Origin: an uncultured bacterium
GTDB lineage: Bacteria > Hydrogenedentota > Hydrogenedentia > Hydrogenedentales > CAILVY01
Direction: 5' to 3'
DNA: 64,000 nucleotides
Assembly: GCA_937951485.1 (NCBI GenBank)
Contig: CALEDJ010000034.1
Coordinates: 62,001-126,000 of the forward strand
In this document: positions 1-64,000 of the stretch, piece by piece
How the letters are laid out: each line of letters opens with the position of its first letter
How positions within the stretch are numbered: the first letter of the stretch is position 1
Made by a program: the position numbers and the translations under genes
Notes under the pieces: model-generated
Databases searched by the model: none
What the model was told of the DNA's origin: nothing
The model's input: only the letters and a program-made list of their open reading frames with translations

Positions 1-1
1 G

Positions 2-211
2 GCTTTCCGTTACGGCGACCGCGTTTTGGCGCTCCAGTTTCATCTGGAAACGACGCGGGAAAGTGTGGGGCGCCTTGTGCGCCACTGCGCGGATGAACTC
101 GTCGCCGGCCCCTACGTGCAGTCGGAAGAGGCTTTGCGCGCGGGCTGTGTGGAACATATCCCGAAAATGCAGGAGTTCATGACCGCGCTCCTGCATGCGA
201 TGTCTCTGTAA
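2..211 (+). CDS. Type 1 glutamine amidotransferase domain protein, C-terminal end (partial)
   Basis: The reading frame is already open at base 2 and ends with TAA at 209-211, so only about 69 C-terminal residues are visible. The segment LALQFHLE carries the His and Glu of the class I glutamine amidotransferase triad (His-x-Glu), and the following stretch with PGPYVQS-like spacing (AGPYVQSEEAL) is typical of stand-alone GMP-synthase-like GATase1 proteins. The nucleophile Cys would lie before the window. Such proteins hydrolyse glutamine or a gamma-glutamyl substrate in the cytoplasm; the true substrate cannot be told from this fragment. It ends about 100 bases before the next gene and need not be co-transcribed with it. 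Confidence 0.75.
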   Translation, partial: AFRYGDRVLALQFHLETTRESVGRLVRHCADELVAGPYVQSEEALRAGCVEHIPKMQEFMTALLHAMSL

Positions 212-316
212 ACGCTTCTCTTGCTTCTCCGGTCCGACCCGGGGCGCGTTTCTTCCCTGCCGCAACCGTGGTGTACAATGGCCTGCAGCGATGGAGGCGG
301 AAGGAGCGCGAATCAT

Positions 317-1642
317 ATGGGCCATACAGTAAATCCTGACAGGGAGCATCGGCTCTTGCAGCAGCGGCTCGAACGCATGGTAACGGGCGCACCCGATTCG
401 CCCGTGCTCATGCAAATCCTGAAACTGTTGTTTACGCCGGAGGATGCCGATTTCGCGCGCCGGATTCCCGCCAGCCCAACGCCACTGCCCGCGCTGGCGC
501 GCAAACTCGGCATGCCGCTGGATGAACTCGACGCCAAGGTGACCGATCTCTCCCGACGCGGTCTGCTGCTCGATTTCGTTCACAAGGAACGCCGGTACTG
601 CATGTTGCCGCCGGTGGTCATCGGCTTCTTCGAATTCACCTTCATGCGCGCGCGTGACGACATGCCGATGGCGGAACTGGCCCGGCTCTTCGACCAGTAC
701 ATGTATAACGACAGAACCTTTGGCCATGCCGTATTCCAGGGCGAAACGCAAATCGGCCGGTCGCTCGTGCGCGAAGAGGCCCTGCCCGATGACGACCACT
801 CGGAAATCCTGGACTGGGAACGCGCCGGCAGCATCATCGAAAACGCCACCGCCATCGGCATTTCCCTGTGCGCCTGCCGCCACAAGGCCGAACATCTCGG
901 CCACGCCTGCGGGCGCCCCATGGAAACCTGCTTCACCCTGAACGAAGCCGCCGAGTCCATGATCCGCAACGGCATCTCCCGGCGGGTCACTCCCGCCGAG
1001 GGCATGAAGATTCTGGAGCAATGCAAGGAGGCCGGGCTGGCCCAGGTCGGCGACAATGTCCAGCGCAACCTCACCTATATGTGCAATTGCTGCGGCTGCT
1101 GCTGCGGCATGATGAATGCCGTCAAACGCTTCGAGATTAAAAACGCCATCGTTTCTTCCAATTGGATCATGGCCGTGAACGCCGACCTCTGCCGCGGCTG
1201 CGGTAAATGCGCGCAAGCATGCCCCGTGAGCGCCATAAACATGGCCATGCCTGAGGATAACGGCGCTAACGGCGGCCGACGGACCAAACTCGCCGTGGTG
1301 GAGGAAGACCTTTGCCTCGGTTGCGGCGTCTGCTACGCCGCGTGTGGGTCGGGGGCTGTACGCATGAATCCCAGACCCAGGCGCGTGTTTACCCCCGAGG
1401 GCACGCTCGACCGCGTCCTGCATATGGCCATTGAACGCGGCAAACTCGCCGACCTCATCTTCGACAACCCCGAGCGCATCCATCACCGCGTTTTCGCGCG
1501 CCTGGCCCGCGCTCTCGAAAACACTCCGCCCGTCAAGGCGCTGCTCGCCGTCAAACCCCTTCGGTCGGCGTTTCTGAACACACTGGTCAACGCCAAGAAA
1601 AAGGGCGGGGCCAAAGAAAGCGCGCAGGTCGAAAAGTCATAA
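317..1642 (+). CDS. 4Fe-4S dicluster protein with N-terminal winged-helix-like region
   Basis: A 441-residue soluble protein. ATG 317 is chosen because AAGGAG at 301-306 lies ten bases upstream; an in-frame start at 221 lacks a site. Residues 25-95 look like a helix-turn-helix or winged-helix fold (PLPALARKLGMPLDELD). A Cys-rich middle follows: C185, C187, C198, C205, then a dense C256-x-CC-x-CCC cluster. Two classical ferredoxin motifs come next, C292-x2-C-x2-C-x3-C302 and C333-x2-C-x2-C-x3-C343. The family is usually annotated as 4Fe-4S binding protein of unknown role. Two [4Fe-4S] clusters are well supported; a third site in the Cys-rich middle is inference. A 428-base gap separates it from the peptide genes downstream, so membership in that cluster is not assumed. 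Confidence 0.85.
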   Translation: MGHTVNPDREHRLLQQRLERMVTGAPDSPVLMQILKLLFTPEDADFARRIPASPTPLPALARKLGMPLDELDAKVTDLSRRGLLLDFVHKERRYCMLPPVVIGFFEFTFMRARDDMPMAELARLFDQYMYNDRTFGHAVFQGETQIGRSLVREEALPDDDHSEILDWERAGSIIENATAIGISLCACRHKAEHLGHACGRPMETCFTLNEAAESMIRNGISRRVTPAEGMKILEQCKEAGLAQVGDNVQRNLTYMCNCCGCCCGMMNAVKRFEIKNAIVSSNWIMAVNADLCRGCGKCAQACPVSAINMAMPEDNGANGGRRTKLAVVEEDLCLGCGVCYAACGSGAVRMNPRPRRVFTPEGTLDRVLHMAIERGKLADLIFDNPERIHHRVFARLARALENTPPVKALLAVKPLRSAFLNTLVNAKKKGGAKESAQVEKS

Positions 1643-1865
1643 TCCGCGCGGCTGTCGGCGTAACGATCGCGCACACTTAAGAATAATGAGAAATGACCGA
1701 GTCGTCGTAGGTGGAATGAGTCGCAACCGTCAGCGTCCTTGGGAACTTTTGCGTTCTCAGGGTAATAGTATGCGTTGGGATGGTATTGTATGCGGAGGGT
1801 GTTTTTCAGTAATGCTGTGACAAATCAAGGGGGGTGGGGGTACTTATTTACGAAAGATGCCAGAG

Positions 1866-1883
1866 ATGTGCGCAGGCGCACAT
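1866..1883. promoter_or_regulatory. 18-bp perfect palindrome, possible operator
   Basis: ATGTGCGC-AG-GCGCACAT is a perfect inverted repeat located 37 bases upstream of the -35 hexamer of the promoter that faces the first small peptide gene. Symmetry and position fit a dimeric regulator site. No regulator gene is adjacent, so this is a suggestion only. The rest of the 1643-2070 gap holds no supportable gene; a 34-codon frame at 1717 was rejected. Confidence 0.35.
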
Positions 1884-1919
1884 GAGCATGCGTAATATGC
1901 GCCCTCGTGATAATGCCGA

Positions 1920-1948
1920 TTGAATGGATGCGAAAGACTTGGTATACT
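1920..1948 (+). promoter_or_regulatory. Sigma-70-type promoter for the small peptide array
   Basis: TTGAAT at 1920-1925, a 17-base spacer, and TATACT at 1943-1948 give a near-consensus sigma-70 promoter. Transcription would begin near 1955 and leave an untranslated leader of about 115 bases before the ATG at 2071. The leader contains a short hairpin (TTGGA...TCCAA, about 1964-1980). Confidence 0.55.
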
Positions 1949-2070
1949 GTTCATACAGGATGGGTTGGAGGATGTATCCAACACCGCCGGAAGGAATCCC
2001 GGGAGTGCCGGTTTTTCAAGCGGCGGCGTTGAAACAATGGTCGGTCCCATAGAAGTAAGGAGAATAAAAA

Positions 2071-2199
2071 ATGAAGCACGTTCGTACTATCAGCAGAAAA
2101 CCCGCAAAGGCCGCTGACGTCACGATTGGCCAGGTGATAGCAGTGATTGCGGCGATTCTGGAAGTAATCGGCAGCGCATTGGTTTCCAAAAACGTCTAA
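2071..2199 (+). CDS. Small peptide A of the MKH-x3-IS array (42 aa)
   Basis: ATG 2071 is preceded by AAGGAG at 2057-2062 with eight-base spacing, and the frame closes with TAA at 2197-2199. The peptide starts MKHVRTISRKPAKAAD and continues as a hydrophobic helix-like stretch (TIGQVIAVIAAILEVIG) ending SALVSKNV. It has no Cys. The first nine residues match those of four more small genes immediately downstream, which is the main evidence that it is real. It has its own promoter and a probable terminator. I do not recognise the family. The layout (constant N-terminus, variable C-terminus, next to an RRE/SPASM-like protein and an exporter) suggests a precursor peptide with leader and core; that is inference. 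Confidence 0.65.
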   Translation: MKHVRTISRKPAKAADVTIGQVIAVIAAILEVIGSALVSKNV

Positions 2200-2204
2200 T
2201 TTCT

Positions 2205-2244
2205 GGACAGGCTTCTTTGCAAAAGGAAGAGAAGTCCCTTTTTT
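2205..2244 (+). terminator. Probable intrinsic terminator after peptide A
   Basis: GGAC 2205-2208 pairs with GTCC 2234-2237, and CTTCTTT 2212-2218 pairs with AAAGGAAG at 2222-2229 with one bulged base. Six Ts follow at 2239-2244. It lies six bases after the stop of peptide A and could make that gene the most abundant product of the array. Confidence 0.45.
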
Positions 2245-2349
2245 GTCGTTAAAGGAAGATGCGTTCGCTTATACGACACCAGAATGCATTGTCGGTTTCG
2301 CAACGCCAGCGGGTGCGATCTTCGGCAAGACATGGGAGGAAAAACGGCG

Positions 2350-2520
2350 ATGGCACATATGAAATCCATCACCCGACCGGTGATGGCCGCGAGCATGTGC
2401 GACGACATTCGCAGCGATTTCCAGGCGCGATTGTGTTTCGTGCTCGAGTTTCTCACCGGTTTCATTTTCCCGATAATTGAGGCATCACTCCAGGGCAAAT
2501 ATCCGTCCAATTCCAACTGA
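2350..2520 (+). CDS. Small peptide B of the MKH-x3-IS array (56 aa)
   Basis: ATG 2350 follows GGAGG at 2335-2339 with ten-base spacing. The start reads MAHMKSITRP, which aligns residue for residue with peptide A over nine positions (M-K/A-H-hydrophobic-basic-S/T-I-S/T-R). An in-frame ATG at 2284 gives a longer product but has no ribosome binding site and would bury the shared motif. The C-terminal part is hydrophobic and aromatic (CFVLEFLTGFIFPIIEA) and ends in a polar Ser/Asn tail. It holds two Cys, at about residues 16 and 28. Function unknown; proposed precursor peptide. Confidence 0.55.
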   Translation: MAHMKSITRPVMAASMCDDIRSDFQARLCFVLEFLTGFIFPIIEASLQGKYPSNSN

Positions 2521-2569
2521 AGCGGATGCCGTAAACCGGCCGGCCCCGGGAAGAAAAAGGAATGCACCC

Positions 2570-2689
2570 GTGAAGCGTCTGCGCCCTATTTCCAGGACGC
2601 CCAAGATTGCCGCGTCCGTCGCTCCCGAAGTGAAATTGACAATCATCGTGCAATTCATCGACATTTATCAGCAGAAAATGGGGTATTAG
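2570..2689 (+). CDS. Small peptide C of the MKH-x3-IS array (39 aa)
   Basis: GTG 2570 follows AAGGAA at 2557-2562 with seven-base spacing and ends at TAG 2687-2689. The peptide begins MKRLRPISRTPKIAAS, which fits the array motif, then continues EVKLTIIVQFIDIYQQKMGY, an amphipathic or hydrophobic helix-like tail. No Cys. A longer in-frame version from 2477 would bury the motif and lacks a good ribosome binding site. Function unknown; same proposed class as peptides A, B, D and E. Confidence 0.6.
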   Translation: MKRLRPISRTPKIAASVAPEVKLTIIVQFIDIYQQKMGY

Positions 2690-2731
2690 TCCCTGACGCG
2701 CGGCGTCCACGTCCGCTGGAGACCAGGTAGC

Positions 2732-2887
2732 GTGAAACATCTGCAATGTCTGACCAGACCGCCGGCGATCGCCAACCAGCCGACACCGGAGCAGAAACTG
2801 GCGTTTATTGAAGCGGTGCTTCGCATGTTCATCCCGATTGTGCGGAACAAGAATCCGCGCAATCCCGTGGAAACGACCTCTTCATAG
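2732..2887 (+). CDS. Small peptide D of the MKH-x3-IS array (51 aa)
   Basis: GTG 2732 has GGAGA at 2718-2722 with nine-base spacing; the stop is TAG 2885-2887. The start MKHLQCLTRPPAIANQ matches the array motif with L-T in place of I-S. After PTPEQKL comes a hydrophobic helix-like block (AFIEAVLRMFIPIV) and a polar tail rich in Asn, Arg and Ser. Peptides C and D share a P-E-x-K-L/Q-K-L turn before their hydrophobic block, which supports common descent. One Cys at residue 6. Function unknown; proposed precursor peptide. Confidence 0.55.
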   Translation: MKHLQCLTRPPAIANQPTPEQKLAFIEAVLRMFIPIVRNKNPRNPVETTSS

Positions 2888-2921
2888 GAAGAGGCGTGGA
2901 ACGCGCCCCCTGCGTTGTCGG

Positions 2922-2950
2922 TTGTAGTCGGCGCGGTAATCTGGTTTAAT
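2922..2950 (+). promoter_or_regulatory. Possible internal promoter for peptide E
   Basis: TTGTAG 2922-2927, a 17-base spacer and TTTAAT 2945-2950 resemble a sigma-70 promoter with a weak -35. Initiation near 2957 would give a leader of about 32 bases with GGAG at 2978-2981 before ATG 2989. It could drive peptide E and possibly the operon behind it. Confidence 0.35.
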
Positions 2951-2988
2951 ATGCGCCGGAAACAATTTTTCAGTGACGGAGTAGGACC

Positions 2989-3108
2989 ATGAAGCATATC
3001 AAGAAAATTTCGACGGTGCGGGCGGATGCGTTCACGGATTTCATGAATGCCATCTGGCGGGCTTGGCAGGATTTCCGCTACGCCAAGAAGAACGAAATCT
3101 ACGGCTGA
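2989..3108 (+). CDS. Small peptide E of the MKH-x3-IS array (39 aa)
   Basis: ATG 2989 has GGAG at 2978-2981 with seven-base spacing; the stop is TGA 3106-3108. The start MKHIKKISTVRADAF matches the first eight array positions but has Thr where the others have Arg. Its C-terminus differs from the other four: it is aromatic and charged (AIWRAWQDFRYAKKNEIYG), with two Trp and two Tyr, rather than aliphatic. It lies 82 bases before the first GNAT gene and is the copy nearest the processing operon. Function unknown; proposed precursor peptide. Confidence 0.6.
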   Translation: MKHIKKISTVRADAFTDFMNAIWRAWQDFRYAKKNEIYG

Positions 3109-3128
3109 CCGAGAATCCTTCGGGGCAG

Positions 3129-3146
3129 GGGGCGTCTGATCGCCCC
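3129..3146 (+). terminator. GC-rich hairpin between peptide array and processing operon
   Basis: GGGGCG-TCTGAT-CGCCCC is a perfect six-base-pair stem in the 82-base gap between peptide E and the first GNAT gene. There is no T tract, so partial termination or mRNA stabilisation is likelier than full termination. Such elements are common between precursor and enzyme genes in peptide operons, but the role here is inferred. Confidence 0.35.
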
Positions 3147-3190
3147 GATAGACCGCAGCCATCCCGGCCGGCGGTGGCGGGGCGTCATTC

Positions 3191-3721
3191 ATGATTCAAG
3201 GCATATACACCTGCATACGCACAACGGACCCGGACGATGCTCCGGCCCTGCACGGTCTGTACGACCTGCAACGGCCGCGCGCAGCATTGCTGGACATGCG
3301 CCGCGAGCCGATCATGCCCACGGTGGATGAATTGCGGGAGATGCTGGGCCGTAAAGAGGCAGTACGCGGCGCATTTTTCACCATTGAAAACAGAATGGGG
3401 GAAATAGTCGGGTTTTGCGGGCTGCGCAGCGTGAGCGCCGAGGCCCGCTTTGCGGAAGCCACCCTGATGATGTGTAAAGAATCGGATTGCGCCGGACCGG
3501 AGGCAAGCGAAGCCCTCGCATTTCTCCGCAGCCGGGGCTTCAACTGGTTGCGAATGCGCAAACTGGTCGCGCATTGCCTGGACCGTGAAACCGCCTTACG
3601 CGATGCTCTGCTGCGTCATGGGTTCCAGAGCGAAGGCGTACAGCGGGAGGTCTTTTACGCCGCAGGGCGGTGGCATAATCTCGAAGTGCTCAGCCTCTTT
3701 GCGGAAACCGCGGGCGAATAG
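3191..3721 (+). CDS. GNAT-family N-acyltransferase (RimJ/RimL-like), first of the operon
   Basis: A 176-residue GNAT-fold protein. The N-terminal strand and helix pattern (IRTTDPDDAPALHGLYD), the central strand around FFTIENRMGEIVGFCGLRS and the late block from LVAHCLDRETALRDALLRHG to the W-H-x-L-E ending all match RimJ/RimL-type GNATs. The usual acetyl-CoA loop (Q/R-x2-G-x-G/A) is not clear around residues 95-110, so catalysis may be weak. ATG 3191 lacks a strong ribosome binding site. The next gene starts 12 bases downstream. GNAT acyltransferases are known maturases in lipo-RiPP systems (goadvionins, selidamides); acting on the adjacent peptides is inference. Confidence 0.75.
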   Translation: MIQGIYTCIRTTDPDDAPALHGLYDLQRPRAALLDMRREPIMPTVDELREMLGRKEAVRGAFFTIENRMGEIVGFCGLRSVSAEARFAEATLMMCKESDCAGPEASEALAFLRSRGFNWLRMRKLVAHCLDRETALRDALLRHGFQSEGVQREVFYAAGRWHNLEVLSLFAETAGE

Positions 3722-3733
3722 AAAGGGAAAGCG

Positions 3734-4363
3734 GTGCCGTTTTCGACGGAGACATGGATACGCCGGGCGGACCGGGAAGATCTGGACACGGTGATCGGCT
3801 GGATGGACGATCCGGATTTCCAACGTTTTCTCTATGGTGATCCGGCGCGGTCACCCAAACAGATTCGCGAGCAGATCGTCTCCATGCTCGGCCGCACGGC
3901 GGGGCACACGATGCCCGGCGGCGTCTATCTCATCCTGGACTCGAAGCGGCATGGCCCGATTGGCCTGATTTCTCTCCAGAATATCAGTTGGCGCAACCGT
4001 TCCTGCAACATCGAGTTGTATATCGGCAATGCCGCCGCCCGCAGCCGGATAACCGCCGCCATTGCGATTTACCGCACACTGGAATACTGCTTCGATGAAC
4101 TCAACCTGCACCGCGTCGGCGCGATCATCTACGCTTTCAATACAGCGTCCTGGCGAATCTTCGAGAAGGCCGGCGCGGTGCGGGAACTGACGCTACGCGA
4201 CCACATCGTCCGCGACGGCCAGACCCACGACATGTACGGCTACGGCCTGCTCCGCCCGGAATTCGAGGCGCTTCGCGCGCGCTATCAACGCCAGTCCGAA
4301 GATGTTTCCCTCCGCGCAATGATTGAATATCTGGCGCGCGAGGAAACGGGTGCGCCGTCGTGA
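3734..4363 (+). CDS. GNAT-family N-acyltransferase, second of the operon
   Basis: A 209-residue GNAT. GTG 3734 follows AAAGGGAAAG. The sequence begins with the family pattern WIRRADREDLDTVIGWMDD. It has a central R-S-R-I-T-A-A segment in the place of the CoA-binding R-x2-G-x-G/A loop, and then the RimJ/RimL hallmark NTASWRIFEKAGA. The glycines of the loop are replaced, so CoA binding may be altered. The C-terminal 30 residues (RARYQRQSEDVSLRAMIEYL) extend past the usual fold. The stop overlaps the GTG start of the CPBP gene (4360), which indicates translational coupling. Likely role: acyl transfer to a peptide or small molecule of the cluster (inference). Confidence 0.8.
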   Translation: MPFSTETWIRRADREDLDTVIGWMDDPDFQRFLYGDPARSPKQIREQIVSMLGRTAGHTMPGGVYLILDSKRHGPIGLISLQNISWRNRSCNIELYIGNAAARSRITAAIAIYRTLEYCFDELNLHRVGAIIYAFNTASWRIFEKAGAVRELTLRDHIVRDGQTHDMYGYGLLRPEFEALRARYQRQSEDVSLRAMIEYLAREETGAPS

Positions 4364-5064
4364 GGATTCTTTTTTTCCTCTGCTTCGCCGCGTATGTCGT
4401 CCATACCATGCTGGCGAACCGGCGGGACGATCCCGCGCACCGGCGCGTCACGGGGGCGATGCTGCTGATCCAGACGCCGCTCTTGTTGTTGGCCTGCCAC
4501 TTCGCCTGGCAGCGCGGCGTGTTCTCGCGCGATTTGGTTTCCCCGCTGCATATCGGGGCGGGGCTGCTGATCGGCCATGTCATCTTTGCCTGCTCGCTGT
4601 TAATCACCCACGGTGTCTGGCGGGATGCGGCGGCGCATTTCGTGCAGGTCGGCCCCTTCCTTCGCTTTCTCGTGGAGGCGCCGATGATCATGCTGCGCTT
4701 TATCACTGTCAGCATCACGGAAGAAATCATCTATCGCGCGGCGGCGCAGCCGTTGCTGACGGCGTGGACGGGGCGGCCCCTGCTTTCCATTGTGATTGTG
4801 GCGCTCGCCTTCGCCGTTGTACACAAGCATTTTCTCAGGAACCCGGTGGTGCAGTCCGGGGAATTCCTGGCTTTTTCGCTGCTGCTGGGCGGGCTATACT
4901 ACTGGACAAACAGCCTCAGTCTCGTGGTGGCGGTTCATGTCCTGCGCAATCTGGAGAGTCTGTACCTGGAGTATCTGATGAAGACGGAAGAACTGGGCGA
5001 CGCCCAGCGCGCGCTGAATGCGCTGGAGCAGACCTATCAACGCCTGCCCGGAGAACGCGTATGA
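4360..5064 (+). CDS. CPBP-family intramembrane metalloprotease
   Basis: A 234-residue polytopic membrane protein starting at GTG 4360, overlapping the previous stop. It carries the three CPBP (Abi/Rce1-type) motifs: E121-E122-x3-R126 in SITEEIIYR, F151-x3-H155 in FAVVHKH, and H193-x3-N197 in HVLRN. Several hydrophobic segments fit six to eight membrane helices. CPBP proteins are glutamate-type intramembrane proteases; in bacteria many sit in bacteriocin or peptide clusters, where they take part in maturation or self-immunity. Here the gene lies between acyltransferases and an exporter and overlaps the ABC ATPase by ATGA, so leader removal or immunity is a reasonable inference. Confidence 0.85.
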   Translation: MRILFFLCFAAYVVHTMLANRRDDPAHRRVTGAMLLIQTPLLLLACHFAWQRGVFSRDLVSPLHIGAGLLIGHVIFACSLLITHGVWRDAAAHFVQVGPFLRFLVEAPMIMLRFITVSITEEIIYRAAAQPLLTAWTGRPLLSIVIVALAFAVVHKHFLRNPVVQSGEFLAFSLLLGGLYYWTNSLSLVVAVHVLRNLESLYLEYLMKTEELGDAQRALNALEQTYQRLPGERV

Positions 5065-6110
5065 ACCGGGAATATCTGGTGGAATTGGACCGCGTGGACA
5101 AAGCCTTCGTCACCCGCCATTTTTTTCACATTGATGAGGATACGCGCACCCGCCGCATCTACAACCGCCGCCTGGTGCGCGCCGCCGACGCCATCACCTT
5201 CGGCATCCGTCCCGGCGAAATCTTCGGCCTGCTCGGACCGAACGGCGCGGGCAAGACCACCACGGTGAAGATGGTGTCGGGACTCGTGCGGCCGGACGCC
5301 GGCGCGGTCTACGTGGACGGCATGCATGTGGAGAAAAAGCGTAAGAAGGTGCTGCGCAAGGTGGGTGTGGTGCTGGAGGGCACGCGCACAAGCATGTGGC
5401 CGCTGACGCCGCTGGAAAACCTCATGTACTACGGCAACCTCAAGGACGTGCGCGGCAAGGTGTTGCGGGACCGCGCCCACGAATTGCTGGATTTCATCGG
5501 CCTCAAAGAGAAGAAGAACGTGCAGGTGCGGCGGCTTTCGCGCGGCCAGAAACAGAAACTGGCCATCTGCATTGCCCTGATTGCCGATCCCCTTGTGCTC
5601 CTGCTCGACGAACCCACCACCGGCCTCGACGTGCAAAGCAGCCGCGCCATCAAGGACAAGATTCTCGAACTCACCCGTCAGCAGGGGCGTTCCGTGCTGG
5701 TGACGACGCACGACATGCACGTCGCCCAGGAGTTGTGCGACCGCATCGGCATCATCAACAAAGGCAAACTCATCGCGTGCAAACCCACTGCGGAACTGCT
5801 GGACCTCTTTTCGGGGCATGTCTTTGTGTTCAAACTGGACCGGGCACCGGACCCGGCCCGTGTGCGTACCGTCCCCGGCGTGCTGGATTGCACCGTGGAA
5901 CAAAGCAACGACGGGCCGGCGCTGGTCTTGCGCGTGACGGATGAACCGGCACAGCGATCCGAGGGTTTTTATCGCGTCATAGAACTGCTGCGCGAGGGCG
6001 GCTTTCAACTCCGCAGCCTGACCCAGCGCCAGCAGAACCTGGAAAGCGTTTTTCTGCAATTGACGGGCGAAATCGTGGAAGAGCGACCGGAATACACTGG
6101 AGAGGAGTAG
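5061..6110 (+). CDS. ABC transporter ATP-binding protein (ABC-2 exporter type)
   Basis: A 349-residue ATPase starting at ATG 5061 inside the stop of the previous gene. It has Walker A GPNGAGKTT (about residues 59-67), a signature written LSRGQ, Walker B LVLLLDEPTTGLD and a switch His in LVTTHD. A 35-residue insertion before the first core strand (HIDEDTRTRRIYNRRL) and a 90-residue C-terminal accessory region are typical of drug, antibiotic or polysaccharide ABC-2 exporters. It pairs with the permease that starts two bases after its stop. Likely role: export of the cluster product, or immunity against it. Confidence 0.92.
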   Translation: MNREYLVELDRVDKAFVTRHFFHIDEDTRTRRIYNRRLVRAADAITFGIRPGEIFGLLGPNGAGKTTTVKMVSGLVRPDAGAVYVDGMHVEKKRKKVLRKVGVVLEGTRTSMWPLTPLENLMYYGNLKDVRGKVLRDRAHELLDFIGLKEKKNVQVRRLSRGQKQKLAICIALIADPLVLLLDEPTTGLDVQSSRAIKDKILELTRQQGRSVLVTTHDMHVAQELCDRIGIINKGKLIACKPTAELLDLFSGHVFVFKLDRAPDPARVRTVPGVLDCTVEQSNDGPALVLRVTDEPAQRSEGFYRVIELLREGGFQLRSLTQRQQNLESVFLQLTGEIVEERPEYTGEE

Positions 6111-6111
6111 C

Positions 6112-6948
6112 ATGGGTTTCTTTCTTGTGATGAAGGCCGAGATTGTGCGGTCGTTCATCATCATGCGGCGTTACTGGTTCCGTACCATCACCGGCATGAT
6201 CCTCGGCTACGGGATGCTCATGGTACTGATCGCGGGCTTCATCTACAGCCGCCCCGTCGTGGAAGAAAGCATGAGCCGTTTTGACGATCCCACAGCGGCG
6301 ACGAACTTCGTGCTGGGCTTCATCATCGGCATGTTCGCTTTCGGCGTGGTAGGCATGTTCACGCAGGGCATCCAGGAAATGGCGCAGACCGGCGTGCTTG
6401 AGCAACTCTGCATGAGTCCGCACGGCCTGATCTTCAATTTCCTGGCGCGCACGGCGGTAGGTTCGGTGTACACCATCCTCTCCTCCGGCGTCATGGTGTG
6501 GCTGGTGACGTTGACCGTGGGAGGGCGTCTGTATTTCGACGCTGCAGCCGTGTTGATCTTATTGACCCTGACTTTCGTCAATCTTCTTGGATTCGGATTC
6601 ATGGTCGGCGGGCTGGTGCTGGTGTTCAAGCAGGTGGGCCAGATCGCGATTCTCCTGCGCATGGGGCTGTTCGCGTTGGCCGTCTTTGCGCGCGAAGAGA
6701 TGCTGCACCAGGGCTGGGCGCTGGCCGCCGTCACCCACGCCCTGCCGGTCACCGACGCGGCCATCTGCCTCAAGTATGTGCTCATCCAGGATCAGGGCCG
6801 GCTCACAGGCGATTTCATGCCCGTCTATGCGCATCCTTCGTTCTTCTGGTTGATTGTGAGTTGCATGGCCTGGACGGCCATCGGCATCGTCGTCTTTGAA
6901 TTCATGGAACGCTGGAGCCGCTCCAGAGGCACCCTGGGAGCATACTGA
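6112..6948 (+). CDS. ABC-2 type permease
   Basis: A 278-residue integral membrane protein with about six hydrophobic segments: residues near 20-42, 60-85, 103-135, 145-170, 185-200 and 235-258. The order and the long central helix pair are typical of ABC-2 permeases such as DrrB, and the gene follows an ABC-2-type ATPase with a one-base gap. The stop overlaps the start of the next gene as TGATG. It most likely forms a homodimeric channel with the upstream ATPase. Substrate unknown; the context favours a peptide. Confidence 0.88.
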   Translation: MGFFLVMKAEIVRSFIIMRRYWFRTITGMILGYGMLMVLIAGFIYSRPVVEESMSRFDDPTAATNFVLGFIIGMFAFGVVGMFTQGIQEMAQTGVLEQLCMSPHGLIFNFLARTAVGSVYTILSSGVMVWLVTLTVGGRLYFDAAAVLILLTLTFVNLLGFGFMVGGLVLVFKQVGQIAILLRMGLFALAVFAREEMLHQGWALAAVTHALPVTDAAICLKYVLIQDQGRLTGDFMPVYAHPSFFWLIVSCMAWTAIGIVVFEFMERWSRSRGTLGAY

Positions 6949-8891
6949 TGGCCGGGCCGGCGCTCCACCGCTATGAACGCGACGGCAGACGCTACGCCGT
7001 GGATCCGGAAACCTGTTTCTGTTTCGAGTGCGACGCGGTGTCCTGGGACGTCCTGGAGCATTACCCGCATGCGACGCTGAACCGCATCCTGCATCTGCTG
7101 CAGGACCGCCACCCCGAAAAGGAAATCCTGGAGGTGGCGGGGGAACTCGAATGGCTGCGCGCCGCAAAGTCCATTTTCACCGTGCCGAAGCAGGAAGACT
7201 ACGCCAAACGCTTCGAGATTGAGCGCGGCCTGAAAAGAATGACTGTGCTGTGCGCGGGCAGTGCGCAAACGCAGGCATCCCGACGATGGTTCGCGCGGCG
7301 TGGTGACAATAGCGCGAATCGCGGCGGCGAAGACGCCGTTTCCGATCGCCTGCTGGCGGCGGCGCAACTGCTGCTGGCGAGGTCCGGCAAGCAGCGGGAA
7401 CTGCGCCTCGAATGCGTCTGGCCCCGGCCGCCCGCGGACCCGGCAGTCATCACCGCCTGCTGTCGCAAGGTCCGCGCCCTGGCGCGGCTGGCGGACAAAG
7501 AGGTCCGGATTTCAATCATGATAGACCCCCTGCCCGCCTCGGCGGATGTGTTTCGCGGCCATGATCTCGCGGCTTCCCTTGAAATCAGCGGCGACATCGG
7601 CGATGACGCCGCCGATGCCCTGCGTCAATTCCTGCGCGCCGCGGCGCGCGGGCCGGAGGCGGCGGCGAAAGCCGCGCCGGACGCGCCCGGAATGGGCATC
7701 CGCATCGTGATTCGCCCCGGTCATCCCGACTTCGCGGGCGTGGTACAGGCATGCCGCGCCGCCGGCGTGGGGCACATCGAACTGGATTTGGAGGGGGCCT
7801 ACGTCGCGCATCCGGCGCTGGACCCGGCGGCGATGGCGAAGACGCTGGAGGCGGTCGCGCTGGATTACGCGGAGGAACTCGTCCAGGGACGCTATTGGCG
7901 GCTGGAGCCAGTCGCGGGCCTGTTCGCGCGCATTTATCATGGGACGCCGCAGGCCCGCACCGACGACGCGGGGACTTATGCGCTGGCCGTGGCGGAAGAC
8001 GGCGGCATTTATCCCGGGCGGCACTTCATTCCGTGGGACGCCTTCCGCGCCGGGGCGCTCGACGAGGCAACCATCGTCGAAGCGGCGCTCCGGCGTTTTG
8101 ACGATGCAGGCGCGCTCACCACGCGGCCATGCCTGCGCTGTTGGGCGCGGAACCTGTGCGGCGGCGGCGCGGCGGCGGTGCACCAGGCGCTCAGCGGTTC
8201 CTTCCGCGCGCCGCATCCGCCCTGGTGCGACGCGCAACGAGGCTGGATGGAGGCGGCCATCGCCGCATTCAACCGGCTTGCCTCGGAGGGCGTCAATTTC
8301 GCCCGCATCCACGAGGCGATGCGCCCCGCGAAACGTCCGGGCCTGCTTGCCATGGTGCGCGCCGCCTTCCGCATGCACATCGGCCTGCGCCCCATCGAGG
8401 AGGCCGACGCGCCGCTGCTGGCCAAATGGGAAAACTGGAACGACGCCGCCTATTTCACCTTCAATGAACACGGCCTGCTCATGGCCTCGCAGTACGACCG
8501 GGAAATGGATGCGCTGCATCCACTCGGCATCGAACAGGAATTCCTGTTGCTGCGCCGCAAAGGCGACCCGTTCGGGCTGCTGAAAATCCGGCCCGAAGCG
8601 ATGCCCGGCGTGGCCATGGCTTGGATTTACTTCCGCAACCCCCGCGACTACGCCGAGGAAAAAGTCCGTACCTCGTTCCGGTACATGCTGCGCGAAGCCC
8701 TCGCCCGGCAGGGTATCCAGCGCATTCTCATCCCCGCCGGCCCCGGTGAACACGCTTTGGCCGATTTCCTCGCCGCCGTCGGCTTTGCGCCCTGCGCCAC
8801 GCTCCGCGAGGCCCTCTACCTCCACGGCGCATACCATGATATGTGCCTCTTTTCATTCATGTTTGACGAGGAGAAGATGGCCCCGCGTTGA
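6948..8891 (+). CDS. RRE / degenerate radical-SAM / SPASM-like protein fused to a GNAT domain
   Basis: A 647-residue protein translationally coupled to the permease. Residues 5-78 look like a PqqD/RRE peptide-binding domain as found at the N-terminus of radical SAM peptide maturases (YERDGRRYAVDPETCF...VLEHY). Residues 95-340 fit a radical-SAM-like barrel in length and strand pattern, but the CxxxCxxC motif is absent; the expected site reads TVLCAGSAQTQASRR. Residues 343-445 resemble a SPASM domain (GGIYPGRHF, then PCLRCWARNLCGGG) and keep C395-x2-C398-x5-C404 and C427, while other SPASM Cys are lost. Residues 476-640 are a GNAT domain (IGLRPIEEADAPLLAKWEN). I infer a peptide-binding scaffold that presents small peptides to an acyltransferase. 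The domain calls are by eye and need profile searches. Confidence 0.65.
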   Translation: MAGPALHRYERDGRRYAVDPETCFCFECDAVSWDVLEHYPHATLNRILHLLQDRHPEKEILEVAGELEWLRAAKSIFTVPKQEDYAKRFEIERGLKRMTVLCAGSAQTQASRRWFARRGDNSANRGGEDAVSDRLLAAAQLLLARSGKQRELRLECVWPRPPADPAVITACCRKVRALARLADKEVRISIMIDPLPASADVFRGHDLAASLEISGDIGDDAADALRQFLRAAARGPEAAAKAAPDAPGMGIRIVIRPGHPDFAGVVQACRAAGVGHIELDLEGAYVAHPALDPAAMAKTLEAVALDYAEELVQGRYWRLEPVAGLFARIYHGTPQARTDDAGTYALAVAEDGGIYPGRHFIPWDAFRAGALDEATIVEAALRRFDDAGALTTRPCLRCWARNLCGGGAAAVHQALSGSFRAPHPPWCDAQRGWMEAAIAAFNRLASEGVNFARIHEAMRPAKRPGLLAMVRAAFRMHIGLRPIEEADAPLLAKWENWNDAAYFTFNEHGLLMASQYDREMDALHPLGIEQEFLLLRRKGDPFGLLKIRPEAMPGVAMAWIYFRNPRDYAEEKVRTSFRYMLREALARQGIQRILIPAGPGEHALADFLAAVGFAPCATLREALYLHGAYHDMCLFSFMFDEEKMAPR

Positions 8892-8892
8892 T

Positions 8893-8956
8893 GGGGACTA
8901 CGAGGACACCAAAGACAGCAGGGACAAGAAGGACAAGAAGGACTGCAAGGACAGTG
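8893..8956. repeat. Nine-base-period GGAC-rich tract
   Basis: Units such as GGACAAGAA, GGACAAGAA, GGACTGCAA, GGACAGTGG follow one another between the peptide-processing operon and mutS. Similar tracts occur near 20.8 kb and 25.1 kb. The rest of the gap to 9082 shows only a possible -10 TATAAT at 9069-9074. Confidence 0.6.
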
Positions 8957-9082
8957 GAATCCCAAAGCATCGGCTGTCGCATCAGATTTTATGGCTCAAT
9001 TTCAGTTTGAGGCCGTCCGTGTTCGCCCGTGTGTCCGTGTCCCGGTGTTCCGGGACGGCGGGTGGCGTTATAATGTGCGGCC

Positions 9083-11722
9083 ATGACGGAAAACTGGATG
9101 AAATTGAGCGATGTGTCGCCGCATCGCACAACCCCCATGCTGCGCCAGTACATTCAGGCCAAGGCCGAGGCGGGGGACTCGCTGCTGTTCTTCCGCATGG
9201 GCGATTTCTACGAGTTGTTTTTCGACGATGCGATCGAGGCGGCGGAACTTTTGGGCCTGGCGCTCACCTCGCGCGACGGCAACGACAAGGACCGGCGGGT
9301 GCCGATGTGCGGGGTGCCCTTCCGCGCGGTGGACGCCTATGTCGCCAAGGTCATCAAAGCGGGGCGCACGGTCACGCTCTGCGACCAGATCGAGGACCCG
9401 CGCGAGGCGAAGGGCATTGTCAAGCGCGCGGTGGTGCGTACCATCACGCCGGGCACGGTGCTGGAGGCGGACCTGCTCGAAGAGCGCGCGAACAATTACC
9501 TCGCGGCGGTCTTCCCCGGCGCGGGCGCGGCGGGCCTGTGCTTCGTGGATGTGAGCACAGGCGAATTCCTCGCGGCGCGCGTCGAGGGCGACATCGAGCG
9601 GACCCTGACAGACGAGTTGACCCGCATGGCCCCGGTGGAATTGTTGACGCCGGAAAGCGACCGCGACGGCCTTTTACAGCGGCTGCGCGCGCGCTTTGGC
9701 GGCATGACCTTCACCGCACGCCCCGACGATGAGTTTGATCCCGCCACGGCCCGCGACCTGCTCCTGGACACCTTCGGCCTGAGCACGCTCAAGGGCGTCG
9801 GGCTGGAGGACCTGCCGGAAGCGACTGGCTGCGCCGGCGCGGCGATCGCCTATGTGAAGGCGACCCAACGCGATGCCGCGCCGAGACTGCAACTGCCGAG
9901 ATACTACAACCCGTCGGGCTATGTCGTGCTCGACGGCAACACGCAGCGCAACCTCGAACTCGTGGCTTCCATTGCGGAGAAGTCGCGCCGGGGCACGCTG
10001 ATCGGCGTGCTCGACCGGACGCTGACGAGCATGGGCGCGCGCAAGATGCGGCAATGGATGCTGCATCCCCTGCTCGGCGTGGCGGCCATCCGCGAACGGC
10101 TGGACGCCGTCGAGGAATGCTTCGAGAATGTCGAACTGCGGATGCGCGTGCGCGAGTTGCTGCGCGGCGTCGGCGACCTCGAACGGCTCCTGGGCCGCAT
10201 CACGGCAAAAACCGGCAATGCGCGCGACCTCAAGGCGCTGGGCCGGTCGCTGGGATGCGCGCCGCATCTGCGCGCCGCCATTGCCGCGTGCCGCGCGCCG
10301 CTCCTTCGCCGCATCCATGAAGAAATGGATGAACTCGCCGATGTGTCGGGGTGGATAGACGCCGCCATTGTGGACGACCCGCCCGCCGCGCTGAATGAGG
10401 GCAACCTCTTCAAAGACGGCTGCGACCCGAAACTGGATCGCCTGCGCGAACTGGTGCGCGGCGGGCGCGACTGGATTGCGACATTGCAACGCGAAGAACG
10501 CGATCGCAGCAAAATCCCCAACCTGAAGGTCGGTTACAACAAAGTCTTCGGTTATTACATTGAAGTCAGCAAGAGTTATCTGCATCTTGTGCCGTCCGAT
10601 TACGAACGCAAGCAGACCCTTGTCAACGGCGAGCGTTTCGTCACCCCCGCGCTGAAGGCGCGCGAGGAGGAAATCCTCACCGCGCAGGAGCGCATGCAGT
10701 CGCTGGAATACGAACTGTTCGCCGAACTGCGCGACCGCGTCTCCGCCGAGGCGCGGCGCATCCAGGCGACCGCCGATTACATCGCCGTTCTGGACACCCT
10801 CTTTGCGCTGGCGGAGACCGCCGCGACCAAGGGCTATTGCAAGCCGGAAGTGGACGACACCGGAGAAATCCGCATCCGTGACGGACGCCACCCCGTGGTC
10901 GAGGACCTCATGCCGCGCGGCGAATTCGTACCCAACGACGTCATGATGGACATGCACGGCGCGCGCCTCCAGATTGTCACGGGGCCGAACATGGCCGGCA
11001 AGTCCACCTATCTGCGGCAGGCCGCGCTCATCACGCTCATGGCGCAGATGGGGAGTTATGTGCCTGCGACGGAGGCGCGTATCGGCGTGGTGGATCGCAT
11101 CTTCACCCGCGTCGGCGCGACCGACAACCTCGTGCGCGGTGAAAGCACCTTCATGGTCGAGATGATCGAAACGGCCAACATCCTCAATGCCGCCACGGAA
11201 AGAAGCCTGCTCGTGCTCGACGAGATCGGACGGGGCACCAGCACCTTCGACGGTATCAGCATTGCGTGGTCCGTCGCCGAGCACATCCACGATCACATCC
11301 GCGCCAAAACGCTTTTCGCCACCCATTATCACGAACTCACCGAACTGGGGGAGAAACTCGAGCACGCGAAAAACCTCAGCGTCGCCGTGCGTGAATGGGG
11401 CGACAAAGTGGTTTTCCTCTACCGCATCGTCGAAGGCGGCGCGGACCACTCCTACGGCATCCAGGTGGCCCGGCTCGCCGGACTGCCGCGCGGCGTGCTT
11501 GCGCGCGCCCGCGAAATCCTCGAATCCCTCGAGGCCGGAAACCCCATCGCAGCGGGCCTGCCCCAGCAGATGTACCTCTTCGGTCCCCAGGTCATGGGCG
11601 AACCCAGCGCCGTCGAAAAGGAACTCGAGGCCGTGGACCCCGACGCCCTCTCCCCCCGCGAAGCACACGCGTTCCTCTACCACCTCAAGCACCTGCTGAA
11701 CAAGCCCAGAAGCGGGCAGTGA
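9083..11722 (+). CDS. mutS: DNA mismatch repair protein MutS
   Basis: An 879-residue MutS, full length for the family. The N-terminal mismatch-binding domain has the conserved Phe-x-Glu in the context GDFYELFFDDA (about residues 42-52). Next come the connector and lever domains. The C-terminal ATPase has Walker A GPNMAGKST (about 635), Walker B LLVLDEIGRGTST (about 710) and FATHYHELTEL. It recognises mispairs and recruits MutL in the cytoplasm; no mutL is in the window. ATG 9083 lies nine bases after TATAAT (9069-9074), so either the mRNA is nearly leaderless or ATG 9098 is used. It stands alone as a transcription unit. Confidence 0.98.
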   Translation: MTENWMKLSDVSPHRTTPMLRQYIQAKAEAGDSLLFFRMGDFYELFFDDAIEAAELLGLALTSRDGNDKDRRVPMCGVPFRAVDAYVAKVIKAGRTVTLCDQIEDPREAKGIVKRAVVRTITPGTVLEADLLEERANNYLAAVFPGAGAAGLCFVDVSTGEFLAARVEGDIERTLTDELTRMAPVELLTPESDRDGLLQRLRARFGGMTFTARPDDEFDPATARDLLLDTFGLSTLKGVGLEDLPEATGCAGAAIAYVKATQRDAAPRLQLPRYYNPSGYVVLDGNTQRNLELVASIAEKSRRGTLIGVLDRTLTSMGARKMRQWMLHPLLGVAAIRERLDAVEECFENVELRMRVRELLRGVGDLERLLGRITAKTGNARDLKALGRSLGCAPHLRAAIAACRAPLLRRIHEEMDELADVSGWIDAAIVDDPPAALNEGNLFKDGCDPKLDRLRELVRGGRDWIATLQREERDRSKIPNLKVGYNKVFGYYIEVSKSYLHLVPSDYERKQTLVNGERFVTPALKAREEEILTAQERMQSLEYELFAELRDRVSAEARRIQATADYIAVLDTLFALAETAATKGYCKPEVDDTGEIRIRDGRHPVVEDLMPRGEFVPNDVMMDMHGARLQIVTGPNMAGKSTYLRQAALITLMAQMGSYVPATEARIGVVDRIFTRVGATDNLVRGESTFMVEMIETANILNAATERSLLVLDEIGRGTSTFDGISIAWSVAEHIHDHIRAKTLFATHYHELTELGEKLEHAKNLSVAVREWGDKVVFLYRIVEGGADHSYGIQVARLAGLPRGVLARAREILESLEAGNPIAAGLPQQMYLFGPQVMGEPSAVEKELEAVDPDALSPREAHAFLYHLKHLLNKPRSGQ

Positions 11723-11971
11723 GCGGGTGCGTGACCACAAATCCCAAAGGCCGTCATGCGTTGCACTGCTCCTTCGGTGCAGCGTGCATTCGGGGCGCTC
11801 TGCGTCGGAAAAGCATCTCCGTTTCCACCGGTTCTCCCATCGCCCCAATGCCTCCAAAAGATCAGGATATCGCATCACGCGGAAAGCATGTTATTCTAAT
11901 CAGGGAGAATTCCAATGACATGGATACGTTGTTTCCCGTGATTCAGGCAATTGCGCAAGAAATTGAAAGGT

Positions 11972-12228
11972 ATGCCCGTCATCGCGCGGTTATAGGGTAT
12001 CGTAATCAGAATGTACTTGAGTCAGAGGGAACATGGCATTCCGCATTTTCACGCCATCTACAGTGAATACAACGCGGTGTACGCGATCGAGACAATACAG
12101 ATGCTCGAAGGCGATCTTCCCCCCCCAGAGCGCGAAGGCTTGTGGAGGAATGGGGAAAACTATGCCAGCCTGTTTCACAGGAGATGTGGGAACGCCGGGA
12201 ATTCAGGCAGTTGCCCGGTCTGGAGTAA
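11972..12228 (+). pseudogene. DUF4160 gene broken by an amber codon and a C8 frameshift
   Basis: Translation from ATG 11972 gives MPVIARL, a TAG at 11993-11995, then GIVIRMYLSQREHG and PHFHAIYSEYNAV, which matches the DUF4160 family pattern with the stop at a position that is usually Tyr. The frame is lost again at a run of eight Cs (about 12119-12126). In the next frame the usual C-terminus resumes as RARRLVEEWGKL to the stop at 12226. Two independent lesions favour a pseudogene over a single sequencing error, although the C8 run is error-prone. DUF4160 usually pairs with DUF2442, which follows intact, as in toxin-antitoxin-like modules. The 249 bases before it hold nothing I can support. 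Confidence 0.7.
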
Positions 12229-12234
12229 TGAGAA

Positions 12235-12504
12235 ATGATGGAAACCATTCCCAGAATTGAGTCGGTGCATCCCGTTGAGCCGATGTGTCTGTTGGTGCGT
12301 TTCCGCAATGGCGAAGAGCGAATCTATGACTGCGCACACCTTGTTTCGCGCCCCGACTTCGAATTGTTGAGTATCCCCGCTCTCTTCCGTGCCGTGCGCG
12401 TTGATCCCGGCGGCTATGGGATTTCCTGGAATGATGACATGGACCTCAGTGAATACGAATTATGGACAAACGGTCTCCCTGTCGCCAAGATAAATCCGAC
12501 ATAG
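12235..12504 (+). CDS. DUF2442 domain protein
   Basis: An 89-residue protein with the DUF2442 pattern: PRIESVHPVEPMCLLVRF, an N-G-E turn, then the ending GYGISWNDDMDLSEYELW. ATG 12235 (or 12238) has GGAG at 12222-12225 inside the end of the DUF4160 frame. DUF4160/DUF2442 pairs are common and proposed as toxin-antitoxin-like, with the biochemical role unsettled. Here the partner is broken, so this may be an orphan on its way to loss. Confidence 0.8.
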   Translation: MMETIPRIESVHPVEPMCLLVRFRNGEERIYDCAHLVSRPDFELLSIPALFRAVRVDPGGYGISWNDDMDLSEYELWTNGLPVAKINPT

Positions 12505-12596
12505 AGCGATACAGCAACCATATCCGCGCCGCGCACGCGGGGTTGGAATCATTTCCGTATTTGATAATGCCACCCAGACGATGTGGAGTAATGCCT

Positions 12597-13526
12597 ATGC
12601 AGCGACATGAAAGGGGACAGGGCTGGCTGGTGACGAGGCGGGAATTCTTGCGGGCGACCGGGGCCGGGGCGTTCGGGCTGGCGTTGGGTGGCGCGCGGGG
12701 GGCGCGCGGCGACGATGATGTTCTTATTCGTTTCGGTATCGTCACGGATTGTCATTATGCCGCGCGGGAGGCGCAGGGGTCGCGATATTACGCGGAATCG
12801 CTGGACAAATTGGCGGAATGCGTGCAGTGCATGAACGACATGCAGGCCGATTTTCTCGTCGAATTGGGGGATTTCAAGGACCAGGACAGTCCGCCGGTCG
12901 AGGAGAAAACGCTGGATTATCTCCGGCGGGTTGAGGATGTTTTCGCCGGATTCAAAGGCTCCCGCTTTCACGTGCTCGGCAATCACGACGTGGACAGTAT
13001 GTCCAAGGCGCAGTTTCTGGCGGCCATAGAGAACACCGGGGTCGCAGCGGATCAGGCCCATTACGCCTTTGACATCAAGGGCATTCATGGGGTGGTGCTC
13101 GACGCCAATTACCGGAGCGACGGCACGGATTATGATCGCGGCCATTTCGACTGGACGGACGCGAACATTCCGCCGGAACAACTCGCGTGGTTGCGGGGGG
13201 ACCTGGCGATGGCCAGGCGGCCGGTCGTCGTGTTTGTGCATCAGCGGCTCGACGGCGCGGGCGATGTGTTCGTGAAAAATGCAGCAGAAGTACGCCGCGT
13301 CCTGGAGGAATCCGGAAAGGTCATCGCCGTGTTTCAGGGGCACCACCACGACGGCGGATACGCCTGCATACAGGGCATCCACTATTCCACGCTCAAGGCC
13401 ATGGTCGAAGGTTCGGGCCTGGAAAACAGCGCCTACGCATTGGTGGAACTGCGCAGCGCGGGCGACCTGGCAATCACCGGCTACCGGCGCGCCGTGGAGA
13501 TGGAACTCCGCGCAACGGTCAGTTGA
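12597..13526 (+). CDS. Tat-exported calcineurin-like metallophosphoesterase
   Basis: A 309-residue protein. ATG 12597 is favoured by GGAG at 12585-12588 with eight-base spacing. The N-terminus holds a twin-arginine signal (TRREFLRATGAGAFGLALG) followed by Ala-rich c-region, so the enzyme is exported folded with its metals. Metal-binding motifs follow in the expected order: D-x-H in FGIVTDCHYA, GD in ELGDFKD, GNHD in VLGNHDVD, His in VFVHQRLDG and GHHH in VFQGHHHDGG. Substrates of this class are diverse phosphomonoesters or diesters, and none can be named. It is followed by a convergent GH172-like gene. Confidence 0.88.
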   Translation: MQRHERGQGWLVTRREFLRATGAGAFGLALGGARGARGDDDVLIRFGIVTDCHYAAREAQGSRYYAESLDKLAECVQCMNDMQADFLVELGDFKDQDSPPVEEKTLDYLRRVEDVFAGFKGSRFHVLGNHDVDSMSKAQFLAAIENTGVAADQAHYAFDIKGIHGVVLDANYRSDGTDYDRGHFDWTDANIPPEQLAWLRGDLAMARRPVVVFVHQRLDGAGDVFVKNAAEVRRVLEESGKVIAVFQGHHHDGGYACIQGIHYSTLKAMVEGSGLENSAYALVELRSAGDLAITGYRRAVEMELRATVS

Positions 13527-13568
13527 CCGAAAGCGTGTCTATGTTGCCCCTGTGACTGCAACGCCCGG

Positions 13569-15596
13569 TTATGGCGCCGGCTCCAGGCGGATGTAATCCA
13601 GGCCGAACATGTGGCGTGCGGGAGCAGCCTTGGGGTTGCTGCCCGTGATACGCGCCTGCAAACGGTTTTCGCCTGCCTTCAGGTCGAATACGCCCAGGGT
13701 CATTTCCGGGGTGGCCTGAACGCTTTCATTGTAAAGGTCTATCGGCGCGCCCGCCGGGCGGTCGTTGACGGACACCTGCACAATGCCGTAATCCTTCGCT
13801 TTGGTGAATACGGCATAGATGCGATGTCGGCCGCTTTTCCCGGAGTGGAACGCCAGTTCCAGGGTATCGCCGGGTTTGCCGTCCTGCCACCATGCCTGTG
13901 CCCAGCCGCTCCAGTTCCACGCCGCGCTGGACTGCACCGTGAAGGTTCCGCCGGACACCGCCGCCGCGCGCATGTCCTCCCCCTCGATGGCGCCCGCAAC
14001 CCGCCTGGGTTCGGGGATCGGCGGAACGATCAGGTCCGCCGCCTCCGGCGTTTGGAAATTGTCCTGGTCGGGCGTGGCCGCATACCAATAGACCGTCACG
14101 GCCTGGCTGATGCGGCAGTCTTCCCAATGCCAGATTTCCATGTCGAACTTGAAGGCGCGGGTGAAGGGGATGTTGTCGAGGATGTGGAAGCGGTTCACGC
14201 AGGTGTGGCCGAAATTCGCCGGGCCGTCGCACCTGGGCTGCGCATGGTAAGCGTGGGAGAAAATCTCCGTGTCGCACCACGCATAGCCGAAATAATCCTC
14301 CGTGCCCGTGCCGAAATGGCTTGGAAACGCCTCGTCGTCCACGTATATCTTCTCATCGCCTTCGCCCCACCATGCCCCGACAGGGTTCGTGACCTGCATC
14401 ATCGCGCCGACGAAGCGCCCGCGCCCCCGCGCCTCGATGAAATTCCAGTCCTGGCGCGGCCGCGTCGGGATGTCCTGTTCCCCGCGCCACTTGGCGCGGA
14501 AATAGAGGCTGTCCTTCGTCCAGCGCCGGTTCGAGGCGACCACCTCGCCGTGCGCGGACACCGGCGCATCGGTCTTGTTGATCAGGCGAAGCATGGCGCC
14601 GTGCTTGAACGGCATCACCCAATGGGAATAGAAGGTGCCGTCTTCCAGCAGGCCGCAGGGCAGCCCCTGATAGGGCTTGTCGCCGGGGGCTGTGCCGAAG
14701 AAATCGCCGACCGGCGCGAGCACCGAGGGGAGCATGTCGTCGTCAAAATTGATTTGCAGCAGCACGCCGCGCAATGCCGCTTCCCTGTCCGCAGCATTCA
14801 CGCGCATGGTCAGCCGGTGCAGCGCCCCCGGTCCATCCAGACGCGCAAACAGCACTTTTTCACCGGGTTCGACATACGCGCCATAGGGTTTTTCCTGAAC
14901 ATGTCCCCGGGGCCTGGAAAATGCCTGCGCCGGCGCGGCCAAGGTGTCGGCCACACGCCGCAGCCGCGCCATGTTGCGGTCGAGGCCCGCCTGGGTCAGG
15001 GTGGCGACTTTCGTCCCCCTGGCGTAGGTGCGGTAATTGATGTGGTAATAGAAGTCGGGTGTGCTCGAAGTCACCTTGCAGTGTTTGGCATAGGGAATGG
15101 GCAGATAGGAATTCCAGCCCTTGGCGCGCGTGCCCGCTATCGGTTGGAGAAACGGCGCGGCCTTCCCGCCCAGCATCGCCTGGAAGGACATCTCGAAAAG
15201 GGGATCCGGCGCGTGGTCGAGATAAACCCGGAGGATGCCGGCGTCGTTGGGATTGGCCGACCAGATGCGGACAATCGCGCCCGGACCCTGCGCGTCCATC
15301 AATACGTATTCCGTCCGTCCGTCGCGCTGTTCCTCATACAGATATTGACCCCGGTCGTGGTTGGCAAACCAGTTCTCATCGGTCAGCACGGCGGGGTCCG
15401 TGGAACGGCGGTCATAACTGGAGAACTGCCGGCAGGTGAATGCGGGGTCGGGCAGGCGGGTCAGCGCCTCCAGGTCTGTCATCTCGTTGAGCAGGGATTC
15501 AAAGGTCACCTGCGCCAGTGCGGACGCCGATGCCAGGGCAAGTATCGGCAATCCCAGGACGGCCATCCAGGTACGGCTCCATTTTGCGTGCGACAT
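13569..15596 (-). CDS. DUF2961 / GH172-like secreted glycoside hydrolase with C-terminal sugar-binding-like domain
   Basis: Start at 15596 gives 675 residues: GAAGGAG lies upstream on the minus strand and the product begins with a signal peptide (TWMAVLGLPILALASASALA). The first 400 residues carry DUF2961 landmarks, such as GPGAIVRIW near the N-terminus and the Glu-rich GTGTEDYFGYAWC segment. DUF2961 proteins form family GH172, which includes difructose dianhydride I and arabinofuranosidase-type enzymes. The last 130 residues (from GAIEGEDM to the FGLDYIRLEP end) look like a beta-sandwich carbohydrate-binding module. It acts outside the cytoplasm on a furanoside-containing glycan; the exact substrate is unknown. 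Confidence 0.85.
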   Translation of the reverse strand: MSHAKWSRTWMAVLGLPILALASASALAQVTFESLLNEMTDLEALTRLPDPAFTCRQFSSYDRRSTDPAVLTDENWFANHDRGQYLYEEQRDGRTEYVLMDAQGPGAIVRIWSANPNDAGILRVYLDHAPDPLFEMSFQAMLGGKAAPFLQPIAGTRAKGWNSYLPIPYAKHCKVTSSTPDFYYHINYRTYARGTKVATLTQAGLDRNMARLRRVADTLAAPAQAFSRPRGHVQEKPYGAYVEPGEKVLFARLDGPGALHRLTMRVNAADREAALRGVLLQINFDDDMLPSVLAPVGDFFGTAPGDKPYQGLPCGLLEDGTFYSHWVMPFKHGAMLRLINKTDAPVSAHGEVVASNRRWTKDSLYFRAKWRGEQDIPTRPRQDWNFIEARGRGRFVGAMMQVTNPVGAWWGEGDEKIYVDDEAFPSHFGTGTEDYFGYAWCDTEIFSHAYHAQPRCDGPANFGHTCVNRFHILDNIPFTRAFKFDMEIWHWEDCRISQAVTVYWYAATPDQDNFQTPEAADLIVPPIPEPRRVAGAIEGEDMRAAAVSGGTFTVQSSAAWNWSGWAQAWWQDGKPGDTLELAFHSGKSGRHRIYAVFTKAKDYGIVQVSVNDRPAGAPIDLYNESVQATPEMTLGVFDLKAGENRLQARITGSNPKAAPARHMFGLDYIRLEPAP

Positions 15597-15773
15597 GGGC
15601 TTCGTGCTCCTTCTGTGGATTCCGCTGCACTCCCCTGAAACAATTTTCTTGGCATGATAGTAATCCCGCCATGGCGGCGGCGTCAATCCCGCAGCCCCGT
15701 GGATACGCATGGAAAAAGAAAAAGTCCAAATACGGTTTGGATGATTCGGCATGGACGGAGCGCGGGCATCGCA

Positions 15774-15802
15774 TTGACCGCTTCTGTCGCCTGTGCTACA
15801 AT
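15774..15802 (+). promoter_or_regulatory. Sigma-70-type promoter for the lipoprotein gene
   Basis: TTGACC 15774-15779, 17-base spacer, TACAAT 15797-15802. The start point would be near 15809 with a short leader carrying GGAGA before ATG 15827. Confidence 0.6.
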
Positions 15803-15826
15803 TCAACCCTCTTCTGGAGAAACGTC

Positions 15827-16282
15827 ATGACGTACCGGCTGTGCTTGATAATGATGGGATTGGCCGTTTCGGCGGCGGCGATGGGCGGTTGTGCCCGCAC
15901 GGCGCGCGACACGACGGGCTTCGCGCTGGAACATACGACGACCGTGGACATGCCGTTCAAGGACGCATGGCAACTGGTCAAGACCGTCCTGCGCGAGCAG
16001 GACTTTGAAATCTACACCCGCGACAAGCGCGGCACTTTTGTCGCGCACACGAAGGTCAGCCGGGTATGGCGCGTGCTGCAGCCGCGACGGATGCAATACA
16101 CCATTGAACTGGCCCCTGTCTCCGATACGCGGACCCGCGTCTACATTGAATCCGTGCGACAGGTCTATGGCGTGACGTTGCTGACCTATCCCGGCTGGCA
16201 CGACCGGAAAACGACCAAGGACGAGGGCGCGCTCGCCATTCTCAGCGCGATTCAGGACAAAGCGGCGGCGCGCCGCGCGTAA
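15827..16282 (+). CDS. Predicted lipoprotein, unknown function
   Basis: A 151-residue protein. ATG 15827 has GGAGA at 15816-15820 with six-base spacing. The signal peptide (LCLIMMGLAVSAAA) ends in the lipobox-like MGGC. The mature part (TTTVDMPFKDAWQLVKTVL...) reads as alternating strands and one or two helices, and resembles small periplasmic lipoproteins in which a helix (DAWQLVKTVLREQDFEI) precedes a beta-sheet. No enzyme motif is visible. It is monocistronic with its own promoter and converges with a glycosidase gene four bases away. Confidence 0.75.
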   Translation: MTYRLCLIMMGLAVSAAAMGGCARTARDTTGFALEHTTTVDMPFKDAWQLVKTVLREQDFEIYTRDKRGTFVAHTKVSRVWRVLQPRRMQYTIELAPVSDTRTRVYIESVRQVYGVTLLTYPGWHDRKTTKDEGALAILSAIQDKAAARRA

Positions 16283-16286
16283 GGCC

Positions 16287-18368
16287 TTATTCGTCCGGAG
16301 CGGCGTCGGAGGTCAGCGATGAAACCTTTCCGGCCGGTTCCCCGCTTACTGTCAACGCGGCGGCCTCCCATAAGGCGCGGATGCGCTGTTTTACGGCGTC
16401 GTCGCTACCGGCGTATCCCTCCATCCCCTGCGTCAATCCCGCCACAAGTTTCGATAACGTGTCTTCATAGGAGCGGTCCGCCGCCGCCTGGGACACCGGG
16501 TCCGGCAGCGGCGCAAGCGCTCCGGCGGTAAACATCGCACGCCGTGCATGAATCGTGGCGGCATACTCCACGATGATCCGCGCGTGCCGCGCTTCGTAGG
16601 TTTCTCCCAACCCTGCCGCCTGCATGGCGGCATAAAACGCGCCGACGCGCGCCAGGTCAAGCGGGGGCAGCGCCGGTTCCGCCGCAGCAAGAACATTCCA
16701 GAACGAATCTTCCGGCGGGGGCGGGTCCGGCGCACTGTCCCGGGTGTGGAATGGAGCCGTCTGGTCCAGGTCCGCCCCGCCAAGCGCGATGAAGACCCGT
16801 GCGCTATCCGGCGTTTCCGCGAAAGGCAGCCTCACCGACGCCGCATCGAAATGCGACCAGTTCCGCCCGTTCACACGCACCGCCGTCACCGGCCCGGCGC
16901 CCAGAGTGGCGACATATAAGCGCTTGTTCCCAAAAATCACGGGAAAATGCTGTTCCAGGCGCGTGATTGCCGGGGGAACGCGGGGAAAGAGGGTCAAATC
17001 CTGCGAATGGTAGTGGTACTCGAAAAGGCCGCGCAGGAGCGCGGCGGGCGGCCCGAAAGAATCGTAGCAGAGGTTGACAGGCTCCTTGGGCTGATAGACC
17101 TTGCTCCCGAATTCCACCAGCGGATTGTCCATGCGGAACTGCCGCGCAAAGCCCAGCATGTGCTCCATGGATTTGCGCGCGTCCTCGTATTTGCCCAGCC
17201 GATAGTACGCCATCACCATCCGCGCCTCGCACGTGGACCAGTGGCCGCCGTTCACCCAGGTGCCATGCTGCCAGAGCCAGTCGTCGCCCGGCACATACAT
17301 GTCGTCCAATCCCGGCTCGTTGGCGATGATAACGTGATGCCGCCGCAACAGCGGAATCGAGACGATCTTGTCGTAGATGCGGCGCGCCTGGGCGTCGTCC
17401 ACCACATTGAACGCGATGGCGTCGTGGTTCGGCGATGACTCAAAATACCCGTGCTTCGCCGCGCCGTAAACCCCGTGCTTCGTGCCGTCGGGGTCAAGCG
17501 ACTTGATGAAATACCCCTCGTCGGTGGTGATATGCGCAAGACCGCTGCGGACCTTGTCGCGGCGTTCGGCAAACATCGCAGCCTTGTCCGGATGTCCAGC
17601 CATTTTCTCCACCTCGATCAGGCGGTCCAGCGCGGCAATACAGGTGATGGACAACCCCGCGAGATAGGCCATGTCATAGGTGCCGTCGGGACGCTGCCAG
17701 CCGGCGTAACTCGGCGCGAGCAGATTCGCCGCCGGCCCCGCCAGGAAAAGGTTGTTCTTCGGGTCGCGGCGGGTCCAGATGAATTCCGCGGCGCGTTCCA
17801 GCATCGGCAGATAACGCCCAACGGCCTCCGGGTCGCGGCGGATCAGCAACAATTCGGCCTGCATCACGATGCCCGCAGCGGTGAATTCCAGCCCCCAGTC
17901 GTGGAGGTCAATGCGGCCGTCGCCCTGCTTGTACATGACCCACCCCGGCGACGCGCAATCACACAGGCACCCATCCGGGGCCACCCAGCCGTGCGCGCCC
18001 GCGCGCGTGCCGTCGCCCATCTGGTCGAACCACAAGTCCTGTGCGTTCTGCAGGAAGGTCATCAGCGGTTCTTCATAGAACGGCAACGCGCAGTAGGTGG
18101 GGCCGTAACTGTTTTGAATCCACCACGCGCCCCAGGTCGGCCCTTCAACCAGCCCGTTCCAGGCGGGTGTATAAAGCATCGGCACGTGCTGGAATTCCGG
18201 GTCCGGACCGAGCATCCGCCGCGCGATGTCCAGCAACTGTAGATAGGCGGTATCGCCTTCGCCCTGGAAGTACTTGCCCGAAAACGCCTGTCCGGCCGCC
18301 GCGCCATGTACAAGCCCCCCCAGGATCAGCAGTGTGATGACACCGCCGTGAATACCCTGTTCCCGCAT
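16287..18368 (-). CDS. Secreted (alpha/alpha)6-barrel glycosidase-like protein
   Basis: A 693-residue protein with a signal peptide (GVITLLILGGLVHGAAA). Start 18368 follows GGGAGGG. The segments NGLVEGPTWGAWWIQNSYGP, WGLEFTAAGIVMQAELL, then WQHGTWVNGGHWSTCEARM, recall six-hairpin glycosidases (rhamnosidase-like or glucosidase-like, GH78/GH63/GH94 clan). Helical repeats with Trp-rich loops run to about residue 470, followed by a beta-rich region (GNKRLYVATLGAGPVTAVRV). Catalytic acids cannot be assigned by eye. It probably acts in the periplasm or outside on plant or algal glycans, along with the neighbouring GH172-like protein. Confidence 0.7.
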   Translation of the reverse strand: MREQGIHGGVITLLILGGLVHGAAAGQAFSGKYFQGEGDTAYLQLLDIARRMLGPDPEFQHVPMLYTPAWNGLVEGPTWGAWWIQNSYGPTYCALPFYEEPLMTFLQNAQDLWFDQMGDGTRAGAHGWVAPDGCLCDCASPGWVMYKQGDGRIDLHDWGLEFTAAGIVMQAELLLIRRDPEAVGRYLPMLERAAEFIWTRRDPKNNLFLAGPAANLLAPSYAGWQRPDGTYDMAYLAGLSITCIAALDRLIEVEKMAGHPDKAAMFAERRDKVRSGLAHITTDEGYFIKSLDPDGTKHGVYGAAKHGYFESSPNHDAIAFNVVDDAQARRIYDKIVSIPLLRRHHVIIANEPGLDDMYVPGDDWLWQHGTWVNGGHWSTCEARMVMAYYRLGKYEDARKSMEHMLGFARQFRMDNPLVEFGSKVYQPKEPVNLCYDSFGPPAALLRGLFEYHYHSQDLTLFPRVPPAITRLEQHFPVIFGNKRLYVATLGAGPVTAVRVNGRNWSHFDAASVRLPFAETPDSARVFIALGGADLDQTAPFHTRDSAPDPPPPEDSFWNVLAAAEPALPPLDLARVGAFYAAMQAAGLGETYEARHARIIVEYAATIHARRAMFTAGALAPLPDPVSQAAADRSYEDTLSKLVAGLTQGMEGYAGSDDAVKQRIRALWEAAALTVSGEPAGKVSSLTSDAAPDE

Positions 18369-18372
18369 TGCG

Positions 18373-18797
18373 ATACCCTCCCATCACTGACGGTTCTCTT
18401 GCCATGAATAAGGCATTCTAGCGGCTTCAAGCGCGGGAAGCCAGCCGACCGCCACCGGCCGCTGCGCGGCGTTGCACCCTGATGCCGGAGTATCTCCATT
18501 CTGTTGCTGCAATCAATGCGCATATTTTGCCCAGTTCTTTTTTCGCATGTTTACGTAATACAATATTATGAATACAGTATATTTGGCATTGTTCATGGAA
18601 GGTGTAGCGATTTTTATATTTTTCGCAATTTTTTTTGCTGGACATTCGTGGGGAAATCTGATAATTTAGAAAAAGGGTGACGTGCCTGCGAGCAGGGCAC
18701 AGCACGTTTCCTGGGAATGTCATGTGCCGCCGTTTGGTTTCGTGGTATGGTCATTGAAGGCAGGATGTGAGAACTAAAGTAAAGGAGACAGGAAATC
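18373..18797. other. AT-rich intergenic region upstream of the first pseudopilin gene
   Basis: No gene is supported here. Bases 18520-18670 are strikingly AT-rich against a GC-rich background, with runs such as TTTTTTCGC and the stretch TACGTAATACAATATTATGA. This is a plausible promoter or nucleoid-protein region for the divergent glycosidase and pseudopilin genes. AAAGGAG at about 18781-18787 serves the gene that starts at 18798. Confidence 0.5.
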
Positions 18798-19670
18798 ATG
18801 CAAGGAAAAGGAAAAGGATTTACCCTGATTGAGTTGCTGGTCGTGATTGCGATTATCGGAATTCTTGCGGCGATTCTTTTGCCTGCGTTAGCGCGCGCGC
18901 GCGAAGCGGCGCGTCGATCGAGTTGCCAGAACAACCTCAAGCAGATGGGGCTCGTGTTCAAGATGTACTCCAATGAGTCTCCAGGCCAGAAGTTTCCCAG
19001 CCTGAAAAAGTATTACGGTGACGCATGCAACCGGGTGACGGGCTTTAATGCGTTTTTCGATGGCACACAGGTGTATCCGGAGTACCTGACGGACCCCAAG
19101 GTGATTGTGTGTCCCTCAGATGCCGACGGCAATTATACGGACTACCTGGAAGGGGGCATAGAAGGCAATCCCGTGAACCCGTGCAGGATTCGCGACCTCT
19201 CGTATGCGTATTACGCATGGACATTCATGGAACGGGAAGTCTTCACAGATACATCGGTAATCAATGCAATTACAGATGCAGGCCAGGTATGGGGTATTGT
19301 CAATATAGATTTTCTGAATGGATTGGGAACGCTCCTGGCCCGCATCCCACAGGAATGGGGGGTGAATGCGAATCCCGCCCTCTTTGAAGAAGACATTAAG
19401 GAAAACAACCTGGTCATCTATCGTCTGCGGGAGGGCATCGAGCGGTTCTTCATCACCGACATCAATAATCCAGCGGCCAGCAGCAGGGCGCAGAGCGAGA
19501 TTTTCGTGATGCAGGACGACTTCCGGGGTGGTATTTCAACCATTACATGGTCCAACCACATTCCCGGTGGCGCCAACATCCTCTACATGGACGGGCATGT
19601 GGAATTCATCCGCTATCCGGGCGCGTTCCCCATTTGCAAGGCGTGGACCATTCTCCTGGAAAACCTCTAG
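18798..19670 (+). CDS. Type II pseudopilin-like protein with H-x9-DG ending (DUF1559-like), copy 1
   Basis: A 290-residue protein. The N-terminus is a type IV prepilin signal: short basic leader, then [19 protein letters not shown] with Glu at +5, cut by PilD-type peptidase. The helix continues [18 protein letters not shown]. The C-terminal part has the H-x9-DG pattern ([13 protein letters not shown]), followed by HVEFIRYPG, as in the large pseudopilin families of Planctomycetes, Lentisphaerae and related bacteria. The block [19 protein letters not shown] is nearly constant across the four copies in this window, while the middle differs. These proteins are membrane-anchored and surface or periplasm exposed; their role is not established. 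Confidence 0.92.
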
Positions 19671-19722
19671 CAGCGCGCTGATGCAATGAGTGGAAAAGGA
19701 TGCAAGAAGGCGCCGGAAACCG

Positions 19723-19747
19723 CTGTCAGGAGGCGTGTTTCTGACAG
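19723..19747 (+). terminator. Hairpin between pseudopilin copies 1 and 2
   Basis: CTGTCAG (19723-19729) pairs with CTGACAG (19741-19747), seven base pairs with an 11-base loop. No T tract follows. It lies 53 bases after the stop of copy 1 and 50 before the start of copy 2. Confidence 0.35.
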
Positions 19748-19796
19748 TGGGACGGCGCATGGTTAAAAGGTATAACAACAGATGGAGAATGAGAAA

Positions 19797-20723
19797 ATGA
19801 CAAAAACGAGAGGATTCACACTGATTGAACTGCTGGTGGTGATCGCGATCATCGGTATCCTGGCGGCGATATTGCTGCCGGCGCTGGCGCGGGCGCGCGA
19901 AGCGGCGCGGCGCTCCAGTTGCCAGAACAACCTCAAGCAGTACGGGATTATCTTCAAAATGTACGCCAACGAATCGAAAGGCGAGAAATATCCGACCAAC
20001 AAGTTGTGGTCGTGCCAGGGCACGACGGGCTGGAACGGGTCGGACTGGACTGCCGCGCACATCCAGTTCTACCCGGAGTACATGACAGACCCGAAGATTG
20101 CCCTATGTCCTTCGGCCACGACCGGTACGAATGTAGGAGAGGTTTTTAATTTTGTCGAAACCAGAAATCCTCCATTGACGCAATGGTGGGATGGCACATC
20201 GTTTCAGCCGACCGATTTGACGGACCTCACGAAGTTCTATCCCTGCGAAGTGGACAGTTCCAGCACCAGTTACCTCTATCTCGGTTGGGTGACCAATATC
20301 CCCATTCTGACCAGTTACACCGGCCCGGTGGACCCGCCGACCATGGGCGGCATCGCTTCCATTCCCGTGTATGGCGGTGACATTCTTTCGGCGTTTGGAA
20401 CAATGAATGCGATGTTGGAGAGTGTCACCGGAATTGATCAAGACGTGGTCGCGGCGACCAGTTACGGCACGGAAACGATCTATCGTGTGCGTGAAGGCAT
20501 CGAGCGCTTTATGATCACGGACATCAACAATCCGGCGGCGAGCGCCCAGGCCCAGAGCGAAATCCCGATTATGGGCGACTGGGTCAGCATTGACCTTGGC
20601 CAGGAATACAACCACGCCCCCGGCGGATGCAATTTCCTGTACATGGACGGGCATGTTGAGTTTATCCGCTATCCGGGCAAGTGGCCCGTCTCGCAACTGA
20701 TGGCGGTGTTGCAGGGGCTGTAA
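19797..20723 (+). CDS. Type II pseudopilin-like protein with H-x9-DG ending (DUF1559-like), copy 2
   Basis: A 308-residue product from ATG 19797, which has GGAG at 19784-19787 with nine-base spacing; an in-frame ATG at 19782 would add five residues. The N-terminus [19 protein letters not shown] is a prepilin signal. The first 60 residues are almost identical to copy 1, and the ending keeps [14 protein letters not shown], then HVEFIRYPG. The middle has a unique loop rich in Thr, Pro and Gly. Tandem placement with copy 1 suggests local duplication followed by divergence of the exposed part. Confidence 0.92.
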
Positions 20724-20771
20724 TCCGGAGAAACCGCTTGCACATTGCAGGTGTGAAGAGCTAAGCGTCAT

Positions 20772-20803
20772 ATGGCGGGGGCGCGGCGATGCGCCCCCGC
20801 CAT
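20772..20803 (+). terminator. Strong GC hairpin after pseudopilin copy 2
   Basis: ATGGCGGGGGCGC (20772-20784) and GCGCCCCCGCCAT (20791-20803) form a perfect 13-base-pair stem with a six-base loop, followed by TGCTTTG. It is the likely transcription stop for copy 2. Confidence 0.65.
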
Positions 20804-20813
20804 TGCTTTGCGA

Positions 20814-20862
20814 AAAGGACGCAAAGGACCCAAGTGACGCAAGGGACGTCGAAAACAAGGAC
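20814..20862. repeat. Nine-base-period GGAC-rich tract, second locus
   Basis: AAGGACGCA, AAGGACCCA, AGTGACGCA, AGGGACGTC repeat with nine-base phase, like the tracts at 8.9 kb and 25.1 kb. The remaining bases to 21159 hold no supportable gene. An AAGGAAAGG site at 21139-21147 serves the M32 gene. Confidence 0.55.
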
Positions 20863-21159
20863 ACGTTGTGCAACGCGCGAATCCGGGCGGAAATCCCCCG
20901 AGGCGGCATGGCCGCAACCACATGCTTTGGATAGATACCCCAGCCCCGCCATTCCCCCTGTTCCCACGCAGGCGGGAATCCCGCGATCGCGCAACGGGCG
21001 CAGTCGTTTTTCTCTGAACCCCGGTTTTCGTGGGGGCAACCGGCCTTTATTCCCCGTATTCCCCGTTCCCGGATGCAACTGGTGAACCACGGCAAAGTTG
21101 TTACGCTGTTGTGTATTATGCGACCATTTCTTCCCTCCAAGGAAAGGCCGCACAAACCC

Positions 21160-22692
21160 ATGACCATGGAAGTCACACTACAGAAATTCAAGGAGTTGCT
21201 GGGCGAGGTGATGGACGCACAGGCCACGGTCGCCCTGTTGCAGTGGGATGAGGAGGTGAACATGCCGCCGAAGGGCGCGCCGGCGCGCGGGCGGCAGTTG
21301 GCGACCCTCTCGAAATGGGTGCATCGGACATTTACATCGGAGGAGATGGGACGATACATCGAAGAATTGCTGGACGCCCGCGACCGTTTGGAACCGGATG
21401 ACGCGGTTCTTGTTGCGGAAACGCATCACGACTACCAGCGGCAGCGGAAATTGCCGCCAGATTTCATCGAACGCTTTGCCGAAGCGCGCAGTCACGCCTA
21501 CCAGGCATGGGTGGAAGCGCGGGAGACCTCGGACTTCAGCGTCTTCTTGCCCCACTTGGAAACACTGGTGGCATTGCTGCGCCAGAAGGCCGACTATATC
21601 GGCTACGAAGACGCGGCTTACGATGCGCTGCTGGCCGGGTATGAGCGCGGCATGACCACACGCCGGCTGAAATCCCTTTTCGCCGATCTAGGCCCCCGGC
21701 AATCGGCGCTGTTGCACCGGATTCTCAACGCATCTCATCCGCAGGATTTCGCCTGGCTGCGGCAGGAGTGGAACGAAGAGGCGCAATGGGCGGTCACCCT
21801 GCACATGCTTCGGGATATGGGCTATGACTTCGACGCGGGCCGTCAGGACCGTTCGGTGCATCCTTTCACCACCAATTTCGATGTCCACGACGTGCGCATC
21901 ACCACGCGCACCCACCCCCGCGAATTGTTCTCAGCCATCACGGGGTCGCTGCACGAAGGCGGCCATGCCCTCTACGAGCAGGGCTTTCTGGAGAAAGACC
22001 GCCGCACGCTCCTGGCGCAAGCGCCCTCACTCGGCATCCACGAATCGCAGTCGCGTCTGTGGGAGAACACCATCGGCCGCAGCCTGCCGTTCTGGAAACA
22101 CTACGCGCCGCTGCTGCGGGCGCATTTCCCCGGCCAACTCGATGATGTTTCGCCGGAAGCCATCTTTCGCGCCGTGAACCGCGTGCGGCCTTCGCTCATC
22201 CGCGTGGAAGCGGATGAGTGCACCTACAACCTGCACATCATCCTGCGCTTCGAGATCGAGACGGCGCTGATTGAAGGCGTCATGCAGCCCGCAGAAGTCC
22301 CGGACGCCTGGAATGCCCGGATGAAGGCGCTGCTGGACATTGACGTGCCCAATGACGCGCATGGTTGCCTGCAGGACATCCACTGGTCCCACGGCGAGAT
22401 GGGCTATTTCGCCTCCTATGCGCTGGGCAACCTTTACGCCGCACAATTGTTTGAGAAAATGCTTGAGGACATTCCGGGGTTATGGAACCATGTCGAGCAT
22501 GCCCAATTCCAGCCTGTCCTGACCTGGCTCCGGGAAAAGGTGCATCATGTCGGGCGGCGCAAACGCGCCGCAGAGATTATCCGCGAAGTCACCGGACGAG
22601 AACCGGGCGCCGAGGCCTTCTTGCGCTATCTTGAACAGAAGTTCTTCCCTCTGTATGGAATCCCCACGACCGAAGCGGGAATCGGCGCGTAA
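21160..22692 (+). CDS. M32-family metallocarboxypeptidase (carboxypeptidase Taq type)
   Basis: A 510-residue protein, usual length for M32. ATG 21160 is chosen from AAGGAAAGG upstream; longer in-frame starts at 21118 and 21073 lack sites. All six M32 signatures are present in order: HPF, D-V-R-I-T, the zinc motif HEGGH, HESQ, IRVEAD and GCLQDIHW. The enzyme removes C-terminal residues from peptides with broad specificity, other than Pro, using a divalent metal, in the cytoplasm. No signal peptide is seen from the chosen start. Function is confident. Confidence 0.95.
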   Translation: MTMEVTLQKFKELLGEVMDAQATVALLQWDEEVNMPPKGAPARGRQLATLSKWVHRTFTSEEMGRYIEELLDARDRLEPDDAVLVAETHHDYQRQRKLPPDFIERFAEARSHAYQAWVEARETSDFSVFLPHLETLVALLRQKADYIGYEDAAYDALLAGYERGMTTRRLKSLFADLGPRQSALLHRILNASHPQDFAWLRQEWNEEAQWAVTLHMLRDMGYDFDAGRQDRSVHPFTTNFDVHDVRITTRTHPRELFSAITGSLHEGGHALYEQGFLEKDRRTLLAQAPSLGIHESQSRLWENTIGRSLPFWKHYAPLLRAHFPGQLDDVSPEAIFRAVNRVRPSLIRVEADECTYNLHIILRFEIETALIEGVMQPAEVPDAWNARMKALLDIDVPNDAHGCLQDIHWSHGEMGYFASYALGNLYAAQLFEKMLEDIPGLWNHVEHAQFQPVLTWLREKVHHVGRRKRAAEIIREVTGREPGAEAFLRYLEQKFFPLYGIPTTEAGIGA

Positions 22693-22736
22693 ACAGCATT
22701 TTTCCTTGTCCATTCAGTCCATGCCTTTGTACCCTC

Positions 22737-22760
22737 GTTACACCGCTCCCGCGGTGTAAC
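22737..22760. repeat. Perfect hairpin downstream of the M32 gene
   Basis: GTTACACCGC-TCCC-GCGGTGTAAC is a perfect ten-base-pair stem with a four-base loop, 45 bases after the stop. It may act as a terminator, although no T tract follows on the plus strand. Confidence 0.5.
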
Positions 22761-22798
22761 GCACCACCGCGACGATCCCGCGTCGCGTGAATCTACTG

Positions 22799-22827
22799 TT
22801 GCGGCCGGTATCCAGACCGTGCCATGC
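22799..22827. repeat. 29-bp palindromic repeat, divergent copy
   Basis: TTGCGGCCGGTATCCAGACC and the next nine bases match the 29-base element at 32747 and 50605 apart from a few substitutions. Confidence 0.5.
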
Positions 22828-22880
22828 CGCCGGCGGAAGGTCTCCAAAAGTATGTTGTTCCGGCTTCAGCGTGTTCTTGT

Positions 22881-22974
22881 CCTGCACCCCTCCGGGGTGC
22901 GTTCGGGTGGCTCGGTAACCGGCGGTATCGCTTCGCTCAACCGGCGGCTGATATCCTGCACCCCTCCGGGATGC
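22881..22974. repeat. REP-like element: paired CTGCACCCCTCC units
   Basis: Two near-identical 20-base units (22881-22900, CCTGCACCCCTCCGGGGTGC; 22955-22974, with GGATGC at its end) flank a core with two ACCGGCGG motifs around TATCGCTTCGCTCA. Each unit is itself a hairpin. The arrangement resembles REP/BIME-type elements found between genes in many bacteria. No transposase lies nearby. Confidence 0.6.
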
Positions 22975-23087
22975 CTGGGGTTTTCCAATCATGCAATGAC
23001 AACCGCGCAATAACCATTATGATTCGTTACCAGTCACTTCATTCGGTTAGAATGTTGCGGGTTTTGGGGAACTTTCCGGAGAAAACG

Positions 23088-23687
23088 GTGTTTAACGACA
23101 ACGAAAGCGAGGCGAGCCGGCGCATGCAGGAAGCGGATGACTGGGAACTCGTGGCGCAGGCGCAGGCGGGCGACATGGAGGCGTTCACGGCGCTGGTCCG
23201 GCGTTATCAGGCCCCGGTGATGCATTTCTGCCGGCGCATGGTGGGGTCGCCGCAGGATGCGGAGGAAGTCGCCCAGGAATGTTTCGTGCGTCTGCACCGC
23301 CATCTGCGACGATTGCAGCCGAGGGCGCGCTTCTCCACGATGCTCTTCGGCATCGCGCGGAATCTGGCACTGAATGCCGTGCGCGACGCGGCGCGCCGCC
23401 CCGCTCCGGCACCCGCGGAGGCGATGGATCGTCCGGTGGCCGACCCGGCATTCAGTCCGGCGCGCCGGGCGCAGGTGCGGGAAATTGAATCGGCGTTGGA
23501 GCGGGGGCTGGCCATGCTTTCCCCCGAACACCGCGAGGTGCTCCTGTTACGCGAGTTTCAGGGCATGGACTATGAAACCATGGCGAAGGTGCTGCGTTGC
23601 CGTAAAGGGACGGTGCGCAGCCGGCTGGCGCGCGCGCGCGAGCAGTTGCGCGAGTATTTGTTCGTCCTGGGAGGCGATTTGCTGTGA
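23088..23687 (+). CDS. ECF-type RNA polymerase sigma factor
   Basis: A 199-residue sigma-70-family protein. GTG 23088 has GGAG at 23078-23081 with six-base spacing; upstream in-frame starts would add a non-homologous tail. Region 2 is clear (LVAQAQAGDMEAFTALVRRY, then DAEEVAQECFVRLHRHL). Region 4 follows after a Pro/Ala linker (LSPEHREVLLLREFQGMDYE, then CRKGTVRSRLARAREQLRE). It directs RNA polymerase to a regulon that probably includes its own operon. The stop overlaps the GTG of the anti-sigma gene, the classical arrangement. Confidence 0.93.
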   Translation: MFNDNESEASRRMQEADDWELVAQAQAGDMEAFTALVRRYQAPVMHFCRRMVGSPQDAEEVAQECFVRLHRHLRRLQPRARFSTMLFGIARNLALNAVRDAARRPAPAPAEAMDRPVADPAFSPARRAQVREIESALERGLAMLSPEHREVLLLREFQGMDYETMAKVLRCRKGTVRSRLARAREQLREYLFVLGGDLL

Positions 23688-24352
23688 AGAACGACGACCG
23701 ACATGTACTCGACGAATTGTCCGCCTACATTGACGGCGAAGCGCTGGAACCCGCGCGCATCGCGCGTCATTTGCAGGGCTGCGCGGAATGCGCCCGGCGG
23801 CATCTCCAACTCCTGAAACTCGGCGTGCATCTGCGGTCCATGCCCTTACCGGACGTGCGCCCCGAATTTGCCACCCGCGTCATGGCGCGCATTGCCGAGC
23901 AGGAAGGCGCGCCCGCGCCCTTCTGGCGGCGCCGGCTCGTAGATGCGATGGCCGTGGCGGCGCTCGTTGCACTCTGCGCGGGTCTATTCCCCCTGTGGCT
24001 GCGACAGAACCGTGAAGCGGCCCCGGCGCAGTTGGTGGCGACGAGCATTGAACTGCGCGACCCGGCGGCGGTCGTCGGGGCTTTCGTGGAACTTTTTGAC
24101 GAAGGCGTGGACGAGAAACTGGTTGAGGCGGCCCTGGAAGCGCCTGAATGGGGTCACATGCACTATTCCTCCGAATCCATTTGGGAACTGCTGGCCGAGG
24201 TCCGTCCGGAGGATGTCTCCCTGGGCTTCAGCGATGCCGACAATAATCTGTTCAGCATGATTGACCGCCTGGGTCCGGAAGAACATGATGTGTTGCGGGA
24301 ATTGATCTTGCAGCGGTTTCAGGCCGTGGATCAAAACGAGACGAAAGGATAA
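23684..24352 (+). CDS. Zinc-finger anti-sigma factor, single-pass membrane protein
   Basis: A 222-residue protein overlapping the sigma gene by four bases. The N-terminal ZAS/zf-HC2 domain has H-x3-C-x2-C in ARHLQGCAECARRH, and a membrane helix follows at about residues 87-107 (VDAMAVAALVALCAGLFPLWL). About 110 residues then face the periplasm. The cytoplasmic domain should hold the sigma factor inactive until a signal in the envelope releases it. The gene after it encodes a periplasmic LTxxQ-like protein that may be part of the sensing. Confidence 0.88.
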   Translation: MKNDDRHVLDELSAYIDGEALEPARIARHLQGCAECARRHLQLLKLGVHLRSMPLPDVRPEFATRVMARIAEQEGAPAPFWRRRLVDAMAVAALVALCAGLFPLWLRQNREAAPAQLVATSIELRDPAAVVGAFVELFDEGVDEKLVEAALEAPEWGHMHYSSESIWELLAEVRPEDVSLGFSDADNNLFSMIDRLGPEEHDVLRELILQRFQAVDQNETKG

Positions 24353-24356
24353 CGCC

Positions 24357-25073
24357 GTGAAATACACTATGATCATGCTCCTGGCTGGGAGCGCATGCGT
24401 TTTCCTGGGCGGCGCAGGCGCCGCCCAGGAACCCTTACCGCCCGGTGGACCGACGCCGGAAATCGGCCCGCCCCATGTTGGCGAACCAAGACCCTTTCAC
24501 CAGCCGCCGGGCGAACTCCGCCAACCCAGGCGGCCCCGACGCCCTGAATTCGGGCCGGACGCTGAGGTGCGCGAACTGCTCCAACAGGTCATGATTGCGC
24601 GCGTCTCGCAAGAACTCGCTCTGAACGACGAACAGACCGTGATGATGGTGCGTCGTTTCAGCGAATTCCGCGAACAGATGCGCGAGTTGATGCAGCGTCG
24701 AGGGGAACTGGTGCAGGGACTGGAACACATGCTGCGTGACGGCGCGGAAGGCCCTGCATTGGAAGAGCGCCTTGGGGCCATCACCGCACTGGACATGGAA
24801 ATCGCCCAGGCGCGGCTGCGCGTGTTTGAGCAGGTCGGCGAGGGATTGACTCCGTGGCAACGCGCGAAATTGTATCTCTTCGTCTCGGACTTCGAATCGG
24901 AGATGCGCGCCCTCGTGCAGCAGGCCCGCGAATACAAACGCATGCGTGATGAAGGCGCAGGCCCCCGACCGCCCATGCCGCCGCGCCCGGACGGACCCCG
25001 ACCGCCGGATGACCGCGATCCCCACCAGCCGCAAGATGGCCCCCGACCGCCCATGCCGCCGCCGCAACCATAA
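24357..25073 (+). CDS. Periplasmic Spy/LTxxQ-like helical protein with Pro-rich ends
   Basis: A 238-residue secreted protein starting at GTG 24357, five bases after the anti-sigma gene. A signal peptide (MIMLLAGSACVFLGGAGAA) precedes a Pro-rich segment. Residues 70-200 form long helices (LALNDEQTVMMVRRFSEFRE, and LTPWQRAKLYLFVSDFES) like the Spy/CpxP/CnrX class. The tail repeats P-R-P-P-M-P-P and D-G-P-R-P-P units. Such proteins sense or buffer envelope stress and metals, which fits the ECF operon. The Pro-rich tail could contact peptidoglycan or partners (inference). Confidence 0.75.
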   Translation: MKYTMIMLLAGSACVFLGGAGAAQEPLPPGGPTPEIGPPHVGEPRPFHQPPGELRQPRRPRRPEFGPDAEVRELLQQVMIARVSQELALNDEQTVMMVRRFSEFREQMRELMQRRGELVQGLEHMLRDGAEGPALEERLGAITALDMEIAQARLRVFEQVGEGLTPWQRAKLYLFVSDFESEMRALVQQAREYKRMRDEGAGPRPPMPPRPDGPRPPDDRDPHQPQDGPRPPMPPPQP

Positions 25074-25088
25074 GGCGGTTTGACGGAT

Positions 25089-25272
25089 GAGGACTGGAAC
25101 GACGGGAAGGTCGGAAAGGACAACAAGGGCGACAAAAACGAAAAAAACGGAAAAGATGGAAGAAACCTACTTTACGGGAACATCCAAAACAGTCCCAAGA
25201 CGTTCTTGATCGCTCCGAATTTCCGCTGTCCCTGTTGTCCTTGCTGTCCTTGTTCGCTTTGCTGTCCTTTCA
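25089..25272. repeat. Inverted pair of nine-base-period GGAC tracts
   Basis: The left tract (25089-25165) reads GAGGACTGG, AACGACGGG, AAGGTCGGA, AAGGACAAC, AAGGGCGAC and so on. The right tract (about 25228-25272) is the complement type: CTGTCCCTG, TTGTCCTTG, CTGTCCTTG, TTCGCTTTG. The two arms can pair, giving a long imperfect hairpin between the convergent Spy-like and leuB-like genes. A frame can be read through the left arm, but its composition comes from the repeat. Confidence 0.65.
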
Positions 25273-25305
25273 CGCCCAATTACACCGCTTGCGCGTGGTG
25301 ATTTC

Positions 25306-26385
25306 TCAGACTCGGGCCGCATAATCGGCGATCATGTCACCTATTTTTGTAGTGGACAGACCGCATTCCTGGATTTCCTTGGCTGAGAGACCGGGCAGCA
25401 CACCGGATTGCAGAAAGGCCACGCATGCGCGCTCGACACACTTGGCCGCGTCGGTCTCGCCCAGATGGTCGAGCATCATCTGCCCTGCGAAAATGCAGGC
25501 CAGCGGATTGATGATGTTCATCCCGGTGTATTTCGGCGCGCTGCCGCCGATCGGCTCGAACATGGACACGCCCTCGGGGTTGATGTTGCCGCCTGCCGCA
25601 ATGCCCATCCCGCCTTGGATCATCGCGCCGAGGTCGGTGATGATATCGCCGAACATGTTGCCGGTGACGATCACATCGAACCATTCCGGGTTCTTCACCA
25701 TCCACATCGTGGTGGCGTCCACGTGGGCATAGTCCCGCTTGATGTCGGGATAGTCTTTCTCGCCCATTTCATGAAAGGCGCGTTCCCACAGGTCGAACAC
25801 ATAGGTCAGCACGTTGGTTTTGCCGCAGAGGGTGAGCGTCTTTTTTTTGTTCCGCTTGCGCGTGTACTCAAACGCGTAGCGCAGGCACCTGTCCACCTCA
25901 TTGCGGGAATAGACCATTTCCTGGATGGCCACCTCATAGGGCGTGCCCTTGCGCTGGATGCCGCCGAGGCCGGTGTACATGTCGGCGGAGTTCTCGCGTA
26001 CCACGGCGAAATCAATGTCTTCCGGCCCCTTGTTCTTGATGGGCGTCTCAACGCCGGGATACAGTTTCACGGGGCGCAGGTTGATGTATTGGTCCAGTTC
26101 GAAACGGACCCGCAGCAGAATGCCCTTTTCCAGAATCCCCGGCTTCACGTCCGGATGGCCGATGGCGCCCAGAAAAATCGCGTCATAGCCGCGAAATTCC
26201 TCAATCGCCGAATCCGGAAGCACCTCTCCCGTCTTCAGATAACGGTCGCCGCCGAAATCATATTCCGTCGTGTCAAGCGTGAAGCCAAAGCGTTGCGCTG
26301 CCGCGCCAACGACCTTTACACCTTCCCGCAGCACTTCAGGACCTGTGCCGTCCCCAGGCAACAACGCGATCTTATACGTCGCCAT
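25306..26385 (-). CDS. leuB: 3-isopropylmalate dehydrogenase-like beta-decarboxylating dehydrogenase
   Basis: A 359-residue protein. Start 26385 (MATYKIALLPGDGTGPEV) has GAGGAG eight bases upstream on the minus strand; the longer frame to 26481 lacks a site. It has the N-terminal GDGTGPEV, the substrate-site LLRVRFELDQYINLRPV, and the NAD/metal region GDIITDLGAMIQGGMGIAA and SMFEPIGGSAPKYTG. LeuB oxidises 3-isopropylmalate to 2-oxoisocaproate in leucine synthesis. Related tartrate, malate and homoisocitrate dehydrogenases share these motifs, and no other leu gene is nearby, so the exact substrate is likely but not certain. Confidence 0.88.
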   Translation of the reverse strand: MATYKIALLPGDGTGPEVLREGVKVVGAAAQRFGFTLDTTEYDFGGDRYLKTGEVLPDSAIEEFRGYDAIFLGAIGHPDVKPGILEKGILLRVRFELDQYINLRPVKLYPGVETPIKNKGPEDIDFAVVRENSADMYTGLGGIQRKGTPYEVAIQEMVYSRNEVDRCLRYAFEYTRKRNKKKTLTLCGKTNVLTYVFDLWERAFHEMGEKDYPDIKRDYAHVDATTMWMVKNPEWFDVIVTGNMFGDIITDLGAMIQGGMGIAAGGNINPEGVSMFEPIGGSAPKYTGMNIINPLACIFAGQMMLDHLGETDAAKCVERACVAFLQSGVLPGLSAKEIQECGLSTTKIGDMIADYAARV

Positions 26386-26549
26386 ACAGAAAATCTCCTC
26401 AAGGTAAAAGAATGGGATGCGGCCCAAGTTGCCGCGAAAACAGACCCCTGATATTAGCATTCTTGGACAGGCATTGTCCAAAAAAACGCTGCATGACGTA
26501 TCTGGAGGCCCGGCACAGGTGTCTGGGCATTAAAGGAGAGAATGCGTAG

Positions 26550-26578
26550 TTGATTTATGGCAAAAAGTATGTTAAGAT
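26550..26578 (+). promoter_or_regulatory. Sigma-70-type promoter for pseudopilin copy 3
   Basis: TTGATT 26550-26555, 17-base spacer, TAAGAT 26573-26578. The leader to ATG 26678 would be about 92 bases, with AAAGGAGACGACATC just before the start. Confidence 0.55.
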
Positions 26579-26677
26579 ATCTGAACATCCGGAAGGTAAG
26601 GCAAATATCCACGCCCGCCATCCGCCCCAGAAGACAACCAGCCGCCCAGCGGCTATAAATACAAAGGAGACGACATC

Positions 26678-27607
26678 ATGAACCGTTCGCAACGCTTCTC
26701 ACATGGATTTACTCTGATCGAATTGCTGGTCGTCATCGCCATTATCGGCGTGCTCGCCGCGATCCTGTTGCCGGCACTGGCGCGAGCGCGTGAAGCGGCG
26801 CGACGCGCCGGCTGCCAGAACAATCTCAAGCAGATGGGCGTGGTCTTTGCGATGTACGCCGGGGAATCGCGCGGGGAGAGACTGCCGTCGCGCGCCATCT
26901 TTACCTGTCCCAATCCGCAGACCGGGACCGTACAGTTGGGCCAGGCGATGATCTTCAACGGCCCGGCGGTGATCCCTGAATACCTGAGCGACGTGAACGT
27001 GGTGTGGTGCCCGTCATGGACCGTCGAGCGCAGCGCCCTGGAGCGCTATGACGTCAGAGGAAACAACAACGGCGTTGTGGAACCGTGCGAACTGACCAAG
27101 GAACCCTTCAATTACACGGGCTGGGTGGTGCTGGACGATCACAACATTCTGGGCTTCGCCCGGATTGGCCTGTCCGGGTCAGGACCGGGGGGGCGCTGGG
27201 AAAGGGAGGAATATCAGGGCACGCCGTGGGGTGAACTTGCTCAGGCGAACGTGAACACGTTCGGCGCGCAGAGCGACGCCGATTTTCGCGTTTCCGCAGC
27301 GCATAGCGGCACCCAAGCCGGCGGCGGCGACACCCTCTATCGCCTGCGTCACGGGATCGAGCGCTTCCTTATCACAGACATCAATAACCCCGCCGCATCC
27401 GCCCGCGCCGCAAGCGTTGTCCCGGTCATGTGGGATCACATCAGCACCTTTGCCAAAGATTTTTCCCACGTCCCGGGCGGCGTGAACGTCCTCTACCTGG
27501 ATGGTCATGTCGCGTTCCTGCGCTATCCCGCCGGGCGCTTTCCGGGCACCCCGGACAGCGCCCGCATCTTCGGTCGCTACAACCGCCCCTTCTCATCGGG
27601 GTTTTAA
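26678..27607 (+). CDS. Type II pseudopilin-like protein with H-x9-DG ending (DUF1559-like), copy 3
   Basis: A 309-residue protein with AAAGGAG before ATG 26678 and its own promoter. The prepilin signal [20 protein letters not shown] is followed by [20 protein letters not shown]. The ending holds [19 protein letters not shown] and [13 protein letters not shown], then [10 protein letters not shown]. It differs from copies 1 and 2 in the whole middle part (residues 75-225). A small hairpin (GCCAAA 27611-27616 with TTTGGC 27622-27627) follows the stop. Membrane-anchored and exposed; role not established. Confidence 0.92.
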
Positions 27608-27884
27608 AGAGCCAAATAACCTTTGGCAGTTCCAGTGTCTTCGGTAACGCACTTGCGTGCCGGAATCCAAGGTCCATGTCTTCCCTTTGTTTCACAGGGA
27701 GCACGAGTCCGCAGCACGGCGTACAGAGACCCCTGCACTCTTTGTGATACCCCGGAAGAGACAGCGGGAGCGGCGATGCGCCTGATTTGGGGTGAAAGCA
27801 GGTTCTGTCTGTTTTCTTAACCCACAGAAAAATAATGGGTTACAACATTTCATCCTTGGGCACGGAAAGTGCAACCCCAAAAGC

Positions 27885-28718
27885 ATGCGCTATTCTTGTG
27901 CCCAAATTTGCCGGGTCTTTGGCGTTGCGCTGTTGGCTGTGGCTGGCGTGGCGGATGCCGAGGGTGAGCCGGCAATTCGACTGCTGCCGCAGCATCCGGT
28001 CGCCCGGACGGGCCAGTCATTTCTCGTGGATTGCGTGATTTCCTGGGAGGGCGATGCGGCGAAGTATGCCGTATTCCCGGCCGAACCGGTGGAAGACGAT
28101 TTCCCGGGATGGCGGGGGGCGCGGGTGGTGTCGGTGGTGTCGCGGCAGACAGCGGAACATTTTGAGGTGGTGCAGACGCTTGCGGCGGAACCAGTGGAAC
28201 CGGGTGCGTTCGCATTTCCGGAATTTTCCGTGAAGGTGGCGATAGCGGGCGATACGGCATTGCCCCCGGGGCTTGCCAACACAGAGGACACATTCGCATT
28301 GCGTCCGGAGCCGTTGACGGTGACGGTGCTCCCGGAACCGCCGGTATGGCCGTATGTGGCAGGTGCGGCGGCGGGATTGGCCCTGATCTGCGGCGCAGCA
28401 GGATGGTGGTGGTTGCGTGAGCGGCGCGCAGCGAAGGTCACACCGCAGCCGTCGGCGTTGGAGTCGGCGCAGGGAATGTTCCATGAAGCGCGGCGGCACC
28501 GGCTCGACGGCCGCTACTACGAATGTTATCAAGTCTTGACACGGCTGGCCGAACGGCTGTCGGATGCGCCGGGCGCGGCTGAACTGGCGGCACGGATGCG
28601 GGTACGGACGCAGGACGCCGGTTATCGCGGCGTACGGCCGGACGAGGATCAACTGGAGGGCGATTTCCGCGATGTGGAGCGCCTGATACGGCATCGGGAG
28701 GAAGAGGAAGCATCATGA
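27885..28718 (+). CDS. Single-pass membrane protein of the Bat operon (BatD/DUF4381-like), first gene
   Basis: A 277-residue protein from ATG 27885, with a signal peptide (CRVFGVALLAVAGVADAEG). A beta-rich periplasmic domain of about 145 residues precedes one membrane helix (VWPYVAGAAAGLALICGAAG), a W-W-W-L-R-E-R stop and a cytoplasmic helical tail of about 90 residues. This topology matches BatD-like and DUF4381 proteins. It overlaps the MoxR gene by four bases and opens the operon. The 277 bases before it hold only the copy 3 hairpin and no other gene I can support. No strong ribosome binding site, so the start could be at 27835 or 27792. Confidence 0.65.
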   Translation: MRYSCAQICRVFGVALLAVAGVADAEGEPAIRLLPQHPVARTGQSFLVDCVISWEGDAAKYAVFPAEPVEDDFPGWRGARVVSVVSRQTAEHFEVVQTLAAEPVEPGAFAFPEFSVKVAIAGDTALPPGLANTEDTFALRPEPLTVTVLPEPPVWPYVAGAAAGLALICGAAGWWWLRERRAAKVTPQPSALESAQGMFHEARRHRLDGRYYECYQVLTRLAERLSDAPGAAELAARMRVRTQDAGYRGVRPDEDQLEGDFRDVERLIRHREEEEAS

Positions 28719-29704
28719 ATTACGTGGATGTGGAAGCGGTGCGGCGGCAGGTGGAGCGGCAGGCGCAGTTCGTGACGCGGCTGCGCGAGGAAATCGCCCA
28801 GGTCATTGTGGGGCAGCAGTACATGGTGGACCGGCTGCTCGTGGGGTTACTGGCCAATGGCCATGTGCTGATTGAGGGCGTGCCGGGACTCGCAAAAACG
28901 AGTGCGGTGAATACCCTGGCGCAAGCCATGGCTTGCGTGTTCAAGCGGATACAGTTCACCCCCGATCTGTTGCCCGCGGACCTGATCGGCACGTTGGTCT
29001 ATAACCCGAAAACCGGAGATTTCACCACGAAAAAGGGTCCGATCTTCGGCAATATTATCCTGGCCGACGAGATCAACCGTGCGCCGGCAAAGGTGCAGAG
29101 CGCGTTGCTGGAGGCGATGCAGGAGCGCCAGGTGACCATCGGCGAGCAGAGTTTTCCGTTGGAAGAGCCGTTCATGGTGCTGGCCACGCAAAACCCCATC
29201 GAGCAGGAAGGCACCTATCCGTTGCCCGAAGCCCAGGTGGACCGCTTTATGCTGAAATTGAAGGTGACTTATCCCAGCCGCGTCGAGGAACGCGAGATCA
29301 TGGACCGGGTGGACCTGCTGCACAAGCCGCGCGTGTCCGCCGTGGTCACCCGACCGGAAATCCTGGAGGCGCGGGAAACGGTGAATCAGATTTACGTGGA
29401 CGACAAGGCGAAGAACTACATCGTGGACATCATCCGCGCCACGCGCGACCCGGAAGCCTTCGGGCTGAAGATGAAGCATTTGATCGAATATGGCGCGTCG
29501 CCGCGCGCCACCATCTATCTGCAACAGGCGGCGCGCGCCATGGCCTTCCTGCAGGGCGAAGGCAACGTCTTCCCCAACGACGTGAAACAGGTGGCGATGG
29601 ACGTGCTCCGGCACCGTGTCAAGGAAACCTACGAAGCGGAGGCGGAAAACATCACCAGCGAAGACATTATCCGCAAGATTCTGGAAACCGTGCCCGTGCC
29701 GTGA
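28715..29704 (+). CDS. MoxR-family AAA+ ATPase
   Basis: A 329-residue MoxR protein: Walker A GVPGLAKTS (residues about 55-63), pre-sensor FTPDLLPADLIGT, Walker B IILADEINRAPAK, sensor 1 LATQNPIEQEGTYPLPEAQ, and a lid domain to the end. MoxR ATPases act as chaperones that work with VWA-domain partners, two of which are encoded three genes downstream. The pairing with the DUF58 gene that follows after 46 bases is the standard Bat/CoxR-type layout. Cytoplasmic. Confidence 0.95.
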   Translation: MNYVDVEAVRRQVERQAQFVTRLREEIAQVIVGQQYMVDRLLVGLLANGHVLIEGVPGLAKTSAVNTLAQAMACVFKRIQFTPDLLPADLIGTLVYNPKTGDFTTKKGPIFGNIILADEINRAPAKVQSALLEAMQERQVTIGEQSFPLEEPFMVLATQNPIEQEGTYPLPEAQVDRFMLKLKVTYPSRVEEREIMDRVDLLHKPRVSAVVTRPEILEARETVNQIYVDDKAKNYIVDIIRATRDPEAFGLKMKHLIEYGASPRATIYLQQAARAMAFLQGEGNVFPNDVKQVAMDVLRHRVKETYEAEAENITSEDIIRKILETVPVP

Positions 29705-29750
29705 GGCCGGCCAAGGAAAACCGCCGCCCCATCGGGGCGGGAGTGATGCG

Positions 29751-30632
29751 ATGATGATACCGTCCGAAGTCATGCAGCAAATCCGCCGGATACAAATCCG
29801 GACCAGCCGGATGGTGGACGAAATCCTTTCCGGGCAGTATGAAAGTGTCTTCAAAGGCCAGGGCATGGAATTCAAGGAGGTCCGGGAGTACGTGCCCGGC
29901 GATGACGTGCGGGCCATTGACTGGAACGTCACCGCGCGCACCGGCCACCCCTACGTCAAATTGCTGGTGGAAGAGCGCGAACTCACGGTCATGCTGCTGG
30001 TGGACGCGAGCGGATCGGGGCGCTTCGGCAGCCGCACGCGCTTCAAGAACCAGTTGGCCGCTGAGTTGTGCGCCGTCCTCGCCTTTTCCGCGATCAAAAA
30101 CAACGACAAGGTCGGCCTGATTATTTTCACCGACCACGTGGAATTGTATGTGCCGCCCGGCAAGGGCCGCAAGCATGTGCTCCGCGTCATCCGCGAAGTG
30201 CTCTATTTCCGCCCACGCGGCACGGGCACCGACATCCCCGCCGCACTGCACTACATGAACTCCGTCATCCGCCGCCGCGCCGTGGCCTTTCTGGTTTCCG
30301 ATTTCATGGCCGAGGGCTATGAAACCGCGTTGCGCATCGCGAACCGCCGCCACGACATGATTGCGGTGGTGGTGCGCGACCCGCGCGAGGAGGAACTGCC
30401 CGACGTCGGGCTGGCGCATGTGCGCGACGCGGAGACCGGGCGCGAAGTGCTGGTGAACACCAGCGACCCGGCCGTGCGCGAGGCCTATGCCAAGGCGGCG
30501 CGCCGCCGGGATCGCGAACGCGAAGAACTTTTCCGCAGGACCGGCGTGGACGCAATGCAAACCTGGACCGACCGGCCCTATGTGGACGAAATATACCGCT
30601 TCTTCCGCATGCGGGAACGCCGCAGGCGCTGA
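29751..30632 (+). CDS. DUF58 domain protein (VWA-like fold)
   Basis: A 293-residue protein from ATG 29751 with GGGAG upstream. It shows the DUF58 core GMEFKEVREYVPGDDVRAID-type signature, then WNVTARTGHPYVKLLVEERE and a VWA-like MLLVDASGSGRFGS with the D-x-S-x-S metal site. The protein is cytoplasmic or membrane-peripheral and is the usual partner of MoxR. The molecular target in this organism is unknown. It is the third gene of the operon. Confidence 0.92.
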   Translation: MMIPSEVMQQIRRIQIRTSRMVDEILSGQYESVFKGQGMEFKEVREYVPGDDVRAIDWNVTARTGHPYVKLLVEERELTVMLLVDASGSGRFGSRTRFKNQLAAELCAVLAFSAIKNNDKVGLIIFTDHVELYVPPGKGRKHVLRVIREVLYFRPRGTGTDIPAALHYMNSVIRRRAVAFLVSDFMAEGYETALRIANRRHDMIAVVVRDPREEELPDVGLAHVRDAETGREVLVNTSDPAVREAYAKAARRRDREREELFRRTGVDAMQTWTDRPYVDEIYRFFRMRERRRR

Positions 30633-30644
30633 GGAGAAAGGCGC

Positions 30645-31688
30645 ATGGCCCCGTTGGGCATAGTCATAACGTTACTGCTGGCCGTCGCCGGGGAATCCGG
30701 CGTGACGGCGCGGGCGGTGCTGGAACCGCCTGTGATCCCGTTCCACCGCAACGTCCGCTACATCATCGAAGTTGAAGCGCCGGAGGATACCGCTGTCACT
30801 CTGCCCGACGGATTGGCATCCGTGAAAGGCTTGGAAATCAAGGCAGACACGACGGCGGAGGAAACCGTCGGGCGGGAGCGTCGTCGCCTTGTCAAGACAT
30901 TTGTGCTTGACCCCATTCACCCGGGCGATTACCTGCTTCCCGCCATGATTATCCGTTACGGCGACGCGCAGGAACTGACCTTGCCGCCCCTCGCCTTCCG
31001 GGCGCGGGAACTGACCCCGGAGGAACTGGAGGCGGTCGCGCATTTCGAGGCCATCACCGGTCCGGAGACCCTGTTGCGCCGCCGTATCTCGCCGATGTGG
31101 CTTGCACTGGGCGCGGGCTGCATTGCGGCGCTGCTCGCCGCGGCGTGGGCGTATTACCGGATGCGGCGCGGCGCGGCGGAAATGGCGGCGCCCCCGCCGC
31201 CACCTTGGGAAACCGCTTTGCGGCGATTGGACGAACTGGAATTGCGACGATTGCCGGAATCGGGTCGTTTCGAACCTTACTACGTGGATTTGTCGGCCAT
31301 CCTGCGTTATTACATCGAAGACCGATTCGGCCTGCACGCGCCGGAACAGACCACGCCCGAGTTTCTCGACGCGGCGTCGCGCAGCGGCTTGCTGCGTGCG
31401 GACCAGCAGGAGTTCCTCGCGGACTTTCTGCGCCACTGCGATCGGGTGAAATTTGCGCGCTATGTGCCTAAGACGCAGGAAATGGAGGAGGGCATGGCGC
31501 TGGTCCGGCAGTTCGTATGGGATACGATTCCAAAACCGGAGGAGGGAGCAGGGCAAGGGCCGGAGATGGTGTTGGAGGTGGAGGGAGAGAAAGACGGTGT
31601 GGCGGGAGAAGAACAGGCGAAAGATTGGACTCCAGAACGTGGGCAGGCTGAAGCCTGGAGGCCGGAACCGGAGGAGGAGCCGCGATGA
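30645..31688 (+). CDS. Membrane protein of the Bat operon with acidic repeat-bearing tail
   Basis: A 347-residue protein: signal peptide, periplasmic beta-domain (residues 25-145), one membrane helix (MWLALGAGCIAALLAAAWAY) and a cytoplasmic helical domain (WETALRRLDELELRRLPESG). The layout is that of the first gene of the operon, and the two may be distant paralogs. The last 45 residues are acidic and low-complexity (EEGAGQGPEM...PEPEEEPR). Part of this tail is encoded by CAGGCTGAAGCCTG (31645-31658), a palindrome also found between genes, so the tail may have grown by repeat insertion. It overlaps the next start by ATGA. Confidence 0.75.
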   Translation: MAPLGIVITLLLAVAGESGVTARAVLEPPVIPFHRNVRYIIEVEAPEDTAVTLPDGLASVKGLEIKADTTAEETVGRERRRLVKTFVLDPIHPGDYLLPAMIIRYGDAQELTLPPLAFRARELTPEELEAVAHFEAITGPETLLRRRISPMWLALGAGCIAALLAAAWAYYRMRRGAAEMAAPPPPPWETALRRLDELELRRLPESGRFEPYYVDLSAILRYYIEDRFGLHAPEQTTPEFLDAASRSGLLRADQQEFLADFLRHCDRVKFARYVPKTQEMEEGMALVRQFVWDTIPKPEEGAGQGPEMVLEVEGEKDGVAGEEQAKDWTPERGQAEAWRPEPEEEPR

Positions 31689-32722
31689 CCCTGCTGCAAC
31701 TTTTCCAATTCAGTGTTTTGGCGCGGCCGTGGTTTCTGGCGCTGTGGATTGCCGTGGCGTTGTTGCTGATCGCTGAGTTGGCGGCGCGCCCGGCGGGTGC
31801 GATGCCGATTTCGACCGGCGAGACCCTGGCGCGACTGCGCCGGATGCGCGGCATCCGCCTGATGTGGACGCCGGCGGCGCTGCGCGCGGCAGGTCTGGCG
31901 CTGCTGGTGGTGGCGCTGGCGGGACCATTGCAGGGGTTCCAGCCGCGCCGCGACCGCGCGAACGTCCGCGACATCATGCTGTGCGTGGATGTATCCGGCA
32001 GCATGCAGCAGCAGGACTTCATCGTGGGCGGTTACTACCGCGACCGGCTTTTTGTCACCAAACACGCATTGCGCGATTTCATAGCGAGCCGCAAGGAACG
32101 TCGAAGCGACCGCTATGGTCTCGATCGTCTTGGTCTCATTCTTTACGCGCGCTATGCGTGGACGCAGTGTCCGCTGACGCTTGACTATGATGTGCTGCTG
32201 CGCGAGTTGGACCGGGCGGAAATCGTTACGGATCGGCGCCGTGACGGCACCGCCATCGGTTCGGCCATCGGGCTGGCGGTGCGGCGGCTGAGCCAGAGCG
32301 AGGCGCAATCCAAGGTGATCGTTTTGCTCACCGATGGACTGAACAATCGGGGCGAACTGGACCCCATCACGGCAGCGAGAATGTCGCAGGAATACGGCAT
32401 TCGCATTTACACCATCGGCGTGGGCGCCACCGACGATGGGGTGCTGCCGGGCATCGGGCATCTGCCGCCGCGCGGCCAGACGATTGACGAGGAAGGACTC
32501 AAGCGCATTGCAGAAATCACCGGCGGCCAGTATTACCACGTCGCCAACACCGAGGCGCTGCAGATGGCCTATGCCGACATTGCCGCGCTGGAAACAACGG
32601 AAATTGACATCGGCGACTACTACGAATTCAAAGAGGCGCACATGCCCTGGCTGATCCTGGGCGCGTTGGCGCTGCTCTTGTCCGCCGTCATTCGCGGATT
32701 ATGGTTCGAGACGATTCCATGA
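31685..32722 (+). CDS. VWA-domain membrane protein, BatA/BatB type (first)
   Basis: A 345-residue protein with N-terminal membrane helices (PWFLALWIAVALLLIAELAA and LRAAGLALLVVALAGPL), a von Willebrand A domain with the MIDAS motif IMLCVDVSGSM, and a C-terminal membrane helix (WLILGALALLLSAVIRGLW). The later MIDAS Thr and Asp lie in RDGTAIGSAIG and VIVLLTDGLNNRG. BatA/BatB proteins work with MoxR ATPases in envelope stress or assembly. The VWA domain faces the periplasm or cytoplasm depending on helix count, which I cannot settle by eye. Confidence 0.92.
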   Translation: MTLLQLFQFSVLARPWFLALWIAVALLLIAELAARPAGAMPISTGETLARLRRMRGIRLMWTPAALRAAGLALLVVALAGPLQGFQPRRDRANVRDIMLCVDVSGSMQQQDFIVGGYYRDRLFVTKHALRDFIASRKERRSDRYGLDRLGLILYARYAWTQCPLTLDYDVLLRELDRAEIVTDRRRDGTAIGSAIGLAVRRLSQSEAQSKVIVLLTDGLNNRGELDPITAARMSQEYGIRIYTIGVGATDDGVLPGIGHLPPRGQTIDEEGLKRIAEITGGQYYHVANTEALQMAYADIAALETTEIDIGDYYEFKEAHMPWLILGALALLLSAVIRGLWFETIP

Positions 32723-32746
32723 ACGGAAAAGTAACATGCAAATTCG

Positions 32747-32775
32747 TTGTGGCCGGTCTCCAGACCGCGCCACAA
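32747..32775. repeat. 29-bp palindromic repeat inside the Bat operon
   Basis: TTGTGGCCGGTCTCCAGACC plus nine more bases form a stem of TTGTGGC/GCCACAA and GGTCT/AGACC. It lies in the 84-base gap between the two VWA genes. The copy at 50605-50633 differs by two bases. Confidence 0.65.
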
Positions 32776-32806
32776 CAGGCGAGAACATTCTGAAGGACGG
32801 CTGAAG

Positions 32807-33901
32807 ATGCCGGTGCAATTTACATTTTCCTGGAATCAGGCGCCGTGGTGGATCATGAGCGCTGCGGCGGCGTTGCTGCTGCTTGCGGCGGGACTGCGGC
32901 ATTTGGAGCATCGCCGCGCGGCGCGCCTGCACCGCTTTGTCGAGGCGGATCTCGCGCCACGACTTCTGGTCGGCCATGATCCGCGCCTGAGACGCCCTGT
33001 CTTCTGGTTGATTCTGCTGGGCATGGCCATGTTGACGCTGGCGTTTGCGGAGCCGCGCTGGGGCCGGTCCTGGGTTACCGTGAGCCGGGGCAGCCGCGAC
33101 ATTCTCGTGCTTCTGGACGTGTCGCTGAGCATGACGGCAAAGGACCTTGCGCCAAGCCGTCTGGAACGCGCGCGGCACAAAATCGAGGCACTGCTGGCGG
33201 CCTGCCCGGGGGATCGGTTTGGACTGATCGTGTTTGCAGGCGAGGCAAAACTGGTCTGTCCGCTGACGCTTGACCACGGATATTTCCGCACCATCCTTGG
33301 CGCGGCGGGTCCGGATACGGTGAGCGTGCTGGGGACCGACATCGCCCTGGCGCTGGACGAGGCGGCGAAAACCTTTGAGGAAGACATCCGCCACTCCGGA
33401 CGTGACAGCCGCCATGCCCGTGCAGTGGTGCTGATCAGCGACGGCGAGCAGGTTTCCGGCGACGCCGTCGCCAAAGCGCGACAACTGGGTCCATTTGCCA
33501 TGATCGGCGTGATCGGCATTGGCGATCCGGAAGGGGCGGAGATTCGGATGCCGGATTGGATGGCCTCCTACACGCGCGGGCGCGTGTCAAACGAGCCGCG
33601 CATCAGTCGCCTGGACGAGACGACATTGACCGGCGTCGCGCTGGAATCCGGGGGCGTTTATGTTCGTTTCACGCCGGACAATGCCGACATCAAGCGGATT
33701 CACCAGGAGATGGAGTATTTGACCACGCGGGCGACCAGCGATGAAGTGCGCTTCACGCTGGTGAATCGCTATCGTTGGCCGCTGGCCTTTGCCATGTTGT
33801 GCTTCGCAGGCGAAGGGCTTTGGCGCGTCATCATGCCGTGGCTGTTGCGGCGGCGTTTGCGCCGCGCAGCGGCGGAAATCGAGGAGACGGGATATGCGTA
33901 A
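32807..33901 (+). CDS. VWA-domain membrane protein, BatA/BatB type (second)
   Basis: A 364-residue protein from ATG 32807, with AAGGA ten bases upstream. Two N-terminal membrane helices (WIMSAAAALLLLAAGL and FWLILLGMAMLTLAFAE) precede the VWA domain, whose MIDAS reads ILVLLDVSLSM with later LGTDIALAL and VVLISDGEQ. A last helix (PLAFAMLCFAGEGLWRVIM) is followed by a basic tail. It is a paralog of the previous gene, and such pairs usually form a complex. The stop overlaps the next gene start (ATG 33894). Confidence 0.92.
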   Translation: MPVQFTFSWNQAPWWIMSAAAALLLLAAGLRHLEHRRAARLHRFVEADLAPRLLVGHDPRLRRPVFWLILLGMAMLTLAFAEPRWGRSWVTVSRGSRDILVLLDVSLSMTAKDLAPSRLERARHKIEALLAACPGDRFGLIVFAGEAKLVCPLTLDHGYFRTILGAAGPDTVSVLGTDIALALDEAAKTFEEDIRHSGRDSRHARAVVLISDGEQVSGDAVAKARQLGPFAMIGVIGIGDPEGAEIRMPDWMASYTRGRVSNEPRISRLDETTLTGVALESGGVYVRFTPDNADIKRIHQEMEYLTTRATSDEVRFTLVNRYRWPLAFAMLCFAGEGLWRVIMPWLLRRRLRRAAAEIEETGYA

Positions 33902-34619
33902 GACGCACCGCAACCTGAATATCCGGCGCGCGCGGATGTTTTTCCTGGCCGCGCTGTGCGCGACGTTGTTTCCTGTTTCCGCGACAGCGGAATCCTTCCG
34001 CGCGCGTCTGGAAGCGGCGGCGGCGCAGTTGCAGGGCGGCGACGCGGCGGGCGCATTGCAAGCCTACCAGGATTTGCTGGTGGATTATCCAGATGCGGTG
34101 GAAGTTGCATTCGGCGCAGCCTGCGCGCGGTATCGCTTCGCGGAGCAGGCGCTCGCGGCGGCGCAGGCGGAAAATGCGGTAAAGGGTTTTGGCGAAGCCC
34201 GCGCGGCCTTTGACTCGCTGCGCCAGTCGCGCGATGCGCGAATTCGCCGCGAAGCGGCGTTCAATGCGGCCAACAGCCTCGCGCAGACGGCGCTGATCAT
34301 TGAACGGGCGGCTCCGCCGCAGGAAGCGGTCGCGGCCTTGCGTGATGCGGCGGCGGCCTATGAAGCGGTGCTCCGGGAGCATCCGGGGCATGCGGGCGCG
34401 CAGCAGAACCTGGACCATGTGCGCTACCGGCTCAAACTGCTCCTCCAGCAGCCGAAGCAGGAACAGGAGCAACAGCAGCAGGAACAGCCGCCACAAGAAC
34501 AGCCGAAACTGTTCAGCGTGTTCCTTGACGCACGAACGGAACTGGACAGCGCGCGCGCGGAGATTCATCCGGATGAGGCCATGGTGGAACTGGTGCCGGA
34601 GAAAGGACCTCAGCCATGA
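33894..34619 (+). CDS. TPR-like periplasmic protein (BatC-type)
   Basis: A 241-residue protein. ATG 33894 has GAGGAG upstream and overlaps the previous stop. The signal peptide (MFFLAALCATLFPVSATAE) is followed by helix-turn-helix units of TPR character (AAAQLQGGDAAGALQAYQDL, AYEAVLREHPGHAGAQQNLD) and a Gln/Pro/Glu-rich linker (QPKQEQEQQQQEQPPQEQ). BatC-like TPR proteins of Bat operons act as adaptors in the periplasm. The ending overlaps the start of the next gene by ATGA. Confidence 0.8.
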   Translation: MRKTHRNLNIRRARMFFLAALCATLFPVSATAESFRARLEAAAAQLQGGDAAGALQAYQDLLVDYPDAVEVAFGAACARYRFAEQALAAAQAENAVKGFGEARAAFDSLRQSRDARIRREAAFNAANSLAQTALIIERAAPPQEAVAALRDAAAAYEAVLREHPGHAGAQQNLDHVRYRLKLLLQQPKQEQEQQQQEQPPQEQPKLFSVFLDARTELDSARAEIHPDEAMVELVPEKGPQP

Positions 34620-35413
34620 CGGCGTTGCTGCATATTGTGATCGCGGCGTTGCTGGCGCAGGCGCCCGCCGGACCGCCGCCGTCCATCGCGCGACCTCCCG
34701 ATCAAGGCGTGGAACAAATGCAGGTGACCGCGGTGCGCGCTGCGATGAAAGGCCGCGCCGAAAGGGTCGTGGACGCCGAACTCAAAAATCTTGGAAAACT
34801 ATTCGAGAAGTTCCCATTCGATACATTTTCCCTGGAGGCGCAGCGGGATTTTGAAGCGCCGCACGGCGGGCCGACAACGGTTTCTCTGAATGATGTCTAT
34901 GCGCTGGAAGTCACGCCGCTCCGTCGGTTGGAGACCGGTGAAGTGGAACTGGATGCACGGATTGTGTCATTGGCGGGGGATGCGCCGGTGGGTGCGCTGA
35001 TCACGAAAGCGAAGGCGGCTCCGGGCCAGGCGCTGATCTTCCGTGGGCTGCCGCTGGACGACGGAGAGTTGATTGTTATAATGAATTTCGGGCGGCAGGA
35101 TGGCGATCAGGGCGGGCAATCCTCCCCCGATGCCGACCAGGATGAAAGCGAAGAACAGAAACATCCCCCGCAACCCCAGGAGCAGGAACCGGACGCACCC
35201 GACGAAGCCCAGGAAGATTCGTCGGAAAATGACGCAGATATGCAGCCGCCTGAAACCGAGACCAAATCCATGGCGGATGAGGATGTGTCTTCGGACAAGG
35301 AATTGCAGAATCTGGAAGCCCTCTTGCAGTCTCTGGAAGAGCAGGATCAGCGCGAACGGCGTGAATTGTTGAACCGGCAGGACTGGATGGAAATGCGCAA
35401 GGATTGGTGGTGA
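34616..35413 (+). CDS. Secreted acidic protein of the Bat operon, unknown function
   Basis: A 265-residue protein with a signal peptide (TALLHIVIAALLAQAPAG), a folded-looking part of about 140 residues with alternating strands, then a strongly acidic Asp/Glu/Gln/Ser linker (DADQDESEEQKHPP...). It ends in a charged helix (ELQNLEALLQSLEEQDQRER) and NRQDWMEMRKDWW. I do not recognise the fold. Its position between the TPR gene and BatD suggests a structural or adaptor part of the complex. It overlaps the BatD start as TGATG. Confidence 0.75.
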   Translation: MTALLHIVIAALLAQAPAGPPPSIARPPDQGVEQMQVTAVRAAMKGRAERVVDAELKNLGKLFEKFPFDTFSLEAQRDFEAPHGGPTTVSLNDVYALEVTPLRRLETGEVELDARIVSLAGDAPVGALITKAKAAPGQALIFRGLPLDDGELIVIMNFGRQDGDQGGQSSPDADQDESEEQKHPPQPQEQEPDAPDEAQEDSSENDADMQPPETETKSMADEDVSSDKELQNLEALLQSLEEQDQRERRELLNRQDWMEMRKDWW

Positions 35414-37248
35414 TGCGAGGCATGAGACAGCGAATAACGGCATATATGACCGCAGTCGCGGCGTCCGTAATTGTTTGCCTGGCCTGTGATCCGGCCGCCG
35501 CGCAGCCATCCGTCAGCGCATCCGTGGACCAAAAGGAAGTGGGTGTGGAAGAACTGTTTATAATCACGGTGACGGCGGAGGGCGGCGGGCGCATCGCGGA
35601 GCCGGTTATCCCCCACTCTGATGAAATCCGGTTCAACCGATCCCCCCTGCACCAGAGTTCTTCCACTTCCATTCAAATCATCAACGGCCGTCCGTCGCGA
35701 TTCACTCAACGGCAATGGACATTCCGGGCATGGGCCACCCGCGAAGGCGAATTGACCATTCCACCGATTGCCGTGCGGATTGACGACAGGAATTATCTGA
35801 CCGAAGCCATCCGCATCCGCGCAGTGAAGCGCGCTTCGTCGCCGATTCCCGTGCCGGAGGCGCAACGTCCGCAACCGCGCGCGGAGGATCGCGCGGGACA
35901 AGACCGCATGCCGACGCTTGACGACGCGGTGCGTATCGAAAGCACAGTGAACAAGCAACGGGTCTATCAGGGCGAGGCCGTGCAGTTGGAGTTGCGCATC
36001 CTGACACTGAACATGGCCGGCGTACGCGCGCAATACAACGGGCGCTCCATCCCGCCGCCGACCACGGAAGGTTTCTATGCGCTTCCGCCGGTGCAGGAGG
36101 AGCGCATAGAGACACGCGATGGCTGGGAGTATCGGACCACCCTGGTGCGTCAACTGCTTTTCCCCACCGGCGCCGGCACATTTGAGATAGGCGCATGGCA
36201 TTGGGAAGGCTATATCTGGGGCTACACCCGGGAAGGACCACACCAGACCTACAAGGCGCTTTCCACCCCCCCGATTGAAATTACCGTGCGACCATTGCCG
36301 CCGCGTCCCGACAATTTCAGCGGGGCGGTCGGCCAATTCAAGGTCACAGCCAATCTCCTGCAGACCGATGTCATGCAGGGCGCGCCCACGCAACTGACCG
36401 TGCGGGTGCGCGGCGAGGGCAATCCAGACGCCATCGGCCCGCCGCAACTGCCGCCAATCCCCTGGGCGCAGGTGTCCGGCCCGATAACCGAAACCAGGCC
36501 CTTCTCGCCCGACGAATGGGGCCTGGTGGAGAAGGTGTTCAACTACACCATCCTGCCGCTGGAGGCGGGCGAACGCGTCATTCCCGAGATCACTTTCTGC
36601 TATTTCGCGCCCGCTATCGGCCAATACCGAACAGAGCGGGTGCCGCCGTTTTCAGTGCATGTGAATCCGGCACGGGAGGCGGACCGGCTGCTGGTGGTCG
36701 GGGGCGCACAGGAACCGGCAGAAACGCGGGTGACCCTGCTCAGCGAGGATATCTACGGCATTGTCACCCATGTGTCCGGATTGCGCCCGCAGCGCAGCGG
36801 CGCGGCGACGAACGCCGTCGCGGGGCTTGCACCGCCCCTGGCCTACGGAGCGCTGTTCTTGTTCACCCGGCGGCAACGGCGTTTTGCCACCGATAGCCGA
36901 TATGCCCGCAATCGGCGGGCGCGTGCACGTGCGCGCAAGCGCCTCAGAGATATGGGCCGATCGGAAACGCCCGCAGATGCCTTGTACAAGGCGCTGACGG
37001 GCTTTCTCGCGGACAAGTTTGACGTCAACGAGGCCGGCATGACTTCCGAAGACGCCCGGATGCTCTTGGAAGCACACCACGCGCCCGCTGACGTGATGGA
37101 GAATTACCTCAAGGTGCTGCGCGTCTGCGAGCGGGAACGCTATGCGGCGGCGCGCCTCAACGCCGATGAACTGGGCGCACTGGTGTGCGGCGCGGAAACG
37201 GTGATGGACCGATTGGAGGAGTTTCTGAAGAAAGGGGCGAAATCATGA
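35413..37248 (+). CDS. BatD-family protein
   Basis: A 611-residue protein from ATG 35413, with AAGGA nine bases before. It has a signal peptide (AAVAASVIVCLACDPAAA-like region), then the BatD start SVSASVDQKEVGVEELFIIT. Tandem Ig-like beta domains follow, with the typical GRPSRFTQRQWTFRAWATRE and LTVRVRGEGNPDAIGPPQLP. A membrane helix near residue 475-490 (AGLAPPLAYGALFLF) leads to a basic cytoplasmic tail of about 120 residues. BatD is the large periplasmic partner of BatA/BatB. The stop overlaps the next gene by ATGA. Confidence 0.88.
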   Translation: MRGMRQRITAYMTAVAASVIVCLACDPAAAQPSVSASVDQKEVGVEELFIITVTAEGGGRIAEPVIPHSDEIRFNRSPLHQSSSTSIQIINGRPSRFTQRQWTFRAWATREGELTIPPIAVRIDDRNYLTEAIRIRAVKRASSPIPVPEAQRPQPRAEDRAGQDRMPTLDDAVRIESTVNKQRVYQGEAVQLELRILTLNMAGVRAQYNGRSIPPPTTEGFYALPPVQEERIETRDGWEYRTTLVRQLLFPTGAGTFEIGAWHWEGYIWGYTREGPHQTYKALSTPPIEITVRPLPPRPDNFSGAVGQFKVTANLLQTDVMQGAPTQLTVRVRGEGNPDAIGPPQLPPIPWAQVSGPITETRPFSPDEWGLVEKVFNYTILPLEAGERVIPEITFCYFAPAIGQYRTERVPPFSVHVNPAREADRLLVVGGAQEPAETRVTLLSEDIYGIVTHVSGLRPQRSGAATNAVAGLAPPLAYGALFLFTRRQRRFATDSRYARNRRARARARKRLRDMGRSETPADALYKALTGFLADKFDVNEAGMTSEDARMLLEAHHAPADVMENYLKVLRVCERERYAAARLNADELGALVCGAETVMDRLEEFLKKGAKS

Positions 37249-38030
37249 CCATGATCGCCCTGTTTCTCTTTGCCGATCTCGCGGCGGGCGATGTGTATCA
37301 TGAGATTTTCGAGCACGCCAATGCCGCCTACGCCGCCGGGAATTTCCAGGCGGCGGCCAACGGTTACGAGCAACTCGCGGCATCCGGTGTTGTGCTGCCG
37401 GAAGTCTTTTTCAACCTCGCCAACGCCTACTACAGGCAGGGCAGAATCGGTCTTGCCATTTTGAATTATGAGCGCGCGCTCCGCCTTGCGCCGGGATTCG
37501 ATTCGGCGCGCGACAACCTCGACAAGGCCCTGCGTGAAACCGCGCACAACCTGGGCCGTCCCCTCCCACCCGCATGGGAACAAAGCCTCTTCTTCTGGCA
37601 TGATGCGTTGTCCTATACCGAAACGCGCACGGCGGCAATCGCCTTCTGGCTGCTGTTCTGGGGATTGTTGGCGCTGCGCCAATGGCGGCCACTGCCGTAT
37701 GTACGCGGAGCGGCGATGGCGGCGGGACTGCTGACACTGGCTTTCACCGGATCCGCGTGGATAAAGGCGCATCCGCATCCCCTGGCGGTCGTGGTGAGCG
37801 ACAAGGCCGCTGTCCGCCACGGAAAAAGTGATCAGGAAAGCGTTCGCTTTGAACTATTTGAAGGCGATCGCGTGTTGATCGATCGGCGGGAAGACGGCTG
37901 GGCGCGCGTGGAAAAAGCGGGTGGCGAGCGCGGCTGGGTCCGCGATAGCGACGTGGCCTTGGTCGGCCCGCCCTATGAATTTCAGACGACGCGATATGAT
38001 ATCAAGCCCAACATGGAGCAAGTTCCTTGA
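37245..38030 (+). CDS. TPR and SH3-like membrane protein (BatE-type)
   Basis: A 261-residue protein. After a signal-like start, two TPR units are clear (ANAAYAAGNFQAAANGYEQL, then NLANAYYRQGRIGLAILNYE). Two membrane helices follow (AAIAFWLLFWGLLAL and AAMAAGLLTLAFTGSAWI), and a bacterial SH3-like domain ends the protein (AAVRHGKSDQES...GWVRDSDVALVG). TPR plus SH3 is the standard BatE layout and may bind peptidoglycan. It is the last Bat gene; its stop overlaps the TTG start of glnD, so the operon probably continues. Confidence 0.88.
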   Translation: MTMIALFLFADLAAGDVYHEIFEHANAAYAAGNFQAAANGYEQLAASGVVLPEVFFNLANAYYRQGRIGLAILNYERALRLAPGFDSARDNLDKALRETAHNLGRPLPPAWEQSLFFWHDALSYTETRTAAIAFWLLFWGLLALRQWRPLPYVRGAAMAAGLLTLAFTGSAWIKAHPHPLAVVVSDKAAVRHGKSDQESVRFELFEGDRVLIDRREDGWARVEKAGGERGWVRDSDVALVGPPYEFQTTRYDIKPNMEQVP

Positions 38031-40735
38031 GTGACAGGTTTGCAGAACTGGCGGCGCGGGCGCGGGCGGGGGACCCGGCGTTTGGGCGGGTGTCCCGCGA
38101 GGAATGCGTGGAGGCGGCGCGCGGGTTTGTGGCGCAGCAATGGGAGGCGGTGCGCCGAAAGCATGCGGCCGGAGAGTCCGGCAGCAATGTGTTGCGGCGG
38201 CTGACGGAGGCCGCCGACACGGTGGTGCGGGGGGTGGTGGAATTCGGGATGCACCACACGGGCGACCGGGAGAAGTTGCTGAGCAGCATTGCGATGTGCG
38301 CCCTGGGCGGGTATGGGAGGTGCGAGATGAGTCCCCGCTCGGATTTGGATGTGTGCCTGCTGTACGATCGGCGGCTCAGCCGGGAGATCAGGGCGCTCAA
38401 CGGCTATCTGCTGCCGTTCTTATGGGACATGGGTTTCAAGACCGGGTACACGGTGCAGAGCGTGTCGGAGGCGGTGAAACTGGCCCGGAGCGATCCGGAG
38501 GCGTACACCACCTATGCGCAGGCGCGGCTGCTGCTGGGGTCGAGCAAACTGTTCGCGCGGCTGCGGATGCAGTTGCAGGGACTGAAAGCGCGCGACCTGG
38601 AGCCCATTCTCCGGCACATCCGCAAGCGGGAAATACCGGAGGAATTGCCGCCGGAACACCGCGATCTCTACAACATTGAGCCGGATATCAAGGAAAACAT
38701 CGGCGGCCTGCGCGATTTTCACGCGGCGCAGTGGATGATCATGATCACGCATGGCCCGCTTTCACTGGATGATTTGCAGCGTTTGGGACATTTGAGCGCG
38801 GATGAATACCTGGGTCTGGTGGAGGCGCTGGATTTTGTCTGGCGGGTGCGCAATGAAATGCATTTTTACACCGGCAAACCCGAGAACCATCTCGATTTCG
38901 CCATGCAGGGGCACGTGGCGGCGGCATTGGGCTATGGCGGCGAAATGCACGAGGCCATTGACCGGCTGATGCAGGATTATTACACCGCCGCGCAACGCAT
39001 CCGACATTTCCTCATGCTCGCGGCACGCCTGTGCGATCAGCGGATCTCCGCGCGTTTTTCTGAAAATCCAGGACTGGGTCCCAGCCGTTCCCGCTTTACG
39101 GTGTATCAGGGCCAACTCTGCGCAGGCATGCTGGACCGCAAATGGTTCGCGGAGAATCCCGCCCGCCTGATGCAGGTCTTTTGGGAAAGCGCGCGCCGCG
39201 TTGCGCCGCTGAGTTACGCGATGCAGTCCTGGGTGAGGGACAATCTGCCGCTCGCGGGCAACGCTTTTCGGGCCAGCGATGTGGTTCGCCGCTATTTTGT
39301 GGCGATATGCAACCGCCCGATACATGCGGGCAGGGTGTTGCGGCAGGCCGCCACAGTCGGCCTGCTCCAAGCCTATCTGCCGGAATTCAGTGCCATCCGC
39401 GGCATCGTGCGCTATGAGGATTTTCACAGTTACCCCGTGGATGAACACACCCTGCGCGCCGTCGAGGCCCTGGCGGAAATCCCCCGGCTCAACGGTTCCG
39501 TAGGCGGCGTGCTGCGCAAGACGCTGGAGCACGTCCGGGACCCGCACATCCTGGTGATGGCGATTCTGTTTCACGACATGGGAAAGGCCTCCGGGGAAAC
39601 GCACGTGGCGGAAAGCGCGCGCACGGCGCGCGCCATCTGCGAACGCATCGGCATGCCGGAAGATGAAACGGAGCGCATCGTTTTTCTTGTGGAGCATCAC
39701 CTGCTCATGAGCAACATCGGCTTCTATCGCGACACGGACAACGTGGAAACGCTGAATCAATTCGCGGAATTGATGAAAACCGATGAACGGCTCCGAGAAC
39801 TCCTGCTCCTGACCTATGCCGACCTCGCCGCCGTTGGTCCGAATGTGTGGAACGACTGGAAAGGTGCGCTGCTGATCAAACTGTTTCTCAAAACGGAGCG
39901 CATCCTGCTGGGGCGGTCGCATGTGGCGGAAGAGGAATACTGGACCCTGCCAAAGGCCGACGAGGTGCGGGCGCGCCTGACCGATCCGCTGCGCGGCGAG
40001 ACCGACGCCTATTTGCGCGCACTGGGTGAGCGGTATTTCATTGCGTTTTCCCCGGATGCCATCGCCCGGCACATGGAATGCCTCGCAGAGGCGCGTGCGA
40101 CCGGATTGGCGCTGCGCTGCGACACCCATGAGGACACCGGCATGAGCGAGGTGGTCGTGTGTACGCGCGACCGGCTTGGATTGTTTTCGGAAATTGCCGG
40201 CGGCTTCGCGTCGCAACTGGTCAATGTCGAAGGGGCCGCGCTATTTACGTTGGATGACGGCTGGGTGGTGGATTGCTTTACCGTGAAAGATGCGGCCAAT
40301 GACCGTCCGATGACGCCGGCGCAGTTTCAGGGGGTGGCGCGGGTGCTGCGCGAGGTCATTCTGGAAGGTCGTGATATCCGGGGATATGTGGAGCATTCGC
40401 GGCGGCGGCTTTTCGCCTTGTTGCAGCCGCGCGTGCCCATTCGCACGCGCATCGAATTCGACAACACCGCCTCCGCCACCGACACCGTGATTGACATCGA
40501 GACCGGCGACCGCACCGGTTTGTTGTATGATATAGCCAGGGCTTTGTCCGGAATGGGTGTGGATATTTTGTCCGCGCGCATCATGACCGACGCCCGGCGC
40601 GTGCGAGATGCATTCTATGTGCGCCTCAACAACAAGAAGATTGAAGACTATGCCACCCAAAACGCCATCCGGAACGGATTACAGGAAGCCGTCCTTCCCG
40701 CAATGACCGCCGACGCCAAAGGAGTTTCCACATGA
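38027..40735 (+). CDS. glnD: [Protein-PII] uridylyltransferase / uridylyl-removing enzyme
   Basis: A 902-residue bifunctional GlnD of normal length. It has the nucleotidyltransferase motif GGYGRCEMSPRSDLDVCLL near residue 95-113, the PII-binding middle region, an HD hydrolase domain (ILFHDMGKASGETH near residue 515, and LVEHHLLMS) and two C-terminal ACT domains (VVVCTRDRLGLFSEIAGGF, and TVIDIETGDRTGLLYDIARA). It adds UMP to PII when glutamine is low and removes it when high, using the ACT domains to sense glutamine. TTG 38027 overlaps the previous stop and has GGAG upstream. No glnB or glnK is in the window. Confidence 0.96.
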   Translation: MSDRFAELAARARAGDPAFGRVSREECVEAARGFVAQQWEAVRRKHAAGESGSNVLRRLTEAADTVVRGVVEFGMHHTGDREKLLSSIAMCALGGYGRCEMSPRSDLDVCLLYDRRLSREIRALNGYLLPFLWDMGFKTGYTVQSVSEAVKLARSDPEAYTTYAQARLLLGSSKLFARLRMQLQGLKARDLEPILRHIRKREIPEELPPEHRDLYNIEPDIKENIGGLRDFHAAQWMIMITHGPLSLDDLQRLGHLSADEYLGLVEALDFVWRVRNEMHFYTGKPENHLDFAMQGHVAAALGYGGEMHEAIDRLMQDYYTAAQRIRHFLMLAARLCDQRISARFSENPGLGPSRSRFTVYQGQLCAGMLDRKWFAENPARLMQVFWESARRVAPLSYAMQSWVRDNLPLAGNAFRASDVVRRYFVAICNRPIHAGRVLRQAATVGLLQAYLPEFSAIRGIVRYEDFHSYPVDEHTLRAVEALAEIPRLNGSVGGVLRKTLEHVRDPHILVMAILFHDMGKASGETHVAESARTARAICERIGMPEDETERIVFLVEHHLLMSNIGFYRDTDNVETLNQFAELMKTDERLRELLLLTYADLAAVGPNVWNDWKGALLIKLFLKTERILLGRSHVAEEEYWTLPKADEVRARLTDPLRGETDAYLRALGERYFIAFSPDAIARHMECLAEARATGLALRCDTHEDTGMSEVVVCTRDRLGLFSEIAGGFASQLVNVEGAALFTLDDGWVVDCFTVKDAANDRPMTPAQFQGVARVLREVILEGRDIRGYVEHSRRRLFALLQPRVPIRTRIEFDNTASATDTVIDIETGDRTGLLYDIARALSGMGVDILSARIMTDARRVRDAFYVRLNNKKIEDYATQNAIRNGLQEAVLPAMTADAKGVST

Positions 40736-42144
40736 ACCGATCTCGAATAACCGCCGCGTTGATTGTTCTGACTGTCGCCATGGCCAGCGGCGTCACCGCG
40801 GCGCAAAGCCCGCTGCTCAAGGAAATCGAGGACAGTTTCGTTCGCCTGCACGAGCAGATCGGCCCCAGCGTTGTCAGCATTGAAGTGAAAGGGGCTGCCG
40901 GGGAAGAAATGTCCGAAATGGACCTGTTCCATCGCTTTTTCGGGATTCCCGGCCCCGAGGGTGGCCCGCGCACGCCCCGACCGCGCCCCCAGGCGCAAGG
41001 TTCCGGCTTCATCTACGATCAGAAGGGGCACATCGTCACGAACAACCATGTCATCGAAGGCGCGGACCAAATCCTGGTCAGATTGTGGAACGGCAGCGAA
41101 TACGCAGCGAGTGTTGTCGGCGCGGACCCGGAGAGCGATCTTGCGGTGGTGAAGATCGAAAACGTTGAGAATCTGCCGCCGGCGCGTCTGGGGGACTCTG
41201 ACGCCATAAAGGTGGGTCAGTTCGCGGTGGCCATCGGCAGTGCGCGTGGCTTCGAGGGATCCGTTTCCTTCGGGCACATCAGCGCCATTGGCCGCGAAGG
41301 GCTGCGGGGACTTGCGGTGCAGGGGCTGACCTTCCAGAATCTTGTCCAGACCGATGCCGCCATCAACCTTGGCAACAGCGGCGGGCCGCTCTGCAATATT
41401 GCGGGCGAAGTCATCGGCATCAACACAGCCATTGTGTGGGGCGCGAACTCCATCGGCTTTGCCGTGCCGGTGAACACCGCCAGGACCGTCATCCCGCAAT
41501 TGATAGAGCAGGGGCAAGTCACGCGGGGCTACCTCGGCGTGGCCATCGAGGACGCAAAACTCTACGCCGACGCCGCCGGGCTTCCGGACAGTAAAGGCGC
41601 GTTTGTGAAACGGGTGCAACCGGGCACCCCCGCCGAGTCCGCGGACGTGCGCGTCTATGACGTGATCCGCAAGGTGAACGGCGAGACAGTGAACGACGCC
41701 GCCGACCTCGTCCGTAAAATATCGGCATTCCCGCCGGGGTCCCATGTGACGGTGCAGGTCTGGCGCAACGGCACGGAGGTGGACATTCCCGTGGAACTCC
41801 ACCAGCGGGATTTGGCCGTCGTGCAGCCCGACCGCGAACAGGACATCCTGGGCATCCGCGTGCGCGGCACAACGCCGGAAATCGTCGAGCGCCTGGGCCT
41901 GGACCCAACCGTCAAAGGGGTTGTCGTCACAGACGTGAAATCGGGCAGCCCCGGGCACGACGCCCGTCTGGCCGCCGGGGACCTGATCATCGAAGTGGCC
42001 CAAACGCCTGTCTCCACGCCCGGCGAATTCATCGCAGCGATGAAAGAACATGCCCAGCCCGGGAAGTCGGTCTTCATCCGCTTCATCCGGGCCGGCAGTA
42101 CGGAACCCGACATCACTGTGATCCGCGTGCCGACAACACCGTAA
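40732..42144 (+). CDS. Do/DegP-family periplasmic serine protease
   Basis: A 470-residue protein with a signal peptide (TAALIVLTVAMASGVTAAQ). The trypsin-like triad is intact: H106 in IVTNNHVIEG, D136 in ADPESDLAVVKI and S216 in INLGNSGGPL. Two PDZ domains follow (GYLGVAIEDAKLYAD..., and ILGIRVRGTTPEIVERLGL). It degrades or refolds damaged envelope proteins as an oligomer. The ATG overlaps the glnD stop by ATGA. The name could be degP, degQ or mucD, and the sequence does not decide between them. Confidence 0.95.
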   Translation: MNRSRITAALIVLTVAMASGVTAAQSPLLKEIEDSFVRLHEQIGPSVVSIEVKGAAGEEMSEMDLFHRFFGIPGPEGGPRTPRPRPQAQGSGFIYDQKGHIVTNNHVIEGADQILVRLWNGSEYAASVVGADPESDLAVVKIENVENLPPARLGDSDAIKVGQFAVAIGSARGFEGSVSFGHISAIGREGLRGLAVQGLTFQNLVQTDAAINLGNSGGPLCNIAGEVIGINTAIVWGANSIGFAVPVNTARTVIPQLIEQGQVTRGYLGVAIEDAKLYADAAGLPDSKGAFVKRVQPGTPAESADVRVYDVIRKVNGETVNDAADLVRKISAFPPGSHVTVQVWRNGTEVDIPVELHQRDLAVVQPDREQDILGIRVRGTTPEIVERLGLDPTVKGVVVTDVKSGSPGHDARLAAGDLIIEVAQTPVSTPGEFIAAMKEHAQPGKSVFIRFIRAGSTEPDITVIRVPTTP

Positions 42145-42309
42145 CAAATACGCACCGGCGGGAAATCGGAAAGAACGCATCCTGTGCGTTTCGCCTGGAT
42201 GGATGGGCGACATATTCCGGGCTGATTGCCGGTATGCCCAAACAACTCGTGCCGGTCTGCTAAAATGGCATACGCTGGAAAAACAGGGGACAATTGCGCG
42301 GAGAAATGG

Positions 42310-43284
42310 ATGCAATTTGCCGATTCTGATACCTGCCGTGAAGGCAGCGACAGCGGGGACAGCGCTGAAACGCGCCAGGGGGAGACGCGCACGCAGGCGA
42401 CCGAGGAGGCGCTTGCGGCTGCGCGTCGCGAGCGCGACGCGGCCCAGGCCGCTGCGGAACGCATGGCCGCAGAGGCAACCGCCATTCTTGAACGGCTCCA
42501 GGGCAACCAGGCGGCGTTCGATCAGATGCTGGAAAGGTTGTCGGCTGCGGCGCGGCGGCGCATGGCGTCCGAGGACATGACAGCGGACGCGGGACTGGCG
42601 GAGGAATTGGAAGACGCGCGCGCCGAGGCGGAAGCGTACCGCGCCCAGTTGGAAGAAGAGCGTGCGCGCATGGCGAGGGAATTGGCCCAGGCGCATGCGG
42701 AACGCGAACTCGCCGAGACGGAACTGGAATCGCTGCGCGCGGAACGTGGCAACCTGACTGTGGCCCTGGAAGCGGCGCGCGGCCGCATCGGCGCGATGGA
42801 AAAGGAACTCGACAAGACGCGCAAGCAGATGTCTCTCCGGACGGCGGAACTGGACGCACTGCGCCGCGCGGCGGCGCAGCAGGTGGCGGCGGCGCAGGTT
42901 CAAGCGGGCGAACTGGAACAGCGCCTCGCCCATGCGGAAACCGTCTTGGAGGCGCTCAGGCAAACCTGCCGCGCCACGGACAGCAGCCTGCAGCGTCAGG
43001 CTGCGGGGCTATTGGAAGCGGCAGATGTGCTGAAGGCGCTCGCCGACCGCCACGCCCTCATGAAAAATGCCGGCTTGGAACAGACGCCATCCGCCGTACG
43101 TGCGGACCGGCAGGAATTCCTCTTTGCGGCGAACGAAGACAGCAACCAATCCCCGGAAGATGAAGCGGATATTCTGCCCTCCGATGATACGCCGACTCCC
43201 CCATCCTCCCAACAGGAACAACTCCGCGCCATCGCGCAGCAGGTCCTGCGTGACACCCCCCCGGAGACGCCTCACGAGCACTGA
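42310..43284 (+). CDS. Long coiled-coil protein, unknown function
   Basis: A 324-residue protein from ATG 42310 (GGAG at 42299-42302); an in-frame ATG at 42265 lacks a site. Residues 25-235 are nearly continuous Ala/Glu/Arg heptads (TEEALAAARRERDAAQAAAE, EELEDARAEAEAYRAQLEEE), which predict a long coiled coil. A polar acidic C-terminus (EDSNQSPEDEADILPSDD) follows. There is no signal peptide or membrane helix, so it is probably cytoplasmic. Coiled coils of this composition show false similarity to SMC or myosin; no specific family is claimed. Confidence 0.7.
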   Translation: MQFADSDTCREGSDSGDSAETRQGETRTQATEEALAAARRERDAAQAAAERMAAEATAILERLQGNQAAFDQMLERLSAAARRRMASEDMTADAGLAEELEDARAEAEAYRAQLEEERARMARELAQAHAERELAETELESLRAERGNLTVALEAARGRIGAMEKELDKTRKQMSLRTAELDALRRAAAQQVAAAQVQAGELEQRLAHAETVLEALRQTCRATDSSLQRQAAGLLEAADVLKALADRHALMKNAGLEQTPSAVRADRQEFLFAANEDSNQSPEDEADILPSDDTPTPPSSQQEQLRAIAQQVLRDTPPETPHEH

Positions 43285-43302
43285 CCTTCCCTGCAGAACG
43301 GG

Positions 43303-44688
43303 CTATTCCCGGCGCAGCACGCGCCCGATCAGGCCGTTGACGCCGTTGACCATCTCGTCTTCAACCGAGGGGGCCCAACCGACCGGCGAGGCGTACTGCG
43401 TCTGGATGACAGTCGCCTGATAAACGCCCTGCCGGACGATTTCGCGCGTCGGGATATAAAGGTTATGTTCGCCCATGTAAGCGAAAACCATGATGGGACG
43501 TTCCTGCCGCCAGGCGTCCTTGACACGCATGCCGATGGGCGCGCAGACCTCGCCCTGCATTGCCACGAAGATGAGCGGGCCAATGGTGGCGGCGATGCAT
43601 TCCTCGTAGCGGCAGGGGAACTCGCGCGGCGCGTCGTATTCCTGCACCAGAAATCCGTCGTCGGTGCAGACCCGGTCTGTGGTGCGCGTGGGGAACGGAA
43701 TGTTCTCCTCATAATGGCGAATCAGGGCACGAATCCAATTGGTGCCGCGGTCCTTGTGCGGGTACGGCACGAAGCCGATGTCCTTGGGATGGAAATTGGC
43801 GAGACGTTTGGCTTCTTCATACGGCATCGGCTTGGCCAGCGGCAGGGAGATGACCTCCCGTCGCGCGTGGATCGGGCCGGTCACATCCTGCATGGGCCGT
43901 GCGGCGATGGTCATGACCTCGTCGGCCAGTTTGAATCCGATTTGCTCCACAACATCGCGCGGCGCGTTCATGCCGTGTTTAGTGAACTGGTTGCCGCCGC
44001 AGGCGTCGGCATACATCGCCAGGCAGCCCGGCACGCGCTCCTCGATCGCGTTCACCGCGACGCCGGGATGCCCCGCCCCGATGGCATTGTCGGAAAAGTC
44101 ATCGAGAGGATGCACGGGATGATTGAAGAGCATCGCGATCACGGCGTCGTCCCGCCGCACGCGGAGCAGTTGCACCTCGTAATCAATCGGGGCGCGCCCC
44201 ATATTCTTCAGAAAATACGCATGTCCCCACCCGAATTCCAGCAGCACAGGCCCGGATTCGTTGTCCATCGCCTCGCGGATCAAATCAAATATCCGCGCGG
44301 CGAGCCAGCGCCCGTATTCAAAATTTTCCGGGACGATCTGGATGGGCGCGGCGTGATTGTGTGTGGCGAGCAGGACCAGGCAGGCCGGGTCCAGACCCAG
44401 TTCATCGCGGCAGCGCTGCCGCAAAATCGGCGTGGCGACATCGAGACAGTTGAGATCATAGGTGACAATCACCATGCGTCGCGTGCCGTCAAACAACGTC
44501 AATGCCCGCGCATAGATGTCGTCGTGCACGCTTTCCAGGCGGTCGCCCATAACGCCCACGGGCCGCGTGGCGATGTCCGGTGTAATGACCGCCTTTGCAG
44601 TGCCTGCCTGCAGCACCATGACATCGGCACGGGCAAAGGCAGCGGGAATGAACGATGCCACGATGAGAAGAAACGCATATTTGCACAT
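43303..44688 (-). CDS. Secreted neutral/alkaline ceramidase-like hydrolase
   Basis: Start 44688 (MCKYAFLLIVASFIPAAFA) gives a 461-residue exported protein with AAGG nine bases upstream; ATG 44694 is an alternative. The N-terminal pattern of the neutral/alkaline ceramidase family is present: LQAGTAKAVITPD, VTYDLNCLD, LLATHNHAAP with zinc-type His residues, and AMLFNHPVHPL. The family hydrolyses N-acyl linkages, but in these bacteria many members are stand-alone with unknown substrates. It is the last gene of a minus-strand operon with an MFS transporter and a UroD-like protein, so a role in a catabolic pathway is more likely than sphingolipid turnover (inference). Confidence 0.82.
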   Translation of the reverse strand: MCKYAFLLIVASFIPAAFARADVMVLQAGTAKAVITPDIATRPVGVMGDRLESVHDDIYARALTLFDGTRRMVIVTYDLNCLDVATPILRQRCRDELGLDPACLVLLATHNHAAPIQIVPENFEYGRWLAARIFDLIREAMDNESGPVLLEFGWGHAYFLKNMGRAPIDYEVQLLRVRRDDAVIAMLFNHPVHPLDDFSDNAIGAGHPGVAVNAIEERVPGCLAMYADACGGNQFTKHGMNAPRDVVEQIGFKLADEVMTIAARPMQDVTGPIHARREVISLPLAKPMPYEEAKRLANFHPKDIGFVPYPHKDRGTNWIRALIRHYEENIPFPTRTTDRVCTDDGFLVQEYDAPREFPCRYEECIAATIGPLIFVAMQGEVCAPIGMRVKDAWRQERPIMVFAYMGEHNLYIPTREIVRQGVYQATVIQTQYASPVGWAPSVEDEMVNGVNGLIGRVLRRE

Positions 44689-44726
44689 GGCCATATCCTT
44701 TGCACAATTTAAGGTTCCAAAGACGA

Positions 44727-45983
44727 CTACCGGTTTTCCGCGAAAGACTCATACAGGGCGCACAGGTTTTCGGTCGAAATCCCCGCCTGCACGTTGTGGA
44801 TTGTGTTGAAGACGAATCCTCCGCCGGGACTGAAAATGCGGATTCGTTCTTTCACTTCGCGCCGCACATCATCGGGCGTACCGAAGGGCAGGGTGTTCTG
44901 CGTGTCAACGCCGCCGCCCCAGAATACCAATCGGTCGCCATAGATGTCCTTGAGTTCCTGGGGCGCCATTCCCGCCGCCGAACACTGCACGGGATTGAGG
45001 ATATCGAATCCGGCTTCAATGAAATCCTCAATAAACATGCGCACCGAACCGCACGAATGAATGAAGGATTTCCACAAGGTATTTTCGTGAATCCAGTCGT
45101 TGATGCGCCGGTGGAACGGTCGGTAGAGATCGCGGTATGCCTGCGGGGAGATGAACGGGCCGTGTTGGGTGCCGAAGTCGGTGCCCGTAACAAAAACGGC
45201 GGACGGCGCCTCGCCGACCACTTCGTGTATTTTTGTCCAGTTCTTTATGGCGATATCGCACTGCCGGTCGAACACCTCATACACATAATCCCGGCGGGAC
45301 GTGGTGCTCATGTACCACTCGGCAATATCGCGAATGCCCTTCGGATGCTTGATCCAAGGCACGGGCACCAAGGCGATATCGCCGAAAGCGGCCCCCCCGA
45401 AATTGGCCAGAATGGCCCGGTCGGTGGCGCGCAGGCGCTCGGCTTCGCTCCGAAAATACTCCAAATCGGCTTCCGAAATCGGCCCGAATTCCTGCAGATT
45501 GTCCTCGACATTGAGGGATGCGTCATCCACCGGGTCCTGCCGGACAATCGTATCGAAATAAAAGCCCCCTTTCGGCATGCGTCCGCTGGGCGGGGCGGTC
45601 TTGTCGCCCTCCGGATACATCAGAATGTCGCCATTGGGTTCCGGGTCGGTGTTGAAGCCTTCCGGCACAAGCACGGGGGTCCCGTCGAACAGCGTCCACT
45701 CGCGCCAGTTTTCGTTTCGGAACCCGAACAACGTTCGCGGTCCACCCAGTCCAACGACGTCCACGCCAAGCACATCCATCAGATCCGGAGCGATTTCCCC
45801 GAGCATCTGATAGGGTTCCACCACTTTGACCGGCACGCCCGGCGGGTCAAGATGGAGCGCCTGGCGCAGTTTGTATACCGAACTGACATGCATTCCGGTC
45901 ACCGCACTTGCGCCGAGATCGAGCGGCACACGGTCCGGTTGTTGATGATTGAGTGCGCATTCCACACGTTCTCTGGAAGTCAT
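44727..45983 (-). CDS. Uroporphyrinogen decarboxylase-family protein (UroD/MtaA-like)
   Basis: Start 45983 (MTSRERVECALNHQQPDRVP) has GGAAGGA upstream; the longer frame to 46070 does not. At 418 residues it is longer than true HemE and lacks heme-gene neighbours. The N-terminal motif, the FVTGTDFGTQHGPFISPQAY segment and FIHSCGSVRMFIEDFIEAGF with His and Cys are typical of the UroD-like family, which also includes corrinoid methyltransferases (MtaA, MtbA, CmuA types). The His/Cys could bind zinc as in those enzymes. Lying between an MFS sugar transporter and a hydrolase, it most likely has a catabolic or demethylating role, not heme synthesis. Confidence 0.85.
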   Translation of the reverse strand: MTSRERVECALNHQQPDRVPLDLGASAVTGMHVSSVYKLRQALHLDPPGVPVKVVEPYQMLGEIAPDLMDVLGVDVVGLGGPRTLFGFRNENWREWTLFDGTPVLVPEGFNTDPEPNGDILMYPEGDKTAPPSGRMPKGGFYFDTIVRQDPVDDASLNVEDNLQEFGPISEADLEYFRSEAERLRATDRAILANFGGAAFGDIALVPVPWIKHPKGIRDIAEWYMSTTSRRDYVYEVFDRQCDIAIKNWTKIHEVVGEAPSAVFVTGTDFGTQHGPFISPQAYRDLYRPFHRRINDWIHENTLWKSFIHSCGSVRMFIEDFIEAGFDILNPVQCSAAGMAPQELKDIYGDRLVFWGGGVDTQNTLPFGTPDDVRREVKERIRIFSPGGGFVFNTIHNVQAGISTENLCALYESFAENR

Positions 45984-45984
45984 A

Positions 45985-47352
45985 TCATTTTCCTTCCATT
46001 TGGACGCCCCATGTTCGTTCGATTTGTTCGAGGGTTTTCCCCTTGGTCTCAGGCACGAACAGCGCCACAAAAATCAGAGAAATCAAACACATTGCCGCAT
46101 ACACGAAAAAGGATTTCCCCGCAAGATGCGCCAGCATGCGCGGAAAGGTCTGTGATACGACAAAACACGCGATCCACAGACATATCGTGGCCGCGGACAT
46201 GGCCGTGCCGCGCACCCGGGTGGGGAAAATTTCCGACAGAACCACCCACACCACCGGTCCCATCGCCACCGCGAACGATGCGACATATGCCAGCGTGAAC
46301 AGGAGCACCCAGGGTCCTTCAAAACTCCCTGTGATGAAAGCCCCGCCCAGAAGGATCAACGACACCCCCATGCCCGCCGAGGCGATCAGCAACAGCGGTT
46401 TGCGCCCCAATCGGTCAACGACCGCAATGGCCACGATAGTGAACGCGAGATTCACCGCGCCCACGATAACCGTCTGAGCGATGGCAGCAGTGGCGCCCAG
46501 CCCGGCGGACTTGAATATCTCGGGCGCATAGTAGAGCACGACATTGATGCCCGTGACCTGTTGCAGGACCGCGAGAACAACCCCTATCAGCAGGGCCATC
46601 CGGAGACCGGGGCGCAGCAATTGCCCCACGCCCCGTTCTTCACTCATGATCGCCTCGGTGATCTCCGCCAGTTGCTTGCCGGCCAGTTCGGGACCGCTGA
46701 CGCGCGCAAGGACATGGCCGGCTTCTTCGATGCGACCGCGCTTGACCAGCCATCGGGGGCTTTCAGGCACGAACAAAAGGAATCCGAAGAACAACGCCGC
46801 AGGCAGCGTTTCGCTGCCGAACATCCAACGCCAACCATAAGCGACATTCCAGGTCTGCGTATCCATCCTGTCGCCGATATAGGCAATCATGGCATTTACA
46901 AAATAGACGACCAGCATCCCCGAAATGATGGCGAACTGGTTGATGGATACCAGCCGCCCGCGCACGCCTGCGGGCGCAATCTCGGCGATATACAATGGCG
47001 ACAGCATGCTGGCCGCGCCAATGCCGAAACCGCCCAGCATGCGGGCGACCACGAATTCCGTCAGGTTTCGCGGAATGGCCGACCCGATGGCCGACACAGT
47101 GAACAAAACGCTGGTGGCGATGAGCACTTTCTTGCGCCCGAACAGGTCGCTGAGCGCTCCGGCAAACGCAGCCCCGAAAATACACCCTACGAGGGCGCTG
47201 GAGACCGCCCAGCCCTGGAGGTCTTCATTCAGTTGAAAACGTTCTGTTAGAAAACCGATGGCGCCGGATATGACCGCCGTATCGTATCCGAAGAGCAGCC
47301 CGCCCAGTGCGGCCACGCACGCCAGCCTCCATACGTAACGCGCGCTGTCCAT
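45985..47352 (-). CDS. Sugar-porter-type MFS transporter
   Basis: Start 47352 (MDSARYVWRLACVAALGGLL) has GGAG 11 bases upstream; upstream in-frame starts add a non-homologous tail. The 455-residue protein has 12 predicted helices and the sugar porter signatures: GGLLFGYDTAVISGAI, DLFGRKKVL, R-G-R after IAPAGV, VPESPRWLVKRGR, the QQVTGINVVLYYAPEIF segment, DRLGRKPLLL and VPETKGKTLEQIE. It likely imports a hexose or pentose by proton symport in the inner membrane. First gene of the operon; it ends one base from the UroD-like start. Confidence 0.95.
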   Translation of the reverse strand: MDSARYVWRLACVAALGGLLFGYDTAVISGAIGFLTERFQLNEDLQGWAVSSALVGCIFGAAFAGALSDLFGRKKVLIATSVLFTVSAIGSAIPRNLTEFVVARMLGGFGIGAASMLSPLYIAEIAPAGVRGRLVSINQFAIISGMLVVYFVNAMIAYIGDRMDTQTWNVAYGWRWMFGSETLPAALFFGFLLFVPESPRWLVKRGRIEEAGHVLARVSGPELAGKQLAEITEAIMSEERGVGQLLRPGLRMALLIGVVLAVLQQVTGINVVLYYAPEIFKSAGLGATAAIAQTVIVGAVNLAFTIVAIAVVDRLGRKPLLLIASAGMGVSLILLGGAFITGSFEGPWVLLFTLAYVASFAVAMGPVVWVVLSEIFPTRVRGTAMSAATICLWIACFVVSQTFPRMLAHLAGKSFFVYAAMCLISLIFVALFVPETKGKTLEQIERTWGVQMEGK

Positions 47353-47515
47353 CTGTACATTTTCTCCGTTCCTTTCCCCTGACATGGCAACCAAGTCTTC
47401 TCCCCCGCTGTCCGTTGTCCCATTTCGTGCATGAACGCGGCCGTTGCGGCCCATTATAACCGCATTTGCGTTCCGATTGGTGTCATTTCGCTCTGTCGGA
47501 TATGATTGCACGATA

Positions 47516-48454
47516 ATGATGAGAATAGGAGTCCGGGAGATTATGTGTGGAGCCGGTGTGCTGGTTTTGATTACGGCGCTTTTCTTCGGGAGTAACGCCG
47601 CGCCAGGCCCTTCTCCCGGCGATGATCGCGCCAATGTGCCCATCACCACGCGGGAGGATGCGTGGTTGTTGCATCTCCCGCCGGACCATGAAGGGCCGGT
47701 GACTGTTCGCCATGTGGACGCGCCGCTTGCCGTGACACTGTTGGGAAGCGGCGCGGCGCTGCCGGTGCAGTATGAAAACGAAACCGCAACCATCAATACA
47801 GATGGAATCCCCCGGTCGGACGCACAAGCGGTGATTGTCCTGCAATGGAAGCCCAGCCTTTGGGAAAAGCATATCGCCCGATTTGAAGAAGACGACCGCA
47901 CGCATCCGCCCGCCGCCGGCGGCATCGTCTTTTACGGCAGTTCCAGCATTGTGTTGTGGGACCTCGCGGCGGCGTTCCCGGATTTGCCGGTGGTCAACCG
48001 GGGATTCGGCGGGTGCGACTATTGGGACCTCCATCGGCACGCGCGCCGTGTCATCGCGCCGCATCGCCCGGCCAAGGTGGTGCTCTATGCCGGGGACAAC
48101 GACATCGCCCGCGGAAAAAGCCCGGCCCGCGTGATGGCGGATTTCATGGCACTGGTACGCTGCATCCGCGATGATGCACCCGACGCCGAGATTATCGTCA
48201 TCGGCATCAAACCAAGCATCGCACGGTGGGACCGCTATCCCGTCATGCGTGAAGTGAACGACCGCATGGCCGCCTTCGCCGCGCAGGAAAAGGACATCCA
48301 CTTTGTCGATCTGTCGGACTGTATTCTGGGTGAGGACGGCAAGCCCCGCCCCGAAGCATTCGTCAAGGATGGCCTGCACCTCAGTGAGAGTGCCTACCAA
48401 TGCTGGTCGGACCGCATCCGATCGCTGCTGCTGGAAAGAGATAAGAAAGAATAA
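47516..48454 (+). CDS. Secreted SGNH/GDSL-type hydrolase
   Basis: A 312-residue protein. The start is uncertain: ATG 47516, 47519 or 47543 all precede the signal peptide (GAGVLVLITALFFGSNA). Catalytic blocks of SGNH hydrolases are visible: VFYGSSSIVLWDL (block I), NRGFGGC (block II Gly), VLYAGDNDI (block III G-x-N-D) and DGLHLSESAY (block V Asp and His). About 130 residues precede block I and look like a separate beta domain. Such enzymes deacylate polysaccharides or lipids outside the cytoplasm. Transcribed divergently from the sugar transporter operon, so the two may be co-regulated. Confidence 0.88.
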   Translation: MMRIGVREIMCGAGVLVLITALFFGSNAAPGPSPGDDRANVPITTREDAWLLHLPPDHEGPVTVRHVDAPLAVTLLGSGAALPVQYENETATINTDGIPRSDAQAVIVLQWKPSLWEKHIARFEEDDRTHPPAAGGIVFYGSSSIVLWDLAAAFPDLPVVNRGFGGCDYWDLHRHARRVIAPHRPAKVVLYAGDNDIARGKSPARVMADFMALVRCIRDDAPDAEIIVIGIKPSIARWDRYPVMREVNDRMAAFAAQEKDIHFVDLSDCILGEDGKPRPEAFVKDGLHLSESAYQCWSDRIRSLLLERDKKE

Positions 48455-48486
48455 GGCATGAACGCCCTTTCCAAGGCGTTCATGCC
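48455..48486. terminator. Bidirectional hairpin between SGNH gene and pseudopilin copy 4
   Basis: GGCATGAACGCC (48455-48466) and GGCGTTCATGCC (48475-48486) form a perfect 12-base-pair stem directly after the SGNH stop. On the minus strand it is followed by TTATTCTTTCTTATC, which fits an intrinsic terminator for the convergent pseudopilin gene. Confidence 0.7.
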
Positions 48487-48596
48487 GCTTGCACGGGAAA
48501 CACTCCTGCGTTGCCTGCACCCTGCGTGTGTGCGGAACTCTCTTGACTTTCTTGTGCCCGATGGTGTCGGGCGCTACGCATCGGTGGCGCAACGGA

Positions 48597-49604
48597 TCAT
48601 GTCATGAAGCCTGCCAGAATGCCGAAGATGTTCGCGATTAGACCGTTGACGAATTGGTCGCCTTGTTCGGAATAGCGCTGGAACTCGACATGACCATCCA
48701 TGAACAGCACATTCGATCCACCCGGCACATGGTTGAAGGCCGATGTCGCCGTTGCAACCTGATCCAGCATAATCGGCAACGTGCTCTGCGCCTGTGCGCT
48801 GGCCGCAGGATTGTTGATGTCGGTGATCAGAAAACGTTCGATGCCTTCACGAAGACGATACACCGTGTTGCTCCCGCCATTGCCTGCGCCCTGATTGGCA
48901 TAGGAGGTCTGCGAAAGATCGACGTCACTGTCCATCACCCGGGCAAGCGCCGGTGGATTCGGGGTCAGGACATACGGGACCGCTGTCGCCATCATCCGCT
49001 CGACCAGCGCCACCGCCTGCATCGGGCCGTTCGCCGGAATCGGCGGCGGCGGCGGATAACCGACCATCGTCATCATCTGAACGATTACCGTGGTCGGCGC
49101 CGTCAAGGAAGCATCCCACCGGTCCAGGACCCAACCCACATACAGGTAACTGATGTCAACAAGGCTCGCACACGCCGCCTGGGGATGCAGTTTTGTATAT
49201 CCATAGCAAATATTGCCGTTGGGATCCCGAATCAGTTGCTGATATGTACCCGCCTCCGCATCAGAGGGACAAACGACAATATTCGGGTCCGTCAAATACT
49301 CCGGATACAACGCGAAGGTATTCGGGCCGATATCGAATACGATGACCGAGGGGTCGACGGTCCAGTCTTGCCTGTAATATGGGAAACCGCCCACCTGTAT
49401 CGTGGGAAACTTCTCCCCCTTGGACTCGTTCGCATACATTTTGAATACGAGGCCCCATTGCTTCAGATTGTTCTGACAACTGGAGCGGCGCGCCGCTTCG
49501 CGGGCGCGAGCCAGCGCCGGCAAAAGGATGGCCGCCAGGATGCCGATGATGGCGATCACCACCAGCAACTCGATCAGGGTGAAACCATACTGCTTTTTTT
49601 TCAT
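48597..49604 (-). CDS. Type II pseudopilin-like protein with H-x9-DG ending (DUF1559-like), copy 4
   Basis: A 335-residue protein, the longest of the four copies. It starts [19 protein letters not shown], with the prepilin cleavage site after the Gly of YG and Glu at +5. The helix region [18 protein letters not shown] equals copies 1 and 2. The ending keeps [19 protein letters not shown] and [13 protein letters not shown], then HVEFQRYSE. The middle has a Pro-rich loop ([13 protein letters not shown]). It is encoded on the minus strand 28 kb from the others, so the family is dispersed rather than one array. Confidence 0.92.
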
Positions 49605-49807
49605 TGCATCATTCCCTCTCTCTTGTTCTACATGAACATTCAGACCCTTACCCTAATGAAGGAGGGCACTCCCCCCCCTTCCCGAGGATACACTACACCG
49701 AATCCATGTTATTGTCAAGATGGACTGGCGCGTCCTTTCCGTAAATCCTTTTGCACCAACCGATCTTGACACCAGTCCGATCCTTTCGCTATCATTCCCT
49801 TTGCCGA

Positions 49808-49883
49808 TGCCGGATAGCCTAATTGGTAGGGCACCTGACTCTGGATCAGGCTTGTCTAGGTTCGAGTCCTAGTCCGGCAGCCA
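49808..49883 (+). tRNA. tRNA-Gln (CTG anticodon)
   Basis: Acceptor arms TGCCGGA (49808-49814) and TCCGGCA (49873-49879) pair. The anticodon arm CCTGA-CTCTGGA-TCAGG gives anticodon CTG, which reads CAG. The T arm has GGTTCGAGTCC, and CCA is encoded at 49881-49883. Confidence 0.95.
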
Positions 49884-49930
49884 TTGGACATGCGATTGAA
49901 CGCCGTAATGGCGCTATCATTCTTCCGGCG

Positions 49931-50004
49931 GCCCCTTCATCTAGTGGTCAGGATGCGGGATTCTCAGTCCCGTCACAGGGGTTCGACTCCCCTAGGGGCT
50001 GCCA
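49931..50004 (+). tRNA. tRNA-Glu (CTC anticodon)
   Basis: Acceptor arms GGCCCCT (49931-49937) and AGGGGCT (49994-50000) pair. The anticodon arm CGGGA-TTCTCAG-TCCCG gives CTC, which reads GAG. The T arm has GGTTCGACTCC, and CCA is encoded at 50002-50004. It lies 47 bases after tRNA-Gln and is probably co-transcribed with it. Confidence 0.95.
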
Positions 50005-50252
50005 TTGGCATTTTCGCCTGATTCGCGGTTGCCGCGGATTCCTTCCAGGAACTCAGCCGCGGATTCGCAGGAACGCTCTTCGGCGGAATCTGATACCTTG
50101 CGTTCGGCTTTGCCGTTCGGGTCTTTGCCGCAGCATTTCTCGAATGCCGTGACACCCTGGCTGCAGGGGCTGAACGTGCCGCGTGGCAACCGCTTCTTTG
50201 AAGCCTTTGCCCGTTTGATCGGCAAGCCTTTCTTTGGAGTGCGCCGATTCAT
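49992..50252 (-). CDS. Possible small basic/acidic protein, unsupported by homology
   Basis: An 86-codon minus-strand frame starting at ATG 50252, inside an inverted repeat, and ending within the tRNA-Glu 3' end. Codon choice is like that of neighbouring genes. The product is Lys/Arg-rich at the start (MNRRTPKKGLPIKRAKASKK) and Glu-rich at the end, with four Cys and little hydrophobic content. No ribosome binding site is clear, and a plus-strand frame covers the same bases. I cannot exclude chance. Confidence 0.25.
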   Translation of the reverse strand: MNRRTPKKGLPIKRAKASKKRLPRGTFSPCSQGVTAFEKCCGKDPNGKAERKVSDSAEERSCESAAEFLEGIRGNRESGENANGSP

Positions 50253-50323
50253 CGGCGTTTTGACTCACTGCACGTCAGCGCATCCGAATATCCAGCCAAA
50301 GCGCCGATGAATCGGCGCACTCC
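50236..50323. repeat. Inverted-repeat element with 22-bp perfect arms
   Basis: GGAGTGCGCCGATTCATCGG plus CG (50236-50257) is the exact complement of the arm at 50302-50323. Each arm also contains the internal palindrome CGCCGATTCATCGGCG. The 44-base centre shows no frame. The element resembles a small MITE or structured repeat. Confidence 0.65.
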
Positions 50324-50604
50324 ATATCATGCGGCTGTCATGTGGGTTGCGCATCACAGGCCGGGGCAGAAACCGTTCTCCGTTCCGTCCACGGGGCAAT
50401 AGTGACAGCCGCCGGAATTGTAGAACTGGATAAGGCGAAGCAGTTCGGTCAATTCATTCTGGTTATACGGGGGATGTGGAAAAACAAAGCATTCCCCGAG
50501 GCACGCCACTTCGCCAAAAATGTTGCAGGACTTGTAAGGTTTTTCAATGCCTCACAGGTATTTTCTTGTTAAACTCGTTGCCTGTTTTGGCCGATTCGTT
50601 CTTG

Positions 50605-50680
50605 TTGTGGCCGGTCTCCTGACCGAGCCACAAGAGTCCGGCTTGTCGTGCTTGTGGCTCGATCTGGAAACCGGCCACAG
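50605..50680. repeat. Two inverted copies of the 29-bp palindromic repeat
   Basis: The first copy is 50605-50633 (TTGTGGCCGGTCTCCTGACC...). The second, in reverse orientation and with several changes, is 50652-50680 (...GGAAACCGGCCACA). Together they form a BIME-like unit. A CAGGCTTTGGCCTG palindrome follows at 50708-50721. Confidence 0.6.
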
Positions 50681-50748
50681 CGGGAGAGGGTGCGCAGTGC
50701 TGGAGTACAGGCTTTGGCCTGAGAAATTTTTATAGACCTTCGGTCGGG

Positions 50749-50901
50749 GTAACCGTTCACGGGGTTGCCCCCAAAAAACTTGGGGGTTTTCGGAATTGCA
50801 ACGGGAGAACGGCGCGAAAATGCGGCAAAATGCGACGACTTGTGAGCCGAAAAGTGCGGTTTTCCGAATGTTTTCGCATTCCGGACCCCGTGAACGGTTA
50901 C
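50749..50901. repeat. MITE-like element with 17-bp terminal inverted repeats
   Basis: GTAACCGTTCACGGGGT (50749-50765) and its exact complement (50885-50901) enclose 119 bases. Inside are a hairpin CCCCCAAAAAACTTGGGGG (50767-50785) followed by four Ts, and further complementary blocks (CGGAAT with ATTCCGG; GCGAAAATGCG with TTTTCGCATT). No frame of note. Between tRNA-Glu and the minus-strand FtsX gene the whole stretch 50005-50987 is made of such repeats and holds no convincing gene. Confidence 0.6.
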
Positions 50902-50987
50902 AGTTGGATTGCCTGGCTGACTGTTTTCGGCACAGAACGCCTCAACGCCATGGTATCACGGAAACGATCCCTTCGGAACACTGGGCG

Positions 50988-53900
50988 TTACTCGGTGCGC
51001 AGCGCAGCGGCCGGTGCGCGGGGAAGCGCGCCGGTGACTGCGGCGGCGACGAGCGTGACCTGTGCGGCGAAAAGCGCAATCAGCAACAAGGCGAGGGTGG
51101 AAAAATCAACGATGGTTCTGGATGCGATTACCAGCGGGAAAATGGCGGCGGCGGCCGCCGCGGCGCCAAGCAGGATTCCGATGCCAACCAGCAGGCTGTT
51201 CTCGACGAAGTGGAGGCGGCGCAACAGATTCCGTTCATAGCCGACGGCGTGCAGCAGCGCCGTTTCCGCGCGGCGCTCGAAAAGGTTTCTCAAGACAACC
51301 ACGGCCGCGCCGCCCGCCCCCAGGGCAAGTCCCATGCCGCCCAGGACGAGGAAAAGCGCAAGATAGGCGCGTTCGACGGCGTAGAAGGATTCGAGGCGTT
51401 CGAGGGTCGGCGCGGCGTCCATCCCCAGGCGTTCATGATCGCGGTTGAGACGGTCGGCGAGCGCCCGCGCCTGGACCATGGGCGCATCAACAAGAAAGGC
51501 GCGGTATCCGGATTCGCTGGGAAACATGCGTGTGAACGCCTGTTCTGAAACGAGAATGGCGCCCTGAAAAACAGACAGCCGCAGGGGAAGGCGTCCGACC
51601 AGTTTCAGCACGAACTCCCGGCCCGATTCGCCGGCATATGCCAGTTCATCGCCGGTAATGGGGCCCGTCTTCATGCCCAGGCCCCAAAGCGCCGTATCTA
51701 TATCGCCGACCACCGCAGGCACGCGGTCGGCGGAGGGATTCGCTTCCAGAAGCGCCCAGAACGCATCCGCCTCTTCCGGAGGACAAAAGGCCCGCAAGGC
51801 CGCCATCGCCACAGGGTCCACGCCGATGATGCGCGGGGCTTGCGCGCGATTGAGGTTCAGGCAACCTGCGTCGTCGCCATCGCGCACGCGAAGGGGGACG
51901 ACGCTGAAATCCGGCGATTGAAACAGGCGATCATTGTCGCGGGTCACGGGGAGTGCGGTTTCCGCGTAAACGGCGAAACCGCCTGTGCCGGAATCGCGCC
52001 GGTCCGCATGCAGCGCCAGATTCTCGCGCATGGCGGACACGGACAGCACGAGGAAGCAACCCGCCGCGCTTGTGGCCGCAATGCCGAGGCTTCTGCCGCG
52101 CCGCCGCGCGAGATTGGTCAGGATCAGTTTCCATCGCCGGGGCCGCTTGAAGGATTTGCGGCGCGCCAGATACCCCAGGAACGCCGCGTAGTACCCCAGC
52201 CCCGACAGCAGAAAAAACGCGCCCACGACAAAGAAAAGCCCCAGTACATTGTCCCCTTGGACAAACCCGGCGGCGGCGACCAGCAATGCCAGCGCCAACG
52301 CCGTCGTGGCGGCAATCAGCAGGCCGGCGCGTCTTCGCGGCGATACCCCGGCATCAAGCGCCGAGAAATCCATGCTGATCAGTGTGCGCGCCGTATGGCG
52401 CGTGCCGCGCCACGCAGCGGCCAGGACAACGGCGAACACGCAGATGAAGGCGGCCGTGCCGCCGAGCAGGAGGGTCGCGGGCCGCACATGTAACGTAACC
52501 GGCGTGCCCGCCAGCGCGGCGGGCCAACGCCATGCCAGCCCCAGCAACAGGAGATGAGCATAGGTCACGCCGGCCAGGACACCCGGGATCAGGCCGAGCA
52601 GGGCGGTGGGCAACGCTTCGAGCAAAAAGAGCGCGCGAATCCGGGCGAGCGGATAGCCCAGCGCCTTCAGCAGTCCCATTTCGGCGGCGCGCTGTTGCAG
52701 CCCATAGACAAAGAGCAGTCCCAGAAGGATTAGCGACGACGCGATGAGAAAGAAACTCAGTCCCAGGAACAGGCCGCCGAAATTCATGGCCTTGTCAACG
52801 CCGGCGAGCGCCTGCGCGCGCACGGGACTGAACACCAGCCCCAGCGCTTCCGATTTTACTTCGGCGCGCAACCGTGCGCGCAGTGTCGCCGCGTCCCCGG
52901 CTTCGGACGGAAAACGCAATCCCGTGACGGAGCCGAAGCGGGTGCCCCAGAGCGCGCGTCCGGTTTCATAAGTGGTCATCAGTTTCGGGGTCTGGCCGTA
53001 CGCGTTCCAATAGGCTTCATTGGCGACATCGGTCAGGCGTTCCTCATCGAGCGGCATGCCGATGTCCCAATCCCGGCAGGTGTCAACGTCGCTGAGGCCG
53101 GGAAAAAGCGGCGCGAGGTCGCGTTCAATCGCCATATCTTCCATGGACAGCACGCGATGGACAGTAAATGCATGTGTTTTTTCCACAAAAACGTTGGACG
53201 GCAACAGATGCCAGTAGTCAACGGTCAGTTGGTCGCCCGGCCCGGCCTCCAACGTCTCGGCCAGCCATTGATTGATCACCGCCGTGCCTTCGGGGGTGTC
53301 CAGCGGAACGGGGCCGGCCGTTACGAAAGAATAGGGGGTGGAACGATCCCCTTTCTTGATGCCATTGACCAGATAGGTCAGGGTAGGGATTGCGGCCGGC
53401 AGTTGTCGCGCAGCGCGCACGATTTCTTCGTCGAGGTAGATGCGCGACGACGCGATTTGTACGAGTCCCGACTCATACGTCTTGAAATGGATGCCGATAT
53501 CTTCGAGATTCCACACACGCTTTAGCGCCTGGGAGAATAGATGGGGATTCCGCACCGTTTCCGGGGCATCCGAAGCGGCTGAACCCGCAATCAGCAGGTT
53601 CGCCAGGGCGTCCAGTTCCATCGCCTCCTGAAGCCAGGTGCGGTCAACAAAGACATTGCAGGGGGGGGCCTGATTGGCGGCGAGGCTGAAGCGCCCGAGT
53701 TGTGCGTCGGAAAGCACAGAGATCACGGTCACCCGCAACACCACCGTGTATTGATCCGTTCTTTGGCTCATGGGGGCGTCCAGCGGCATCCAGTGGTACT
53801 TTTCGAGGCGCAAGATGAGATCATCACCGGGGGCGATGCCCAGCACCTCGGCGGTGGTGTGGTTTATGGCGGCTTCCTGAATGCCCGGCACCCGCGGCGG

Positions 53901-54281
53901 AACGTCGGGGGCGAATCTCCAGAATCCGGGATCAACGCCCAAGACTTGCGCGCGGTTGCGTTGACGGCGCGCGCCGGCCGCCTCCGGCGGCAGGGCCGCC
54001 ACCCCGCGCAGCGCCAGCACGGCGCTTGCCGTGATGTGCGGTTCTTCGCGCTGCAACCGTTCGGCAAGCGTTTGCGAAAAATAGCGGTTGCGCCATTCCA
54101 TGGCGTGTTCGACGCGCCCCAACCGCGCCAAAGCGATGTCGCGGAGGGTCCGGTCCACCGAATCCCCCACCACAAGCGCCCCCGCCAGAATAGCGCAGGC
54201 CAGGGCCGCGCCACAGACAAGGCCAAGGTGCATACGCCGGTAGTGGACGATGCTGCGCGTTATCATGCGAAGCATGGTCAT
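50988..54281 (-). CDS. Large FtsX-type ABC transporter permease (MacB/LolC class, double-core)
   Basis: A 1097-residue permease starting at 54281 with AGGA eight bases upstream. An N-terminal helix (LVCGAALACAILAGALVVGD) precedes a periplasmic region of about 450 residues. A first block of membrane helices follows near residues 510-660 (LGLSFFLIASSLILLGLLFV). A second block starts near 680-730, then another periplasmic region with SPDFSVVPLRV, and a last FtsX core (YLALFLVLGGMGLALGAGGA to the end). Two FtsX cores in one chain mean that one polypeptide may serve as a full permease. With the LolD-like ATPase 3 bases away, a role in lipoprotein or peptide release from the inner membrane is likely. 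Confidence 0.9.
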   Translation of the reverse strand: MTMLRMITRSIVHYRRMHLGLVCGAALACAILAGALVVGDSVDRTLRDIALARLGRVEHAMEWRNRYFSQTLAERLQREEPHITASAVLALRGVAALPPEAAGARRQRNRAQVLGVDPGFWRFAPDVPPRVPGIQEAAINHTTAEVLGIAPGDDLILRLEKYHWMPLDAPMSQRTDQYTVVLRVTVISVLSDAQLGRFSLAANQAPPCNVFVDRTWLQEAMELDALANLLIAGSAASDAPETVRNPHLFSQALKRVWNLEDIGIHFKTYESGLVQIASSRIYLDEEIVRAARQLPAAIPTLTYLVNGIKKGDRSTPYSFVTAGPVPLDTPEGTAVINQWLAETLEAGPGDQLTVDYWHLLPSNVFVEKTHAFTVHRVLSMEDMAIERDLAPLFPGLSDVDTCRDWDIGMPLDEERLTDVANEAYWNAYGQTPKLMTTYETGRALWGTRFGSVTGLRFPSEAGDAATLRARLRAEVKSEALGLVFSPVRAQALAGVDKAMNFGGLFLGLSFFLIASSLILLGLLFVYGLQQRAAEMGLLKALGYPLARIRALFLLEALPTALLGLIPGVLAGVTYAHLLLLGLAWRWPAALAGTPVTLHVRPATLLLGGTAAFICVFAVVLAAAWRGTRHTARTLISMDFSALDAGVSPRRRAGLLIAATTALALALLVAAAGFVQGDNVLGLFFVVGAFFLLSGLGYYAAFLGYLARRKSFKRPRRWKLILTNLARRRGRSLGIAATSAAGCFLVLSVSAMRENLALHADRRDSGTGGFAVYAETALPVTRDNDRLFQSPDFSVVPLRVRDGDDAGCLNLNRAQAPRIIGVDPVAMAALRAFCPPEEADAFWALLEANPSADRVPAVVGDIDTALWGLGMKTGPITGDELAYAGESGREFVLKLVGRLPLRLSVFQGAILVSEQAFTRMFPSESGYRAFLVDAPMVQARALADRLNRDHERLGMDAAPTLERLESFYAVERAYLALFLVLGGMGLALGAGGAAVVVLRNLFERRAETALLHAVGYERNLLRRLHFVENSLLVGIGILLGAAAAAAAIFPLVIASRTIVDFSTLALLLIALFAAQVTLVAAAVTGALPRAPAAALRTE

Positions 54282-54284
54282 GGT

Positions 54285-54971
54285 TCAATCCTGCGGAACA
54301 AGACGGCCTCCGTGCAGTTCGAATATTTTCCCGAAGCGCGCGGCGATGGCGGGGGCATGGGTCACAATCACCACGGCCATCCCTTCCTCCCGCTGGAGTT
54401 CGCACAGGAGATCGGCGAGTTGTTGGGCCGCTGCTTCGTTGAGCGAACCGGTGGGTTCGTCGGCCAGCAGCAGGCGCGGCCGGTTGATGAGCGCGCGCGC
54501 CACCGCCACGCGCTGGCGTTCGCCGCCGGACAGTTGGCCGGGGCGGGCGTCCGCTTTGTCCGCCAATCCCATGCGCGCCAGCAGTGCGACCGCGCGGCCA
54601 TGGGCGTCTGCGGCGGCGTGGGATGCCAGCACGGGTATCAACACGTTTTCAAGTGCAGTGTATTGCGGGAGCAAGTGATGCAACTGAAAAACAAAACCGA
54701 TATCGCGGTTGCGAATCCGGGCCAGTTCATTTTCCGACAATACGGCCATGTTTCGCCCCGCAAAGAAAATGTCGCCTGAGGTCGGCCGGTCCAAAGCGCC
54801 CATGAGGTTGAGCAACGTGCTCTTGCCACACCCCGACGGGCCAACGACGGCAATGCATGTGCCCGCTTCCAGGTGAAAGTCAAGGTCTTTCAATACGCAA
54901 AGGGGCGCGGGCGCGCCGGGATACTCCTTGGCGACCTTGCGCAGTTCGATGAGAGGGGGCGTTTCGCTCAT
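54285..54971 (-). CDS. LolD/MacB-type ABC transporter ATP-binding protein
   Basis: A 228-residue ATPase with Walker A GPSGCGKST, Q-loop VFQLHHLLPQYTALENV, signature LSGGERQRVAVARAL, Walker B RLLLADEPTGSLNE and switch His VTHAP. The sequence pattern PTSGDIFFAG and EPTGSL are typical of the LolD/MacB group. The gene lies between the FtsX permease and a PQQ beta-propeller gene on the minus strand, so the three probably form one operon. Confidence 0.93.
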   Translation of the reverse strand: MSETPPLIELRKVAKEYPGAPAPLCVLKDLDFHLEAGTCIAVVGPSGCGKSTLLNLMGALDRPTSGDIFFAGRNMAVLSENELARIRNRDIGFVFQLHHLLPQYTALENVLIPVLASHAAADAHGRAVALLARMGLADKADARPGQLSGGERQRVAVARALINRPRLLLADEPTGSLNEAAAQQLADLLCELQREEGMAVVIVTHAPAIAARFGKIFELHGGRLVPQD

Positions 54972-54975
54972 GTTC

Positions 54976-56271
54976 TCACGATTCCTTCCCGTGCCCCGCT
55001 GTCAGCGCCACAACGGCGCCGTCTTCGCTGCCCACGAGGATGTGTCCCTGGACGACGGCGGGGGATGTGATTTCATCGGCGATGGTCAACCTCCAGAGCA
55101 ATTCGCCATCGTCCAGGGCCAGCATGAAGAGTGTTCCGTCCGCACTGACGATGACCGTGTCCCCCGCAATCACGGGCGAAAGCGGCATGCCCTCCGTATC
55201 AAATTTCCAGCGGACTTCGCCCGTCTCTCGGTTCAGGCCATAAACAATGCCGTCGTAATCGGCGGCAACCACCCATTCGTCGGTGACCGCGGGCGTCGCG
55301 AAAATTTCCGCCTCACCTGCCTCGGTCACCCAGATGGTCTCGCCGGAGGCGATGTCCGCTTCGAGAATCTTTCCGCTGCGGCTGCCGGAAACAACGCGTC
55401 CGCCCACAAGCGCAACGCCGCCCGCCACCTGGGAATCGGGATCAATTGCAATATCGCGCAGGTGATCGCCGGTTTTGGGATCAAAAACGTGCAGCGCGGC
55501 GGCGCAACTGCCGAATACAGCCGCCTCATTGGAAACCGACGGCGAGGCGTCGCTGCGGTCCACCGCTTCGCCGCGCCAGCGTTCGCGGCCCGTCGCCGCA
55601 TCGAGGCAGACCAGCACCCCGTTGGATTGCTGGAGCACATAGACGCTGCCGGAGGCGTCGGTCTCCGCCGGGTCCGCGGCGCGATAATTCGGCGTCCCCA
55701 GAATGGTTCCCGCTAAGGTGTAATGCCATCTTTCCTCGCCCGTGTCCGCATCAAGGGCGAAAAGCGTCCCGTCTGCGGTTCCCACGAGCAGCATATCATC
55801 AAAACACGCGATGGGCGCCTCTATTCGATGCCGCAGCGGCTGGCCGTCGGGCGTAACGCCCTTATGCAGTTCTCGCGACCATACCAGATTGCCTTCCAAG
55901 TCCGCGCTCAACACCTCCCCCCGCGCCGTGGCGACGAAGACGTGGTCATTGCACACCACCGGCGTTTGCCGTACCGGCCCGCCGGTCTTCAGCCGCCAAT
56001 GCACACTGAGCGGCGGCGTCCACTCAGAAGTCGCCACGCCCCGCAGGGCATTGTCACCGTGAAACGTGTTCCACGCGCCTGAATCCAAGAAGTCGCTTTC
56101 CGGGCTTGAAAGTGGCGTTTTTTGTTCGCTGACCGGCGGCGTTTCCACAACGGCATCCAAATCGGGGGGTGGCTTTCTCGCGGAATATTGTTTGGCTACG
56201 GTAGATATGACAAAGGCGCCAAAGACCATTGCCGCGACAATCTTGATGATTAGCCAGGTACGCTGTTTCAT
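54976..56271 (-). CDS. PQQ-like beta-propeller repeat protein (BamB/PQQ-DH-like)
   Basis: A 431-residue protein with an N-terminal signal anchor (WLIIKIVAAMVFGAFVIST) and seven or eight PQQ/PQQ-like repeats, as in GTADGTLFALDADTGEERWH, CLDAATGRERWRGEAVD and YGLNRETGEVRWKFDTEGMP. The Trp at blade ends and G-x-x-x-A-L-D motifs are clear. It is a membrane-anchored periplasmic propeller and probably a scaffold, since dehydrogenase active-site features are not seen. It is the first gene of the operon that also encodes the LolD-like ATPase and FtsX permease. Confidence 0.88.
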   Translation of the reverse strand: MKQRTWLIIKIVAAMVFGAFVISTVAKQYSARKPPPDLDAVVETPPVSEQKTPLSSPESDFLDSGAWNTFHGDNALRGVATSEWTPPLSVHWRLKTGGPVRQTPVVCNDHVFVATARGEVLSADLEGNLVWSRELHKGVTPDGQPLRHRIEAPIACFDDMLLVGTADGTLFALDADTGEERWHYTLAGTILGTPNYRAADPAETDASGSVYVLQQSNGVLVCLDAATGRERWRGEAVDRSDASPSVSNEAAVFGSCAAALHVFDPKTGDHLRDIAIDPDSQVAGGVALVGGRVVSGSRSGKILEADIASGETIWVTEAGEAEIFATPAVTDEWVVAADYDGIVYGLNRETGEVRWKFDTEGMPLSPVIAGDTVIVSADGTLFMLALDDGELLWRLTIADEITSPAVVQGHILVGSEDGAVVALTAGHGKES

Positions 56272-56343
56272 ATATAGCCATTTTCCCGACGAGACGCCCC
56301 GGAATCCACGGGGTTCCGTAGTGTCTTGACAAAACCTTTTCTT

Positions 56344-56496
56344 CCCTCACCCCACCCCTCTCCCAGAGGGAGAGGGCGTTTGCCGCCTGACCTGAGGTAT
56401 GCTGTTATTCCCCCTCCCAGAGGGAGCAGGCGTTTGCCGCGCCACCTGCGGAATGCTGTCGCTCCCTCTCCCTCCGGGAGAGGGGTGGGGTGAGGG
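56344..56496. repeat. Inverted-repeat element with 21-bp arms and an internal tandem duplication
   Basis: CCCTCACCCCACCCCTCTCCC (56344-56364, quoted here as 21 bases of arm) is complementary to 56476-56496. Inside, a unit of about 59 bases occurs twice, sharing CCCAGAGGGAG, CAGGCGTTTGCCGC-like and GGTATGCTGT-like segments. The arms are of a type widespread between genes in bacteria. Confidence 0.65.
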
Positions 56497-57149
56497 GGAA
56501 ATCCAACATGATCGAAGGCTATTCTCAACGCTTAGCATATTTTGCACAACACCAGGTGGAGATGACCTTTCTCACCAGCAATGCTGTGGGACAGCACATG
56601 ACCGTTCTTGACAAAGCCTACACGCCAATTGGAGAAAATCATGAACACCGTATGTGCTCAAAAAAGCCATTCCGGCAACGAAAACAAAGGACTTTCAACG
56701 CAACATCAGAACCTATGGGTGACTGTGAATCAGTTATTTTTTTGATCAACACGTTCAAGGAAGTCCGTCGCGCGGGCCAGGCGAAGCAATCTTGAATAAT
56801 GAACATGTCCATATGTATTCGAGATTTATTCGCGTTTGATTAACATGTGGTTCATTATTGCTGCATTCCCGCTTGCGGGGATGATGCCCTGAAATAAAAC
56901 GCTCTGCAGAAATCGTCATTCTCGCAGTGTGTTGCCAAAGGGTTTATTTCAAATCCCAAAGACAAGGCCCGTTCCGTTGTGATGATGCAGGAGGGTTTAC
57001 AACGCGCCAGGGAACTTTTTATCAGGTACTTTGGGAAATAGCGACAGGCTGAAGCCTGCGCTCAAGAACTCATCCGGCTTTGGGCTTTCCGCTCAGAATC
57101 CAGTACAATCGCACTGATTGTCTGTAATCCAGACCGTGGAGCATGGAAC
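56497..57149. other. Low-content intergenic stretch with possible gene remnants
   Basis: A 95-codon frame from ATG 56509 has lower GC than the surroundings and no recognisable domain; its only ribosome binding site is part of the repeat arm. A second open stretch ends at TAG 57039-57041 and reads FISNPKDKARSVVMMQEG at its end, which looks like the C-terminus of a lost gene. CAGGCTGAAGCCTG at 57045-57058 is a member of the 14-bp palindrome family. None is firm enough to call a gene. Confidence 0.35.
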
Positions 57150-57902
57150 ATGGAGCGTTCAGATCGAGCGTATGTGCATATCAGCGCGGGAATGACGCGC
57201 ATCGGAAATGCGTGGATTGAGCGATCTTGGTCAGCATTTCTGGGCCATACCGTCGGCTTGACCGATCGCGTGCACCCGCGCGAGTGGCTTGATGCATCCG
57301 GCGATGACTTTCTGTTGGTTTGCGGCGAACGCCGCATCACGCCGATGGACTTGGGCGAAAAGGAATGGAGCGAGGCGATGTTCTCTCTGGGCGCGGCGTT
57401 GACCGTGCGCCATGCAGGGCCGGGTGTCGTCTTTGACGTCTGCACCCGCGTTTTCCACCGCGCCTCGTTCATGATACGGTCATGTCGCATCATGAATGCA
57501 AGCAATCAGAACATGTCATTGGACGAAATCGTGATTGACCGAATGCAATTGTCGGCGCGCGATCCCGAATACGACGTGTTTCCCATGGAGAATGGCGGCT
57601 GCACCGGTTTTTTCCTGGATGGCACTCGCGGTTTGGCCTTCGCCGTCTTGTCAGGGGCCGAGGCCGCTTTCGATCGCTCAGAATCGGGAACGACGTTCCG
57701 GTGTACAGTCTCCGGGTTGCAGATTGTCCCGGGCGCACATTGCGAACTGCCGGACATGGGCGTGGCCTTCTTCTCGGGCGAGCGCGCCGACGCGATGGCC
57801 GCCGCGGAAACGATCGCCGATCAAATCCGGAAATGGCGGGTACGTGAAGCCGAACAACGCGCCGCCGCGCGCGCAGAGGAGACCGCGCAAAATGGCGGGT
57901 GA
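57150..57902 (+). CDS. Hypothetical protein, beta-sandwich-like, coupled to a methyltransferase gene
   Basis: A 250-residue protein from ATG 57150. It starts MERSDRAYVHISAGMTRIGN and has alternating hydrophobic residues with many aromatic positions (IERSWSAFLGHTVGL, FLLVCGERRITPMDL, VFDVCTRVFHRASF). This suggests a beta-sandwich like the N-terminal domain of some glycoside hydrolases. The last 40 residues form a charged helix (KWRVREAEQRAAARAEETAQ). No signal peptide. The end overlaps the start of the next gene by 11 bases. I do not recognise the family. Confidence 0.6.
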   Translation: MERSDRAYVHISAGMTRIGNAWIERSWSAFLGHTVGLTDRVHPREWLDASGDDFLLVCGERRITPMDLGEKEWSEAMFSLGAALTVRHAGPGVVFDVCTRVFHRASFMIRSCRIMNASNQNMSLDEIVIDRMQLSARDPEYDVFPMENGGCTGFFLDGTRGLAFAVLSGAEAAFDRSESGTTFRCTVSGLQIVPGAHCELPDMGVAFFSGERADAMAAAETIADQIRKWRVREAEQRAAARAEETAQNGG

Positions 57903-59055
57903 CAACGAAACAATCGAGGTGACAATCACCACTCTGGCGCACGGCGGCGACGGCATCGGACGTGTAGAGGGACAGGTCTGCTTCGTGCCCTATGGATTGC
58001 CGGGCGACCGTCTCAGCGTACGCGTCGCACGGCGCGCGAAGCGCGCGATGTGGGGCGAAATCGTGGACATCATCGAAGCGTCGCCCGATCGCTGCGCGGC
58101 GGAATGCCCCGTATTTGGGCGTTGTGGCGGATGTTCGTGGCTGCACTTTGCCTATCCCGCGCAGGCGGAATGGAAACGCCAGATAGTCCGTGAACTGCTG
58201 CAACGCCTTGGCGGCGTCGAGGCCGATCCCGAATGGATTGAAGACGCCTCGTTGCGCCTGGGCTATCGCACCCGCGCGGAATTCCACGGCGACGGCGCGG
58301 TGCTGGGTTTCTATGCGCAGGGTAGCAACACCATTGTGGACATCGCGCGCTGCCCGCTCTGCCATGATCGCCTGAATGCCGCGCTGACCCTCCTGCGGGA
58401 AACAGCGATCAAGGGCGCGGTCGCCGTCACCGTGAATCCGGAAGGCGAGGAAACGCTGGTCTGGACCCGCTTCCTCCGGCGCAGCCTGCGTGACCGCTTT
58501 CCCTTGGCCAATACGCCACAAGAGGATCGCCCGCGTTCTCGCTTCGTATTCGACGGCGTCCCCATCATCAACGGAACCTTCAGCCAGTCCAGTCTGTTGC
58601 TCAACCGGCTGCTCGTCAAGACCGTCCACGCATTTGTGGGCATGCCCACATCGCTGCTTGATCTTTATTGCGGCAACGGCAACCTGTCAGCGACGCTGCC
58701 GCTGCGCACGCAGGTGGTCGGCGTGGATCAGAACCGCGCGGCGGTCCAGGCAGCGCGCGAAACGCGCAACGCAGAATACCGCGCGGGCGATGAAGCAATG
58801 ATGCGCAAGGTCATCCAGGAAGGGGACTGGGAGTGCATCCTGCTGGACCCGCCGCGCACGGGCGCGAAAGCCGTCGCCCCGACGATTGCCGCGAGCAAGG
58901 CGCGCGCCGTCATCTATGTTTCATGCGACCCCGCCACGCTCGCCCGCGATTTGAAGACCATCTGCGGCGGCGGCTGGCGCCTGGTGCGCAGCGCTGTGAT
59001 TGACATGTTCCCCAACACGCCGCATGTGGAGAGTGTGTGCCGGTTGGAGCGGTAG
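57892..59055 (+). CDS. TrmA/RlmD-family RNA (uracil-5-)-methyltransferase
   Basis: A 387-residue protein. ATG 57892 overlaps the previous gene and has GAGGAG upstream. An N-terminal TRAM domain (IEVTITTLAHGGDGIGRVEG) is followed by a [4Fe-4S]-type Cys set (RCAAECPVFGRCGGCSWLHF). The Rossmann methyltransferase has LLDLYCGNGNLSATLP, ILLDPPRTGAKAV and the SCDPATLARDL catalytic Cys block. Family members methylate C5 of uridine in tRNA (TrmA) or 23S rRNA (RlmC/RlmD). The Fe-S set and TRAM favour the RlmD type; the exact base is not known. Confidence 0.9.
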   Translation: MAGDNETIEVTITTLAHGGDGIGRVEGQVCFVPYGLPGDRLSVRVARRAKRAMWGEIVDIIEASPDRCAAECPVFGRCGGCSWLHFAYPAQAEWKRQIVRELLQRLGGVEADPEWIEDASLRLGYRTRAEFHGDGAVLGFYAQGSNTIVDIARCPLCHDRLNAALTLLRETAIKGAVAVTVNPEGEETLVWTRFLRRSLRDRFPLANTPQEDRPRSRFVFDGVPIINGTFSQSSLLLNRLLVKTVHAFVGMPTSLLDLYCGNGNLSATLPLRTQVVGVDQNRAAVQAARETRNAEYRAGDEAMMRKVIQEGDWECILLDPPRTGAKAVAPTIAASKARAVIYVSCDPATLARDLKTICGGGWRLVRSAVIDMFPNTPHVESVCRLER

Positions 59056-59083
59056 CATCGCTGCAGGGAGTGACAAAAGGAAA

Positions 59084-59659
59084 ATGATTCGAACCGTTTG
59101 CGTGTATGCGGCGTCGAGTGAGGCAGTAGCCCCGGAATATGCGGACGCCGCACGACGGCTGGGCCGTTTGATTGCCGAACGCGGCTGCCATCTCGTTTAT
59201 GGCGGGGGAAACATTGGCCTGATGGGCGCGCTTGCCCGCGCGGCGCATGAGGCCGGAGGCCATGTCATCGGGGTGATTCCGGATCGGCTGCGCGGTTTGG
59301 AACTGGCCTATGAGGCCGCCGATGAACTGATCGTCACGCGGGACCTTCGAGACCGCAAGGCGATTATGGAAGACCGCGCCGATGCGTTCATTGCCCTGCC
59401 CGGCGGATTCGGCACGTTGGAGGAAATCATCGAGGTGATGGTGCTGAAACAACTGTGGTATCACAAGAAGCCGCTCGTTTTCCTCAATGTGCGCGGCATT
59501 TACGACAAACTCATGGCCTTTTTCGGCCATCTCGTCACGGAACAGTTCATCCCCGCGTCGCACCAGTCGTTGTATCATGTCTGCAACACGCCGGAACAGG
59601 CCATCGCCTATCTCGATATCTGCGAAACGACCACTCCTGAACGGAAATGGATGCCATGA
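59084..59659 (+). CDS. LOG-family protein (cytokinin riboside 5'-monophosphate phosphoribohydrolase-like)
   Basis: A 191-residue protein with AAAAGG before ATG 59084. It has VCVYAASSEAV at the start, the nucleotide loop VYGGGNIGLMGALA and the hallmark PGGFGTLEEIIEV, with active-site Arg and Glu (the RDLRDRKAIMEDRAD segment). LOG proteins remove ribose 5-phosphate from N6-modified AMP or other nucleoside monophosphates. In bacteria the physiological role is often nucleotide salvage. Cytoplasmic. It overlaps the following gene by ATGA if that starts at 59656. Confidence 0.93.
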   Translation: MIRTVCVYAASSEAVAPEYADAARRLGRLIAERGCHLVYGGGNIGLMGALARAAHEAGGHVIGVIPDRLRGLELAYEAADELIVTRDLRDRKAIMEDRADAFIALPGGFGTLEEIIEVMVLKQLWYHKKPLVFLNVRGIYDKLMAFFGHLVTEQFIPASHQSLYHVCNTPEQAIAYLDICETTTPERKWMP

Positions 59660-62583
59660 CACAAATACACGAACATAACTCATTATCCAACAGAAAACAT
59701 TTCTGGTATGTGTCGGACTGGCGCATGCTGGGAGTTTTCGTTGCGGTTCTGGGTTTGTTCTTCGCTTCCGGTTCCTGCGGGCTGATCTATCAGGTGGTCT
59801 GGACCCGGAAACTGGTGCTGCTCTTTGGGGCCACTGCGCACGCGGTGGGCACGGTGCTCTTCATCTTCTTCCTCGGTCTGGGCGTCGGGAGTCTGTGGGG
59901 AGGGCGGATCGCCGATCGGTCGCATCGTCCGCTTTTCCTGTACGGACTCTTCGAGATCATCATCGGCGTGTGGGCGCTGGGATTCATTCTTGCTGTGGGC
60001 TGGGGGGAAGGTCTGGTGGCGGCGGTGTTGCGGATTTCCGGGTTGTCGCGCGGGGCGGGGGTCGCGCTGCGCGTGCTGATGGCGACCGTTCTGCTCTTTG
60101 TACCGGTGGCGTTGATGGGCACGACGCTGCCGCTGCTGGCGCGATTCGTCAGCCGGGATGCCGGTGTGCGCGGACGACGCATCGGCGCGCTGTACGCCAT
60201 GAACACCTTTGGCGCAGTCGCGGGCTGTTTTGCGGCGGGTTTTCTGCTTCTGCCGCGTTTCGGCTATACCCGGACCACGTTGCTGGGCGCGGCGATCAAC
60301 GTCAGCGCAGGGGTCATTGCCGTGCTCATGTCTCGGCTGTTGGAAAAGCGAAGCAGCGGGATGAACGGCAAGGCGGCTTGCGCAGAGGGGTCAGGGACGT
60401 CGCCGGACGGAGAGGACCATATGGACGCAATGCACACCGCGCATGCGGGGAAGCCGTCCGACGCTGGATCGCTGTCCAGGAAAACCCTTTTTGTGGTTAT
60501 CGGCGCGTATGCGATGCTTGGATGCTGCGGGCTGGCGCTGGAAGTCATCTGGACCCGCCTGCTGATTATGGTCTTTCTCGGCACCACCTACGCCTACACC
60601 ACCATGTTGACCACGCTGCTTTGCGGCATCGCGTTGGGCAGCGCCATCGCCTCCCTGCGGACGGACCGCATGCGCGCACATGCCTTGGCCTTTGGCATTG
60701 TGCTCATGCTTGCTGCGGGCGCCTGCATGCTGACACTCACGCTCATCGCAGGGTTGCCGCCCAGAATCATCGCGCTGCACCAGCAATACGCCGCCGATTG
60801 GCCCGGGATTGTCAGGGGCATATTCTTTTATTCATTCTTTGTGCTGTTTCTTCCCACATTCCTGTTTGGCATGAGTTTTCCGGTGGCGGTCAAGGCGGTG
60901 GCGGGCACCGGGGCGCGCCTGGGACGCCATGTTGGAATTTTATACGGCGCCAATACTTTCGGCGGCGTGGCGGGCGCGCTGGCGGGCGGATTCCTCATTC
61001 TGCCGGTCTTCGGAGCGCATGACGGCGTATTGCTGTTGTCGGTCTTGTTGGGGCTGTCAGGCGCGGCGGCGGCGCTGTCCGCGCCTCGAACGCATTGGAG
61101 AAAAAAATCCGTATTCCTGCTGTTGGGCGTCGGTCTGTTTACTATCGCTGCCATGTTTGCGCCGGAAGATGTCAGCCGCGCCCTGAATGTTGGATACATT
61201 CCCGAAGACCACCATGTGATTTTCTATCGCGAAGGCGTTGAAGGCACAGTCGCGGTATCCGAGCCTGTGGATGAAATGGAGGGCCGCAACCGCGTGTTGT
61301 GGATCAACCGCGTGCAGGCGACGGCCTCCATCGAGCGCGGGGTGCGGATGAACCGGTTTCAAGCCGCGCTGCCGCTGCTTTTCGACCGCGACCCGCGCGA
61401 GGTGTTGTTCATGTGTGTGGGGTCGGGCATCACCTGCGGGGCACTGGCGCAGGCGGGATTCGACCGCATTGACGCCGTGGAAATCGCCCCGGAAGTGCTG
61501 GCGGCCGCGCGCTGTTTCGCGGTGGACAACCTCGGTGTGCTGGACCACCCCGGTGTGCGGTTCATCGTGGATGACGGCCGGAATTTCCTGCTTACGACCC
61601 GGAACGCCTATGATCTCATCTCCTTCGAGCCGATGCCGCTGGCATTGGCCGGCGTCTCGACGTTCTATTCAAAGGAGTACTATCAACTCTGTCTGCGGCG
61701 GCTGCGTCCCGGCGGGCTGGTGTCGCAGTGGGTACCGCTGCACAGCATGGCCCCGGACGTGGTGCGTTCGCTCGTGCGCACCTTCACCGCCGTGTTCCCG
61801 GAATACTGCGCCTGGTTCGTCAATGCCGACCTTTTCCTCATCGGATCGGACCAGCCGCTCCGGATTGACTTCGCGCGCGCCGCCCGAAGGCTGAGCCAAC
61901 CCGGCCTGAGCGAGGCCCTCGCCGAAGTGGGCTATCACGACCCGCACAGCGTCATCGCGTCGTTCCTGATGGACAAGCGCGGCATGGACGCTTTCGTGGG
62001 CGACGGCGAGGTCATGGCCGACGACCGCCCCTGGGCGGAATTCATCGCGCCGAAACTTGTTTATGCACGGACGGTCCACCAGAGCATCGCCCAAATCCTG
62101 CCGCACCTCTCTTCACCATCAGGTCACCTTGTGCCGGACAGCATCACCCCGGAAGAACGCGCCGCCCTGGAGCGCCGGGTGCAAAGCCGCGCGCAGGACA
62201 TACAGGGCGTCATGGCGTTCTACAGCGGTCTTACGCTGGACACCACGGCGGCGGAGGCGTTCATGCGCGCGCTGGACATTGACCCCCTCAATCACAATGC
62301 GCGGCATTATCTCCAGATTATTTTTGAAACCCAGATTCCGCAATGGTTGCGCTGGCAGGACTACGACCGCGCCGAAGCCATGATCATGGATGCCCAACGC
62401 TACCTGCCTGATGACCCAATGCCTTATGCCTTTCTCGGCGACCTCCACTGGGCGCGCGGCGAAACCCAGGAGGCCGCGGAAGCCTACCAGCGGCACCTGG
62501 ACCTTGGCGGCAATGCCGCCCGCGCGCGCGAGCATACAAAGATGCATCATCAACACGGGGAATCAGCGACTGCGGCGCATTGA
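59656..62583 (+). CDS. Membrane-bound spermidine-synthase-like methyltransferase-fold protein with TPR tail
   Basis: A 975-residue protein (ATG 59656 overlaps the LOG stop; ATG 59647 is an alternative). Residues 25-250 hold about seven membrane helices (LGLFFASGSCGLIYQVVWTR), and a second set lies at 275-510 (ALEVIWTRLLIMVFLGTTYA). The soluble part has a spermidine-synthase-type Rossmann fold (LFMCVGSGITCGALAQAG, DAVEIAPEVLAAARCF, DDGRNFL). The last 120 residues form TPR-like helices (PYAFLGDLHWARGETQEAAE). Proteins of this layout are common in bacteria; they are not proven to make spermidine and may act in the envelope. The gate Asp of true spermidine synthase is not clear (SFEPMPLALAG at the site). 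Confidence 0.82.
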   Translation: MTQIHEHNSLSNRKHFWYVSDWRMLGVFVAVLGLFFASGSCGLIYQVVWTRKLVLLFGATAHAVGTVLFIFFLGLGVGSLWGGRIADRSHRPLFLYGLFEIIIGVWALGFILAVGWGEGLVAAVLRISGLSRGAGVALRVLMATVLLFVPVALMGTTLPLLARFVSRDAGVRGRRIGALYAMNTFGAVAGCFAAGFLLLPRFGYTRTTLLGAAINVSAGVIAVLMSRLLEKRSSGMNGKAACAEGSGTSPDGEDHMDAMHTAHAGKPSDAGSLSRKTLFVVIGAYAMLGCCGLALEVIWTRLLIMVFLGTTYAYTTMLTTLLCGIALGSAIASLRTDRMRAHALAFGIVLMLAAGACMLTLTLIAGLPPRIIALHQQYAADWPGIVRGIFFYSFFVLFLPTFLFGMSFPVAVKAVAGTGARLGRHVGILYGANTFGGVAGALAGGFLILPVFGAHDGVLLLSVLLGLSGAAAALSAPRTHWRKKSVFLLLGVGLFTIAAMFAPEDVSRALNVGYIPEDHHVIFYREGVEGTVAVSEPVDEMEGRNRVLWINRVQATASIERGVRMNRFQAALPLLFDRDPREVLFMCVGSGITCGALAQAGFDRIDAVEIAPEVLAAARCFAVDNLGVLDHPGVRFIVDDGRNFLLTTRNAYDLISFEPMPLALAGVSTFYSKEYYQLCLRRLRPGGLVSQWVPLHSMAPDVVRSLVRTFTAVFPEYCAWFVNADLFLIGSDQPLRIDFARAARRLSQPGLSEALAEVGYHDPHSVIASFLMDKRGMDAFVGDGEVMADDRPWAEFIAPKLVYARTVHQSIAQILPHLSSPSGHLVPDSITPEERAALERRVQSRAQDIQGVMAFYSGLTLDTTAAEAFMRALDIDPLNHNARHYLQIIFETQIPQWLRWQDYDRAEAMIMDAQRYLPDDPMPYAFLGDLHWARGETQEAAEAYQRHLDLGGNAARAREHTKMHHQHGESATAAH

Positions 62584-62713
62584 ACGAAAGCCGTGATTGA
62601 GTTGCATCGAATAATACCCCTTTGGTATCATTTCATCCTGTGATTTTCACAGCAGAGGGCCAATCCATTCTTCTGGGTTCCGGTGTTGTGGAATGGCGTC
62701 TATTCCTCTGTGG

Positions 62714-62789
62714 GCTGGAATAGCTCAGCCGGTAGAGCGCGTCACTCGTAATGACGAGGTCCGGGGTTCGATTCCCCGTTCCAGCTCCA
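62714..62789 (+). tRNA. tRNA-Thr (CGT anticodon)
   Basis: Acceptor arms GCTGGAA (62714-62720) and TTCCAGC (62779-62785) pair. The D arm is GCTCAGCCGGTAGAGC; the anticodon arm CGTCA-CTCGTAA-TGACG gives CGT, which reads ACG. The T arm has GGTTCGATTCC, and CCA is encoded at 62787-62789. Confidence 0.95.
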
Positions 62790-62858
62790 TCTTCCTGAAG
62801 TACGTGCCAAACGCACTAAGCACACTTCCATACGCTGAATATTAGGACTGGAAAAAAC

Positions 62859-62887
62859 TTGCAAATGCCGAAAAAATGGTTTATGAT
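62859..62887 (+). promoter_or_regulatory. Sigma-70-type promoter for the HTH-receiver gene
   Basis: TTGCAA 62859-62864, 17-base spacer, TATGAT 62882-62887. Initiation near 62894 leaves a leader of about 50 bases before GTG 62946. Confidence 0.6.
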
Positions 62888-62945
62888 TTCGCGCAGTTGA
62901 TGGCAATTCAAGAAAATCTCCCAAAACATGTAAGGTTTTGCAACA

Positions 62946-63524
62946 GTGGAAACAAAGCAATCCTTCAGCACTTCAGAAGTCGCCACGTACTGTCACGTGA
63001 CCGCGGACACGATCCGCAAATGGGCGGAAGCAGGGCGTATTCATGTATTCAAGACGCCGGGCGGACATCGCCGCATTCGCCGGGAGGACTTGATCCGCTT
63101 TCTACGGGAGAACAACATTCCCATTCATGAAGACCTTGACAATGCCGGGGTTCGGATTCTGGTCGTGGATGACGAAAAAGCGGTAATTTCGGTTATTCGA
63201 CGTTTTCTGGAACGCGCCCAGACCCCGTTTCAGATTCAGGTGGCGATGGACGGCTATGACGCGGGACATGAGGTGGCCACATTCCGTCCCGATGTGATTT
63301 TCCTGGATTTGCGACTGCCCGGCATTGACGGCTTCGAGGTCTGTCGCCGCATCAAATCCAATCCTGAATCCGCCAGAACGCATGTCATCGCCATGACCGG
63401 CTACTACGAAGGCGACGTGGCCCAGCGGGTGATCGAACTTGGCGCCGACATGCTGCTGCAAAAGCCTTTTACCCCGGATGACCTGCGGCGCGCGCTGGCC
63501 AAGGTCGGCGTGGAAGTGAGTTAA
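62946..63524 (+). CDS. Helix-turn-helix (excisionase/MerR-like) and receiver-domain fusion regulator
   Basis: A 192-residue protein starting at GTG 62946. Residues 5-55 are a MerR/BldC-type DNA-binding domain (FSTSEVATYCHVTADTIRKW, KTPGGHRRI). A short linker leads to a response-regulator receiver domain (ILVVDDEKAV, phospho-acceptor Asp in IFLDLRLPGIDGFE, MTGYYEG, and Lys in QKPFTPDDL). The order, DNA-binding domain before receiver, is the reverse of the usual. No histidine kinase lies nearby, so the partner is an orphan kinase elsewhere. It probably acts as a transcription regulator. Confidence 0.9.
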   Translation: METKQSFSTSEVATYCHVTADTIRKWAEAGRIHVFKTPGGHRRIRREDLIRFLRENNIPIHEDLDNAGVRILVVDDEKAVISVIRRFLERAQTPFQIQVAMDGYDAGHEVATFRPDVIFLDLRLPGIDGFEVCRRIKSNPESARTHVIAMTGYYEGDVAQRVIELGADMLLQKPFTPDDLRRALAKVGVEVS

Positions 63525-63608
63525 CGCATCGCGTCTCGATGCGTCGTCAATCCTGATCAACGCCGGGTGGCACGGGGGGGCAATGCCAACCCATGGAATG
63601 CAGCGCAC

Positions 63609-64000
63609 ATGGCATGCAGGGGCAGGAGAATCAGGGAAAAGACACTGCAGTGGCCGATACATGTCGTTGCGCGGTGTGCCCGTATGGCAACATCGGTGTG
63701 CCTCATATTCGCTGCTGCCAGATCGTTCGCCACCCTGCAAAACGTGGAAGCGGGCGGTTCCCTCCAAATTCACGCCCACTATTACACCGCGTTCTTTGAA
63801 CCTGAACCCGTGATTCGCATTCCAGAAGCGTTTACGCAGGGGCGCCCACTGGGACCGTTCGGCACGGAATCCGAAGTGCGCGGACTGCGGCGTGGTGGTG
63901 ATGGCGTGGCCTATATCGAGCAGCGCACCACCCTGCATTTGCGCGCGAATTTTACAGGGGACCTTGCCGCATTCGTGGAATTTGACAGTATTCATGACTG
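63609..64000 (+). CDS. Probable outer-membrane beta-barrel protein, N-terminal part (runs off the window)
   Basis: An open frame from ATG 63609 (or ATG 63684) continues to the end of the window. A signal-like stretch (RMATSVCLIFAAARSFA) is followed by amphipathic strands (GGSLQIHAHYYTAFFEP, then VAYIEQRTTLHLRANFTGDL, AAFVEFDSIHD). These are typical of porin-like or alginate-export-like barrels, where aromatic residues alternate with polar ones. Neither start has a strong ribosome binding site. Short frames in the other reading frames over the same bases are not supported. Confidence 0.55.
   Translation, partial: MACRGRRIREKTLQWPIHVVARCARMATSVCLIFAAARSFATLQNVEAGGSLQIHAHYYTAFFEPEPVIRIPEAFTQGRPLGPFGTESEVRGLRRGGDGVAYIEQRTTLHLRANFTGDLAAFVEFDSIHD

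Follow-up and report, generated by a model that had tools for sequence, protein, structure and literature searches.

The question raised by this locus is whether five short genes and the operon downstream of them constitute a RiPP pathway and, if so, of what kind. Most RiPP loci are patchily distributed accessory weapons, and those found throughout a large group, SCIFF of Clostridia among them, have roles that are unclear. In the window, the 64 kb stretch of DNA that was analyzed, the operon GNAT1–GNAT2–CPBP–ABC ATPase–ABC permease–fusion spans positions 3191–8891, and the five small genes lie upstream of it (Table 1); the assembly holding the locus is 4.55 Mb in size. From GNAT2 to the fusion gene, neighboring genes overlap by 1–4 bases or are separated by a gap of 1 base. 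A preliminary description of this DNA had reported five small genes and a tightly coupled six-gene operon, all features of which are confirmed here. It placed the system at 1866–8891, an interval for which the end is correct and the start slightly early, the promoter-like site lying at 1920–1948 and the first peptide gene starting at 2071. The promoter pattern has 3 matches compared with 2.1 in shuffled sequences, which is not above expectation on its own. For peptide B, a start at 2359 was dropped in favor of 2350, because the orthologues in the related loci L084 and L085 align across 2350. An Rfam scan of the peptide region returned nothing.

Table 1. Features of the locus, with positions in the window.
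Feature	Position	Strand	Evidence
Sigma-70-like promoter, TTGAAT-17-TATACT, TG before the -10	1920..1948	+	Suggestive only by its place 122 nt upstream of peptide A
Peptide A MKHVRTISRKPAKAADVTIGQVIAVIAAILEVIGSALVSKNV, hydrophobic class, ATG start	2071..2199	+	Class A HMM E 2e-19; orthologues in L084, L085
Peptide B MAHMKSITRPVMAASMCDDIRSDFQARLCFVLEFLTGFIFP..., two-Cys class, ATG start	2350..2520	+	Class B HMM E 2e-21; L084 orthologue MRHLKAVGRQPALAASMCDD sets the start
Peptide C MKRLRPISRTPKIAASVAPEVKLTIIVQFIDIYQQKMGY, GTG start	2570..2689	+	Class C HMM E 5e-17; L084 orthologue
Peptide C' MKHLQCLTRPPAIANQPTPEQKLAFIEAVLRMFIPIVRNKNPRNPVETTSS, GTG start	2732..2887	+	Class C HMM E 7e-15; orthologues in L084, L085
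Peptide E MKHIKKISTVRADAFTDFMNAIWRAWQDFRYAKKNEIYG, ATG start, most conserved class	2989..3108	+	Class E profile: 54/68 phylum genomes, 0/318 others
GNAT1, GNAT fold with non-canonical CoA loop	3191..3721	+	Pfam Acetyltransf_3 1.6e-7; profile match to 1nsl, SpeG
GNAT2, RimL/SpeG-type GNAT, GTG start	3734..4363	+	Pfam 1e-18; SpeG profile match 1e-15
CPBP (Rce1-like) intramembrane protease, EExxxR and His motifs intact	4360..5064	+	PF02517 1e-12, above cutoff
ABC ATPase (DrrA-like)	5061..6110	+	PF00005 9.5e-29; DrrA-type TIGR01188 4e-70, below its cutoff
ABC-2 permease	6112..6948	+	PF12698 1.7e-4, below its cutoff; in every complete operon
Fusion protein, 647 aa: RRE, pseudo-radical-SAM barrel, one-cluster SPASM, GNAT	6948..8891	+	
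RRE-like domain, fusion residues 1-86, strand ETCFCFECD	6948..7205	+	C25, C28 invariant 48/48
Pseudo-radical-SAM barrel, fusion residues about 94-340, without CxxxCxxC	7227..7967	+	
SPASM region, fusion residues about 341-445	7968..8282	+	TIGR03974 match; C395, C398, C404, C427 invariant
C-terminal GNAT domain, fusion residues 472-645	8361..8882	+	RimL-type Z 16.4; invariant W494, W497, E519, E531

The small frames were assessed with a leader pattern, M[KR][HR][ILVTM]xx[ILVM][ST], opening frames of 30–120 codons, for which chance was estimated on the window and the related loci. In the related loci, 86 such ORFs are found in the 62.6 kb located 5′ of GNAT1, compared with none in 990 kb elsewhere, both strands included; in the window, the pattern is matched four times, in each case among the five peptide genes. 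The peptides are under purifying selection, with a pooled pairwise pN/pS of 0.28, a range of 0.05–0.24 for class E, and values well below 1 for every class. The enrichment and the low pN/pS together establish that the small frames are genes. A reading of the frames as an operon leader or regulatory sequence could draw on their small size and their mixture of ATG and GTG starts, but it is exceedingly improbable given that 169 homologous frames are under purifying selection and that class-specific protein conservation holds even for cassettes that have been relocated in the genome.

The 169 peptides are sorted by profiles into four orthologous classes, A (63 peptides), B (28), C (30, to which C′ of this locus belongs), and E (48). 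One leader, MKHIxxIS..PxxA, is common to all four, and its first columns over the full set read M, K/R, H, I/L/V, x, x, I/V/L, and S/T. The common N terminus proposed in the preliminary description is thus borne out, whereas the C termini, described there as divergent, fall into these orthologous classes. The cores are hydrophobic or amphipathic: class A is hydrophobic and mostly ends near KE, class B carries C...SDxQAxLCF, class C carries PEVKLTFI...NKxPxNP, and class E carries RADAFTxFxNAxWRAWxDFxxxKKNE. Two cysteines are conserved in class B and none in classes A, C, and E. In peptide E, the first 13 residues are predicted to lack secondary structure and residues 14–38 to form a helix. The cassette order is usually A-B-C-E, with class E in the final position in 42/42 cassettes, including those of genera in which the cassette lies away from the operon; the f11 clade has mainly classes A and E. 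In addition, the leader precedes cores of quite another kind in solitary genes found elsewhere (L095, L096, L097, L099, and L100), an arrangement that favors a modular leader. Short genes with a common N-terminal leader and a variable core, the general hallmark of RiPP precursors, are therefore present here as 169 peptides with four core classes. At E ≤ 1, Pfam returned nothing for the five peptides except a chance match to Erp_C, with neither an NHLP nor a Nif11 leader found, and the NCBIfam precursor families gave no match for four of the five.

The N-terminal portion of the fusion protein is reminiscent of CteB, a SCIFF (ranthipeptide) maturase, in that it combines an RRE, a radical-SAM barrel, and a SPASM fold. 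A profile of 20 fusion homologues matches CteB (5wgg) with an E value of 3e-37 over residues 4–433, and the predicted model of the fusion (mean pLDDT 81.5) overlays with 5wgg over residues 3–445, covering the RRE, barrel, and SPASM regions (Z 27.3, rmsd 3.6, 387 aligned residues), so that the RRE similarity previously suggested for the N terminus is upheld. The model of residues 472–645 resembles RimL-type acetyltransferases, with Z of about 16. In CteB, the leader of CteA binds as a strand to the N-terminal RRE (PMC8326336; PMC6231123). The fusion differs from CteB in that it lacks CxxxCxxC and the Aux I ligands and has an extra CxxC in the RRE strand and an extra C-terminal GNAT. This CxxC, formed by C25 and C28, is found in 48/48 fusions; with a CxCxxC-type motif in its RRE strand, unlike CteB, the fusion could have lost leader binding.

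The CxxxCxxC motif is absent from 48/48 distinct fusions, and with it the CX3CX2C that marks SCIFF/ranthipeptide maturases. In anSME, Aux I is ligated by C255, C261, C276, and C330, and Aux II by C317, C320, C326, and C348 (PMC5715301). When these ligands are transferred through the profile alignment of fusion homologues, the Aux II positions, C395, C398, C404, and C427, are cysteine in 48/48 fusions, and the Aux I positions are mostly lost, with a cysteine at the C330 position in 4/48 and at the C276 position in 1/48. In place of the seven cysteines and two auxiliary clusters of a SPASM domain, just CX2CX5C...C is kept (48/48). Because CxxxCxxC and Aux I are lost and Aux II is kept, the fusion, as judged from these ligand positions, is a pseudoenzyme in which canonical radical chemistry is lost and a single cluster or metal site is retained. 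QhpD/SCIFF-type SPASM enzymes, including two encoded in genomes of the same phylum (L092 and L093), have the motif CRxCWARYFCGGGC, which is close to CxRCWARNLCGGG of the fusion; unlike the fusion, these relatives retain CNLACRYC and the full cysteine set. Since such intact relatives coexist with the fusion in some of the same genomes, the fusion probably descended from an intact SPASM enzyme of that kind.

Similar to the fused domain, GNAT1 and GNAT2 are of the RimL/SpeG type by profile and fold matches. The preliminary description had suggested that the peptides are perhaps acylated; the canonical [QR]GxG CoA-binding loop is found in 0/33 GNAT1, 1/36 GNAT2, and 0/48 fusion GNAT sequences, leaving acylation less well supported. 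The GNAT2 loop retains the Arg and mostly not the GxG. With the loop nearly absent from all three, canonical CoA use by the GNAT domains is doubtful. In the operons of selidamides such as phaeornamide, a GNAT-fold protein (PhaN) is likewise encoded together with peptide-maturation and export genes (PMC9505594), and a selidamide-like pathway would place fatty or acetyl groups on conserved core Lys residues to yield exported lipopeptides. Such a pathway is consistent with operons that each encode two to three GNATs in addition to the fused one, with the similarity of GNAT2 to SpeG, an amine acetyltransferase, with a Lys beyond residue 22 in 165/169 peptides, and with the precedent of RiPPs carrying acylated Lys (PMC9505594). 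It is nonetheless unlikely: Lys is a common residue, which makes its presence weak evidence, the peptides match no known RiPP precursor family, and the CoA loops are altered. Selidamide loci also differ in having an NHLP leader, a lanthionine synthetase, and an arginase, whereas the present locus has non-canonical CoA loops and a pseudo-radical-SAM fusion; both the canonical CoA pyrophosphate loop and precursors of the NHLP or Nif11 family are missing from it.

The same loss of motifs could be taken further, such that all of the GNAT-fold and pseudo-radical-SAM parts would be non-catalytic and the operon would chaperone and export membrane-active or surface peptides in unmodified form, with the fusion as an adaptor passing leader-tagged peptides on to the CPBP and ABC proteins. 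A radical site that is dead in 48/48 fusions and the lost CoA loops, set against an intact protease motif, are compatible with this arrangement, as is the hydrophobic or amphipathic character of the cores. We consider it a rather doubtful account, since R481, D487, W494, W497, E519, and E531 of the fusion GNAT are invariant among the 48 fusions, suggesting a constrained binding or active site, and since the retention of three separate GNAT-fold proteins merely as chaperones would be unusual.

The remaining operon proteins have a more conventional appearance. The EExxxR motif of the CPBP protein is kept in 34/34 homologues, the protein of this locus also has the downstream His motifs that, together with it, characterize CPBP proteases, and the ABC ATPase and permease resemble ABC-2 exporters. 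When the operon was compared with the PADLOC anti-phage protein sets, the only similarity was the generic one between ATPases, shown by the ABC protein, so the locus does not classify as a defense system. The skfABCEFGH operon of Bacillus subtilis contains a small precursor, an RRE and SPASM/Twitch-type protein, a putative protease, and an ABC export pair (PMC8172795; PMC6231123). It has an active radical enzyme and a single precursor, whereas in the locus described here the enzyme is dead, GNATs are present, and the precursors fall into four classes; although the parts are alike, the active sactisynthase of an SKF-like sactipeptide pathway is lacking. Similarly, none of classes A, B, C, and E has the six Cys in about 45 residues of a SCIFF peptide. 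The system would operate like a RiPP pathway, yet on its motifs it falls outside the SCIFF/ranthipeptide, SPASM radical enzyme, selidamide-type, and SKF families. A search of the open-access literature, subscription papers lying outside its scope, found no description of the operon, and the earlier view of a RiPP-like but unrecognized combination stands.

The distribution of the operon bears on its use. Across 84,980 scanned species genomes, 26 loci were recovered, named Hydrogenedentota in all but two records. The fusion protein is present in 62/68 Candidatus Hydrogenedentota genomes and in 36/38 of those of high quality; in 318 genomes outside the phylum, the fusion query finds partial matches to the SPASM region alone, and plasmid records likewise yield partial SPASM matches only, mostly to peaB. 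The class E profile is confined to the phylum in the same comparison (Table 1), and class E is likewise missing from every one of the six genomes that lack the fusion, five of which belong to family f4. The order of the six genes is fixed in all complete loci and the flanking genes vary, with the upstream 4Fe-4S protein and the downstream mutS not conserved as neighbors across related loci. The preliminary description would have been refuted had no homologous small genes adjoined the fusion in related genomes, but such genes do lie beside the operon there. In a tree of the ATPase, permease, and GNAT2, families f1, f2, f5, f8, and f11 each form a clade supported at 0.99 or more, and this agreement with genome families points to vertical inheritance of the core locus. 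The operon is thus probably a core trait of Candidatus Hydrogenedentota and not an antibiotic cluster, to judge from these genomes, as its phylum-wide occurrence argues against a strain-specific antimicrobial. In this respect it is similar to SCIFF, for which broad conservation in Clostridia has been held to make an antimicrobial role less likely (PMC8326336). A bacteriocin-plus-immunity operon in the style of the sporulation killing factor, with a peptide, a SPASM/Twitch protein, a protease, and an ABC pair, would account for part types like those of skfA, B, C, E, and F (PMC8172795), but it is very improbable here: a locus that is nearly universal in the phylum, has a vertical tree, and encodes cores conserved by class under low pN/pS is unlike an arms-race weapon, and SkfB is an active radical enzyme, which the fusion is not.

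The reading that we favor, with moderate confidence, is a leader-guided RiPP-like maturation and export system that is vertically inherited as part of the phylum core. The cassette would supply several short peptides with one N-terminal recognition sequence and class-specific cores, as sequence conservation indicates. The RRE of the fusion, the fold of which is apparent, would take up the common leader as an added β-strand, like CteA on CteB, and the dead radical-SAM/SPASM scaffold, with at most one cluster or metal, may present the core to its own GNAT and to GNAT1 and GNAT2. GNAT2, and perhaps the others, might then modify a core residue, most plausibly the conserved C-terminal Lys, using an unusual donor or loop geometry. 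The CPBP protein, with its motifs intact, would act within the membrane to cleave off the leader or trim the core, and the product would leave the cell through the ABC-2 transporter. Because the peptide classes are conserved one-to-one across the phylum, a signal, an envelope component, or another housekeeping factor is a more likely product than an antibiotic. That the locus represents a new class of leader-guided system, built on a pseudo-radical-SAM/SPASM-GNAT fusion, with fixed peptide classes giving a signal or envelope component that defines Hydrogenedentota, is a tentative proposal that we regard as plausible and somewhat short of probable.

The operon would be a further widespread case, phylum-wide, in which a dead radical enzyme serves as a scaffold that keeps a single cluster site and several peptide classes are co-conserved. 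It would provide a marker trait for the uncultured phylum Candidatus Hydrogenedentota and would let the function of core RiPP-like peptides be tested directly, with 169 natural precursors and 48 fusions available as a resource for biochemistry. Three observations count against the maturation and export reading: the CxCxxC-type motif that sets the RRE strand apart from that of CteB, the altered CoA loops in all of the GNATs, and the unlinking of the peptide cassette from the operon in genera g4, g6, and g9. In these genera, the cassette occupies a separate genomic position with the same internal order, and its neighbors are common only to close genera and so carry no functional guilt by association. 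In genome G001 of genus g2, the contig with the operon is without GNAT1, and the cassette and GNAT1 are located at the end of another contig.

The fusion protein and the class E peptide are both missing from five of the six genomes of family f4 (G022–G026), an apparent joint loss within the phylum. In genera g4, g6 and g9 (loci L077–L083), the peptide cassette, A-B-C-E(-E), lies separate from the six-gene operon with its order kept, and class E is frequently doubled, the first copy being shortened. The operon itself carries an extra GNAT2-like gene in the GNAT1/GNAT2 interval at some loci of the f11 clade (L003, L022, L026, L068, L069, L072 and L073). Directly upstream in the window, positions 308–1642 encode a protein with an HTH-like N-terminal part and a C-terminal 4Fe-4S dicluster domain, which is not conserved as an operon neighbor. 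The operon is also present in a record labeled Nitrospiraceae bacterium (L002, JAACEL010000057.1); this label is probably wrong, because a contig of the same size occurs in the phylum genome G045 (family f11).

Some fusion-bearing genomes additionally encode intact QhpD/SCIFF-like radical SAM-SPASM proteins (L092 and L093) with a CNLACRYC motif; their SPASM signature strongly resembles the one in the catalytically dead fusion protein. Elsewhere in Hydrogenedentota genomes, lone small genes combine the MKH/MRH leader of the cassette peptides with different cores, for example MRHVKPVSVAKANAEKLNGWNTFWVGFGHSWQEAWGKNDNGK. Those listed below have good ribosome sites and no adjoining maturation genes.

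Solitary leader-bearing genes in related genomes
Locus	Position	Strand
L095	1619	
L095	1836	
L096	1707	
L097	1924	
L099	2041	
L100	2142 (counted on minus strand)	minus

Follow-up and report, generated by a model that had tools for sequence, protein, structure and literature searches.

What are five very short open reading frames (ORFs) that begin alike and lie in a row ahead of a transport operon? They were found in a 64,000-nt stretch of DNA, here called the window, whose source organism belongs to Candidatus Hydrogenedentota, a phylum of which we know of no cultured representative. The ORFs, 39 to 56 amino acids long, occupy positions 2071 to 3108. An earlier note, made from the letters of the DNA, described them as leader-core peptides under diversification, with a common start and with tails that run from aliphatic (A) to aromatic (E). 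All five are present where that note placed them, and its description of the two extremes is correct. E values are from hidden Markov models (HMMs).

2071-2199, plus strand: peptide A, ATG start, 42 amino acids, aliphatic helix (TIGQVIAVIAAILEVIGSALVSKNV); leave-window-out HMM, E = 2.2e-15; has group A orthologs
2350-2520, plus strand: peptide B, ATG start, 56 amino acids, hydrophobic helix with two cysteines (C..xxSDFQA..CF); group B HMM without the window, E = 1.9e-17
2570-2689, plus strand: peptide C, GTG start, 39 amino acids; leave-window-out HMM, E = 2.7e-7; group C HMM, E = 7.5e-10
2732-2887, plus strand: peptide D, GTG start, 51 amino acids, terminus ..RNKNPRNP; leave-window-out HMM, E = 6.7e-14; group C HMM, E = 5.8e-16
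2989-3108, plus strand: peptide E, ATG start, 39 amino acids, aromatic amphipathic helix (ADAFTDFMNAIWRAWQDFRYAKKNE); group E HMM without the window, E = 2.4e-27

Each start is preceded by a Shine-Dalgarno-like motif of its own, as had been claimed: from A to E these are AAGGAG, GGAGG, AAGGA, GGAG, and GGAG, located 8, 10, 8, 10, and 7 bases before the start. The ORF of peptide B is also open further 5' (2284 and 2332), but 2350 is its best start because the homologs all begin at the conserved leader. Gaps of 42 to 150 bp separate the five ORFs, and 82 bp separate peptide E from the start of the next gene (GN1, below). At 120 to 171 nt the genes are short, as noted earlier, but not under the length limit of every gene caller. 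Promoter and terminator scans stayed near shuffled expectation, with the exception of an extended -10-like site ending at 1948.

To evaluate the common start, an HMM of 98 homologs from other genomes was run against the 1,315 stop-to-stop ORFs of at least 25 amino acids in the 64 kb. This leave-window-out model recovers exactly these five, with E values, from best to worst, of 2.4e-16, 2.2e-15, 6.7e-14, 2.7e-7, and 2.4e-5, the next match having an E value of 4.4. A chance likeness of the starts is thereby ruled out, and it is virtually certain that the five are real, conserved genes. The peptide family is absent from Pfam and NCBIfam, where searches with the peptides gave best values of 0.047 (SecE) and 0.077, neither of them credible.

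Iterated HMM searches gathered 103 members of the family from 26 loci, all of them located 5' of GN1 and on its strand. They share the leader claimed earlier, with the consensus MKH[IL]+x[IV][ST]R..P..A (M-K-H-[IL]-[KR]-x-[IV]-[ST]-R with P11 and A14). This leader of 12 to 16 residues, of which MKHVRTISRKPAKAA is an example of the type, is followed by a hydrophobic or amphipathic helix of 20 to 25 residues and then by a nearly invariant lysine; DAFTDFMNAIWRAWQDFRYAKKNE is an example of a predicted core. The members fall into groups A (TxGQIL..), B (two cysteines), C/D (APEVKLTF..IPLFxNKNPxNP), and E (ADAFTNFxNAVWRAWxDFRYEKKNE), and in 26 of 26 loci an E-type peptide closes the array. E-type peptides of other taxonomic families share 51 to 74% identity with that of the window. 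The family is poor in cysteine, with conserved cysteines (two) only in group B.

The tails had been called variable, but they are not free: the lysine stands directly after the helix in 101 of the 103 members, a count that combines a script with a reading by eye, which found it in 11 of the 13 members listed by the script as lacking it. It is the sole invariant column in an alignment of 41 sequences (A3) and is also invariant among 26 E-type sequences (A2). In the window it corresponds to Lys40 of peptide A (codon 2188-2190) and Lys33 of peptide E (codon 3085-3087). Solo peptides were also observed far from the main locus in at least nine loci (L192, L194, L195, L196, L197, L199, L200, L205, and L208), for example beside rpsB-tsf (L199 and L200) or following gltD (L205); each of them carries the leader and the helix-end lysine. 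These members with the same leader suggest that the machinery can act in trans. In some loci of one taxonomic family (f5; L037, L038, L039, and L041), the array consists of one long two-helix peptide and an E-type peptide, and GN2 is duplicated in tandem.

We assessed selection on the peptides by codon comparison in six pairs of related genomes, amounting to 20 peptide comparisons. All pairs come from family members other than the window genome, which is without a close relative in the set. In the true frame the peptides have a pN/pS of 0.25, while the shifted frames give 1.22 and 2.17, values to be read with dS near saturation in several pairs. Differing sites are concentrated at third codon positions (0.50, compared to 0.22 at first and 0.15 at second positions), and enzymes of the same genome pairs have pN/pS values of 0.20 to 0.32. 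Judged against these shifted-frame and enzyme controls, purifying selection acts on the peptide genes as it does on their neighbors, and the tails of the peptides are not diversifying between species. The earlier note had proposed a comparison of codon rates between leader and tail, and constraint on the tails proves no weaker than that on the leader (pN/pS of 0.23 from residue 16 onwards, compared to 0.32). The same comparison rules out hypervariable cores. Its proposal of leader-core peptides under diversification thus divides in two: the leader-core part stands, given a start found in 103 members and in SCIFF precursors and an RRE-type maturase homolog in the locus (both described below), while diversification does not, as A to E fall into orthologous groups (A, B, C/D, and E) that are each conserved across the phylum. 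The differences among A to E instead reflect an old, fixed split into peptide types. Frameshifts or stops in homologs and a lack of coding constraint, the two grounds on which the earlier note would have given up the genes, were also examined, and the genes stood.

The peptides head a closely packed set of genes on the plus strand that continues with two GNAT-like proteins, a protease, an ABC pair, and a large SPASM protein, and is followed by mutS:

3191-3721, plus strand: GN1, GNAT-like protein without a canonical acetyl-CoA P-loop (0 of 28 homologs); Pfam Acetyltransf_3, 1.6e-7; nearest solved structure SpeG, 1.7e-9
3734-4363, plus strand: GN2, GNAT-like protein without a canonical P-loop (0 of 29 homologs); Pfam Acetyltransf_3, 1e-18; SpeG fold by Foldseek, 4.8e-14
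4360-5064, plus strand: CPBP (Rce1-like) intramembrane protease with EExxxR, FxxxH, and H motifs; Pfam PF02517, 1e-12
5061-6110, plus strand: ABC exporter ATPase of the DrrA/NatA type; Pfam ABC_tran, 9.5e-29; TIGR01188, 4.4e-70, below cut-off
6112-6948, plus strand: ABC-2 type permease; PF12698, 1.7e-4
6948-8891, plus strand: SPASM protein of 647 residues, a SCIFF-maturase homolog without the radical-SAM motif and with a C-terminal GNAT domain, by its match to CteB and a cysteine census
6948-7217, plus strand: its N-terminal RRE-like domain (beta3-alpha3) with CFCFEC (C23, C25, and C28), by model secondary structure and alignment to the CteB N-terminus
7230-7967, plus strand: its degenerate radical-SAM barrel (CX3CX2C in 0 of 31 homologs)
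7968-8282, plus strand: its SPASM domain, C395, C398, C404, and C427 kept and the cluster I cysteines lost
8367-8882, plus strand: its GNAT-fold domain, formed by the C-terminal 170 residues, without a canonical P-loop (0 of 31 homologs); VIA-align Z of 16.5 to RimL 1z9u

The SPASM protein identifies the lineage of the system. Its best solved relative is CteB (5WGG), the SCIFF maturase of Clostridium thermocellum, which a profile of 26 homologs matches over residues 4 to 430 (hmmsearch, E = 7.1e-44). An AlphaFold model (pLDDT of 86) superimposes on CteB over 385 residues, with the N-terminal domain included (VIA Z of 27.5, rmsd of 3.5), and the order of elements in that domain, three strands followed by three helices, is that of an RRE. 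The NCBI equivalog TIGR03974 scores 67.3 bits, below its cut-off of 425. The CX3CX2C motif of CteB (CNLRCKYC) is replaced and occurs in 0 of 31 homologs of the SPASM protein, but it is present in ordinary maturases with a complete ORF. Cluster I cysteine sites are altered as well, YPC reading YPG and GGC reading GGG-A, such that the cysteine after GG is gone. CX2CX5C and [CT]FCxEC, in contrast, are kept in all 31 homologs, and C395, C398, C404, and C427 are invariant; from knowledge of anSMEcpe-type enzymes, we take these four to be the ligands of auxiliary cluster II. A further motif, C-F-C-F-E-C-D, lies in the hairpin of the RRE (window positions 7014-7031) and is absent in CteB. Its C23 is found in 28 of 31 homologs and both C25 and C28 in all 31; it is a possible metal or cluster site. 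Judged by its cysteines, the SPASM protein cannot perform radical-SAM chemistry of the known kind, because CX3CX2C is gone.

SCIFF precursors carry six cysteines in about 45 residues, and the product contains a thioether crosslink. Precursors located beside genuine maturases in Syntrophomonas and Vulcanibacillus start with MKHIITVIKP and MKHIKILSR. When a 10-residue HMM of the Hydrogenedentota leader was run on the 1,645 ORFs of ten SCIFF loci, SCIFF precursors ranked 1 to 4 and 7. The motif is short and single ScfA scores are weak (best E = 0.042), but the joint rank is striking. Together with the maturase homology, it supports a common origin for leader and leader-binding protein alike, with convergence on the same RRE groove as the alternative. 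We consider it very probable that the system derives from the SCIFF (ranthipeptide) system. As in SCIFF (ScfA-ScfB and CteA-CteB), a homologous protein with RRE, barrel, and SPASM domains adjoins precursors with an MKHI-type leader, and one broadly conserved copy per genome runs through the whole lineage. Unlike in SCIFF, the radical-SAM and auxiliary cluster I cysteines are lost and a GNAT domain is added; the precursors are hydrophobic helices with a terminal lysine rather than a six-cysteine core; and the array holds two to six precursors, in a locus whose constant members include a CPBP protease, an ABC pair, and two GNAT-like proteins.

The short, hydrophobic character of the ORFs and the solo copies elsewhere in genomes could also be accounted for by small regulatory or toxin-like membrane peptides, such as attenuator leader peptides or type I toxins, that happen to lie upstream of a transport operon. 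We consider this very improbable: constraint on the amino acids along the entire peptide, a leader of the SCIFF type, arrays that stably hold several members, and solo copies in unrelated contexts all point to a function in trans at the protein level. An Rfam search for a structured RNA in place of the peptide genes likewise gave no match at E values up to 0.5.

A second alternative turns on the exporter. Like aureocin A70 and garvicin KS, in which tandem short helical peptides are served by a dedicated ABC transporter, the locus encodes several related short cationic or hydrophobic helical peptides in tandem with a DrrA-type ABC pair. The peptides could accordingly be multi-peptide bacteriocins, similar membrane-active helices with dedicated export and with CPBP for immunity; CPBP proteins do occur beside bacteriocin genes (PMC9298176, PMC8692603). 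Leaderless bacteriocins have no leader, however, while here the leader is conserved in the family and common to SCIFF precursors, a SCIFF-type leader-binding protein is present, and conservation is vertical and phylum-wide. The SPASM protein occurs once per genome in 62 of the 68 sampled genomes of the phylum, with the permease in 60, GN2 in 57, and the E peptide in 55. A single, order-conserved locus per genome and tails under purifying selection are unusual for weapons, and we regard the bacteriocin explanation as improbable. Genomes without the SPASM protein belong mostly to one taxonomic family (f4). One of these (G005) retains GN2, a family peptide beside gltD, and, on contig C288, a permease fragment; the true absences therefore probably number four or five, including one genome that is only 60% complete.

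The GNAT-like domains bear on a third alternative, that the peptides are RiPP lipopeptides. Three such folds would acylate the helix-end lysine before export, as in selidamides, the donor being perhaps acyl-ACP rather than acetyl-CoA. Each locus indeed encodes three GNAT folds; GN1 and GN2 resemble SpeG-type polyamine acetyltransferases, the nearest solved relatives (SpeG and RimL) acylate amines, and the lysine found in 101 of 103 members is a candidate acceptor. GNATs that acylate lysine or ornithine side chains of RiPPs are known from selidamides and nostolysamides, including lysine lipidation (PMC13060382), and there, too, GNAT-fold proteins adjoin leader-bearing precursors with a candidate lysine. 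Unlike those systems, the present one has no lanthionine synthetase and no canonical GNAT P-loop, and its lysine sits at the C-terminal end of the helix, where it could equally cap the helix or set topology. A census of the P-loop consensus [QR]xxGx[GA] found it in 0 of 88 domains (28 GN1, 29 GN2, and 31 SPASM C-terminal), which counts against ordinary acyl-CoA use and demotes plain GNAT acetylation as the main explanation. Because the consensus occurs in none, the GNAT-like domains may be non-catalytic or may use a donor other than acetyl-CoA. We hold the lipopeptide explanation to be possible but unlikely, and any modification of the lysine to be only slightly less doubtful.

We thus return to the reading that we favor, with a probability of roughly 0.6: the five ORFs are precursors of a secreted short-peptide system that is derived from SCIFF, free of radical chemistry, and core to Candidatus Hydrogenedentota. 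In the crystal structure of CteB, the CteA leader adopts a beta strand that is flanked by alpha3 and beta3 of the RRE (PMC8326336). By this analogy, the RRE-like N-terminus of the SPASM protein likely recognizes the leader and would bind it as a beta strand. The SPASM protein, no longer a radical-SAM enzyme, would then join GN1 and GN2 in serving as a leader-dependent scaffold or modifier. "Scaffold" is perhaps too modest, because cluster II is strictly conserved, the CFCFEC motif is new, and GN2 is highly conserved (homologs share 51 to 72% identity with the window), which suggests some real chemistry in the system.

Leader removal would fall to the CPBP protease, the best candidate by analogy and gene content. 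MroQ, an integral membrane protease, cuts the leader of AgrD (PMC10885120), and there as here, a membrane protease of the CPBP family whose catalytic residues are intact is encoded beside short amphipathic peptides; E121, E122, R126, F151, H155, and H193 are conserved in at least 95% of 29 loci. Unlike the AgrD-MroQ system, the locus has no AgrB, no thiolactone, and no Agr sensor pair, and cleavage here is a prediction, though a reasonably probable one. The ABC pair, whose ATPase is highly conserved, would export the helix or place it in the membrane, and gene content makes export of the peptide similarly probable. For the product, a role as a fixed envelope peptide or as a signal within the species is more probable than one as a diversifying weapon. 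In solventogenic Clostridia, SCIFF ranthipeptides have been tied to quorum sensing (Chen et al. 2020, as cited in PMC8326336). It has been argued that their wide spread counts against an antimicrobial role, an argument that applies to the Hydrogenedentota peptides too. More speculatively, and improbably as a whole, a SCIFF maturase may have turned, early in the history of Hydrogenedentota, into a non-radical, cluster-bearing leader-recognition protein that is fused to a GNAT fold with an unusual donor and modifies the helix-end lysine in a set of short peptides that is itself fixed; once exported, these peptides would form a phylum-defining envelope or signaling system.

The maturase and the leader belong to a known lineage, while the peptide family is new to Pfam and NCBIfam. 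A survey of open-access literature, work on degenerate radical-SAM proteins included and with subscription papers and preprints outside its scope, yielded no description of the locus. Outside the phylum, a search whose sensitivity was limited by its two peptide patterns found no full-length relative of the SPASM protein; it returned only ordinary SPASM enzymes, mostly over the SPASM stretch and at 20 to 37% identity. Nearly all Clostridia have SCIFF peptides, whose function is a matter of continuing debate. The sister system described here, from a phylum unrelated to Clostridia, has kept the leader and the leader-binding protein but dropped the radical chemistry, and so parts the role of leader and RRE from that of the radical enzyme. 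It also presents a maturase lineage in which one Fe-S cluster was kept, two were lost, and an acyltransferase fold was gained.

The surroundings of the array vary. The glutamate synthase genes gltB-gltD lie directly 5' of it in 12 loci of several taxonomic families (L047 [1984-8059], L036, L041, L043, L044, L046, L048, L050, L054, L055, L056, and L038), and this site is probably the ancestral one; the window genome carries gltD on a different contig from the array. A 4Fe-4S dicluster-type gene with a cysteine-rich middle (start near 317, end at 1642) lies directly 5' of the array in the window only. Neither this gene nor the downstream MutS gene had a match in any of the relatives' loci, and both were rejected as parts of the system. 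The locus itself constitutes a nearly phylum-wide marker for Hydrogenedentota. One public record that carries it, JAACEL010000057.1 (G054, L065), is titled Nitrospiraceae bacterium; our genome set places this genome in Hydrogenedentota, and the title is probably a mislabel.

Follow-up and report, generated by a model that had tools for sequence, protein, structure and literature searches.

MAT, the protein described here, is a relative of the radical SAM/SPASM peptide maturases that has lost the site of the radical cluster, has kept one auxiliary cluster site and has gained a GNAT-fold domain at its C-terminus. It is encoded in a window of 64,000 nucleotides from an uncultured bacterium (all positions below are counted from the first letter of this stretch), where it closes a cassette that is opened by small peptide genes. 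As the fold has been kept, the parts needed for radical chemistry have been lost and an acetyltransferase-like tail has been added, MAT probably grips and presents small peptides and does not modify them by radicals. In the reading that we prefer, with a probability of roughly 0.55, MAT is a pseudo-radical-SAM protein, stabilised at Aux II, which would serve as a leader-binding platform and work with GNAT-fold partners before the peptides undergo proteolysis and export.

Domain architecture of MAT

The protein and its parts are as follows.

6948..8891, + strand: MAT, a pseudo-radical-SAM/SPASM-GNAT protein of 647 residues
6948..7217, + strand: RRE-like domain, residues 1-90; alignment with CteB from residue 4, predicted strands at 7-11, 14-18 and 25-28, with helices
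7014..7031, + strand: CFCFEC, residues 23-28, in the predicted third RRE strand; absent from CteB
7230..7817, + strand: degenerate radical-SAM barrel, residues 95-290, without CxxxCxxC and without GGEP
7818..8282, + strand: SPASM domain, residues 291-445, Aux I ligands lost and Aux II kept
8130..8228, + strand: Aux II ligand set C395 (8130), C398 (8139), C404 (8157) and C427 (8226), aligned with C385, C388, C394 and C417 of CteB
8373..8867, + strand: GNAT-fold domain, residues 476-640, canonical acyl-CoA loop missing

The initial annotation had proposed an RRE-like start, a barrel-length middle and a partial set of SPASM cysteines, and this layout was borne out by profiles and by structure prediction alike. 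Among the NCBIfam models, the SCIFF maturase TIGR03974 is the best for MAT (1.1e-18, in two stretches), though its 67.3 bits do not reach the equivalog cut-off of 425 bits; the SPASM model TIGR04085 scores 28.7 bits, above its cut-off of 27. Pfam Radical_SAM (PF04055) gave no match to MAT. A profile of the MAT family matches CteB (5wgg) end to end over positions 4-433, from the RRE through the barrel to the SPASM domain, with an E-value of 5e-44. The AlphaFold model, built with 42 sequences (pLDDT 88.0, pTM 0.77), predicts the barrel, and it was observed through Foldseek and VIA-align that the model is closest to CteB (Z 27.3, rmsd 3.6, 390 residues aligned), followed by anSMEcpe (Z 19.4). When the prediction is set beside a SCIFF maturase, both the barrel and the SPASM fold are present. 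Confidence is low in parts of residues 108-121, the loop after barrel strand 1, which is where the SAM cluster would sit. According to the model, MAT is an RRE, a partial TIM barrel and a SPASM domain arranged as in CteB, with a RimL/SpeG-like GNAT at the C-terminus. By homology to the RRE of CteB, and as modelled, the first domain of MAT is the RRE-like domain expected in a RiPP system with an RRE.

Conservation is distributed unevenly over these parts. The mean majority fraction is 0.69 in the Aux II region, 0.66 in the RRE, which comes second, 0.58 in the GNAT domain and 0.38 in the barrel; in the latter, the least conserved part, 4 out of 196 columns reach 90% or more. The low value of the barrel against the high ones of the RRE, Aux II and GNAT regions is as expected if the barrel now acts as a scaffold.

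Loss of the radical site and retention of Aux II

The cysteine triad of the SAM cluster had been reported missing, and this was confirmed well beyond the single protein: besides the missing PF04055 match, CxxxCxxC is found in none of 50 distinct MAT homologues, and no cysteine column of the barrel reaches half of the rows. Aligned residue by residue, the MAT family has a gap, a gap and a tryptophan opposite the three SAM-cluster cysteines of CteB, and FFGGEP of CteB, which carries the GGE(P) motif for the SAM amino group, falls on non-conserved residues. A local mutation or an assembly error is ruled out as the cause, as none of the 50 homologues has an intact motif; judged from these homologues, the loss is ancestral. 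It is almost certain that, with such residues, MAT would carry out no radical chemistry. MAT has no known route to a radical and should, therefore, work differently from a SCIFF maturase.

The auxiliary clusters had separate fates. The Aux I cysteines of CteB align to proline, to serine or glycine and to mixed residues, while those of Aux II align to cysteine in 42/42 MAT sequences, and C395, C398, C404 and C427 are invariant in 50/50 homologues. The seven-cysteine SPASM motif for two clusters (CX9-15GX4C...CX2CX5CX3C...C, PMC6231123) is reduced in MAT to these four. Four cysteines are known to ligate Aux II in CteB, anSME, MftC and SuiB (PMC10452713), and the SPASM motif has the same CX2CX5C...C spacing as MAT (PMC6231123). 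From this ligation and spacing, together with the residue alignment with CteB, the four cysteines make up a complete Aux II site. Thus, the 'partial SPASM Cys set' of the initial annotation names the right residues, only they are not a random remainder. It is likely that the site holds a [4Fe-4S] cluster rather than zinc or nothing, as its conserved ligands suggest.

The same inventory had overlooked three near-invariant cysteines close to the N-terminus, C23, C25 and C28. C25 and C28 are found in all homologues whose sequence spans them, and C23 in 45/50. The CFCFEC segment, with C25 and C28, is a second cysteine site in addition to Aux II. The three cysteines lie on or beside the predicted third RRE strand; in CteB the RRE takes up the leader as an added beta strand, such RREs extending their sheet with it (PMC6231123).

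The cassette around MAT

The genes between the peptides and MAT are the following.

3191..3721, + strand: GNATa; PF13302 at 1.6e-7, syntenic
3734..4363, + strand: GNATb, with a SpeG/RimJ/PseH-like fold; PF13302 at 1e-18
4360..5064, + strand: CPBP (Rce1-like) intramembrane protease; PF02517 at 1e-12, EExxxR, His and HxxRN motifs kept
5061..6110, + strand: ABC ATPase (DrrA-like), Walker and signature motifs intact
6112..6948, + strand: ABC-2 type permease; weak PF12698 match (E 1.7e-4, below cut-off), syntenic across the phylum

Across 40 larger stretches, the genes keep the order GNATa-GNATb-CPBP-ABC ATPase-permease-MAT in all but a few of the cases where the contig is long enough to show it. 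The small peptide genes upstream of GNATa open the cassette, and MAT closes it with an ATG that overlaps the stop codon of the permease gene. The Fe-S protein at 221-1642 and MutS were considered as further members and rejected, as they have no matches in the other loci compared. An anti-phage defence role was likewise set aside; PADLOC gives generic ATPase matches to the ABC protein only. No structured RNA was matched by Rfam in the cassette, scans of it for promoters and terminators did not rise above shuffles, and a viral structure library returned mostly GNAT-like matches and weak matches. The peptide system of the cassette is unnamed in Pfam and NCBIfam, and in the open-licence literature no paper was found on the MAT family or on Hydrogenedentota with radical SAM. 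Elsewhere in the window, two tandem prepilin-like proteins (18798-19670 and 19782-20723) have near-identical N-termini.

Three GNAT folds without the acyl-CoA loop

The C-terminal GNAT domain claimed initially holds up. Residues 475-640 match RimL (1z9u) with a Z-score of 15.6 over 159 residues and a profile E-value of 7e-7; Pfam GNAT models on MAT all stay below their cut-offs. The acyl-CoA pyrophosphate loop, Q/RxxGxG/A, is absent from 19/19 aligned MAT GNAT domains, and where RimL has FQGQGIMS, the MAT domains show a DYAxxxVR consensus with an invariant Y568. In all, 27 columns of the domain are conserved at 90% or more, including R481, D487, W494, E495, E519, E531, Y568 and R620.

GNATa and GNATb also lack the glycines of the loop. 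GNATb (AlphaFold pLDDT 86; Z 17.1 to SpeG) is the most conserved of the three GNATs and in other respects retains much of a SpeG/RimJ/PseH-like enzyme. In one lineage (L039, L040, L045 and L068), a second, more divergent copy of GNATb stands between GNATa and GNATb.

As the loop is missing from all three, they look like transferases that use another donor, or like binding modules, and the modification step may not exist at all. The initial annotation had spoken of a 'binding platform for acylation'. Its radical-SAM origin, lost cluster site and GNAT fusion are retained here, whereas the acylation is not, the loop being gone from the MAT domain and from both neighbours. Acyl transfer in the MAT system, with its donor and its target, is something that we infer.

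Precursor peptides

Five small genes precede GNATa in the window.

2071..2199, + strand: peptide A (class I), 42 residues, leader MKHVRTISRKPAKA
2350..2520, + strand: peptide B (class II), 56 residues from 2350 or 53 from 2359, two core cysteines
2570..2689, + strand: peptide C (class III-like), 39 residues, GTG start
2732..2887, + strand: peptide D (class III), 51 residues, GTG start
2989..3108, + strand: peptide E (class IV), 39 residues, the most widespread class

When 33 cassettes were searched with a leader expression, KH[ILV]xx[ILV][ST], the 1.8 kb on the upstream side of GNATa gave 86 matches, against none on the reverse strand and none in equal downstream stretches; since the expression had been derived from these very peptides, it is the control that carries the evidence and not the count. 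No peptide was found upstream in 5/33 cassettes. In the window, the leader of peptide B is degenerate, and the peptide has homologues in other cassettes. By their cores, the peptides can be sorted into roughly four classes, which mostly follow one another in a constant order, class IV coming last and adjoining GNATa; the core of class IV resembles ADAFTNFMNAVWRAWxDFRYEKKNE. Searched with a hand-made consensus of the observed peptides, class IV is present in 54/68 genomes of the phylum and in 0/6 of those without a MAT match (Fisher p 3e-5, which overstates the independence, because the genomes lacking it are relatives of one another). Three genera have their peptide genes elsewhere in the genome, with classes, order and co-occurrence with MAT all kept. 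Such unlinked islands (L177, L178, L179, L180, L181 and L182) hold the same classes in the same order, mostly with two tandem class IV genes.

Most leader peptides (69/86) have no cysteine after residue 14, and three or more cysteines occur in 4/86. A lysine after residue 22 is found in 84/86, a count that has no null comparison. For 18 representative peptides NCBIfam gave no convincing match, one of the queries being a residue off its locus (MKHIKAISRR... for MKHVKAISRR...), which makes no difference to this outcome. From their shared leader and their position, the peptides are co-encoded precursors, as in an RRE-type RiPP system.

Distribution and descent

By profile search, MAT is present, whole or in pieces, in 62/68 genomes of Candidatus Hydrogenedentota; a 63rd tallied genome, G005, matches through the related GNATa only. 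The recurrence of one family in 62/68 genomes goes beyond chance. The six genomes without a match comprise four of a single GTDB family, one that is 60% complete, and G005, whose cassette is cut by a contig end. Among 147 genomes searched, homologues turned up across one order. When about 85,000 species genomes were scanned in a way that reaches only relatives with one of two conserved patterns, no MAT family was seen outside the phylum, the remaining matches being ordinary radical SAM/SPASM proteins. One cassette of the Hydrogenedentota type, L080 (JAACEL010000057.1), is labelled Nitrospiraceae; GTDB puts this genome (G054) in the order of the window. No full-length MAT match was obtained on plasmids, where only SPASM pieces of peaB-type maturases were found, and for this reason a mobile element was ruled out. 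In the source genome itself, the family profile matches no further protein except GNATa, and the 38 matches of PF04055 are generic radical SAM enzymes.

The tree unites the MATs in a single clade (support 100/100), on a long branch, and nesting within the SCIFF maturases is not supported. The SCIFF ancestry is, therefore, best-hit evidence. By its profile matches, MAT is a descendant of a radical SAM/SPASM maturase.

Comparison with known systems

The SCIFF maturases (CteB/ScfB, TIGR03974, ranthipeptide) share with MAT the order and fold of RRE, barrel and SPASM, and the Aux II signature CxxCWA....CGG. They differ in having CxxxCxxC, GGEP and Aux I, which MAT lacks; MAT instead has the extra CFCFEC in its RRE and the added GNAT. 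The likeness extends to the peptides, as those beside true SCIFF maturases begin with a KH[ILM]xx[ILMV] leader (MKHIKILSRNRL in Vulcanibacillus), whereas the six-cysteine core of the SCIFF partner is missing from the MAT peptides, which mostly have no core cysteine. The shared KH leader and the pattern of best hits suggest that a SCIFF-like system may have passed on leader and RRE together and that its six-cysteine core was replaced, an ancestry that the tree does not prove.

A SPASM domain with Aux II only is also seen in some AhbD proteins. In AhbD of non-methanogenic archaea, the Aux I cysteines are lost and Aux II is conserved (PMC10452713); unlike MAT, these proteins keep the radical SAM cluster. 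Similarly, a radical SAM barrel and an acetyltransferase (KAT) domain are joined in one chain in Elp3, a tRNA-modifying protein that binds a [4Fe-4S] cluster, SAM and acetyl-CoA (PMC13315578). MAT, by contrast, has lost both the radical SAM ligands and the CoA loop, and it is partnered with peptides. With GNATs of the RimL/RimJ/SpeG type, the MAT domain shares the fold and a C-terminal strand of the YHDV type, and it differs from them in its replaced acyl-CoA loop and its fusion to a pseudo-maturase. MAT is, by descent or fold as traced here, a member of the radical SAM, SPASM and GNAT groups, and by its residues it falls outside the functional radical SAM, full SPASM and canonical CoA-dependent GNAT definitions. 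No report of this domain combination was found in the open-licence literature.

Proteins of 1168 residues in two other loci (L133, ORF from 6452, + strand; L145, ORF from 9809, + strand) are apparently a separate case of a degenerate radical SAM partner, encoded directly behind an intact radical SAM/SPASM gene. They resemble MAT in a C-terminal radical SAM/SPASM module without CxxxCxxC; unlike MAT, they keep further SPASM cysteines, have another N-terminal fusion and an intact radical SAM neighbour, and branch separately in the tree. By eye, their N-terminal part looks like a terpene cyclase. The near-identical DNA of the two loci is filed under two metagenome genomes from different phyla, one of Binatota and one of Xanthobacteraceae, whose accession prefixes are similar; this is probably due to a binning error.

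Proposed working of MAT

In the proposed scheme, several leader-bearing peptides would be translated, and the RRE of MAT would bind the KH[ILV]xx[ILV][ST] leader of several different precursors. We regard leader binding as quite likely. A single [4Fe-4S] cluster, at Aux II only, would, together with the vestigial barrel, stabilise the body that carries the peptide, with no part in radical chemistry. The C-terminal GNAT fold, probably with GNATa and GNATb, would then dock on the bound core or modify it. A transfer without the usual acyl-CoA loop would call for another donor, such as an acyl-carrier protein or an aminoacyl-tRNA, or for an altered mode of CoA binding, and a lysine near the C-terminus of the peptide is a candidate target; that a GNAT-fold partner transfers a group at all is possible and somewhat doubtful. 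CPBP would remove the leader with a cut near its RxPxxA end, and the ABC pair would export the amphipathic or hydrophobic mature peptides, a step that is fairly likely. Against a radical-free platform, it should be said that the generic radical SAM enzymes of the genome could act in trans.

The catalytic signatures of MAT are all gone (radical SAM, Aux I and acyl-CoA loop), GNATa and GNATb have no loop either, the motifs of transporter and protease are intact, and the start codon of MAT sits on the permease stop. All of this would also suit an escort without any chemistry, in which MAT and its GNAT-fold partners form a leader-binding chaperone complex that maintains the solubility of the hydrophobic peptides and passes them on to the ABC exporter and CPBP. 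However, a passive escort seems to need less than the 27 strongly conserved GNAT columns, charged and aromatic ones included, and the very strong conservation of GNATb; we hold such an escort to be unlikely, even if it survives better than the other alternatives.

It is quite improbable that MAT presents the peptides to its own GNAT for acetylation or acylation from acyl-CoA through a non-standard loop. The fold is clear from the RimL match and its profile E-value, the lysines after residue 22 would offer targets, and there is precedent for GNATs that tailor RiPPs: 9iy3, titled as an iterative acetyltransferase on lasso peptides, is among the structure matches of GNATb. The missing Q/RxxGxG/A in every aligned domain and the sub-threshold Pfam scores weigh against it. 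Least probable is a redox or sensor role, in which the Aux II cluster, perhaps with C25/C28, passes electrons or senses oxygen or iron so as to gate peptide processing: the cysteines concerned are indeed invariant, but AhbD stays active after removal of the Aux II ligands under the assay used, though MftC and PqqE need theirs (PMC10452713), and the conserved cassette has no redox partner.

The leader-binding platform thus remains the preferred reading. A bolder form of it would treat both halves of MAT, the onetime radical SAM maturase and the onetime GNAT, as pseudo-enzymes that share a chain and have each given up their ancestral chemistry. MAT would then have been recruited to read leaders at the centre of a phylum-wide complex that either modifies exported amphipathic peptides of four classes, using a new donor, or assembles them, peptides which would have a core role in Hydrogenedentota; this is offered tentatively, as a rather unlikely extension.

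Biological meaning

Radical SAM/SPASM maturases are defined by their clusters. In MAT, the fold and one auxiliary cluster site have been kept across the diversification of a phylum while the radical machinery has been dropped, which lets one ask what roles Aux II and the barrel play beyond catalysis. That nearly all members of an uncultured phylum carry this peptide system speaks more for a core role than for an antibiotic of occasional use. If the MAT peptides prove to carry a new modification, the system would be more than a variant of the known maturases.
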